A stretch of DNA of 32,625 nt, taken from a virus. Position 1 is the stretch's first letter. Every line of letters starts with the position of its first letter. The position numbers and the translations under genes are program-made. The stretch spans positions 1 through 32,625 of IMG/VR virus record IMGVR_UViG_3300048597_000257. One strand, 5' to 3'. A model generated the notes under the pieces. The model did not search any database, was not told where the DNA came from, and saw nothing but the letters and a program-made list of their open reading frames with translations. This document shows, piece by piece, positions 1 to 32,625 of the stretch.

Positions 1-1069
1 CTTCCTGTGCGGTGGCTTCGCCCTCGGCTGGGGGCTGCGATTCCGCACCGGCCTCGGCGGGCGGCGCGGCCGCGGCCTTTGCGCCGGCCTTCGGGGGCGG
101 CGGCACCGCATAGACCTCGATGACGTTGCCGATGCTGTAGCCGTCGGGGCAGACCGCGGCGAAGCGCTCCGCGCCCGGTGTCTTCTTGTCGAAGGTGCCT
201 TGCCAGCCGGGCGGCAGCTTTGGGCCGCTGGCGCGCCGGTCCCATTCCGCGACGCGCAGCTTCTTCGTCCGGGTGGCGTGCGCGTTGAGCGCGGCGAGCT
301 GCGCCACCAGGAAGCCGTCGATGTCCCGCGTGGTGAAGCGGTCCTTGTCGTCGGGCTGGGCGAACAGGTCTTCGTCCCAGGCAATGTCGATGATCTTGGT
401 GTCAAAGATCGCGCGCGACTGCGGGATGCGCTTCACCTGGCAGCCGGCCGCCACGCGATACCAGTCCGGCTGACCGTCGCCGGCGTTCCGGCCGTACCAG
501 GCTTCCTTGCGGCTCAGTGCCTGCGCCTGCACGTCCGGCGGCGCGCTGGCGATCTGGTGCAGCTCGTCTTCCTCCGGCATGTCGTGCGCTTCGATCGCGG
601 CGATGATGTCGGGGTGCAGGCGGCCCAGCTTGTCGAGCTGCTTTGCCACGCGCATGGGCAGGCCCAGCGCCATCGCGGCGCCGGTCAGGTTCCAGCCCTT
701 GTCCTGCAGCGCCACCACGGCGCGCCACTGGTCGACCGGCGCCAGCGCCTCCCGCTGCGTGTTGGCGGCGACGCCGGCGGCGAGGGTGACGCGTTCGTCG
801 CTGTCGATCTCGATCGCGCGCACGCTCTCGATGCAGGCCTTGCGCGCGGCGGCGACGCGGCGGTGACCGTCGACGACCTGGTGCTGCTGCGTCTCCTCGT
901 TCCAGCGCACCAGAATGGGCTGCAGCATGCCCATGGCGCTGATGCTCTCGGCCAGGCAAGCATCAGCGAGTTCCGACGCGCGGGTGCGGCGCTGCTGGAA
1001 CGGGCCCGCGGTGTCGATCGCGTCCATCGGCAGGGTGAGGATGCCGGTGATGTTGGTGGGGGCGTTCAT
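1..1069 (-). CDS. ParB/Srx-fold protein, C-terminus cut by window edge
   Basis: The minus-strand frame from the ATG at 1069 stays open to the window edge, giving 356 residues and no stop. Residues about 10-100 look like a ParB N-terminal domain: a substrate-loop-like stretch (FQQRRTRASELADACLAESI), then GMLQPILVRW at 48-57 and the motif VVDGHRRVAAAR at 65-76, which matches the GHRR/GERR box of ParB/RepB/Spo0J proteins. Residues about 123-165 (WNLTGAAMALGLPMRVAKQL) look like the central helix-turn-helix. From about 325 the chain turns into a low-complexity Ala/Pro/Glu tail. No ParA is visible. It is the last visible gene of the leftward early operon and starts 4 bases after the preceding stop. 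ParB-fold proteins bind CTP or act as nucleases or regulators; which applies here is not visible. The fold is fairly certain, the role is not. Confidence 0.85.
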   Translation of the reverse strand, partial: MNAPTNITGILTLPMDAIDTAGPFQQRRTRASELADACLAESISAMGMLQPILVRWNEETQQHQVVDGHRRVAAARKACIESVRAIEIDSDERVTLAAGVAANTQREALAPVDQWRAVVALQDKGWNLTGAAMALGLPMRVAKQLDKLGRLHPDIIAAIEAHDMPEEDELHQIASAPPDVQAQALSRKEAWYGRNAGDGQPDWYRVAAGCQVKRIPQSRAIFDTKIIDIAWDEDLFAQPDDKDRFTTRDIDGFLVAQLAALNAHATRTKKLRVAEWDRRASGPKLPPGWQGTFDKKTPGAERFAAVCPDGYSIGNVIEVYAVPPPPKAGAKAAAAPPAEAGAESQPPAEGEATAQE

Positions 1070-1073
1070 GGCG

Positions 1074-1370
1074 TCATTCCCCATCGGCTGCCGGCAGCGA
1101 TTCCAGCGCATCGAGGACGCTGGCGAGTAGCTGTTCCTCCGGGTGGTCGCCCTGGTCGTTGCAGCCCGCTTCGTCGATGCGTTCCTTCAGCGCGTCCTCG
1201 GCCTGTTCGAGGAGGCTGCGCGCCACCTGCACCAGGCGGAATGGGTCGTGTTCGATGGTGTGTAGGACCATGGAGCCCTGCGGATCCACGACGGCGACGA
1301 TGACGGTGTCGCCCTCGCGGGCCGTCGCCAGTGTGGCGGTTGCTCCGGCGGTGATCTCGGGCGTGCTCAT
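1074..1370 (-). CDS. Hypothetical acidic protein of the leftward operon
   Basis: This encodes 98 residues starting MSTPEITAGATATL. The start is fixed by the ATGA overlap with the upstream gene (1367-1370). I do not recognise a family. Residues 8-40 suggest a small beta-sheet domain (GDTVIVAVVDPQGSMVLHTI). Residues 43-70 and 77-92 look like amphipathic helices, and the C-terminus is acidic. There is no signal peptide, membrane segment or metal motif. Its place between a putative DNA-binding protein and a ParB-like protein suggests an early accessory function, but that rests on context only. The coding call rests on operon spacing and high third-position G+C. Confidence 0.7.
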   Translation of the reverse strand: MSTPEITAGATATLATAREGDTVIVAVVDPQGSMVLHTIEHDPFRLVQVARSLLEQAEDALKERIDEAGCNDQGDHPEEQLLASVLDALESLPAADGE

Positions 1371-2332
1371 GCGGCATTGCCTTTCCGGCTCGCGAGCTTC
1401 CACTCGGCTTGCCAGTTGCTGAGGGTGGAGAGGGGCAGACCTGTGTCGGCGTGCACGTCGCGCACGGACTGGCCGGCGTCGAAGGCTTGGAAGGCATCGG
1501 CCTTGTCGTCGGGCACGGCGGGCAGCGACGCGCCACGAAACTGGCTGTTGCCGCGAGGCGGGGGGGCGCGCGGCGGCGCCGGCTGTTCGGGTTGGAGCGC
1601 AGGTTCCGGCGCATGGTCGGTGACATCGTCCTCGCCGGCGGCGGGCGCGCTCGCGTCGGCGGGCGGTGCGCCGTCTGTTTCGGCCGCCGTCGCGGTGGCG
1701 GCGGTGCTGTCCTGGTCGGCCCACAGCTCGGTGCGAAGGCGGAGGCCCAGGCGGTGCGCCACGCTGTAAAGCGTGCCGTCATTGGTGATCTGGGCGTCGC
1801 CTAGGGCGTTGACCTGGGATCGGATGTCCGCGGCGCGCACGCCGCGGTGCGGCCAAAGCTCGCGCAGCTTCGCTTCCTGCTCGGCCGTCAGGGTGATGCG
1901 GGCGGGGCGGCCCTTGGGCGGGTCAACGGGGGGGGCATGGCGCGCCTTGGGTGAGGGGTGCCCCGCCGCCGCCTGGGCCGGCGGAGGGGCTTCCGGCGCG
2001 GGCGCGCCGGCTGCTGCGGAGGTTGCACCCGGCGTAAGGGCGCCGGTTCCAGGCTCCGCAGGCAGGTCGATGGTGGGCGGTGCGGGCGTCCCCGCTTCGG
2101 AGACCTGACACCGCGCGGCCACCGTCGTGGCGCTTGGGGCCTCATGCTCCGCGGGCGCCGCCGCGCCCTTCTCTGCCGGCGCCATGTGCGCTGGGTCGAA
2201 CAGCGCTTCCAGCACATTCAGGCCGTCGATGAAGAAGGCGGCGGCCTCGCCGTCGTTCTCGCGTTCGGCGCCGAGCTTGCGAAGCTCGCCCAGCGCGGCG
2301 TGAAGCGCCGCCGGGGTGATGGTGATGGTCAT
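1367..2332 (-). CDS. Putative two-domain DNA-binding protein with disordered linkers
   Basis: This encodes 321 residues with three ordered patches separated by long Ala/Pro-rich linkers. Residues 1-50 look helical (LHAALGELRKLGAERENDGE). Residues 146-200 (ITLTAEQEAKLRELWPHRGV through VAHRLGLRLR) resemble a Myb/homeodomain-like DNA-binding unit of the kind seen in GcrA-like phage proteins. Residues 273-318 hold a second HTH-like unit (AFDAGQSVRDVHADTGLPLS, then TLSNWQAEW), similar in pattern to small transposase- or terminase-type HTH domains. The linkers at about 52-143 and 205-265 look disordered. It shares ATGA overlaps with both neighbours, so it is translationally coupled. A regulatory or DNA-organising role is inferred from the two HTH-like units. 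I cannot name a family. Confidence 0.75.
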   Translation of the reverse strand: MTITITPAALHAALGELRKLGAERENDGEAAAFFIDGLNVLEALFDPAHMAPAEKGAAAPAEHEAPSATTVAARCQVSEAGTPAPPTIDLPAEPGTGALTPGATSAAAGAPAPEAPPPAQAAAGHPSPKARHAPPVDPPKGRPARITLTAEQEAKLRELWPHRGVRAADIRSQVNALGDAQITNDGTLYSVAHRLGLRLRTELWADQDSTAATATAAETDGAPPADASAPAAGEDDVTDHAPEPALQPEQPAPPRAPPPRGNSQFRGASLPAVPDDKADAFQAFDAGQSVRDVHADTGLPLSTLSNWQAEWKLASRKGNAA

Positions 2333-2631
2333 GGCTGCACCAGCCCGCGCCGCACCATGCGCGCTTCGTGCAGGCTGACGATCACGGCGCCGTCCAGTTC
2401 CGCCAGTGACGGGTGGCGCTGCGGCGCTTCGTGCGGCAGCACCATCGCGGCGCGCGGCCGTGCGGCCTGCGATTGTTCGAGCGCCTGCACCGCCAGGCGC
2501 AGTTCCTCAAGGTGCTGCAGCGCCGCCACCAGCTGCGCGCAGATGTCGGCATTGCCTGGACGGTGGGCGAGCTTCGCGTGCGCCAGCGCCAGCACGGTCA
2601 GCGGGGCGTCCATCTCGGCGGCGATGCTCAT
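2329..2631 (-). CDS. Hypothetical early protein, 100 residues
   Basis: It starts MSIAAEMDAPLTVLALAHAK. I chose the ATG at 2631 because it overlaps the stop of the upstream gene in an ATGA (2628-2631); an in-frame start further upstream would run into that gene. The product looks all-alpha: residues 8-26, 30-52 (ADICAQLVAALQHLEELRLA) and 75-95 form plausible helices. No known motif, signal or membrane segment is seen. It belongs to the leftward operon, between a one-helix membrane protein and the two-domain HTH-like protein. Function unknown. Confidence 0.7.
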   Translation of the reverse strand: MSIAAEMDAPLTVLALAHAKLAHRPGNADICAQLVAALQHLEELRLAVQALEQSQAARPRAAMVLPHEAPQRHPSLAELDGAVIVSLHEARMVRRGLVQP

Positions 2632-2804
2632 AGGCGCACCCATGCGATGATGTGGATGACGGCCAGGATCAGCAGCCCCCACAGCAGCAACGACAGCAGG
2701 ATGGCGAGGCCGATGCCGTTGCCGTGCAGTTCGTCGGGCGCCAGGCGGCGCGGCAGCGGCGGGCGCGCGCGGTCGGCGGCGGAACGGGGGTTGCCGGGGA
2801 TCAT
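2628..2804 (-). CDS. Small single-pass membrane protein
   Basis: This 58-residue product reads MIPGNPRSAADRARPPLPRR at its start and is followed by one strong hydrophobic helix at about residues 32-55 (IGLAILLSLLLWGLLILAVI). The basic, proline-rich N-terminus ahead of the helix predicts the N-terminus in the cytoplasm. ATGA-type overlaps with both neighbouring genes (2628-2631 and 2801-2804) argue strongly that it is translated. Its place in an early operon, far from any lysis cassette, argues against a classical holin. Membrane-active early proteins of this size are often exclusion or inhibitor proteins, but nothing here proves that. Confidence 0.65.
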   Translation of the reverse strand: MIPGNPRSAADRARPPLPRRLAPDELHGNGIGLAILLSLLLWGLLILAVIHIIAWVRL

Positions 2805-2950
2805 GGCAGGAACCCCAGGCGCGTCGCGATGCGCTGGTGCAGCGGGCGCGTGTCGCTGAACAGCCAGCGCCCGCGCCCCCAGCGCAGGTACACCCAGCCG
2901 AGCTTCGTGCGGCTGACGCGCGGGACGATGGCGAAGGGGCGGCGGGTCAT
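2801..2950 (-). CDS. Small basic hypothetical protein, 49 residues
   Basis: The product starts MTRRPFAIVPRVSRTKLGWV, continues with YLRWGRGRWLF and ends TRLGFLP. It is rich in Arg and Trp and looks like a compact beta-strand domain that could bind nucleic acid, though no family is recognised. The gene is linked by 4-base overlaps to both neighbours (2947-2950 and 2801-2804), which is the main evidence that it is real. High third-position G+C fits coding. Confidence 0.6.
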   Translation of the reverse strand: MTRRPFAIVPRVSRTKLGWVYLRWGRGRWLFSDTRPLHQRIATRLGFLP

Positions 2951-3270
2951 GTTCGCGCCCTCCGGTCGGCCGTCATCGCGTCGATCGGCGTGGCGGGCAG
3001 GCGGGGCGGGTGGGGGAAGTGCGGCGTGGCGTCGCGCAGGATGGACGCGAGGCCGGACATGCCCGCGGCCTCGGGGTCGCCGCCGGGGAACAGGGTGCGG
3101 CGTTCCTTCGCGCCGGCGTCCAGCGCATCGGCCACGATCAACAGCACGGTCGCCGTCAGGTCGGGCGAGGCGAGCAGCGATTCACCGAAGCCGGCGTAGC
3201 CATCGGGCAGGTTGGACAGCGCGGCCTGCAGCTGCGCGATGGTGGGGGGTGGGATGAAATCGTGGGCCAT
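2947..3270 (-). CDS. Hypothetical early protein, 107 residues
   Basis: It starts MAHDFIPPPTIAQLQAALSN one base after the stop of the upstream gene (TGA-C-ATG). The N-terminal 60 residues look helical (SPDLTATVLLIVADALDAGA), with a Gly/Pro-rich middle and a basic C-terminus (TADRRART). No catalytic motif is evident. It is the second gene of the leftward operon, directly behind the HTPGPW-motif protein. Function unknown; the reading frame is supported by codon bias and by tight spacing on both sides. Confidence 0.7.
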   Translation of the reverse strand: MAHDFIPPPTIAQLQAALSNLPDGYAGFGESLLASPDLTATVLLIVADALDAGAKERRTLFPGGDPEAAGMSGLASILRDATPHFPHPPRLPATPIDAMTADRRART

Positions 3271-3271
3271 G

Positions 3272-3631
3272 TCAGCGGGCCTGCGCGGCGGCGATGGCGG
3301 TGCGGATCGCCGGCAGCGTCTCGTGCGCGCTGTCGGGAGTGCCGGGGTCGGGCAGCCGGATGAAGCCGAGCTCGACGCCGTTCACGATGAACTGCTCCGC
3401 GCGGAGCAGCGCGGCGAGCATCGTGGGCGCCGCCGCGATGAGGCGGGCGTTGGCCGCGTTGACCGGTCGATCATCGTCCGACCAAGCATCGCGGGTGCGC
3501 CCCACGCTTCGGCCGTCCGTCTGTAGGATCAGGAACCCGCCACGCTCGTTTGGGGACAGCCTCCACGGCCCCGGCGTGTGCGCCGCCGGCGCGCCACGGC
3601 CATCGATCGGGTTGTCGGTCGGGTAGCCCAT
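3272..3631 (-). CDS. HTPGPW-motif phage early protein (Ead/Ea22-like)
   Basis: First gene of the leftward operon, 119 residues. It carries HTPGPWRLSP near residue 18 and NARLIAAAPTMLAALLRAEQ at about 60-79. These paired motifs recur in many small phage proteins annotated as Ead/Ea22-like; their biochemical role is unknown. The ATG at 3631 is chosen over an upstream in-frame ATG because it has a strong Shine-Dalgarno (GGAGG, 5 bases away) and because the upstream choice would lie across the promoter and operator at 3659-3687. Its promoter is likely shut by the repressor encoded at 3934-4284. Confidence 0.82.
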   Translation of the reverse strand: MGYPTDNPIDGRGAPAAHTPGPWRLSPNERGGFLILQTDGRSVGRTRDAWSDDDRPVNAANARLIAAAPTMLAALLRAEQFIVNGVELGFIRLPDPGTPDSAHETLPAIRTAIAAAQAR

Positions 3632-3658
3632 CTGCGCCTCCGTCGGGTGACGGGGCAG

Positions 3659-3687
3659 AGTATCGCCAGACAATCTGGCAATTGCAA
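3659..3687 (-). promoter_or_regulatory. Promoter of the leftward early operon (PL-like)
   Basis: On the minus strand there is a -35-like TTGCAA (3682-3687), a 17-bp spacer (3665-3681) and a -10-like GATACT (3659-3664). Each hexamer matches 4 of 6 sigma-70 consensus bases. An operator palindrome fills the spacer exactly. Transcription would start around 3650 and reach the SD and ATG at 3631 with a short leader. Confidence 0.6.
3665..3679. promoter_or_regulatory. Operator palindrome, copy 1 (leftward operon)
   Basis: GCCAGACAATCTGGC is a perfect 6-bp inverted repeat around 3 bases. An identical 15-mer occurs at 4355-4369 ahead of the Cro-like gene. It lies between the -35 and -10 of the leftward promoter, so bound repressor would block RNA polymerase directly. 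Confidence 0.75.
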
Positions 3688-3696
3688 ACACTATTT

Positions 3697-3711
3697 ACCA
3701 GAATATCTGGC
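3697..3711. promoter_or_regulatory. Operator palindrome, copy 2 (leftward operon)
   Basis: ACCAGAATATCTGGC is a 5-bp perfect inverted repeat with one outer mismatch to the consensus GCCAGA-N3-TCTGGC. Its centre is 32 bp from copy 1, about three helical turns, so cooperative binding on one face is possible. Confidence 0.65.
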
Positions 3712-3933
3712 AAGCAAGTCTGCGTGCGTCCTCGCGGATGCCAGGGATGCAGTCGGTGGCCAAAGCCAGAGGCCCCCGCTCCCTTCGGAGCTAGGAATGT
3801 TCGGCCGAATTCATCCCCACAATCCACAGGGCTGGCAGGAAGATTGTCGTAGAGCCGCGCATGCCTGTTCGCATATCGTTCTCACACAGTCGGGAGAATG
3901 CAATGCGCGAAAGATGGCCTGAAAGGGTGCCCG
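3712..3933. other. Non-coding stretch between operators and repressor gene
   Basis: I see no convincing gene here. Together with the operators and leader it makes a gap of about 300 bases without a coding region. It contains one weak inverted repeat (TTCTC at 3879-3883, GAGAA at 3894-3898) just past the end of the repressor gene, which could be a poor terminator for it but lacks a T-tract. G+C is lower than in the flanking genes, by eye. Confidence 0.4.
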
Positions 3934-4284
3934 TTACTGGGGGTCAGCCAGTTCCAGCACCGCCGCCGACGCCGTCTCAGGGTCCATCCCGAGCGTCCGG
4001 GCGGTCAGGCGGATCGCCGCCCGCGTGTTGATGTGATCTGTCACACCTCGGTAGATCCAGTCGAGTGTCAGCCCCCACGGCGCTGTCGCGTGGCACAGCG
4101 CGATCATGGCTTCCTCTGCAGGCATCTCGGCTGCGGTCAGCCCGATCCAGTTGGACCAGGCCGAGCGGCTCGATCCCACCAGCGCGGCCATCTGCTCCTG
4201 GTTGTGCCCGAGTTCCGCTTGCACAGCGCGTAGGCGCTTCGCGACAGCAATCTTGAGGTCGGATGGAGGGCCGCGCTTTGCCAT
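3934..4284 (-). CDS. XRE-family phage repressor (CI-like)
   Basis: This 116-residue product starts MAKRGPPSDLKIAVAKRLRA. Residues about 10-80 form a lambda-repressor-type HTH: RLRAVQAELG, NQEQMAALVGSSRSAWSNWI as the core helices, then a helix ending LTLDWIYRG, typical of alphaproteobacterial phage regulators. There is no S24 peptidase domain, so it would not be cleaved through RecA in the lambda manner; residues 81-116 are a short helical tail. The start at 4284 is the first ATG after the operator cluster. It is transcribed away from the Cro-like gene with three operators between them, the usual CI/Cro arrangement. Its job is most likely to hold lysogeny and autoregulate. Which of the two regulators binds the palindromes is inferred. 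Confidence 0.82.
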   Translation of the reverse strand: MAKRGPPSDLKIAVAKRLRAVQAELGHNQEQMAALVGSSRSAWSNWIGLTAAEMPAEEAMIALCHATAPWGLTLDWIYRGVTDHINTRAAIRLTARTLGMDPETASAAVLELADPQ

Positions 4285-4296
4285 GACCAGGAGCCT

Positions 4297-4311
4297 GCCA
4301 GACACCCTGGC
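4297..4311. promoter_or_regulatory. Operator palindrome, copy 3 (repressor-proximal)
   Basis: GCCAGACACCCTGGC matches the consensus with one half-site mismatch (CCTGGC for TCTGGC). It ends 13 bases from the repressor ATG and probably governs repressor autoregulation, as OR3 does in lambda. Confidence 0.65.
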
Positions 4312-4320
4312 GGCATGCCC

Positions 4321-4335
4321 GCCGGATGGTCTGGC
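4321..4335. promoter_or_regulatory. Operator palindrome, copy 4 (middle)
   Basis: GCCGGATGGTCTGGC has one mismatch in the left half-site. Its centre is 24 bp from copy 3 and 34 bp from copy 5, so it is the middle site of a three-operator set between the divergent regulators. Confidence 0.6.
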
Positions 4336-4354
4336 GAGATTCCGCTTGCTGAAT

Positions 4355-4369
4355 GCCAGACAATCTGGC
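4355..4369. promoter_or_regulatory. Operator palindrome, copy 5 (Cro-proximal)
   Basis: GCCAGACAATCTGGC is identical to copy 1. It ends 11 bases before the ATG of the Cro-like gene, so it must overlap that gene's promoter or start. A weak -35-like TTGCTG lies at 4346-4351, but no good -10 can be placed with the normal spacing. Confidence 0.72.
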
Positions 4370-4380
4370 AACGCTAGGGC

Positions 4381-4611
4381 ATGGACGCCTCGCAGATCAT
4401 CCGAGCCTTGGGCGGCGCGACGAAGATTTCGGGTCATATTCCGGCCTCGCGCAGCGCTATCAGCAACTGGCCGAAGCACGGCATTCCCGCGCGATTCTGG
4501 CCAGCGCTCGCGCGCCTTGCTGGCAGCAAGGATGAGACGAAGCACATCACGCTAGAGGTCATCGAGGCAGCGAAGCCGGGCCAAGCAGCGCAGGCAGAGG
4601 TCGCCGCGTGA
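4381..4611 (+). CDS. Cro-like regulator, carph-isopro/YdaS type
   Basis: This 76-residue product starts MDASQIIRALGGATKISGHI and continues PASRSAISNWPKHGIPARFW. The pattern IIRALGG, then SAISNW, then GIPARFWPAL, is typical of small Cro/YdaS or carph-isopro regulators, which carry one HTH. It is divergent from the repressor gene and separated from it by three operators. A stop codon at 4375-4377 in the same frame makes 4381 the earliest possible start. With an operator ending at 4369 there is little room for an SD, so a leaderless or near-leaderless mRNA is possible. It probably represses the repressor gene and commits the phage to lytic growth. It ends 2 bases from the convergent lipoprotein gene. 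Confidence 0.78.
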   Translation: MDASQIIRALGGATKISGHIPASRSAISNWPKHGIPARFWPALARLAGSKDETKHITLEVIEAAKPGQAAQAEVAA

Positions 4612-4613
4612 TG

Positions 4614-4973
4614 CTACCCGCGCTCCGCCGCTCGCGTTGCGCCGTTCGGGCAGCGCACAGTCAGGGTGTAGAGGCGCCGCTGTGTGCCGAGCGGCGTCTG
4701 TCCGAACTGCGTCACTCGCCTGTCCTCGATGCTCGTCTGGCCGCACTGGCCGCCAAGCATTGCCGCGACGACCTCTTCTTGCGTCTCGAGCCTTTCGAGC
4801 ACCGGCGTCCAGTCGTGCGCCGACAGGTGCACCACGAACAGGCCTGGATCTGTCGCATGCGGGGCGGCGCGCAGTTCTCCCGCGGCCATCATGCTGTTGA
4901 TCGCGTGTGGGCTGCTCACGCCGCACCCCGCCAGCGCCACCAGCGCGGCCAGCGCCGCCATCCGTCTCAGCAT
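4614..4973 (-). CDS. Small secreted lipoprotein (candidate moron)
   Basis: This encodes 119 residues starting MLRRMAALAALVALAGCGVS. That is a classical lipoprotein signal: a basic N-end, an Ala/Leu core and the lipobox LAGC with Cys at 17. The mature part of about 100 residues includes two cysteines (one in GGQCGQTS, one in TVRCPNG) that could form a disulphide in the periplasm. The ATG at 4973 is preceded by a strong SD (GGAGG, 5 bases away), and the signal sequence requires this start. It is transcribed against the Cro-like gene, tail to tail, and head to head with the next gene. Membrane lipoproteins beside immunity genes in prophages often act in superinfection exclusion or lysogenic conversion. 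That is a family-level analogy, not something the sequence proves. Confidence 0.75.
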   Translation of the reverse strand: MLRRMAALAALVALAGCGVSSPHAINSMMAAGELRAAPHATDPGLFVVHLSAHDWTPVLERLETQEEVVAAMLGGQCGQTSIEDRRVTQFGQTPLGTQRRLYTLTVRCPNGATRAAERG

Positions 4974-5032
4974 CCGGTCCTCCGTTCCATCGCGGCGATC
5001 CTGCCTCAGCGTCATACCGTGGGGAAAGCGCC

Positions 5033-5329
5033 ATGCGCGTGCTGATCGGACGGGCGATCCGTTGGTTTCTTGACGGCGCGAAGCCGCAGTTCAGGCACGA
5101 CGGGCAGATGCTGCGCACCAAAGTCGTGTTCGAAAGCCGCGCTGAGGTCGATGCGGCTCTGCGCGCGCTCACCGACACACCCTGGCAGTGCCCGTGCTGC
5201 CTGAAGCTGCGTGTCGAGGTCGCGGAGCTGTCCAGCGCGGTGCAGCGGATCAGCTTGCCGGAGGCGCTGGTGGGCGAGGGCCGCGTTGACTGGATACTTC
5301 CTCTATCCGCGCGCGAACCCCGTCCATGA
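5033..5329 (+). CDS. Hypothetical protein with CxCC motif
   Basis: This 98-residue product starts MRVLIGRAIRWFLDGAKPQF. An amphipathic basic N-terminus is followed by an alpha/beta-looking segment (VFESRAEVDAALRALTDT), a WQCPCCLKL cysteine cluster at about 59-67 and a short tail. Third-position G+C is high until the last 20 codons, where the gene overlaps the convergent gene (5250-5555) by 80 bases. A GGGGAAAG sequence precedes the ATG. The CPCC could be a half zinc knuckle or a redox pair. No family recognised. Confidence 0.6.
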   Translation: MRVLIGRAIRWFLDGAKPQFRHDGQMLRTKVVFESRAEVDAALRALTDTPWQCPCCLKLRVEVAELSSAVQRISLPEALVGEGRVDWILPLSAREPRP

Positions 5330-5555
5330 ACCGCTCTCCCTCGGTCAGGATGTGGCCGCGCACCAACTCCATGTCGTCGGTGCTCGCGCCGGTTGGCATG
5401 GTCGACCGGTCGAGCATTCGCATCATCTGCTGGCGCATGGCCTCCACCGCTGCCAAAGGCGATGGGTCGGCCATCAATCGCTGTGCCCAGACCTGGTTGA
5501 GCAAGAAGCTGTGCAGCGTCAGCAGCGCATACAGCCGCGCGTCGTCCGGTGTCAT
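5250..5555 (-). CDS. Hypothetical alpha-helical phage protein
   Basis: This 101-residue product starts MTPDDARLYALLTLHSFLLN and looks entirely helical, with many Met and Leu (AAVEAMRQQMMRMLDRSTMP). The ATG at 5555 is chosen because GGAGG lies 5 bases ahead; two further in-frame ATGs upstream (5567, 5588) lack this. The last 20 codons, which overlap the convergent plus-strand gene, have weaker codon bias. No domain is recognised. It may belong to a set of three minus-strand genes (4614-4973, 5250-5555, 5799-6059) interleaved with plus-strand genes. Confidence 0.65.
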   Translation of the reverse strand: MTPDDARLYALLTLHSFLLNQVWAQRLMADPSPLAAVEAMRQQMMRMLDRSTMPTGASTDDMELVRGHILTEGERFMDGVRARIEEVSSQRGPRPPAPPAS

Positions 5556-5563
5556 CGAGTCCT

Positions 5564-5590
5564 CCATGGGGTGTGTGGCAACACCCATGG
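5564..5590. repeat. Hairpin palindrome ahead of minus-strand gene
   Basis: CCATGGGGTGT (5564-5574) and ACACCCATGG (5581-5590) pair with one bulged base around a 6-base loop. It sits just upstream of the start at 5555, covering two alternative in-frame ATGs, and could be an operator or a translation-control hairpin. Confidence 0.45.
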
Positions 5591-5644
5591 TGCCGAAGCC
5601 CGGGCGGGGGCGCCACGCTTCCGTCCGGGCGGAGGCGGCCTGAC

Positions 5645-5833
5645 ATGCGCGGCCGCTCCCTGCGCTGGTGGCTGCTCGAAGGCCTCGACCGCTTCCTCTG
5701 GCGCGTCTGGCCGTTCCGCGCCATCCGCGGCGCGCTGCTGCGGCACAAACTCGATCGCTTCGCGCCAGCGGTCGCGCGGATGAACGCCTGGATCGATGTC
5801 AATGTCGCGGCTCGGAAGGGCCGGGACCAATGA
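5645..5833 (+). CDS. Small Arg/Trp-rich hypothetical protein
   Basis: This 62-residue product starts MRGRSLRWWLLEGLDRFLWR and is strongly basic and aromatic, with two amphipathic helices likely (residues 4-30 and 36-55). Codon third positions are almost all G or C, which supports coding. Such peptides often associate with membranes or nucleic acid, but there is no recognisable domain. Its 3' end overlaps the convergent gene 5799-6059 by 35 bases. Confidence 0.55.
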   Translation: MRGRSLRWWLLEGLDRFLWRVWPFRAIRGALLRHKLDRFAPAVARMNAWIDVNVAARKGRDQ

Positions 5834-6059
5834 CGCCGGCCGGCCCGTCGATCATCAGGTCGGCCAGCGCCATGTCGCAGGCCTCGGCCATCGCCAGGTC
5901 GAAGCGCGTGCTGTGCGCGGCATGGTCGTCCCGCATCGCCACCAGGTCGGCGCGCAGGGCCATCATCGCAGCCGGCGGGATGTGCCGCGACACCAGCCTC
6001 AGCAGCGGCTGCATCAGCATCGCGCGCGCCACTGTGATCTCGTCGAGCTTGTCGCTCAT
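5799..6059 (-). CDS. Hypothetical protein, 86 residues
   Basis: It starts MSDKLDEITVARAMLMQPLL and is mostly helical (VSRHIPPAAMMALRADLVAM), ending in a Gly/Pro-rich tail. The ATG at 6059 is selected by its strong SD (GGAGGG about 9 bases ahead); in-frame ATGs further upstream would add a poorly biased, low-complexity N-terminus. It is divergent from the main rightward operon that begins at 6233. No family recognised. Confidence 0.62.
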   Translation of the reverse strand: MSDKLDEITVARAMLMQPLLRLVSRHIPPAAMMALRADLVAMRDDHAAHSTRFDLAMAEACDMALADLMIDGPAGVIGPGPSEPRH

Positions 6060-6116
6060 CTGCGTCTTCCCTCCGCCTGCCCGGGTTGGGGGTTCCCGGC
6101 GGCGCAGGGTGGGCGC

Positions 6117-6149
6117 CGGGCGGGGCGCCCTGCAAGGCTGCCCCGCCCG
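6117..6149. repeat. Strong GC hairpin in divergent intergenic region
   Basis: CGGGCGGGGC (6117-6126) and GCCCCGCCCG (6140-6149) form a perfect 10-bp stem with a 13-base loop. There is no T-tract on either side. It lies between two divergent genes (starts at 6059 and 6233), so it would be part of a leader RNA or a protein-binding site rather than a normal terminator. Downstream, at about 6190-6217, GTTGAT and ATCAAC form a further short inverted repeat. Confidence 0.45.
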
Positions 6150-6232
6150 TGTCGTCCTGCCGTCGATCGGCTCCTCCTCCATCGCGTTGATCTCCGCTCG
6201 CACCGGCATCAACAGCATGGAGGGGCCCCGCG

Positions 6233-6679
6233 ATGGCGGGCATTTCACCCGCTGCGGCGGGCGCGCGCATGGGTGAACCACTCGCCCTCGGCGTCGTCAC
6301 CGGCCGCGTGCGGGCCGAGCTGCTGCGCGAACGCGCCGGCGGGGAACCGCTGAAGCGCGCGTTCCACACGGTCGCGCGCAGGCTGGGGCTGTCGGCCCGC
6401 CGCGTGCGCGCCTTCCACCACGGCGAGGTTCCCGCGGAGGACGTGACGGCGGCCGAACTTCTCGCCGCCGACGCCGCGTTCCGCGCGGACCTGGCGGCGC
6501 TGGTGGCGAAACTCGAATCCGTCAGGGGGCTGATCGGTGGTGATGCGATGGATGGCCCGCTGGGCGGACTGGCGGGCGCGGGCATGGCTCGCGCGGGGAC
6601 ACCGCGCGGCGGCGAGGGCGGCGGCGTGGGCGACGCGCGCGACGCGGTGGCGGCGATGATCGTGGGAGAACGCGCATGA
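6233..6679 (+). CDS. Putative HTH protein opening the rightward operon
   Basis: This 148-residue product starts MAGISPAAAGARMGEPLALG. Residues about 28-62 (RVRAELLRERAGG, then FHTVARRLGLSARRVRAFHH) look like a helix-turn-helix in which ARRLGLSARRV is the recognition unit. A helical stretch follows (AAELLAADAAFRADLAALVA), then a Gly-rich, probably disordered tail. The ATG at 6233 has a GGAGGGG about 9 bases upstream; the ATG at 6269 is an alternative start. Its stop overlaps the start of the GcrA-like gene (ATGA at 6676-6679), so the two are coupled. A DNA-binding role is inferred from the HTH pattern only. Confidence 0.68.
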   Translation: MAGISPAAAGARMGEPLALGVVTGRVRAELLRERAGGEPLKRAFHTVARRLGLSARRVRAFHHGEVPAEDVTAAELLAADAAFRADLAALVAKLESVRGLIGGDAMDGPLGGLAGAGMARAGTPRGGEGGGVGDARDAVAAMIVGERA

Positions 6680-7473
6680 ACACCTGGACATCGGAACACG
6701 ACGCGCAGCTGCGCGCGCTGTGGGGCGAAGCGCACAGCTGCAATGAGATCGCGCGCCGCATGGGCATGACGAAGAATGCCGTGATCGGCCGCGCGCATCG
6801 GCTGAAGCTGCCCTCGCGGCCGTCGCCGATCAACGGGGATGGTCGGGCCTGGACGGCGGCCGAGGAAGACGACCTGCGCCAGCTGCGCGCGGCCGGGTGG
6901 CAGGTGCAGGACATCGCGCGCCGGCTCGGTCGGAACTTCCAGACGGTGCGCAACCGGCTGCAGCAGCTCGGCATCCGCGTGCCGGCGCCGGCGCAGCGGA
7001 ACGACGGCGTGCGCACGCTGGTGGCGTGCGGCGCGGCCGTTGTGGCCCGTGCACAGCAGAACAGCATCGGCGCGGCCGAGGGTTTCCGCACCCGCGGCGC
7101 CGAGGGCGGCGGGCGTCTTTCCGGGGCGTTTGGCCCCGCCGCCCACAGCGTCCCGGCCAGTGTGGCCGGCGATCCCGGCCCGGGGGGATCCCCGGGTGGC
7201 GCACCGCGCCGTCTCCCCTGCGGTGCGTCCGAGGCTTTGCCTTCCTCAACCCTGACCTTGCCGCCGGCGCTGTCGCAGGCGCCGGCGGTCCTTTGGTCGA
7301 AGGCATGCCGCTTCCCGCTGTGGGGGGATCGTGACCGGCCGGACCATCGCTTCTGCGATGCGCCGACGGCGCTTGGGTCCTACTGCGCCGAACATGCGGC
7401 GCGGTGCTACGTGCCGGCGCATCAGCGCACGCTGGGCACGATGGGGCGCACCGTGGGCTGGGGTGGGCGGTGA
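6676..7473 (+). CDS. GcrA-like cell-cycle regulator with doubled HTH module
   Basis: This 265-residue product has two signatures of the GcrA family. The N-terminal WTSEHDAQLRALWGEAHSCN, followed by EIARRMGMTKNAVIGRAHRL, matches the GcrA DNA-binding domain. The C-terminal CRFPLWGD (C211), RFCDAP (C227) and YCAEHAARCY (C237, H240, C244) match the GcrA C-terminal Cys-rich domain that contacts the sigma-70 polymerase. A second related HTH unit lies at 57-103 (WTAAEEDDLRQLRAAGWQVQ, then DIARRLGRNFQTVRNRLQQL), which ordinary GcrA lacks. A Gly/Pro/Ala-rich linker (about 104-205) joins the parts. Host GcrA activates promoters carrying CcrM-methylated GANTC sites, so the phage protein may redirect cell-cycle transcription or drive its own genes. 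That role is inferred; the family assignment is strong. Confidence 0.85.
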   Translation: MNTWTSEHDAQLRALWGEAHSCNEIARRMGMTKNAVIGRAHRLKLPSRPSPINGDGRAWTAAEEDDLRQLRAAGWQVQDIARRLGRNFQTVRNRLQQLGIRVPAPAQRNDGVRTLVACGAAVVARAQQNSIGAAEGFRTRGAEGGGRLSGAFGPAAHSVPASVAGDPGPGGSPGGAPRRLPCGASEALPSSTLTLPPALSQAPAVLWSKACRFPLWGDRDRPDHRFCDAPTALGSYCAEHAARCYVPAHQRTLGTMGRTVGWGGR

Positions 7474-7532
7474 TGCGCGGCATGAAGCGCAGGATGGTCG
7501 CTGCGATGATCCGCGAAGGAAGCGGGGCATGA
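7473..7532 (+). CDS. Possible 19-residue micro-ORF coupling two genes
   Basis: An ATG at 7473 overlaps the stop of the GcrA-like gene by one base (TGATG), and its own stop overlaps the next start (ATGA at 7529-7532). The peptide would be MRGMKRRMVAAMIREGSGA, basic with a possible amphipathic helix. The only support is the stop/start overlap at both ends and a GGAAG sequence near its end that may serve as SD for the next gene. It may be a coupling leader rather than a functional peptide. Confidence 0.35.
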   Translation: MRGMKRRMVAAMIREGSGA

Positions 7533-7783
7533 CTGCTGCGCCAGCGCTGTCCTGGCACGCCTTCGGGGCCCACCAGCGCGCGTGGTGCGGCCCGCATGGC
7601 GATGGTGTCGTCATCGTGCATCGTCGGCAGGAAGGCTGGAGCTTCCGCCTGGACATGCTGCCAGGCGACCCCGAACCGCTGGTGGTGGGGGACATCTACC
7701 TTTCGCCCGAGGGCGCCCGCGCGGCTGCCGAACGGCAGGCCGATACCTGGCCGGCCCTGATCGAGGGCGCACGACGGGTATGA
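7529..7783 (+). CDS. Hypothetical early protein, 84 residues
   Basis: It starts MTAAPALSWHAFGAHQRAWC and appears to be a compact beta-rich domain (GDGVVIVHRRQEGWSFRLDM) followed by a helix (SPEGARAAAERQADTWPALI). No family is recognised. SD-like GGAAGCGGGG precedes the ATG. It overlaps the next gene by ATGA (7780-7783). Its place between a GcrA-like regulator and the replication genes points to an early role. Confidence 0.7.
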   Translation: MTAAPALSWHAFGAHQRAWCGPHGDGVVIVHRRQEGWSFRLDMLPGDPEPLVVGDIYLSPEGARAAAERQADTWPALIEGARRV

Positions 7784-8169
7784 TCATGGCCAGCGATCCA
7801 GTTGCGGCTGCCGGGGCGTCGCCCCGATCAGGCAAGGCCAGCGGGAGCAAGCGTCCAGACGCTCTGGCCCCGGCAGTCGCAGCCACGCCGGTCGAGATCG
7901 GCGCCGATGCCTTCGCCGAGGGCTGGCGCATCGGCCGCGCCGCGGCGCGCTTCGTCCTTGCCGTGGTCGAAGCGGAGGCAACCAAGCCCGCCGCGCGCGA
8001 TGTCATTGCCGATGCGCGCTGGCGCATCGATGCGCTGCCGCAGCCCGACCGCGCCATCGCGCTGCCGCGCGCCGATCGGCTGGAAGCCGCCATCCGCGCC
8101 GCGCTGGCGCTCAGCGCCGCCGAGCTGACGCCCGAGGCCGCGACCGTGCTGGAAGGCGCGCTGAAATGA
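7780..8169 (+). CDS. Hypothetical helical protein ahead of primase
   Basis: This 129-residue product starts MIMASDPVAAAGASPRSGKA. The first 45 residues look disordered and Ala/Ser/Pro-rich; the rest is helical (EIGADAFAEGWRIGRAAARF and LPRADRLEAAIRAALALSAA). The start follows the ATGA overlap with the upstream gene; the second ATG, two codons later, is equally possible. It overlaps the primase start by 4 bases. No known domain. It may be a small replication accessory protein, judged by position only. Confidence 0.68.
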   Translation: MIMASDPVAAAGASPRSGKASGSKRPDALAPAVAATPVEIGADAFAEGWRIGRAAARFVLAVVEAEATKPAARDVIADARWRIDALPQPDRAIALPRADRLEAAIRAALALSAAELTPEAATVLEGALK

Positions 8170-9209
8170 CGCGCCCCGCCGGACAATCCGCGCGCATCCC
8201 GGAAACGTTGATCGAAGAGATCCGGCGCGCGCTGCCGATCGAATCCGTGGTCGCGCGCAGCGTGCCGCTGAAGCGCCGCGGCGCGTGGCATACCGGGCTG
8301 TGTCCCTTCCACCAGGAAAAGTCGCCGTCCTTCTCGGTGCACCCCGCGCGGCGCACCTTCCATTGCTTCGGCTGCGGCGCGCATGGCGACGTGGTGGCCT
8401 TCGTCATGCGCCACGATGGCTGCACCTTCCCCGAGGCCGTCGCGCGCTGCGCCGCCGAATGCGGCCTGTCGGCCGACCTCGACACCGCCCGCGCCGCGGC
8501 GCCCTGGGCGCGCAAGCCGCGCACCGCTGCCTCCCCGGATCTCGAGCGCCAGCGCGATGCCGAACAGCGCAGCCGCGCCGCCTGGGGCATGTGGGACCGT
8601 GCGCAACCGCCGGGCGACGCGGTGCGCGCCTATCTGGCCGGGCGCCACCTGGCGCTGCCTGAATCCGCCCTGGTGGTGCTGCGCGAAGCCCGGCTGAAGC
8701 ACCCGGACACCGGCGATGCGCTGCACCCCGTCATGTTGGCCCGCGTTGATGGGCCCGATGGCACTTTCCGCGCCGTGCACCGCACCTTCCTGCAGCGCCG
8801 GGACGATGGCGGCGTAGGCAAGCTGGCGGGCGTGGAGAATGCGAAGCTGACGCTCGGGCCGTTGCCAGGCGGCGCGGTGCGGCTGTTCCCGGCCGCGCCG
8901 CACCTGGCGCTGGCCGAGGGGCTGGAAACCGCACTGGCGGTGCATGCGCTGACGGGCCTGCCGGTCTGGGCGTGTATCTCGGCCGAGATCCTGGCTTCCG
9001 TGCAGCTGCCCTTCGATGTGGGCCGCGTCACCATCTTCGCGGACCGCGACAAGCCCCGCCCGCCGCGCCACCCCGAGGGCCATGGCGTGGCGGCCGCGCG
9101 CGTATTGGCCGAGCGGCTGCGCGCCATGGCCGTGCAGGTCGACCTGCGCGTGCCGAACGCCCCGCTGAAGGACTATGCCGATGTGCTGGTGGCGAGGGTC
9201 GCGGCATGA
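8166..9209 (+). CDS. DNA primase: CHC2 zinc finger plus Toprim
   Basis: This 347-residue product has a DnaG-type zinc finger at about 44-80: C46-P-F-H49 with EKSPSFSV after it, then C67-F-G-C70 with GAHGDVVAF. This is the CHC2 pattern. The C-terminal Toprim domain spans about 245-345: LALAEGLETALAVHAL (catalytic-type E251), VTIFADRDKP (D293, D295) and the closing KDYADVL. At 347 residues it is shorter than bacterial DnaG (about 600) and lacks the helicase-interaction domain, as is common for phage primases. It synthesises RNA primers for phage replication and is followed, with a 4-base overlap, by the P-loop ATPase that is probably its helicase partner. Substitution of host DnaG is inferred. 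Confidence 0.92.
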   Translation: MTRPAGQSARIPETLIEEIRRALPIESVVARSVPLKRRGAWHTGLCPFHQEKSPSFSVHPARRTFHCFGCGAHGDVVAFVMRHDGCTFPEAVARCAAECGLSADLDTARAAAPWARKPRTAASPDLERQRDAEQRSRAAWGMWDRAQPPGDAVRAYLAGRHLALPESALVVLREARLKHPDTGDALHPVMLARVDGPDGTFRAVHRTFLQRRDDGGVGKLAGVENAKLTLGPLPGGAVRLFPAAPHLALAEGLETALAVHALTGLPVWACISAEILASVQLPFDVGRVTIFADRDKPRPPRHPEGHGVAAARVLAERLRAMAVQVDLRVPNAPLKDYADVLVARVAA

Positions 9210-11077
9210 GCGGGGCCAAGGTGGTGCGCCTGCACGGGGATGATGGCGGGGAGGGCTTCGACCAGTCCCTGCCTTCCGATGCCCCGGATGGGAAGGGGGG
9301 CAAGCGCCGTGGCGGTGGTGGCGGCGAAAGCCCCGCCGATGGCGGCGGCGAACGCTTCGGCGCCGTGGTGCCGCTGGGCGTGCGCACCAGGCGCGGGTCC
9401 ACCTGCTACGTGTTCCTGGATGCCGCGGGCCTCGAAACCACGCTCTCGGCGAAGGACATGCACAGCGCGCCGATCATCGAGGGCCTGTTCGGCGGGCGAA
9501 TTGCGCACCGATTCCTGTGCGAGCGCTGGCCGCATTTCATCCCGCAGCGCGACGACAAGGGCCGGCCCGTTCGCGACGATGATGGCAAGCCGGTGATGAT
9601 CCCGGCGGGATGGTCGGCGCGGGAATGCGGCGCGGACCTGATCTCGGCCTGCACGCGCATCGGTGCGGCCGACGATGCCGAGCTGCGGCGCGACGGCGTC
9701 TGGTCGGACGACAAGGGCGGCTTGGTCGTGCATTGCGGCCAGCGGATCTTCGCCGAGGACCGGGAGCATCGCCCCGGCCTGCGGCAGGGCAAGGCGATCT
9801 ACATCGCCGCGCCGCGTCGCGAACCGCCGGCGGAGGAACCCGCCAGCGCTGCGGAATGCCTTCGCCTTGAGGATGACTTCCGGCTCTGGACCTACGCACC
9901 AGCGATCGGGCCCTTCGCGCCGCAGCTGCTGATGGGCATGGTCGCCTGCGGCATCCTTTCGGCCGCCCTGGACTGGCGGCCGCACATGGCCACATGGGGC
10001 CCGGCCGGGGCGGGCAAGACCACGCTGGTGAACTTCGTGGCCCGCTGCTGTGGGCTTGAGGAAGCATCGGACGATGTGTCCGAGCCCGGCATCCGCCGCC
10101 TGTTCAACGCCCGGTCGGGCCTGATCCCGCTGGACGAAAACGAGGCCGCGGTCGCGCAGACAACGCAGGTGCTGAACCTCATGCGCGGCGCCAGTTCGGG
10201 CAAGGGCGCCATGGTGGTGCGCACCTCGCAGGATTCGGGCGTGGATGTGTTCCGCGTGGCGGGCAGCTTCTTCCTGGCGGCGATCAACCCGCCGCACCTG
10301 TCGCTCGCCGATTCCTCGCGCATCACGCTGATCCTGCTGCGCCGGGGCACGACATCCGAGGGGCGCAAGGCGCAGCTGGATGACGCGATGCTGCGCGCGC
10401 GGGCGGCCTATCCGCGTCTGCTGACGCGCCTGGTGCTGGGCTTCGATCGATACCGGCAGAACCTGGCCGTGCTGCGTGCGGCCGCGATCCGCGCCCATGC
10501 CACGGCGCGCAGCGCCGACCAGATCGCCGCGTTGCTCGCCGGCTGGCAGACCTTGACGCAGGATGAGCCGGTCGAGGCTGGGGATGCCGATCGCCTGGTC
10601 GAGCCGCTGGGCAGCTTCACGACCTCGGCCGAGGATGCCGAGGAAGAGGATGCCGGGCGCCAGGCGCTGCGGCACCTGCTCGGGTCCGTGGTGCAGGTGG
10701 ACCGCGAGCGCCTCACGGTCGCCCAGGCGGTCGCCGACGGAGTGGCGGCCATCCGAGCCTGGGCGCAGGGCAAGGGCAAGGACGGGGATTACGAGCGCGA
10801 GCTCGATGCGAAGCGATGGGCCAAGCGGCTCGGGTCGATTGGGCTGCGGTACCATGAGGCCCCGCGCCCCGGGATGCTCGTTGCGAACGGGGCGCCGGTC
10901 ATTGATGCGGCCTTTGCCGGCACCCCGTGGGCGAACAAGGCCTGGCAACGGCCGCTGCGCGAACTGCCTGATGCGATGGAGCCTCGAGGACCGGTGAAGT
11001 TCCGCGGCAATGCGGCCGCGCGCTGCGTGCACCTGCCCCTGACGCTGCTGCTGGGGGAGGGCGATGACGACGGCTGA
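9206..11077 (+). CDS. P-loop ATPase, probable replicative helicase
   Basis: This 623-residue product starts MSGAKVVRLHGDDGGEGFDQ. The start is set by the ATGA overlap with the primase. Residues 1-50 are Gly/Asp-rich and look disordered; 51-205 form a mixed alpha/beta N-terminal domain. The ATPase core begins near 225: Walker A GPAGAGKT at 265-272, Walker B-like LIPLDE at 306-311, and a following ARTS-like segment (MVVRTSQDSG, FFLAAINPP) with a likely sensor asparagine. Architecture and context (primase immediately upstream, DUF927/superfamily-III-like core) suggest the DNA helicase of the phage replisome. I cannot tell apart DUF927 and related AAA+ families by eye. The last 14 bases overlap a doubtful ORF starting at 11064. 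Confidence 0.82.
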   Translation: MSGAKVVRLHGDDGGEGFDQSLPSDAPDGKGGKRRGGGGGESPADGGGERFGAVVPLGVRTRRGSTCYVFLDAAGLETTLSAKDMHSAPIIEGLFGGRIAHRFLCERWPHFIPQRDDKGRPVRDDDGKPVMIPAGWSARECGADLISACTRIGAADDAELRRDGVWSDDKGGLVVHCGQRIFAEDREHRPGLRQGKAIYIAAPRREPPAEEPASAAECLRLEDDFRLWTYAPAIGPFAPQLLMGMVACGILSAALDWRPHMATWGPAGAGKTTLVNFVARCCGLEEASDDVSEPGIRRLFNARSGLIPLDENEAAVAQTTQVLNLMRGASSGKGAMVVRTSQDSGVDVFRVAGSFFLAAINPPHLSLADSSRITLILLRRGTTSEGRKAQLDDAMLRARAAYPRLLTRLVLGFDRYRQNLAVLRAAAIRAHATARSADQIAALLAGWQTLTQDEPVEAGDADRLVEPLGSFTTSAEDAEEEDAGRQALRHLLGSVVQVDRERLTVAQAVADGVAAIRAWAQGKGKDGDYERELDAKRWAKRLGSIGLRYHEAPRPGMLVANGAPVIDAAFAGTPWANKAWQRPLRELPDAMEPRGPVKFRGNAAARCVHLPLTLLLGEGDDDG

Positions 11078-11312
11078 TCCTGTTCCCGTTCCCGCGTTTG
11101 TTCCCTGTCGTGTTCCGTCCAAGCCCTTGATAAGGCCGGAAGGTTACGCGGTAACACGTGCGCGCACGCGTATAGGGCAATCGGCGGTCCCCCGTCGCAT
11201 TCTCCCTATAGAGAGGGTCGACATTCTTGTTACCTTGTTTCCTTTCAATCAATTCAATTGGTTAGAGGGAACAGAGAAGGGAACAACGGCGGGAACGGGA
11301 ACAGGACGGTGA
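11064..11312 (+). CDS. Doubtful ORF across the AT-rich island
   Basis: An 82-residue frame (MTTADPVPVPAFVPCRVPSK at its start, ending TEKGTTAGTGTGR) spans the candidate origin. For it: its ATG overlaps the helicase 3' end and its stop overlaps the next GTG start (GTGA). Against it: composition is low-complexity where the inverted arms are read, codon third positions in the AT-rich core do not follow the genome's bias, and no domain is seen. I think it more likely to be a by-product of the DNA element. Confidence 0.25.
   Translation: MTTADPVPVPAFVPCRVPSKPLIRPEGYAVTRARTRIGQSAVPRRILPIERVDILVTLFPFNQFNWLEGTEKGTTAGTGTGR
11079..11120. repeat. Left 42-bp inverted arm of TGTTCC-type repeats
   Basis: The arm starts CCTGTTCCCGTTCCCGC (11079-11095) and continues with further TGTTCCC and TGTTCC units. 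It is the inverted copy of 11264-11305: the outer 17 bases match perfectly and 34 of 42 match overall, without gaps. It begins 2 bases after the helicase stop codon. Confidence 0.8.
11264..11305. repeat. Right 42-bp inverted arm of GGAACA-type repeats
   Basis: It ends GCGGGAACGGGAACAGG (11289-11305), the exact reverse complement of 11079-11095, with two further GGGAACA units inside. It stops 3 bases before the GTG of the next gene, so it must also carry or overlap that gene's ribosome-binding site. Confidence 0.8.
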
Positions 11313-11860
11313 GCAAGCGACCGGACCGCCGCATCGTGCTCGATGAACTGCCGCGCCCCTTCGTCACCACGGAGGGCATGGCGGCGCCATACCGCCCTGT
11401 CACCGACGCGCCGCCCCCTGCGCCGACGCGCCGTCCCCTGCGGCGCAACGCGCTGGTGTGGCTGCTGTCCGAGGGCATCCTGCACCGCCACCAGGTGCAG
11501 GCCGGCCAGGAGATCGAGCGCATCTTCGCCGTGATCACGGCGGGCACTGGCGCCAGCCTGACCGCTCGCTACGGGCGAATCACCTTCGACCGGGCCGCGT
11601 CGAGCGACGACCTGCCCCCTGGGCTGCGCACCGCCTATGTCGACCGCTATGCGCCATGGCGCAGCTGGGCGGGGCGCATTGCCGTGACGCCGGCGAAGTC
11701 GCTGGCCGACCTCACCATCCTGGTCTGTGTCGACGATCGAGGGCCGCGCCAGGTGGCGGAGGCCATGCGCATGGACCATCGCACGGTGAAGCGGCGGCTG
11801 CAGGACAGCCTGCACTGGTACGCTCGCCATGCCGGGTGGGTCGAAGAAAGAAACGCTTGA
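11309..11860 (+). CDS. HTH protein, possible late-gene regulator
   Basis: This 183-residue product uses a GTG start at 11309 (reads MSKRPDRRIVLDELPRPFVT), with AGGACG just ahead; an internal ATG at 11378 is less likely because it would remove a well-biased N-terminus. Residues about 53-135 are helical (LSEGILHRHQVQAGQEIERI, then YAPWRSWAGRI). Residues about 142-178 form a sigma-region-4-like HTH (DDRGPRQVAEAMRMDHRTVK, then RRLQDSLHWYA). The overall pattern resembles the DUF6456-type phage proteins. It is the last gene before a terminator-like hairpin and the structural module, the place where late activators or antiterminators usually sit. That role is inferred. Confidence 0.72.
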   Translation: MSKRPDRRIVLDELPRPFVTTEGMAAPYRPVTDAPPPAPTRRPLRRNALVWLLSEGILHRHQVQAGQEIERIFAVITAGTGASLTARYGRITFDRAASSDDLPPGLRTAYVDRYAPWRSWAGRIAVTPAKSLADLTILVCVDDRGPRQVAEAMRMDHRTVKRRLQDSLHWYARHAGWVEERNA

Positions 11861-11904
11861 CCCTCGCCCCGTTTCGAAAGCAAATAACTCTAGTGCTGCG
11901 AATC

Positions 11905-11941
11905 GCGCCCGGTCGGAACCCTCCGCCGGGCGCTTTGCGTT
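11905..11941 (+). terminator. Terminator-like hairpin before the late module
   Basis: GCGCCCGG (11905-11912) pairs perfectly with CCGGGCGC (11926-11933) around a 13-base loop and is followed by TTTGCGTT. It separates the early/replication operon from HNH and the terminases and could be the target of an antiterminator or a simple rho-independent stop. Confidence 0.65.
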
Positions 11942-11954
11942 GAGGGGTGCTGGG

Positions 11955-12395
11955 ATGGGCAAGCTGCGCGCGTTGCCCGCACGCCTCACGACTGCGCCGC
12001 CCCGTATCGCGGCGGCACCTGTGACCGCCAGCTCAGGCTTCGTTCGTCGAGACGGGCGCAGCAGCACCGCAAGGGGATATGGCGCGGACTGGCGCCGAGT
12101 CCGCCTGGCGGTGCTGGCAAGCGAACCGCTGTGCCGCATCTGCGAGGCCGTAGGCCGCGTGACGGCCGCAACCGAAGTCGACCACATCGAACCGTTCCAG
12201 GGCATCGAGGATCCGCTACGCCTGGCCGTGGCGAACCTTCGCCCGCTGTGCCGGCCATGCCACCTCGCGCGCACTGCCCGCCAGGCGACTGGCGGTGGCC
12301 AAGGCGTTCAGGGAGGGGGTGCCTCAATCTCTGGGCAATCGACTGGCCGGGACCGCGTCCCCCCGCACGCGGAGGTTTTTTCCGGGGGCGAGTGA
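11955..12395 (+). CDS. HNH endonuclease linked to packaging
   Basis: This 146-residue product starts MGKLRALPARLTTAPPRIAA; GAGGGG precedes the ATG. The HNH core is clear: C-R-I-C in EPLCRICEAVG, then EVDHIEPFQG, then an asparagine-containing segment (LRLAVANLRPL) and C-R-P-C-H. The paired Cys-x2-Cys motifs bind the structural zinc, and the DH supplies the catalytic metal ligand. In HK97-like phages an HNH protein directly upstream of the terminase genes aids cos cleavage. The last 35 residues are low in conserved features and overlap a T6 tract (12376-12381). A longer start at 11829 exists in frame but would overlap the preceding gene and the hairpin. Confidence 0.9.
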   Translation: MGKLRALPARLTTAPPRIAAAPVTASSGFVRRDGRSSTARGYGADWRRVRLAVLASEPLCRICEAVGRVTAATEVDHIEPFQGIEDPLRLAVANLRPLCRPCHLARTARQATGGGQGVQGGGASISGQSTGRDRVPPHAEVFSGGE

Positions 12396-12413
12396 TCCGC
12401 CGGAGAGGAAGAA

Positions 12414-13016
12414 ATGGAACGCAGGCCGCCAGGGCGACCAGCGCACCAGCCGACTGACGCGACGCGTGCGCAGGTCGAGGGCCTGGTGCGCGAGGGGAAG
12501 ACGCTGAAGGAGATCGCGCAGGCGATCGGTCTGTCGATCCCCACGCTGCGCGCCCACTACTCGATCGAGCTGAAGGCTGAGCGGCCTCAGATAAGTTTTC
12601 CCTTCGCCGGTTCTGAGGAAGCGAAGCGGAAGGGGTCGAGCCGCGCCGGTCGGCCGGAGCATGTGCCCACGGAAGAGACCCGCGAGCGCGTCGAGATCCT
12701 GATCGCCGGCGGCATGCAGCAATGGCAGATCGCCGCCGCCCTCGGAATTAGCGAGCCGGTGCTGCGGGACCGCTACGCGGCCGAGCTCGACGCCGGCCGG
12801 TCGAAGAAGACGGCGCAGGTGATCGAGGCGCAGTTCAAGGCCGCGGTCGAAGGCGGCAACGTCGCTGCGCAGAAGGCGTGGCTGTCGCGCCCCTCCGCGC
12901 TCGAGGATGCGCCGCCGCCGCCAAAGGACGAGCCCCTGGGCAAGAAGCAGGCGGCGCAGCTCGCGGCGCTGACGGTGCACCAGGGCACCGAGTGGGAAAA
13001 CCTTCTGCCGAACTGA
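12414..13016 (+). CDS. Terminase small subunit with two tandem HTH units
   Basis: This 200-residue product starts MERRPPGRPAHQPTDATRAQ; AGAGGAAGAA gives a good SD. Two similar HTH units are visible: residues about 18-54 (EGLVREGKTLKEIAQAIGLS, then IPTLRAHYSIEL) and about 90-126 (ILIAGGMQQWQIAAALGISE, then PVLRDRYAAELDAG). Each is preceded by a similar GRPxxxPT sequence. Residues 127-165 are helical, probably the oligomerisation part, and the C-terminus is acidic and proline-rich before ending NLLPN. Small terminases recognise the packaging site and feed DNA to the large subunit, which starts 10 bases downstream. The tandem duplication is unusual; most relatives show one such HTH. Confidence 0.82.
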   Translation: MERRPPGRPAHQPTDATRAQVEGLVREGKTLKEIAQAIGLSIPTLRAHYSIELKAERPQISFPFAGSEEAKRKGSSRAGRPEHVPTEETRERVEILIAGGMQQWQIAAALGISEPVLRDRYAAELDAGRSKKTAQVIEAQFKAAVEGGNVAAQKAWLSRPSALEDAPPPPKDEPLGKKQAAQLAALTVHQGTEWENLLPN

Positions 13017-13025
13017 GGAAGCCGC

Positions 13026-14705
13026 ATGGCCTGGTCGCTCGCCGTGCCGGACTGGGAAGAAAGGCTCCGCCAGGGCCGATCCCTGGTGCCGCAGCTGCCG
13101 CTCGACCAGGCGCAGGCGGAGCGGGCCGTGGCCGTGTTCAACAAGCTCCGCTTGGCGGACGTGGAGGGCAACCCGACCCTGGCCGCGGCCGCCGGCGATT
13201 GGTTCCGGGACATCATCCGGGCCCTGTTCGGATCCTATGACCGCGCCACCGGCATCAGGCACATCCGCGAGCTGTTCTGCCTGGTGCCGAAGAAGAACTC
13301 GAAGACCACCTATGGCGGGCTGATGATGCTGCCCGCGCTGCTGCTGAACCTGCGGCCGCGGGCGAAGTTCATCTGCACCGGCCCGACGCAGGACATCACC
13401 GACCTGTCGTTCTCGCAGGTGAAGGGCGCGATCGAGCTTGACCCGGTACTCTCGGCCAAGCTGCACATCCGGGAGCACCTGAAGAAGATCCAGCACCGCC
13501 AGACCGGCGCCGAGCTCGAGATCATGACCTTCGACCCCAGCGTGCTCACCGGCCAGAAGCCGGCCGGCATCCTGATCGACGAGCTGCACGTCGTGGCGAA
13601 GATGGCGAAGGCGGCCAGCGCTCTCCGTCAGCTGCGCGGCGGCATGATGGCGACGCCGGAGGCTTTCATGGCCTTCATCACCACGCAGAGCGAGGAAGCG
13701 CCCGCGGGCGTGTTCCGCACCGAGCTGCGCCGGGCCCGCGCCATCCGCGACGGCCGCATGGAAGGCGACATGCTGCCGGTGCTCTACGAGTTCCCGGAGG
13801 CGATGCAGCGGGACAAGTCGGCTTGGACCGACCCGAAGAACTGGCCGATGGTCACGCCCAACCTCGGCCGATCCATCACGATCGACCGCCTGGTGCAGGG
13901 CTTCCAGACCGCGAAGGATCTGAGCGACGACGAGGTCCGGGTCTGGGCGTCGCAGCACCTCAATGTCGAGGTCGGCGTCGCGCTGATGACCGACGCCCTG
14001 CCTGGCGCCGAGTTCTGGGAGCGCCAGGCCGAGCCGGTGCTCACGCTGGAATCGCTGCTCGATCGCTGCGAAGTGGTGTGCGTCGGCGTCGACGGCGGCG
14101 GCCTGGATGACCTGCTGGGCCTCGCGGTGTTGGGGCGCGAGAAGGGGACGCGCAACTGGCTGCTGTGGCTGCGGGCCTGGGCGCATCCGATCGTCCTGCA
14201 GCGCCGGAAGGAAGAAGCGCCGCGGCTGCAGGACTTCGCCGCCGATGGCGACCTGCGCATTGTCGCCAGCGTCGGCGACGACGTCGACGACGTGGTCGAG
14301 ACCATCGCGCAGATCGACGCCGCCGGGCTGCTGTCTGCCGTGGGCCTCGACCCGGCCGGGGTCGGCGCCATCGTCGACGCGCTGGCCGAAAAGGGTATCG
14401 AGGGCGACCGGGTGGTGGGCATCTCGCAGGGCTGGCGCCTGAATGGTGCAATCAAGACGTTCGGGCGGAAGCTCGCGGACGGCACGCTGCTGCACGCCGG
14501 CCAGCCGATCGGCGCCTGGTGCGTCGGCAACGCGAAGGCGGAGCCGAAGGGCAACGCCCTGACGATCACGAAGCAGACCAGCGGCAGCGCGAAGATCGAC
14601 CCGCTGATGGCGGCGTTCAACGCGGTGGATCTGATGAGCCGCAACCCGGCAGCGGCGAACGGCGGCTCCTACCTCGCAACCTCGGACCTGGCGATCCTTG
14701 CATGA
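13026..14705 (+). CDS. Terminase large subunit (HK97/lambdoid-type packaging ATPase)
   Basis: This 559-residue product starts MAWSLAVPDWEERLRQGRSL; GAGGAAGCCGC precedes it. The N-terminal ATPase has Walker A VPKKNSKT at 87-94, adenine-contact region around 113-125 (AKFICTGPTQ) and Walker B ILIDEL at 182-187, followed by TTQSEE, the coupling motif. The C-terminal RNase-H-like nuclease shows VCVGVDGGGLDD (D356) and AVGLDPAG (D442) as metal-binding acidic positions, with further acidic residues downstream. The length fits the family. It translocates DNA into the prohead and cuts it. Coupled by ATGA to the portal gene. Confidence 0.95.
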   Translation: MAWSLAVPDWEERLRQGRSLVPQLPLDQAQAERAVAVFNKLRLADVEGNPTLAAAAGDWFRDIIRALFGSYDRATGIRHIRELFCLVPKKNSKTTYGGLMMLPALLLNLRPRAKFICTGPTQDITDLSFSQVKGAIELDPVLSAKLHIREHLKKIQHRQTGAELEIMTFDPSVLTGQKPAGILIDELHVVAKMAKAASALRQLRGGMMATPEAFMAFITTQSEEAPAGVFRTELRRARAIRDGRMEGDMLPVLYEFPEAMQRDKSAWTDPKNWPMVTPNLGRSITIDRLVQGFQTAKDLSDDEVRVWASQHLNVEVGVALMTDALPGAEFWERQAEPVLTLESLLDRCEVVCVGVDGGGLDDLLGLAVLGREKGTRNWLLWLRAWAHPIVLQRRKEEAPRLQDFAADGDLRIVASVGDDVDDVVETIAQIDAAGLLSAVGLDPAGVGAIVDALAEKGIEGDRVVGISQGWRLNGAIKTFGRKLADGTLLHAGQPIGAWCVGNAKAEPKGNALTITKQTSGSAKIDPLMAAFNAVDLMSRNPAAANGGSYLATSDLAILA

Positions 14706-16348
14706 GCCTGATCACTCGCCTCCGAGACGGCCTGGCGTCGCTGTCGCGGCGATCGTCTCCGATCACGCCGCGGCCCTTCGACGAAGTGATCGCGCGGCTT
14801 GATGATGCCTACGGTCAGTCCATCGCGGGCATGCCCGTGACGGCCACGACGGCGCTGCAGGTGGCAACGGTGCTGGCCTGCGTGAAGGTGATCGCGGATG
14901 GCTGCGCGACGCCGCCGCTGCATGTGTTCCGGGAGGGTGGTGACAAGCGCCGCGAGCTGGCGCGGAACATCCCCGAGTACCGGCTGCTGAACCGCCGGCC
15001 GAACGACTGGCAGACCAGCCTCGAATTCCGGCGCACGATGACGCTGCACGCGGCGCTCACCGGCAATGCGCTGGCGGTGAAGGTGAAGGCGGGCAACCGG
15101 GTGCGGGAACTGATCCCCGTGCCGCCCGGCCAGTACACGATCGAGCGCACCGAGCGATACGAGGTCGTGTTCCGCGTGCATGACCAGTTCGGCTTCGTCG
15201 GCACGTTCCGGCACGACGAGGTGTTCCACCTGCCGAATCTGTCGTGGGACTTCTGGCGCGGTATCAACGCGGTGCGCCTGGCGGCCTCGGCCATCGGGCT
15301 GTCCATGGCGGCCGAGACGACGCAGGCCAAGCTGCACGAGAATGGCGGTAGGCCGAGCGGCATCCTGACCACGGATGCCAAGCTCACGCCTGATGTCGTG
15401 GCGCGCCTGAAGGAGATGTGGGGCGCCTTCAGCCGGGCCAACCGCAACGGGGTCGCCGTGCTCGACGGTGGGCTCAAGTTCATGTCGATGGCGATGACAG
15501 GCGTCGACGCCCAGCACGTCGAGACGCGGCGCCTGCAGGTGGAGGAAATCTGCCGCGCGTTCGGTGTCTTCCCGCTGATGGTGGGGCATTCCGACAAGAC
15601 TAGCACCTTCGCCAGCTCGGAGGCCTTCTTCGCTGCGCATGTGAAGCACACGCTGGCCCCCTGGCATGCGCTCTGGACGCAGCGGCTCGACGAATTCGTG
15701 CTCGACGGGGCGGGCCCGCTCTGGGTCGAGTTCGACACGCGCTACCTGCTGGCCGGATCCATGAAGGACCGCGCGGTGTGGGCGCGGACGATGGCGGAGC
15801 TCGGCATCTACACGCGCAACGAGCTGCGCGACGAGGAAGGCCGCGATCCGCTGCCCGGCCTCGACGAGCCGCTGACGCCGATGAACATGGGTGGATCGCC
15901 CGCGAATGGCGGTGACGATGAGGATGAGGATGAGGACGCCGCGCCGACGCAAGGCGCGCAGAAGGCGCGCGGCGGTGGTGCCGAGCGCCGGATGCTGGCG
16001 GCGCTGGCTAGCCTCGAGCGGCGCGTCGCGGATCTCGCCGCGCGCCAGGCGCCAGCGACTGTGGTGGAGCTGCGCACGGCCGAGATCGACGCGGCGTTCA
16101 GCCGCATCGCGGACGCGCACTTGGGGCACATCAAGGCGGTGGGCGATGCGATGCCGATCACGGTGAACCTGCCGGATCAGCCGGCGCCGGTGGTTCATGT
16201 CCAGGTGGAAGCGCCAGCGGTCCGCGTGGATGTGCAGCCGGCGGAGGTCACGGTCGTGGACAACCACCCGACGCGAGCGGTGCAGACGGTCGAGAGGCAA
16301 GGTGAGGACATCGTGCGCACCGTGACCACCTACGAGCGCGGCGCATGA
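14702..16348 (+). CDS. Portal protein, HK97 type
   Basis: This 548-residue product starts MSLITRLRDGLASLSRRSSP. It shows the usual HK97 portal landmarks: TALQVATVLACVKVIADGCA in the N-terminal wing, LNRRPNDWQTSLEFRRTMTL, then HAALTGNALAVK, the FHLPNLSWDFWRGINAVRLA segment, LQVEEICRAFGVFP and SSEAFFAAHVKHTLAPW near the stem and crown. Family members have about 400-430 residues, so the last 130 or so residues are an extension: a helical stretch (MLAALASLERRVADLAARQ), then beta-rich repeats (PAPVVHVQVEAPAVRVDVQP) ending near the stop. The dodecameric portal is the DNA entry and exit vertex and seeds head assembly. It overlaps the terminase by 4 bases and the next gene by 4. Confidence 0.95.
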   Translation: MSLITRLRDGLASLSRRSSPITPRPFDEVIARLDDAYGQSIAGMPVTATTALQVATVLACVKVIADGCATPPLHVFREGGDKRRELARNIPEYRLLNRRPNDWQTSLEFRRTMTLHAALTGNALAVKVKAGNRVRELIPVPPGQYTIERTERYEVVFRVHDQFGFVGTFRHDEVFHLPNLSWDFWRGINAVRLAASAIGLSMAAETTQAKLHENGGRPSGILTTDAKLTPDVVARLKEMWGAFSRANRNGVAVLDGGLKFMSMAMTGVDAQHVETRRLQVEEICRAFGVFPLMVGHSDKTSTFASSEAFFAAHVKHTLAPWHALWTQRLDEFVLDGAGPLWVEFDTRYLLAGSMKDRAVWARTMAELGIYTRNELRDEEGRDPLPGLDEPLTPMNMGGSPANGGDDEDEDEDAAPTQGAQKARGGGAERRMLAALASLERRVADLAARQAPATVVELRTAEIDAAFSRIADAHLGHIKAVGDAMPITVNLPDQPAPVVHVQVEAPAVRVDVQPAEVTVVDNHPTRAVQTVERQGEDIVRTVTTYERGA

Positions 16349-17490
16349 GCGACAGCTTCGCCTATACCCCCGGCGCAGGCGGCGAGCTCGGGGCGGCAGA
16401 CCGCATTGGCGGGCTGCTGTTCCAGCGCGTGAAGATGACGTTCGGGCCGGACGGGACCGCGCTGGATGTATCGGCGGCTGACCCGCTGCCGGTGGCGCTG
16501 TCGACCGCGCAGGCAGCCGACCTGGCCGTGCTGGCGGACGCAACCGCGATTGAAGACGATCCGTCGCCAGGCAATGAGCGCGGCATCGTCATGCTGGCCG
16601 TGCGGCGTGACAGCGACACCTCGACAGCCGCCGACGGCGACTACACCGTCCTTAAGATGGATGAGGCCGGGCGGCTCAAGGTGGCCGCGCAGCCTGCGCT
16701 TTCTCCCCTCAGCACCGGTGCCATCACTGCCAACGCGCAGACGGTAGCGGTCAATGTCTCGCGCCAGTCGAATATCATGGTGCACATGGTTGCGGCGTCC
16801 CTGGTGGGGCACAACGCGACCTTCGAAGGGTCGATCGACAGCACGAACGGCACGGATGGCGCGTGGTTCGCGATTCAGGCTGTGCGGTCGAATGCAAACA
16901 CGATTGAGACTGCCACGGGCGTGCTGGCGGCAACACCGGCCTATGGCTGGGAACTGAGCGTCAACGGCCTGTCGTGGTTTCGCGTGCGGGCAACCGCGCA
17001 CACCAGCGGCACCGCGACATGGAAGGTGCAGCCGGCGCCCTACGCGACCGAGCCGATCCCCGCGGCGCAGATCAGCGGCACGCAGCCGGTGAACCTGACC
17101 ACCAGCTCGAACCTGGTGGGCGATATGGCGTTGCAGGTGCGCGGCAATGCCATCGGCGCCGGCACGCCTGTCGTCATCAACTGCCCGGCGACGCCCATCG
17201 CGCAATCGATCAAGGCCAGTTCGGGGCGAATTTCGCTGTTGAAAATTCGAAACGTGAGCGCCGCCACGCGCTTCGTGAAGTTCTTCAATCTGGCCACCGC
17301 CGTGACGATGGGCACAACCCCTGCCAGCTGGGAGTATCCGATCCCGGCCGGCGGAGAAATGTCGATCGAAAGCCCTGTTGGCCTGGGCTTCACGAACGGC
17401 ATTCAGGTCGCCATCACGGCGGGCGCCGGGCTGACCAACGCTGCCGTCGTCACGGCGGGCGACTGCATCGGGTTCGCTGTCTTCGCCTGA
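16345..17490 (+). CDS. Beta-rich virion protein, possible head decoration or adhesin
   Basis: This 381-residue product starts MSDSFAYTPGAGGELGAADR. It is rich in Thr, Ser, Ala and Gly, has no long helices and looks like a string of beta domains (for example TVAVNVSRQSNIMVHMVAAS and SWFRVRATAHTSGTATWKVQ). Residues 140-225 look like a jelly-roll or Ig-like unit, and the C-terminus (SRISLLKIRNVS region through EMSIESPVGLGFTNGIQVAI) resembles phage capsid-decorating or fibre domains. It lacks known enzymatic motifs. Its location between portal and protease is unusual. G+C looks slightly lower than its neighbours, which may mark a later acquisition. Start is set by ATGA overlap with the portal gene. 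Virion surface location is inferred from composition and context. Confidence 0.7.
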   Translation: MSDSFAYTPGAGGELGAADRIGGLLFQRVKMTFGPDGTALDVSAADPLPVALSTAQAADLAVLADATAIEDDPSPGNERGIVMLAVRRDSDTSTAADGDYTVLKMDEAGRLKVAAQPALSPLSTGAITANAQTVAVNVSRQSNIMVHMVAASLVGHNATFEGSIDSTNGTDGAWFAIQAVRSNANTIETATGVLAATPAYGWELSVNGLSWFRVRATAHTSGTATWKVQPAPYATEPIPAAQISGTQPVNLTTSSNLVGDMALQVRGNAIGAGTPVVINCPATPIAQSIKASSGRISLLKIRNVSAATRFVKFFNLATAVTMGTTPASWEYPIPAGGEMSIESPVGLGFTNGIQVAITAGAGLTNAAVVTAGDCIGFAVFA

Positions 17491-17499
17491 GGCATCGCC

Positions 17500-17691
17500 A
17501 TGACCCTGCTGATGATGTTCGCCACGGCGGGGAAGTCGGCCGATGAACCGCCGCCGCCGAGCAACGGGCCTTCTGGCGGTGCGTCCTGGCTGCGCGGCCG
17601 GCGCGCGCCATTCGCTGATGAAGTGCTCGACCTTCGCCCCCGGCCGCCGCGCCGGCGAGACCGATCCGAGATCCTGCTGCTGAAGCCGTGA
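17500..17691 (+). CDS. Small hypothetical protein before protease
   Basis: This 63-residue product starts MTLLMMFATAGKSADEPPPP, then turns Pro/Gly/Arg-rich (RGRRAPFADEVLDLRPRPPR) and ends EILLLKP. A GAGGCATCGCC precedes the ATG. No domain is recognised and most of it is probably disordered. Such tiny genes are common between portal and protease. Its end overlaps the alternative GTG start of the protease (17688). Real coding status is moderately supported by spacing. Confidence 0.5.
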   Translation: MTLLMMFATAGKSADEPPPPSNGPSGGASWLRGRRAPFADEVLDLRPRPPRRRDRSEILLLKP

Positions 17692-17699
17692 GGGCCGTG

Positions 17700-18488
17700 A
17701 TGCAGACCAAACCGACCACCGACCGGGCGCCTGTCGCCCCGCCGCAGAAGGCTGCCGCCATGCTTCCGATCCGTCGCGCGCCTCTCCCGGCCACGACCGC
17801 CACCCGCGCGCCCGAGACGAAGGACGCGGCGCGCCGCTGCGAGCGCCGCGCCTACGGCCTGACCGTGCGCGCGGCCGATGACGGCACCGTGGAGGGCTAC
17901 GGGTCGGTGTTCGGCATGAAGGACGTCTACGACGACGTGATCCAGCCGGGCGCCTTCGCGGCATCCCTGGCCGGGCACCGGGCGGACGGGACGATGCCGG
18001 CCATGCTGTGGCAGCACGATCCGTCCGAGCCGATTGGCGTGTGGACCGACATGGCGGAGGACGAAAAGGGCCTGCGCGTGAAGGGCCGCCTGGTGCTGGA
18101 AAGCGAGCGCGGCCGCGCGGCGCATGCGCTGCTGAAGGCCGGCGCGTTGAACGGGCTGTCGATCGGCTTCATGGCGAAGGAATGGTCCTACGATCGCGAC
18201 AGCGAAGTGCGGACCCTGACCGGCATCGATCTGTGGGAAGTGTCCATGGTGACCTTCCCGGCGCAGCGCCAGGCGCGCGTCACCAGCGTGAAGTCCGCCG
18301 ACGTGGCGGGCCTCAACACCATTCGTCAGGCCGAGAAGGCCCTGCGGGACGCAGGGTTCTCGGCGGACGCGGCCGGCGCCTACGTGGCGCAGGTCAAGCG
18401 CATCGTGTTGGCCGAGCGGGACGCTCGGGACGCGGCGGCGCGAGCAACGGATGCCGCCGATCGGCTGCTCCGCTCTCTCTCCACCTGA
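17700..18488 (+). CDS. Prohead protease (HK97 gp4-like, U35)
   Basis: This is a 262-residue product from the ATG at 17700, with GAGGG 5 bases ahead. An in-frame GTG at 17688 overlaps the previous stop and is the alternative. The serine protease core is seen in EGYGSVFGMKDVYDDVIQPG (about 65-84), the catalytic-type His106 in AMLWQHDPSEP and Ser154 in NGLSIGFMAKEW, followed by LWEVSMVTFPA (179-189), all standard for the HK97/U35 family. The first 45 residues are basic and disordered-looking, the last 60 helical. It cleaves the capsid delta domain and scaffold during head maturation. It is directly upstream of the capsid gene. Confidence 0.92.
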   Translation: MQTKPTTDRAPVAPPQKAAAMLPIRRAPLPATTATRAPETKDAARRCERRAYGLTVRAADDGTVEGYGSVFGMKDVYDDVIQPGAFAASLAGHRADGTMPAMLWQHDPSEPIGVWTDMAEDEKGLRVKGRLVLESERGRAAHALLKAGALNGLSIGFMAKEWSYDRDSEVRTLTGIDLWEVSMVTFPAQRQARVTSVKSADVAGLNTIRQAEKALRDAGFSADAAGAYVAQVKRIVLAERDARDAAARATDAADRLLRSLST

Positions 18489-18506
18489 TCCCACGAGGAA
18501 CCCTTC

Positions 18507-19883
18507 ATGCAGATCAACCGCGATTTCGCGGCCTACCGCCAGCGCCTGCTGGCCGAGGGCGCGCGCCTGGAAACCCGCGACGGCCCCGACCTGGGCAAGA
18601 TCGCCACCACGCTGGATGCGATCGGCCGCACCTTCGAGGAATACAAGGCGGCGAACGATGCCCGTCTGAAGGAGATCGACAAGCGCGGCGCGGCGGACCC
18701 GCTGCTGACCGAGAAGCTCGGCCGCATGGACGGCGCGCTCGACGAGCTGGCCGAGATCAAGAAGCGCCTCGAGGCCGCCGAGACGCGCGCGGCCCGCCCG
18801 GGCGGCGCGGGCAACGTCGAGGGCGCCGGTGCCGAGACCCAGGAGCAGCGCAACTACCGCAAGCTGTTCCTGCGCTGGGCACGCAACCCGTCCGACCCGC
18901 AGCGCCAGATGGAACTGCGCGGCGCGCAGAAGGTGCTCGAGGCCAAGGCCGGCAGCCTGGACGGCGACGACTTCGAGACGCGCGCCGTGCAGACCGTGAC
19001 CTCGACCGGCTCCGCGGGCGGCTTTGCGCTGCCCGAGGTCATCGAGCGTCAGATCGCGCGCCTGTCGGTGGACATCTCGCCCATCCGCCAGATCGCGACC
19101 GTGCGCACGGTGGGCAGCCCCGACTACAAGGAGCTGTTCGACGTCAACGGCGCGGCGTTCGAGTGGCTGGCGGAAGCCGCGACGCGCAACCAGACCAACA
19201 CGCCGGACCTGGCCGAGGTCGCGCCGACCTTCGGCATGGCGTCGGCCCGGCCGCGCGCGTCCGAGGAATCGCTCGACGACCTGTTCTTCGACGTCGAGAG
19301 CTGGCTGACGATGTCGGCTGCCGAGGCGATCGCGCAGGGCGAGGGCGTGGCCTTCATCAGCGGCAACGGCACCGCGCGCCCGACCGGCTTCCTGACCGGC
19401 ACGCCGGTGGCGACGGGCGACGGCGCGCGCGCCTTCGGCGTGCTGCAGTTCATCGCCTCGGGCCAGGCGGCGGCGCTGCCGACCAGCGCGGATGTGTTCT
19501 ACGACATCATCTATGCGCTGCGCGCCCGCTACCGCGCGAATGCGCGCTGGGTCACCAGCAAGCTCGTGCTGGCGGCGCTGCGCAAGTACAAGGACACCAC
19601 CAACCAGTACCTCTGGCAGCCTTCGCTGGTGCTGGGCCAGGCCGAGAACTTCATGGGCTACCCGATCACCGAGGCCGAGGACATGCCGGCGGTGGCGGCG
19701 AACGCGTTCCCGCTGGCGTTCGGTGACTTCCGCGAGGGCTACCTGATCGCGGATCGCGTGGGCATGCGCATGACCCGCGACGACATCACGCTGCCAGGCT
19801 TCGTGCAGTTCTACATCCGCAAGCGGGTCGGCGGTCGCATCCGCAACTCGCAGGCGATCAAGCTGCTGCGCTGCCAGGTGTGA
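18507..19883 (+). CDS. Major capsid protein, HK97 fold
   Basis: This 458-residue product starts MQINRDFAAYRQRLLAEGAR; GAGGAA precedes the ATG. Residues 1-95 are charged helices (EIKKRLEAAETRAARPGG), the delta-domain scaffold usually removed by the prohead protease. The capsid fold begins near 165 with TSTGSAGGFALPEVIERQIA. Later landmarks are SVDISPIRQIATV, FISGNGTARPTGFLTG (the typical GNG-x-x-P-x-G motif), ARWVTSKLVLAALRKYKDTT, and the C-terminal GYPITEAEDMPAV and FGDFREGYLIADRVGM. A GC hairpin without T-tract follows the stop. The exact cleavage site is not visible. Identity is near certain. Confidence 0.96.
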   Translation: MQINRDFAAYRQRLLAEGARLETRDGPDLGKIATTLDAIGRTFEEYKAANDARLKEIDKRGAADPLLTEKLGRMDGALDELAEIKKRLEAAETRAARPGGAGNVEGAGAETQEQRNYRKLFLRWARNPSDPQRQMELRGAQKVLEAKAGSLDGDDFETRAVQTVTSTGSAGGFALPEVIERQIARLSVDISPIRQIATVRTVGSPDYKELFDVNGAAFEWLAEAATRNQTNTPDLAEVAPTFGMASARPRASEESLDDLFFDVESWLTMSAAEAIAQGEGVAFISGNGTARPTGFLTGTPVATGDGARAFGVLQFIASGQAAALPTSADVFYDIIYALRARYRANARWVTSKLVLAALRKYKDTTNQYLWQPSLVLGQAENFMGYPITEAEDMPAVAANAFPLAFGDFREGYLIADRVGMRMTRDDITLPGFVQFYIRKRVGGRIRNSQAIKLLRCQV

Positions 19884-19893
19884 CCACTGGCGC

Positions 19894-19921
19894 GGCGGGG
19901 GGGATTGACGCCCCCCGCCGG
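19894..19921 (+). terminator. GC hairpin after major capsid gene
   Basis: CGGCGGGGGG (19894-19903) and CCCCCCGCCG (19912-19921) form a perfect 10-bp stem around the loop GATTGACG. There is no U-tract, so it is better seen as an RNA 3'-end stabiliser or partial attenuator that keeps capsid mRNA abundant. Confidence 0.5.
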
Positions 19922-19940
19922 CCGCAACGGAGATCGAGAC

Positions 19941-20258
19941 ATGGCGAAGACGAATGCCGCGGCCGAGGCAGCGGAAGGCGAACCCGTGACCAAGCCGGTG
20001 GCGGGTGCCGAAGGCGCGGACACGGTCGCGGCGGATCCTGCGCCGGAGGCCGGTGCGCAGGGTGCGGACACGATCGATGCGAATCCGGCACCGGAGGTCG
20101 CGCCCGAACTGCTGCCGCCCGCAGTGGTGGTGACGGAGTTCTTTGGTGTGCCGGATGGCCTGGTCTATCCGCGCATCTTCGGGCCAGGCGACGTCGTGCT
20201 GGGCGACCTGGGCGACGTCGCGCTGCGCGAGGGCTGGGCCGAGCGCCCGGCCGGCTGA
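19941..20258 (+). CDS. Small head-associated protein with disordered N-terminus
   Basis: This 105-residue product starts MAKTNAAAEAAEGEPVTKPV. The start is supported by GGAGAT just ahead. Residues 1-62 are Ala/Pro/Glu-rich and contain two similar GADT repeats; the ordered part is 63-105 (VVVTEFFGVPDGLVYPRIFG, then PGDVVLGDLGDVALREGWAE). Short proteins with this C-terminal pattern are common directly behind the capsid gene in siphophages. Function unknown; a head accessory or decoration role is inferred from position. Confidence 0.7.
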   Translation: MAKTNAAAEAAEGEPVTKPVAGAEGADTVAADPAPEAGAQGADTIDANPAPEVAPELLPPAVVVTEFFGVPDGLVYPRIFGPGDVVLGDLGDVALREGWAERPAG

Positions 20259-20261
20259 CGC

Positions 20262-21494
20262 ATGACCTCCCTCGTCGCGCTCCCCTACGCAGCCCTTCAC
20301 GCGCACGACCGCGCGACGCCGGGCTGGTGCTTCGATGCTGCGGGGGCGCTGGTGCAGGTGGGGGCGAACCTGCCACGGGTGGATTATGACCCGGGGACGC
20401 TGGCGGCGCAGGGGGTGTTGTTCGAGGGCGCGGCCACGAACCTGTCCGGCAACCCGCGCTTTGAAGGGGCTGTCGCCGGCATCCCTGGCACTCAGCCGAC
20501 GGGCAATACCTGGCTGAACAGCGGCGCTGGTCTGACCCGCGAGATCGTCGGCGTCGGCGTGGAAGACGGCTGGCCGCACATCGATGTGAGGTGGTCGGGC
20601 ACCCCGAGCTCGAGCACCACCCGCACCCACAGCTTTGTCACGAACACCGCAGTCGCCGCGCTTCCGGGGCAAAGCTGGACATCGCGCGTGCCGACTCGCC
20701 TGGTGGGGGGCAGTGTCACCAATGTCTCGGTGTCGCATGCGATCAACGGGCTCGACGGTGGCGGAACGCAGCTCGATACGGTCAGCAATGTCATCACGGG
20801 CGCGGTCGGCGTCGCGGCGCTGCGCAGCGCGGTGCATGACGCGACGGTTGCGCTCACGAACCCCTCCACGGCCTTCGTGCGGCATCGCATCATCATCGGC
20901 TTCACGCTGGGCCAGGCCGCCGACATCACGCTGCGCATGGCAGCACCGCAGCTTTGGCAGTCCGCGGTGCCATTCTCCCCCACGCTGCCGCCCGTCGCCA
21001 CGCTCGGCCCGTCCACCCGCGCCGCCGACCGCATCACCCGCACGCTGAACCATCGCTTCCAGCGTTCCGCCTTCACGCTGCTCGCCCGCGGCCTCTTCGC
21101 GCAGGCCTCCCCGGCCGGCATGACGCGCGGCGTGCTGCAGATCGACGACGGCACGAACGCCAACCGCATCCGGGTCGAGAACACGCCCGGCGGGTCCGCG
21201 CTGCAGATCGTTGCCACCATTGGCGGCGCCGACGTCGCCACCCTGCCGCTGGGCAACATGACCCCCGGCACGCCCTTCTCCGTAGCCTTCGCCGCGCAGG
21301 ACGGCGACCTGGCCGCGGTGCGCAACGGCGGCACGGTGCAGACCGCCGCTGTCGCTGTCCCGCCCGGCCTCGCCTTCATGCGCGTCGGCGCGACCGGCTT
21401 CGACCACGCGAACCCGATGAACGGCTGGTACCGCGCGCACCGGCTGCTGCGCGGGCGCGTCGACAACGCATCCCTCATCACCCTGGCGGCCTGA
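20262..21494 (+). CDS. Lectin-like fibre/adhesin protein inside head module
   Basis: This 410-residue product starts MTSLVALPYAALHAHDRATP. Residues about 37-60 (LPRVDYDPGTLAAQGVLFEG, then AATNL) match a recurrent phage tail-fibre and head-fibre motif in which R-x-DYDP ... G-x-L-x-E-x-x-x-TNL precedes carbohydrate-binding modules. Residues 60-235 look like a CBM/CenC-type beta domain, and 255-405 look like a concanavalin/laminin-G-type sandwich (PFSVAFAAQDGDLAAVRNGG). There is no tail-attachment or chaperone domain. It lies between a small head protein and the connector, 2 bases before the latter. A role as a surface fibre binding host or matrix polysaccharide is inferred. Confidence 0.72.
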   Translation: MTSLVALPYAALHAHDRATPGWCFDAAGALVQVGANLPRVDYDPGTLAAQGVLFEGAATNLSGNPRFEGAVAGIPGTQPTGNTWLNSGAGLTREIVGVGVEDGWPHIDVRWSGTPSSSTTRTHSFVTNTAVAALPGQSWTSRVPTRLVGGSVTNVSVSHAINGLDGGGTQLDTVSNVITGAVGVAALRSAVHDATVALTNPSTAFVRHRIIIGFTLGQAADITLRMAAPQLWQSAVPFSPTLPPVATLGPSTRAADRITRTLNHRFQRSAFTLLARGLFAQASPAGMTRGVLQIDDGTNANRIRVENTPGGSALQIVATIGGADVATLPLGNMTPGTPFSVAFAAQDGDLAAVRNGGTVQTAAVAVPPGLAFMRVGATGFDHANPMNGWYRAHRLLRGRVDNASLITLAA

Positions 21495-21496
21495 CG

Positions 21497-22084
21497 ATGA
21501 ACCTCTCGCTGGTCACTCCCGCCGCGGCCCTGCCGGTGTCGCTGGCCGAGGCGCTGTCGCACATCCGCGGCGGGGATGCGGAACAGGCGCTGGTGTCCAT
21601 CTACCTGGCCGCCGCGGTGCAGGCGGTGGAAGACGCGACCGGCCGCGCGCTCATCACCGAGACCTGGCGCCTGTCCCTGCCGGCCTTCCCGTGCGGCGAC
21701 ATCATCCTGCCCCGCGCGCCGCTGCTGGCGGTGACCGAGATCCGCTACTGGTCGGACGCCCCCACCCCAGCCGACACGCTGCTGGCCGCCAGCGGCTACC
21801 AGGTGGTGGCGCCCGCCGGCCCGACCGCGCCGGAAGGCCGTGTGCTGCTGGCGCCGTTGCAGGACTGGCCCGCCACGCAGGCCGATCGCGCCGACGCGGT
21901 GCGAATCACCTTCACCGCCGGCTACGGCGCGACCGCGGCCAGCGTGCCCGCCCCGCTGCGCGCCGCCGTGCTGCTGCTGACCGGCGACCTGTACGAGAAC
22001 CGCGAGGCCGGCGGCGCGAAGGCCCTGGCCGAGAACCCCGCAGTGCAGCGGCTGCTCTCGCCCTATCGCATCTGGGCGGTGTGA
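21497..22084 (+). CDS. Head-tail connector (HK97 gp6-like)
   Basis: This 195-residue product starts MNLSLVTPAAALPVSLAEAL. It shows the gp6-type pattern: an N-terminal VSLAEALSHIRG helix, AAAVQAVEDATGRALITETW with the conserved E-x-x-T-G-R-x-L motif, LPRAPLLAVTEIRYW beta strand, then VRITFTAGYGATAASVPAPL with the conserved Y-G and P-x-x-L-R-x-A helix. It is longer than HK97 gp6 (about 110 residues), resembling the phiE125 gp8 group. It forms the ring below the portal. TGACG spacing puts it directly behind the fibre gene. Confidence 0.9.
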   Translation: MNLSLVTPAAALPVSLAEALSHIRGGDAEQALVSIYLAAAVQAVEDATGRALITETWRLSLPAFPCGDIILPRAPLLAVTEIRYWSDAPTPADTLLAASGYQVVAPAGPTAPEGRVLLAPLQDWPATQADRADAVRITFTAGYGATAASVPAPLRAAVLLLTGDLYENREAGGAKALAENPAVQRLLSPYRIWAV

Positions 22085-22085
22085 C

Positions 22086-22484
22086 ATGGCGGCCGGATCT
22101 CTGCGCCACCTGCTGACGCTCGAACAGCGCACGCAGGCGGCCGATGGGTCGGTGGGCATCACCACCACCTACGCGCCGGTCGCGCAGGTCTGGGGCGACG
22201 TGCAGGCCACGCGCGGCGCGGTGTACCTGGCGACGGTGCAGGTGGGCGAGGGCCCGACGCATCGCATCGTCATCCGCTACCGGGAGCGCACCACCTTCGA
22301 CCATGTGTCGGAGCTGGTGCTCGACCCGGGCGACACCGCGACCGAGGCCTTCGACTACACGGCCACCACCTTCCTGGCGGCGACCGAACGCCGCTGGCGT
22401 GTGCGCGATGTGCGCGACCCGGACGGTCGGCGGAAGTGGCTGGAAATCATGGCCGAGGAACTGCAGCCGGAGGGCGGGGCATGA
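22086..22484 (+). CDS. Head closure protein (SPP1 gp16/head-tail joining type)
   Basis: This 132-residue product starts MAAGSLRHLLTLEQRTQAAD. The family pattern is clear: LRHLLTLEQRT, the D-x-x-G-g TTTYAPVAQVWGDVQATRGA core, THRIVIRYRE and a C-terminal WRVRDVRDPDGRRKWLEIMA. It closes the neck after packaging. It begins one base after the connector stop and overlaps the next gene by ATGA. Confidence 0.9.
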   Translation: MAAGSLRHLLTLEQRTQAADGSVGITTTYAPVAQVWGDVQATRGAVYLATVQVGEGPTHRIVIRYRERTTFDHVSELVLDPGDTATEAFDYTATTFLAATERRWRVRDVRDPDGRRKWLEIMAEELQPEGGA

Positions 22485-23065
22485 GCCTGGACATCCGCAT
22501 CACGCAGGGGCGCTCGTCGTTCCTCGACCTTGCCATCCAGGGCGCGCGGCTGGATCAGGACGTGCGGAAGGCGGTGCGGGAGATGGCGGCGTCGTACCGC
22601 GCCCGGGTGGTGGCGGAACTGCGCGCGCCGAAGTCCGGCACGAAGTACGGCGCGCGCACGGGGCGGGCGTTCTACCGTAAGCAGCGCCGCACGGCGCAGG
22701 TATTCGGCGGGCGCACGGCCACCTACACGGCGAACGTGCGGGTCAACGGCCGGACCCGCGCCTACACCGCCTCCGCGCCCGGCCAGGCGCCGGCGGTGTT
22801 CACGGGCACGCTGGCGCGCGCCGTGCGGTCGAAGATCCCGGCGCGGGGCAAGGGATGGTCCGCCCGCGTGTTCGCCGACCGCGGCACGGCCTTCTACCGC
22901 CACATGCTGGAATTCGGCACGAAGCAGCGGCAGACGAAACGCCCCCGCCGGAACGTCGGCGCCGTGGCGCCGCGGCCCATCTGGTCGAAGTTCCAGGCCG
23001 AGATCGAAAAGGCGCTGCCGGCCGCCGTGCTCGCCGCCCTCGACCGCTTCCAGCGGGGTGGGTGA
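22481..23065 (+). CDS. Tail completion/neck protein (HK97 gp10-like)
   Basis: This 194-residue product starts MSLDIRITQGRSSFLDLAIQ. The family pattern is a helical N-terminus (AVREMAASYRARVVAELRAP), a variable basic middle, GTLARAVRSKIPARGKGWSA, then TAFYRHMLEFGTKQRQTKRP, including the F-x-E-x-GT motif, and a C-terminal APRPIWSKFQAEIEKALPAA. It joins head and tail. TGATG couples it to the following gene. Confidence 0.85.
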   Translation: MSLDIRITQGRSSFLDLAIQGARLDQDVRKAVREMAASYRARVVAELRAPKSGTKYGARTGRAFYRKQRRTAQVFGGRTATYTANVRVNGRTRAYTASAPGQAPAVFTGTLARAVRSKIPARGKGWSARVFADRGTAFYRHMLEFGTKQRQTKRPRRNVGAVAPRPIWSKFQAEIEKALPAAVLAALDRFQRGG

Positions 23066-23496
23066 TGCGCCCTTCGCTCATCATCCCGCGTATCCGCGCA
23101 CAGTGCCCCATCTTCGTGAACCGGGTGGCGGGCAGTGCCACCTACCGCCAGGCGGCGCTGCAGGATGACTTTCCGGTGCCGCATGCCTTCGTGCTGCCCC
23201 TCGGGGACAATGCCGATGGCGAGGTCATGCTGAGCAATCTCGACCAGGAACTCACCACCCGCTTCGCCGTGGTGGTCTGCGTGTCGAACCTCAGCGACGA
23301 ACGCGGGCAGGAAGCCGCCGAGGCGATCTACGCCGCCCGCGCGCAGCTGCTCGCCGCACTGGTCGGGTGGGTGCCGGCCGTGGGCTTCGGCGCCGTGCTC
23401 TACCAGGGCATGCCGGACGACCCGGACATCAGCCGTGCCCGCGCCTGGGCGCAGTTCGACTTCGCGGCGCTCGACTACACCGCCAACGCCGCCTGA
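23065..23496 (+). CDS. Tail terminator protein
   Basis: This 143-residue product starts MRPSLIIPRIRAQCPIFVNR. It shows the alpha/beta pattern of tail terminators (gpU-like fold): RFAVVVCVSNLSDERGQEAA, a helix (IYAARAQLLAALVGWVP), a strand (GFGAVLYQGM) and the closing WAQFDFAALDYTANAA. Its place between the gp10-like protein and the tail tube fits the standard order. It caps the tail tube at the correct length. Confidence 0.8.
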   Translation: MRPSLIIPRIRAQCPIFVNRVAGSATYRQAALQDDFPVPHAFVLPLGDNADGEVMLSNLDQELTTRFAVVVCVSNLSDERGQEAAEAIYAARAQLLAALVGWVPAVGFGAVLYQGMPDDPDISRARAWAQFDFAALDYTANAA

Positions 23497-23532
23497 CGCG
23501 GCCCCTTCCACCATCGACAGGAGACACCCGCC

Positions 23533-24480
23533 ATGCCCGTTGGCGCACAGGGGAGCGTGTTCAAGCTCCGCACCCGGCAGGAGACGACCGAAGGCACCGC
23601 CGCCGCCGGCAACTACGACCAGGTGCCGTGCATGTCCTTCAGCCTCACGCCGCAGCAGGGCATGGAACAGGACGCGGTCCTGTCGTCCAGCGCGCGGCGC
23701 GCGAAGGCCGATCCGATCTATGGCCTGGTGAGGGTGCAGGGCGAGGCGCGCGTGCCTCTCGACACCGTGCACATCGGCCGATGGCTGAAGCTGCTGCTCG
23801 GCGCGCCTGTCACGACAGGTGCGGTGGACTTCACGCACGTCTTCAAGGATGGCGGCGCATCCCTGCCGACCAACAGCTTCGAGAAGGCGTTCCCCGACAT
23901 CACGCGCTTCGAAATGGCGGTCGGCGCGCGCGTCAACACCATGGCCGTGCAGATCGGCACCGATGGCGCGGCCGAAGCGACAATGGGCCTCATGGCGCTG
24001 GCGGAGACCACTGCTGCCGTGACCGCCGCCGGCACGCCCGTGGTCACCGCCTATGAGCGGTTCCAGCGGGTGAACGGCGCCGTCGCGCGCGGCGGGTCGG
24101 CGCTGGCGGCGGTGACGGGCGGCGACTTCACCATCACCAACGACATGGAGATGGTCGCCGCGGTGCGGAACGACTTCCGCATGGAGGGGATCGACTTCGG
24201 CCTGTCGGGCGCGACGGGCACCGTCACGCTGCGCTTCCTGGATCACACCCTGCGCACGGCCGCACTGGCCCGGACGCCGGCCGACATGCGCTACACGCTC
24301 ACGATCAGCGCCACGCGCGAGATCGAATTCCGGTTCCCGCGTGCCTTCCTGGCGGCGCAGGGCAACCCGATCGAAGGCCCGCGCGGCATCTCGCAGACCT
24401 TCCGCTTCGCCGCGGCGGATGACGCCGCCCTGGCCTGCGCGGTGCAGGTGACCCTCAAGAACCAGGTGACGACGTACTGA
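23533..24480 (+). CDS. Tail tube (major tail) protein
   Basis: This 315-residue product starts MPVGAQGSVFKLRTRQETTE; AGGAGACACC precedes it. It shows the Phage_tail_tube_2-like pattern: TEGTAAAGNYDQVPCMSFSL, then RVPLDTVHIGRWLKLLLGAP, VDFTHVFKDGGASLPTNSFE and FEMAVGARVNTMAVQIGTDG, ending in paired beta strands (YTLTISATREIEFRFPRAFL). Hexamers stack to form the tail tube. It is longer than the lambda gpV core, so it probably has an extra domain. The gene is followed after one base by the tail chaperone. Confidence 0.9.
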   Translation: MPVGAQGSVFKLRTRQETTEGTAAAGNYDQVPCMSFSLTPQQGMEQDAVLSSSARRAKADPIYGLVRVQGEARVPLDTVHIGRWLKLLLGAPVTTGAVDFTHVFKDGGASLPTNSFEKAFPDITRFEMAVGARVNTMAVQIGTDGAAEATMGLMALAETTAAVTAAGTPVVTAYERFQRVNGAVARGGSALAAVTGGDFTITNDMEMVAAVRNDFRMEGIDFGLSGATGTVTLRFLDHTLRTAALARTPADMRYTLTISATREIEFRFPRAFLAAQGNPIEGPRGISQTFRFAAADDAALACAVQVTLKNQVTTY

Positions 24481-24481
24481 C

Positions 24482-25024
24482 ATGCCCATGACCCTGACCA
24501 AGCCGGCCCCGCGCTGGCTCGAGCTCCCCTACGGCGTGCGCGTCGAGGTCGAGCCCCTCACCACGGCCCGCGCCACTGCGGCGCGGAACGAGGCACTGCG
24601 CCGCGCCGGCGCCCTGACCGCCGAGGCCGAGGCCGCCGCGAAGGCCGGGCAGGAATTCAGCCCTGCGTCCTTCAGTGGCGCGAACGTCTCCGCCATCGCC
24701 GGCATCACCATGGAATACGAGATCGAGGCGCTGGCCCGCTTCGGCATCCGCCGCTGGGAAGGCGTGAACGGCCCGGACGGCAACCCGCTGCCCGTGACGC
24801 CGGAGGCCTGCGAGGCCCTGGCGCAGCACCCCGAGCTGGGCGTCGCGTTCTGGGCTGCCTACCGCCGGCCGCTGGATGACCTGGCCGACGAGGGAAACGT
24901 CTCCGCGCCCTCTGCCAGTTCCGATGGGGCGGCGGGCGCGACCACTGCGCCGGATGCGACGGACGCCCCCGCGACCGAGGCGGCAACCCCGCCGGAAGCT
25001 GCGGAGAATGCCCCGCCGTCCTGA
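24482..25024 (+). CDS. Tail assembly chaperone, short form (gpG-like)
   Basis: This 180-residue product starts MPMTLTKPAPRWLELPYGVR. The N-terminal 135 residues form the folded part (RVEVEPLTTARATAARNEAL, ITMEYEIEALARFGIRRWEG, LGVAFWAAYRRPLDDLADEG); the last 40 are Ala/Thr/Pro-rich and disordered. It lies between tail tube and tape measure, the standard position of gpG. A GGGAAAC heptamer at codons 138-139 allows a -1 shift into an open frame that ends at the tape measure start. gpG-type chaperones coat the tape measure during tube polymerisation. Confidence 0.85.
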   Translation: MPMTLTKPAPRWLELPYGVRVEVEPLTTARATAARNEALRRAGALTAEAEAAAKAGQEFSPASFSGANVSAIAGITMEYEIEALARFGIRRWEGVNGPDGNPLPVTPEACEALAQHPELGVAFWAAYRRPLDDLADEGNVSAPSASSDGAAGATTAPDATDAPATEAATPPEAAENAPPS

Positions 25025-25239
25025 ACCTGCCGGTCACCGATGACGGGGCGGCGTGCCTCGCTGCGGTTGAGGCCGCGGTCGGTGGTGGCGGGATGGCAGG
25101 GGTCAGCGTGGATCTCGGCGGCGCGCTGGCGCTGGCCGCGGCGCACGGGGTTCCGGCGGATGTAGCGGCGGAGCTGGTGCCCGCCGCGTCGCTTGGCGTG
25201 ACGCTGGGCATTTCGGATCGGCAGGGGCGCGAGACATGA
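24482..25239 (+). CDS. Tail assembly chaperone, -1 frameshift product (gpGT-like)
   Basis: If ribosomes slip -1 at 24892-24898, translation changes after residue 139 (AAC) to the frame beginning at 24898 and runs 113 more codons to the TGA at 25237-25239, for 252 residues in total. The new tail includes RLRALCQFRWGGGRD, two Cys-x2-Cys pairs (HCAGC, SCGEC) and then an ordered C-terminus (CLAAVEAAVGGGGMAGVSVD, AAELVPAASLGVTLGISD). That frame is open from 24880 and its stop overlaps the tape measure ATG (ATGA at 25236-25239). The G/GT pair is conserved in many siphophages, where the GT form recruits tail tube subunits. Confidence 0.75.
24892..24898 (+). promoter_or_regulatory. Programmed -1 ribosomal frameshift site
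   Basis: The heptamer G-GGA-AAC is a canonical X-XXY-YYZ slippery site; 0-frame codons are GGA (24893-24895) and AAC (24896-24898), and re-pairing one base back gives GGG AAA. It is close to the GGGAAAG of the lambda G-T shift. Downstream sequence is GC-rich and could form a stimulatory structure. Confidence 0.78.
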
Positions 25240-27380
25240 GCGGCAACAGGGCCATCACGCTCACGCTCAGCGTGCGCGATGCCGATTCGGTCAAGCGGTC
25301 GCTGGAAGGCATCGGCCCGGCGGGCGAACAGGCGCTGCAGCGCCTCGAGGCCGCGGCGCAGCGGGCGCAGGGGCGGGCGGGCGCCGGCGGTGGCGGCGGC
25401 GGCATGGCCGGCCTGGGCCAGACCATCGGCCAGGCCGGCTTCCAGCTGCAGGACTTCGCGGTGCAGGTGCAGGGCGGCACCTCTGCCCTCACGGCCCTGT
25501 CGCAACAGGGCTCGCAGTTCCTGGGGATCTTCGGCGCCGGCGGCGCGATCGCGGGTGCGGTGCTGGCGGCCGGGCTGCTGGCGACGCAGTTCCTGACGGG
25601 CGGCGATGCGGCGAAGGCGCTGAACGATGCGCTGAAGGCGCAGGCGGACCTCTATGAGCGGCTGAACGACGCGGCGCAGCGGCGCGGCGAAGGGCAGGCC
25701 GACGAGCTGCAGCGCGTGCTGCGGCTGCGCGACTACTATGCCAGCCTGACCGAGGAACAGCGCCGCGGCGTGGAGGTGCAGCAGCGCCTGGCCGACACCG
25801 CGGCGCAGGTGCAGGCCACGCGCACACTGGACGGCGCGACCAGCCGGGTCCGCGGGCTGCTGTCGGTCGGGCAGAACGACGAATTCGGGCTGGCGCGCAC
25901 GCCCGAGGGCCTGCGCGCGGTCGAGGCGGCATATCAGGGCATCGATGTCGCCAGTGGGAACGCCTCGGCGCAGTTGCAGCGCTACATCGGCGCGCTGGAT
26001 GAGGCGATTGCGCGCAACCCGCGGCACGCCTCCACGCTGACCGAGGCGCGCGACGCGGCCGCGGCGCTGGCCGACGTCATGGCCCGGGTCGACGCCGCGG
26101 CACGCGCCGCCGGGCGTGGCATTGACGAAGCAGGCTTGGCTGCGCTGCGCCTGGCGCAGCAGAACGCGGCGTCGAGCGTGGGCGTAGGGCTCAACGCGCA
26201 GCTGATGCAGGCGCAGCAGGTGGCGCAGCGCTATGCCCGCGGTGACGTAGCCGGGGCGCGTGCGCTGACCCGACAGGCCGAGATTGACCAGCGCGCCGAG
26301 ACGCTGGCCGAGCAGGCCCGGCAGGAAGCGCGCCGGGCCTTCCCGGAAGGCACCGACCGCACGACCATCGACGCGGCTGTGAATGCCCGCCGGGACGAAA
26401 TCGACCGCACCGCGCGCAGCCTGGCCGAGACCGAGCGCCGGAACCGGGATGCCGAGGCGGCGGCGCGCGAGGCTGAGGCGAATGCGCGGCGCGGGGGGCG
26501 GGCCGGTGAAGCCGCCGCACGGCGCGAAGCGCGAGAGGCCGCCCGCCTTGCCGAGCGCGACCTTGCCTCCGAGGAGCGCGGGAACGCCGCCGCGGTTCGT
26601 GAGCTCGAGCAGGCGCTGCGCGCGGTCGAGACGCCGCTCGAGCGGCACTTCCGCCAGATTGTCGAGCTCGGCGAGCTTCAGGACCGCCTTGCCGAAGCCG
26701 GGCAGCCGCTGGCGACCGAAGACTACGACCGCCTGGTGCGTGGCTATGACCAGCAGCTCGAACAGGCTGAGGCTGCGGCGAACCGCACGAACAGCGCCGC
26801 GCGCGAGCTGGGCATGACCTTCAGCAGCGCGTTCGAGGACGCAATCGTGAAGGGGAAGGACCTTCAGGAGGTTCTGCAGGGCGTGGCGGAGGACCTGGCG
26901 CGGATCATCCTGCGGCAGGCGGTGGTCAACCCGCTCGCGAACGCGGCGAGCGGCGCGGTGGGGCAGGCGGGGAACTTCCTGGGGAGCCTGTTCAGCGGCA
27001 CCGGAGGCGCCGCGGCGCCTGTCGTCGCCAGCGCCCTCGGCAACGCCTTCTTCGGTGGCCGGCTCACCGCCTTCGCGGCCGGCGGCGTGGTCGACCGCGC
27101 CACGGTGGTGCCGATGGCGCTCATGGGCGAGGCCGGGCCGGAAGCGGTGGTGCCGCTGAAGCGCGGCAGGGACGGAAAGCTGGGGATTGCGGGGCAGGGC
27201 GGCGGGGGCGGCATGGTCTACTCGCCAACCATCAACATCGACGCCCGCGGCGCCGATCCGTCCGTGGTGCCGATGATCCGGCAGGCGGTCGAGATCGCGG
27301 TCGCGCGCAGCAAGGCCGAGACGTTCGCCGAGATCCAGCGCGGCGGCCGAGCGGCAAAGGTTGTGGGGCGGCGCGGATGA
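25236..27380 (+). CDS. Tape measure protein
   Basis: This 714-residue product starts MSGNRAITLTLSVRDADSVK. It is helical and Ala/Gln/Arg-rich over most of its length, with an early hydrophobic Gly-rich region (FGAGGAIAGAVLAAGLLATQ, residues about 105-125) that could cross a membrane. The C-terminal third matches lambda-type tape measures: FSSAFEDAIVKGKDLQEVLQ, then GVAEDLARIILRQAVVNPLA, and the short beta C-terminus (VYSPTINIDARGADPSVVPM). At about 0.15 nm per residue it predicts a tail near 105-110 nm. It sets tail length and is released into the host envelope at infection. ATGA coupling links it to the gpGT frame and to the next gene. Confidence 0.93.
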   Translation: MSGNRAITLTLSVRDADSVKRSLEGIGPAGEQALQRLEAAAQRAQGRAGAGGGGGGMAGLGQTIGQAGFQLQDFAVQVQGGTSALTALSQQGSQFLGIFGAGGAIAGAVLAAGLLATQFLTGGDAAKALNDALKAQADLYERLNDAAQRRGEGQADELQRVLRLRDYYASLTEEQRRGVEVQQRLADTAAQVQATRTLDGATSRVRGLLSVGQNDEFGLARTPEGLRAVEAAYQGIDVASGNASAQLQRYIGALDEAIARNPRHASTLTEARDAAAALADVMARVDAAARAAGRGIDEAGLAALRLAQQNAASSVGVGLNAQLMQAQQVAQRYARGDVAGARALTRQAEIDQRAETLAEQARQEARRAFPEGTDRTTIDAAVNARRDEIDRTARSLAETERRNRDAEAAAREAEANARRGGRAGEAAARREAREAARLAERDLASEERGNAAAVRELEQALRAVETPLERHFRQIVELGELQDRLAEAGQPLATEDYDRLVRGYDQQLEQAEAAANRTNSAARELGMTFSSAFEDAIVKGKDLQEVLQGVAEDLARIILRQAVVNPLANAASGAVGQAGNFLGSLFSGTGGAAAPVVASALGNAFFGGRLTAFAAGGVVDRATVVPMALMGEAGPEAVVPLKRGRDGKLGIAGQGGGGGMVYSPTINIDARGADPSVVPMIRQAVEIAVARSKAETFAEIQRGGRAAKVVGRRG

Positions 27381-28000
27381 CGGTCCTGGTGTTTCCCACC
27401 CTCAGCCGCACCCCGTCGGGCGCGTCCTTTCGCCTGCGCGGCAATACGCAGACGCACCGCAGCCCGCTGGATGGCACGACCCAGACGCTCGAGCTGCCGG
27501 GCGCCGTGTGGGAGGTCAGTGTCCGGTGGGACAGCCTGCAGGAATCCGACTGGCGGGTGCTGTCGTCCTTCCTGGCGAACCTGCGCGGGCGGTCGGGGCG
27601 GTTCCTGTTTTCCCCCGCCATCTTCGCCCCGCGCCGGGGCACAGGTACCGGCACGCCGGTGATCTTCGGCGCCGGCGACGTCGGCGCCGACCTGTTCACC
27701 GGCGGATGGACGGCGTTCGCGGCCGATGTGTTCAAGGCCGGTGACTGGCTGTCCTACACCGACACGGGCGGCCGGACGCGCCTGCACATGGCAACCGCGG
27801 ACGTCAGCGCCGGCGGCGGCGGTGGCGCCACGGTGCAGATCACGCCGCCGGTGCGCGTCGCTGGCCCGGCCTCGGCGCCCATCGAGGTGGTGGCGCCGAT
27901 CGGCGTCTTCATGCTGGCCGATGACGTGTCGCCCGACATCGAGATCCGGGCGCCGCGCCTGGGTGGTGTGGCAATCACGATGATCGAGGCGCTGGTATGA
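27377..28000 (+). CDS. Distal tail (Dit-like) protein
   Basis: This 207-residue product starts MTVLVFPTLSRTPSGASFRL. It is beta-rich: TQTLELPGAVWEVSVRWDSL, LSSFLANLRGRSGRFLF and the closing SPDIEIRAPRLGGVAITMIE resemble the distal tail ring/minor tail proteins found right after the tape measure. The middle (GTPVIFGAGDVGADLFTGGW) looks like an inserted carbohydrate-binding-like loop. Its partners would be the tail tube above and the hub below. Gene order here (tape measure, Dit, hub, NlpC/P60-like, gpJ) parallels RcGTA g11-g15, a family-level analogy. Assignment rests on order and fold, not on a signature motif. Confidence 0.72.
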   Translation: MTVLVFPTLSRTPSGASFRLRGNTQTHRSPLDGTTQTLELPGAVWEVSVRWDSLQESDWRVLSSFLANLRGRSGRFLFSPAIFAPRRGTGTGTPVIFGAGDVGADLFTGGWTAFAADVFKAGDWLSYTDTGGRTRLHMATADVSAGGGGGATVQITPPVRVAGPASAPIEVVAPIGVFMLADDVSPDIEIRAPRLGGVAITMIEALV

Positions 28001-28584
28001 CCCGGCCGCTTTCCCCCGCCGTCGCCGCTGCGGTCACGCAGGAACAGGTGGCCCGCACCGTTGCGGTCGAACTCGACTTCCCCTCTGGCATCGCGCGCTG
28101 GAATGCCAGCCCCGCCACCGTGTCCATCGGCGGCAGCCCGTTCCTCGGCGTGGGCATCCTGGGCACGATCAGCGTGACCGAGGAAAGCGCCGAGCTGCGC
28201 GCCTATGGGCTGACGCTGACCCTGTCCGGCATCCCGCGCGACGTCGTCACGCTGGCCGCGCTGCAGGGCTACCAGAACCGCCCCGGCACCGTGTGGGAAG
28301 TGCCGCTGAACCCGGACACCTTTGCCGTGCTGGCGAGCCCGGTGGTGATCTTCCGCGGGCGGATGGACACGCTCGACGTGACGCTGGGCGACACGGCCAG
28401 CGTGCAGGTGACGCTGGAAAACCGCCTGGCGGACTGGGAACGCCCGCGCATCCGCCGCTACACAGACGAGGATCAGCAGCAGGCCTTCCCGGGCGACACC
28501 GGCTTTCGCTTCCTGCCGGCGACGACCGAGAGAGAGATCATCTGGCCGAGCGCCGACTACTTTGCGTCGCGCGCCCGCCGATGA
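27997..28584 (+). CDS. Minor tail/hub protein, gpL-like
   Basis: This 195-residue product starts MTRPLSPAVAAAVTQEQVAR. Beta-rich: TVAVELDFPSGIARWNASPA, GILGTISVTEESAELRAYGL, VVIFRGRMDTLDVTLGDTAS, then VQVTLENRLADWERPRIRRY and TDEDQQQAFPGDTGFRFLPA. The V-x-L-E-N-R-L-x-D-W-E-R-P-R-x-R-R-Y-T segment recurs in gpL-like minor tail proteins of many alphaproteobacterial phages. It likely forms the hub between Dit and gpJ. Overlaps both neighbours by 4 bases. Confidence 0.75.
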   Translation: MTRPLSPAVAAAVTQEQVARTVAVELDFPSGIARWNASPATVSIGGSPFLGVGILGTISVTEESAELRAYGLTLTLSGIPRDVVTLAALQGYQNRPGTVWEVPLNPDTFAVLASPVVIFRGRMDTLDVTLGDTASVQVTLENRLADWERPRIRRYTDEDQQQAFPGDTGFRFLPATTEREIIWPSADYFASRARR

Positions 28585-28997
28585 GGCGCCAGCGATTCCA
28601 CGACTGGCCCGAGCGCCTGGCCGCGCTTGTGGCGGCGCGGAAGGACACGCCCTTCGCCTGGGGTGCGAACGACTGCTGTTCCTTCGCCGCCGACGCTGCG
28701 CTGGCCGTGACCGGGCATGACCCCTTCGCCCTGCACCGCGGCCGGTATGCCACCGAGGCCGGGGCGGATGACGTGGTCGGCCCGGATGGCCTGACCCGGT
28801 TCGTGGAGCGCCTGATGCGCGACTTCGGCGCCGAGGAAGTTCCGGTGGCGGCGGCGCAGCGCGGGGACTGGGCGCTGCTGGTGGTGGGGAACATGCCGCT
28901 GGTGGGCGTGGTGCTGGGGGCGCAGGTGGCGGCGCCGGGCGTGCGCGGCCTGGCCTTCGTGCCGTTCAGGCGCGCCGAGCGGGCATGGGGGATCTGA
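28581..28997 (+). CDS. NlpC/P60-related tail protein, DUF6950 type
   Basis: This 138-residue product starts MRRQRFHDWPERLAALVAAR. The N-terminal half has the conserved PFAWGANDCCSFAADAALAV with the nucleophile-type Cys at 31-32, as in NlpC/P60 peptidases. In the second half the motif that normally carries the catalytic His reads GNMPLVGVVLGAQV, with no His, and the third catalytic residue is not clear. This fits DUF6950, a phage tail subgroup that seems to have lost or changed the active site. In the related gene order of RcGTA and lambda (gpK) the protein acts at the tail tip on peptidoglycan; here activity is uncertain. Confidence 0.78.
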   Translation: MRRQRFHDWPERLAALVAARKDTPFAWGANDCCSFAADAALAVTGHDPFALHRGRYATEAGADDVVGPDGLTRFVERLMRDFGAEEVPVAAAQRGDWALLVVGNMPLVGVVLGAQVAAPGVRGLAFVPFRRAERAWGI

Positions 28998-29000
28998 GGC

Positions 29001-31664
29001 ATGCCTGTTCTTGCGGTAGCTGCTGCGGCTGCGCTGGCAACGGCGGCGGCATCGGCCGGTACGGTCGCTGTCCTGGGCGGCGTAGCGGCTGCCACAGCCT
29101 TCACCATCGGCGGTATTGCGGTCACCGTGGGAACGGTGGCGAGCGTGGTGGGCGCGCTGGTCGGCGCCGTCGTTGCCTACGCGGGCCAGGCGCTGCTTGC
29201 CGGCTCTGCGAAGAAGCCCAGCACCGCGCAGGCCGCCGCCGACGCCCGCCAAACCATCCGCAGCAGCGTCGAAGCCAGGCGCATCGTCTACGGCCGCGCC
29301 CGCGTGTCCGGCCCGATCGTCTACGCGGCCAGCGAGGGGTTCCAGAGCGAAAACCTGCACCTGGTCATCCCGCTCGCCGGGCATGCGTCCGAGGGCTGGG
29401 GCGCGATCTTCCTCAACGACTTGATCATCAGCAAGGCCGACATGGCCGCAAACGGTGTCGAGGTCATCGGCGGCCCCTTCGCGGGCAAGGTGTTCATCTT
29501 CTTCTACGACGGCGCGCAGACCGAGGCGCCGGCCTTCCTGGCGCAGGTGAGCCCGGACGGGTGGGGCGCATCCGACAAGCTGCTCGGCGTCACCTACCTG
29601 CACATCATGCTGAAGTACGACCCGGACGTGTTCCGCAACGGCGTGCCGAACGTCTCGGTCGAACTCATCGGCAAGAACGACATCTACGACCCGCGCTATG
29701 GCACCCGCAGCCATCGCGAGAACTGGGCGCTGGTCATCCTCGATTACCTGCGCGCGCCCTTCGGCCTGGCCTGCCAGGACGACGAGATCGACTTCGACAG
29801 CTTCATGGTCGCGGCGAACATCGCGGACGAGCAGGTCGCCATCGCCGACGATGGCCGCACGCAGATGCGCTACAGCCTGAACGGCAGCTTCCAGCTCGAC
29901 CGCACGCCGATCGACGTGATGGAGGAAATGGTCGCCGCCGGCGGTGGCGCGCTGGTCTACGTGCAGGGGAAGTACCGCCTGTTCGCCGGCGCCTATGTCG
30001 CGCCGTCGGTCACCATCACCGCATCCGACCTGGCCGGGCCGCTGGAAGTCGCGACCACGCCGCCGCGGCGCGAGCGGTTCAACGCCATCCGCGGCACCTA
30101 CATCGAACCCACGCGATCCTGGCAGGCCGCCGAATTCCCCATGGTGGTCGACCAGGCCGGCGTCGCGGAGGACGGCGAGCAGATCCCGCGCGACCTCGAT
30201 CTGCTGTGGATCAACGACGTGATCCGCGCGCAGCGCATCGCGGTGCAGATGCTCAAGCGCCATCGCAATTCCATCACGGTGCGCGCGGCCCTGCGGTATG
30301 CGTCCTTCGCGCTGACGGTGTGGGATACGGTCGCGCTGACCCTGCCGGATCTCGGCTGGGACGCGAAGCCGTTCCGCGTCATCGCCTGGACCTTCGACCC
30401 CGGCACCGGGATCATCAACGTCACGCTGCAGGAAGAACAGCCGCAGGCATACGCCTTCCTGCCGAGCGAGGCGAAGGCGCTGCCGGTGTTCCCGAACACC
30501 ACGCTGGTCAGCCCCTTCGCGCTGCCGGCGCCGGCGGGCCTGGCGGTGACGGAGGATCTGTACGCCACCCGCGACGGCGCCGGCGTGCGCAACAAGGCGC
30601 TGCTGACCTGGGCGCCGGTCGCGAATCCGTTCATCACCGCCTACGACGTGCAGTTCCGCCCCCTGGCCGCGGACGCGACCTGGCGCAGCGCCGTCAGCGT
30701 GACGGGCGATGCCCTGAGCGCCGAGGTGCTCGACCTGCCGGCGGGGTCGACCGAGTTCCGCGTGCGCGCCCGCACCAGCGTCGGTACCGGGGCCTGGTCG
30801 ACGGCGACGAAGCAGATCGGCGCGCTTGCCGCGGTGCTGCCGGCTGACGTCGCCGACCTGACGGCACAGATCAGCGGCGGCATGGCGTGGCTGCGCTGGA
30901 CGCGCCACCCCGACCTGGACGTGCGGGCCGGCGGCCGGATCGAGTTCCGCCACCACCCCGAGACCGGCGGGACCTGGGCGAACGCCACCAGCATCGGCGA
31001 GGCCGTGCCGGGCGATTCCAGCTTCACCGCACTGCCGCTGCGCACCGGGCGCTACTTCGCCAAGGCGGTGGATGCCGGCGGGCGGTACAGCGTGAACGCC
31101 GCGTCCTTCTATGTCGTGGGCGACGGGCAGCTTGCCTACACCAACCTGATCACCCGGACCTACGACCCGACCTTCGCGCCCGCCGCGCTGGTCAGCACGG
31201 TGGTCACGTCCTCGACCCTGCGCCTCGTGTCGCTGGGCGATATCGACGCGGTGGCCGACTTCGATGCGGTCACCGATATCGACGGCCTCGGCGGCATCGC
31301 GTCCTCCGGCCGGGCGTCGTTCACCGTGGCGATCAACCTGGGCTCGCTGCTGAACTGCCGCCTGACGCCGACCCTGCGCGCCACGGTGGTGAACACCCTC
31401 GACCAGTGGGACAGCCGGGCGGGCGATGTCGATGGCTGGGCGGCCATCGATGGCGTGACCGGCGGCGAGGCGGATGCGTGGTTCGAGGTTCGCTTCACCA
31501 CCACCGACCCGGGCGGGTCGCCCGTCTATTCCGAGTGGCAGCGCCTCGATGCCGCCGAGTTCAGGGCATGGGCCTTCCAGGTGCGGCTGCAGCTCCGCAG
31601 CTACGACCCCGCCTTCAACATCCACATCGACCAAGCCCGCATCTCCGCAGACCAGGTGACCTGA
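29001..31664 (+). CDS. Tail tip/host-specificity protein (gpJ-like) with FnIII domain
   Basis: This 887-residue product starts MPVLAVAAAAALATAAASAG. Residues 1-68 are hydrophobic with Gly/Ala zippers (GTVASVVGALVGAVVAYAGQ), resembling the membrane-active part of gpI fused to gpJ. From about 85 the conserved tip module follows (RIVYGRARVSGPIVYAASEG, GWGAIFLND, LGVTYLHIMLKYDPDVF), then a gp27-like hub (DRTPIDVMEEMVAAGGGALV, VDQAGVAEDGEQIPRDLDLL). Residues about 512-610 look like a fibronectin III domain (PAGLAVTEDL, VQFRPLAADATWRSAVSV, FRVRARTSVGTGAWS). The C-terminus is beta-rich. It probably recognises the host and opens the tail. Its start is just after the preceding stop. Confidence 0.88.
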   Translation: MPVLAVAAAAALATAAASAGTVAVLGGVAAATAFTIGGIAVTVGTVASVVGALVGAVVAYAGQALLAGSAKKPSTAQAAADARQTIRSSVEARRIVYGRARVSGPIVYAASEGFQSENLHLVIPLAGHASEGWGAIFLNDLIISKADMAANGVEVIGGPFAGKVFIFFYDGAQTEAPAFLAQVSPDGWGASDKLLGVTYLHIMLKYDPDVFRNGVPNVSVELIGKNDIYDPRYGTRSHRENWALVILDYLRAPFGLACQDDEIDFDSFMVAANIADEQVAIADDGRTQMRYSLNGSFQLDRTPIDVMEEMVAAGGGALVYVQGKYRLFAGAYVAPSVTITASDLAGPLEVATTPPRRERFNAIRGTYIEPTRSWQAAEFPMVVDQAGVAEDGEQIPRDLDLLWINDVIRAQRIAVQMLKRHRNSITVRAALRYASFALTVWDTVALTLPDLGWDAKPFRVIAWTFDPGTGIINVTLQEEQPQAYAFLPSEAKALPVFPNTTLVSPFALPAPAGLAVTEDLYATRDGAGVRNKALLTWAPVANPFITAYDVQFRPLAADATWRSAVSVTGDALSAEVLDLPAGSTEFRVRARTSVGTGAWSTATKQIGALAAVLPADVADLTAQISGGMAWLRWTRHPDLDVRAGGRIEFRHHPETGGTWANATSIGEAVPGDSSFTALPLRTGRYFAKAVDAGGRYSVNAASFYVVGDGQLAYTNLITRTYDPTFAPAALVSTVVTSSTLRLVSLGDIDAVADFDAVTDIDGLGGIASSGRASFTVAINLGSLLNCRLTPTLRATVVNTLDQWDSRAGDVDGWAAIDGVTGGEADAWFEVRFTTTDPGGSPVYSEWQRLDAAEFRAWAFQVRLQLRSYDPAFNIHIDQARISADQVT

Positions 31665-31667
31665 CCC

Positions 31668-32625
31668 ATGCCGCAGCACGACCTCGACATCGCCAATGCC
31701 GCCGGGAACGTGTTCCGCGCGGACCTGAACAGCGCGCTGGCCGCGCTGGGCACGTGCCAGAAGGGGCCGACCGCGCCCGCGGGCCCGGCGGCGGGGTGGG
31801 TCTGGATCGACGACAACACCCCATCGGCCACGCTCTGGACGGTGTTCCAGTACGATGGCGCGGCGTGGGTGACGATCGGCTTCATGGACGTGACGAACGA
31901 CCGGTACTGGTCGGCTGGCGCGCCGATCTGGGGCGGCACGGCGGGCGGCACCGCGAACGCGCTGACGGTCACCAGCACGCCGGGGCCGGCGCGCTTCCCG
32001 GGCATGCTGCTGAACTTCATCGCCGCCAGCGCCAACACCGGCGCGGCGACGCTGAACGACAACGCCAACGGCGCCGTGGCAATCCGCCGCCCGGATAACT
32101 CGGCGCTGCTGCCCGGCGACATGCTCGCCGGCGAGGTGGTGCAGCTGGTGTGGGACGGCACGCTGTGGCGCATGACGCGGTGGCCCGACGCGATCATCCG
32201 ATGGGATCGGCGCGTTGCCAGCGCGAGCGCGCAGATCGATATCGCCCTGCCGGCGGGCTTCACGCGCTTCCGGCTGGAATTCGATGCGGTGCGCCCGGCG
32301 ACGGATGCGGCGTCGCTGATCCTGCGCACCAGCACCGATGGCGGAGCGACCTTCGCGGCGGGCGGCAGCGACTATAACCAGACCCTGGAAGCGACCCGCC
32401 CGGCCAGCACCAACGTGTTCAGCGCGGCGGCGGGGAGTTCGTCGATCGCACTGTCGGCTGGCATGGACACGGCGAACACAGCGGTCAGCATCAACGGTTT
32501 GGTCGAATTCTTCATCGGCGACGGCACGCGGCAGCCGTGGTTCAGGGGTGAATCGTCGACGCTCGAGGACAGCGTCGCGGCAATCACCATGCATCGCGTC
32601 GCGGGCGTGCGCGGCGCGGCGACCG
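31668..32625 (+). CDS. Tail fibre-like protein, C-terminus cut by window edge
   Basis: The frame from the ATG at 31668 stays open to the edge, giving 319 residues and no stop. It starts MPQHDLDIANAAGNVFRADL, a pattern (D-L-x-I-A-N-x-x-G-x-x-x-R-x-D-L-N) recurring at the N-terminus of phage tail fibre proteins that dock on the tail tip. WVWIDDNTPSATLWTVFQYD follows, then beta-rich repeats (GTANALTVTSTPGPARFPGM, ANTGAATLNDNANGAVAIRR). The remainder looks like a lectin- or jelly-roll-type domain (FRLEFDAVRPATDAASLILR). Three bases separate it from gpJ. Receptor binding is inferred from position and N-terminal motif. Confidence 0.82.
   Translation, partial: MPQHDLDIANAAGNVFRADLNSALAALGTCQKGPTAPAGPAAGWVWIDDNTPSATLWTVFQYDGAAWVTIGFMDVTNDRYWSAGAPIWGGTAGGTANALTVTSTPGPARFPGMLLNFIAASANTGAATLNDNANGAVAIRRPDNSALLPGDMLAGEVVQLVWDGTLWRMTRWPDAIIRWDRRVASASAQIDIALPAGFTRFRLEFDAVRPATDAASLILRTSTDGGATFAAGGSDYNQTLEATRPASTNVFSAAAGSSSIALSAGMDTANTAVSINGLVEFFIGDGTRQPWFRGESSTLEDSVAAITMHRVAGVRGAAT

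Follow-up and report, generated by a model that had tools for sequence, protein, structure and literature searches.

We propose that a tailed phage of Acetobacteraceae-type hosts begins its replication at the element filling the gap behind its helicase gene, and that this origin is fired by the phage's own self-loading helicase of the Cch/SaPI Rep type. We put the probability of this reading at roughly 0.86. The first-pass annotation had already suspected an origin at this place. That suggestion is now strongly supported by an array at about 30 homologous helicase loci, by a geometry that is kept among them, by an AT-rich tract, by the predicted fold of the helicase and by precedents in known systems. 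It is from this evidence that we infer both the origin activity and the identity of the protein reading the repeated words.

An iteron array between the helicase gene and the packaging genes

The window, by which we mean the whole stretch of 32,625 bp that was analysed, is the record of a virus, a tailed phage that has terminase, portal, capsid and tail-tube genes. The helicase start codon (ATG 9206) overlaps the stop of the primase gene, and the element takes up exactly the space left between the helicase stop codon (11077) and the following start codon (GTG 11309; Table 1). Its placement straight after the primase and helicase genes had been described correctly, as it adjoins the helicase stop. 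An HNH gene and the terminase genes follow at 11829-14705, with terminase about 1.1 kb downstream of the element. A Pfam search of the ORF at 11309-11860 gave no match. A PRPFVTT-like N-terminus as in this ORF recurs behind the arrays of two relatives (L005 and L065), and the gene downstream of the array looks different from it in L066, L093 and the phage MinM1. Upstream of the primase gene, at 6676-7473, the phage encodes a homologue of a GcrA-like cell-cycle regulator.

Table 1. Positions in the window of the candidate origin, its parts and the adjoining genes.
Feature	Position	Strand	Remarks
CHC2 zinc-finger/Toprim_3 DnaG-like primase gene	8166..9209	+	Pfam PF01807 E 2e-30, PF13362 E 5e-16; PHROG 510 DNA primase
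Candidate initiator helicase gene	9206..11077	+	623 aa; Walker A GPAGAGKTT, Walker B LDE; PHROG 21086, 35358; predicted Cch/SaPI-Rep-like fold
Whole candidate origin element (four iteron blocks, core, AT-rich tract; imperfect palindrome)	11078..11306	+	229 bp
Block 1, reverse	11081..11117	-	TGTTCCC 11081, CGTTCCC 11087, TGTTCCC 11099, TGTTCCG 11111; conserved in L005
Block 2, forward	11142..11156	+	GGTTACG 11142, GGTAACA 11150; inner spacing 8 bp
Alternating purine-pyrimidine tract, in core	11157..11174	+	18 nt; CGTGCGCGCACGCGTATA
Block 3, reverse	11228..11242	-	TGTTACC 11228, TGTTTCC 11236; inner spacing 8 bp
AT-rich tract between blocks 3 and 4	11243..11264	+	73% A+T; candidate duplex-unwinding element
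Block 4, forward	11267..11303	+	GGGAACA 11267, 11279, 11297; GGGAACG 11291
Downstream ORF	11309..11860	+	183 aa, GTG start; block 4 abuts start

The element holds about 12 iterons (10-12 words; GGGAACA/GGTAACA) and is ordered as block 1, block 2, core, block 3, AT-rich tract and block 4. The degenerate word GG[ATG][AG]AC[AG] occurs 10 times in its 230 bp; elsewhere in the record no stretch of that length has more than three, and the element itself is present once. What had first been seen at this place was confirmed. CCTGTTCCCGTTCCCGC has a single occurrence, at 11079, with an exact reverse complement whose last base is 11305; 34 of the 42 positions of the longer arms pair; and the core contains the palindromes GTTACGCGGTAAC (11143) and CGTGCGCGCACG (11157) together with TATAGGG (11171) and CCCTATA (11204). 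The tract of 34% G+C (about 11217-11270) is indeed the lowest-G+C 50 bp of the 32.6-kb record, whose average is 70.9%, and it encloses the AT-rich tract between blocks 3 and 4. The TGTTCC units that had been assigned to the arms are real repeats, but they belong to 10-12 words in four blocks and not to two arms: the arms first noticed are the outer parts of a larger array.

Within the core, the alternating purine-pyrimidine tract is longer than the longest such tract in each of 500 core shuffles, and tracts of 15-21 nt are found in L005, L064-L066 and L087. Possibly this alternating core is a left-handed tract. Blocks 2 and 3 of the window (11142-11242) share the variant GGTAACA, unlike the GGGAACA of the outer blocks, and in L005 the inner blocks share GGGGACA, unlike the outer GGGAACA. 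In these two elements inner and outer words look as if they changed as separate sets.

Related helicases, fixed geometry and changing words

The closest relative of the helicase (78% identity) is encoded on a contig of Neoroseomonas terrae (L005) and is followed by a palindromic element 72% identical to that of the window. A search of the host genome for copies had been suggested as a check, and in N. terrae the orthologue of the element is single-copy. Three other genomes of the N. terrae group (L064-L066) encode helicases of about 30% identity followed by elements of the same build with the word GCGGGACA. A helicase profile made from these five proteins (window, L005, L064-L066) led to 20 viral contigs and ten further genome loci. 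Arrays of 10-14 words lay directly behind the helicase stop at 20 of the 20 viral loci, several of which are near-duplicates, and at seven of the ten genome loci (L093-L098, L100). Of the other three, L092 runs into the contig edge once the first words have been read, L099 has a weak array and no array is present at L101; a word cluster near the L101 helicase was rejected as an array since it is GC-rich sequence from which the block pattern is absent. Altogether, about 30 helicase homologues (24-78% identity) carry an equivalent array directly behind the gene, and they come from Acetobacteraceae-group genomes, viral contigs and named Synechococcus and Bdellovibrio phages.

Clear arrays follow the helicase genes of Synechococcus phage MinM1 (TGTGAG) and Bdellovibrio phage phi1422 (GGTAACA), and in both complete genomes the array is the top word cluster. 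The arrays of Synechococcus S-H1, Pararheinheimera KLER1-1 and Acinetobacter Acjo_20 are less regular, that of Acjo_20 lying upstream of the gene. At the distant homologues of Bordetella PY223 and PBb001, and of ZRG1, Dolphis and Mwe-JY13, no array was found in the stretch read. The first-pass annotation had held that relatives with the same genes but no such element would speak against an origin; relatives of this kind do exist, but only as a minority (L101, several distant named phages and one paralogue). A second, distant helicase of N. terrae (L067/L104, contig 18) has no array directly behind its gene. This paralogue has its array about 2.4 kb from the gene, on the opposite side of the replication operon (L121 12300-12600, G001:C18), in a prophage-like region, and the array combines the word CATGACG with the same kind of alternating core. 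Because N. terrae holds both the L005 and the L121 arrays, two elements with different words coexist in one genome. An exact DNA similarity search of named phages and plasmids returned no related element because the word changes, and the relatives were therefore reached through helicase homology.

Across lineages the words were GGGACA, GGTAACG (L072), GTAGCCA (L093, L094), TGTGAACG (L095), TGTAACC (L096), CTGTAGCG (L097), CTGTGAGG (L098), GGTTACC (L100) and TGTCACG (L084), and all words within an element change together. Motif scores were mostly 122-175 per element versus a shuffled mean of 58-72 and a shuffled maximum of 91, with six mononucleotide shuffles per locus as the null. The geometry, by contrast with the word, is kept. 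In 14 elements all 45 inner spacings (blocks 2 and 3) measured 7-9 bp, and the outer spacings (blocks 1 and 4) had a median of 11 bp with 48 of 62 at 9-13 bp. Inner and outer spacings differed with a Mann-Whitney p of 5e-11, a value that is descriptive since the blocks had been placed manually on the basis of the motif scan. The spacer between blocks 3 and 4 contains 53-85% A+T in the relatives, and 66-85% in most of them. A kept geometry combined with a wholly changed word points to sites that are read by a co-evolving protein. Words were alike only above 60% helicase identity (Mantel p <0.0005 for both helicase regions); the identities of the helicase core and the C-terminal region correlate at 0.91, so that the two cannot be told apart as the region that tracks the word.

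These observations lead to a broader proposition, to which we would give even odds. The arrays would constitute a widespread unannotated class of phage origins in which the word is free but the layout invariant: four blocks, words spaced 8-9 bp apart in the inner and about 11 bp apart in the outer ones, and AT-rich DNA separating block 3 from block 4. Their 10-14 sites would have switched together several times, so that co-resident origins avoid cross-talk, and the C-terminal region of the helicase would amount to a readable DNA-specificity code.

Some further loci were noted beside these arrays. A single array in the KLER1-1 phage (L109 4620-4930) interleaves two different words, TGCTAAA/GTGCTAAC and GCTTACA, and may represent an intermediate or an origin with two words. 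Prophages found via the primase (L046 220-340; also L045, L047, L049-L054) contain three copies of TTGTTCCA, an AT-rich core and three copies of TGGAACAA, which is the build of block 3, AT tract and block 4, just before an integrase-like gene starting at about 358. A near-match in the pattern search in genome G022 was rejected as an origin because it turned out to be a CRISPR spacer. This spacer, TGTCCCGCTTGTCCCGCTGTCCCGCATCTA (L068, G022:C173, 2589-2618), sits in an array beside a 564-aa Cas12-like ORF and is identical over 30 of 30 bases to iteron block 2 of L066-type elements (also L071, L075, L083, L085, L086 and L089). The exact match to an iteron block shows that hosts have sampled the DNA of these elements.

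Predicted helicase fold, known systems and a proposed mechanism

The Walker A motif and the LDE of the helicase are conserved. A Pfam search assigned no family to the protein, and its PHROGs are listed as function unknown or 'DNA primase'. No match of the window helicase to DUF927 or Primase_Cterm/D5_N was seen at a Pfam E of 10, nor did the A2 helicase profile find any Cch/Rep chain at E 1; in both searches divergence could hide a true relative. An AF2 model based on a 15-sequence alignment of the window and locus proteins reached a mean pLDDT of 77, versus only 36 for a single-sequence model. Its best match among solved structures was SCCmec Cch (5DGK; Foldseek E 1e-7; VIA Z 16.4, rmsd 8.1), with 409 residues aligned across positions 54-623 and the C-terminal region included; the global TM-score to Cch was modest (0.40-0.47). 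MCM helicases came next, with Z of 14 and lower over about 250 residues, mainly in the ATPase core, and SaPIBov1 Rep (8TCH) ranked 16th in Foldseek. At the level of the fold, the model thus predicts an AAA+ helicase with the domain layout of Cch/Rep, namely an N-terminal domain, AAA+ and a C-terminal DNA-binding region. It is the predicted fold that provides this link to Cch/Rep, and sequence profiles give none.

SaPIs, SCCmec and P4 already illustrate the principle of an initiator helicase with iterons behind its gene. For both SaPI Rep and Cch2, the iterons bound lie immediately 3' of the protein's own gene and are contacted via the C-terminal domain; in the SaPI case Rep binds as two hexamers (PMC7581432). 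The present system resembles these in having a helicase gene with an iteron cluster directly downstream and an AT-rich region flanked by iteron sets, and in the predicted full-length fold match to Cch with SaPIBov1 Rep also matched. It differs from them in that no sequence-level match was found, that the helicase is found in tailed phages of Gram-negative hosts and cyanobacteria, that the primase is DnaG-like (CHC2/Toprim) and not AEP, and that the words are arranged in four blocks and follow two classes of spacing. P4 served as a positive control: its annotated crr type I iterons (GGTGAACA) come immediately after the alpha gene, and our word-cluster detector puts crr first in P4. As in the window, iterons in both orientations directly follow a helicase gene, and the word has the same G-T/G-x-A-C look. 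Unlike the separate primase and helicase genes of the window, alpha is a fused primase-helicase, and some relatives (phi1422) have a Toprim domain fused to the helicase. P4 further differs in that ori1 is a distinct site, some 4.7 kb away from crr, and that crr consists of two 120-bp direct repeats with five iterons each.

Iteron plasmid origins of the RepA/Pi/TrfA type and the lambda O/ori system also combine clustered short sites with a neighbouring AT-rich tract and are bound by a cognate initiator. Their initiators bind DNA and recruit DnaB but have no helicase activity of their own, whereas the gene next to the present element encodes a helicase. Searches of the open-access literature turned up the SaPI, Cch and P4 precedents and no description of such an array in these phages. 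As far as this literature shows, what is new is the phage family, the four-block layout with two spacings and the free exchange of words on a fixed frame.

Because of the Cch, SaPI and P4 precedents we favor a mechanism with a self-loading helicase. The helicase encoded upstream would be an initiator of the SCCmec Cch/SaPI Rep kind. It probably binds the roughly 12 iterons via its C-terminal domain, as two hexameric assemblies. By analogy, these would assemble to either side of the AT-rich tract that separates blocks 3 and 4, melt it and then become the fork helicase, and the adjacent DnaG-like CHC2/Toprim primase would prime the forks. Cumulative GC skew, which had been proposed as a check on the origin, did not bear it out, with no turn at the array in the window or in phi1422. 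The skew of MinM1 peaks about 1 kb from the array, where gene orientation confounds the signal.

Alternative explanations and implications

Could the element act as a hairpin, either a DNA cruciform or an RNA such as a terminator or attenuator, with the repeats as a by-product? The inverted symmetry is wider than first noted, as the extended arms (11078-11156 and 11228-11306) have 57 paired positions out of 79 and the element matches its own reverse complement at 69% over its full length (E 2e-9). Of the inverted repeats that fall within 300 bp, the longest reaches 17 in the record versus 11-16 in ten shuffled records. Single-strand DNA folding is strong (z -7.3 versus dinucleotide shuffles; 0 of 200 shuffles as stable) and, with the words fixed and the spacers shuffled, pairing beyond the words persists in the window (z -4.2) and its clade (z -1.2 to -4.3). 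Block 1, however, points one way in the window/L064/L072 clade and the opposite way in the L093-L098 clade, which has lost the extra hairpin and kept the words. In these relatives with block 1 flipped the words alone explain the fold, with little or no extra folding (z -0.2 to -2.3). The long inverted repeat is clade-specific because of this difference in orientation, and what is conserved is the words as a set rather than the hairpin. Moreover, the words change as one group, although base pairing by itself would impose no such coupling on direct repeats. A search for intrinsic terminators (GC-rich stem plus T run) found none, and Rfam gave no family above the gathering score and one sub-threshold match to a Giardia snoRNA. 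We consider a functional hairpin extremely improbable.

The element might instead be an operator or enhancer array whose words bind a regulator of the downstream late genes, the helicase or another phage protein, with the origin lying elsewhere. In favor of this, the downstream ORF begins immediately after block 4, replication genes give way to packaging genes at the array, and many iteron initiators also autoregulate. The array nevertheless stays with the helicase gene while the downstream genes vary among loci; the AT-rich tract and the pattern of inner and outer spacings fit an origin; the P4 and SaPI precedents are origins; and no sigma-70-type promoter was found in the region. We regard this explanation as unlikely in place of an origin, and regulation may be an additional role of the element, since block 4 touches the start of the next gene. 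The HNH and terminase genes that follow would equally suit a cos or pac packaging site recognised by terminase. Against this, the phi1422 array lies about 7 kb from the terminase genes yet directly behind the helicase, the L121 array is at the far end of the replication operon, and the P4 counterpart belongs to the replication region and not to the cos site, which leaves a packaging site very unlikely. Terminal inverted arms with similar flanks had also raised the alternative of a MITE or other mobile repeat. This alternative did not hold up: the phage and the N. terrae genome each contain one copy of the element, its gene context is the same in divergent relatives and its flanks are not an exact duplication, so the chance of a mobile repeat is next to negligible.

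If the element is an origin fired by its neighbouring helicase, both the origin and the initiator would be identified for many phages whose annotation gives neither, their helicases having no Pfam family or being called 'hypothetical' or 'primase'. Origins could then be found by a simple rule, a word in a dozen copies right behind the helicase gene. The relatives would provide a natural series of initiator-site pairs with constant geometry and variable sequence, suited to studying how an initiator changes its word without loss of function. This series would also bear on how phages that share a host keep their origins apart.
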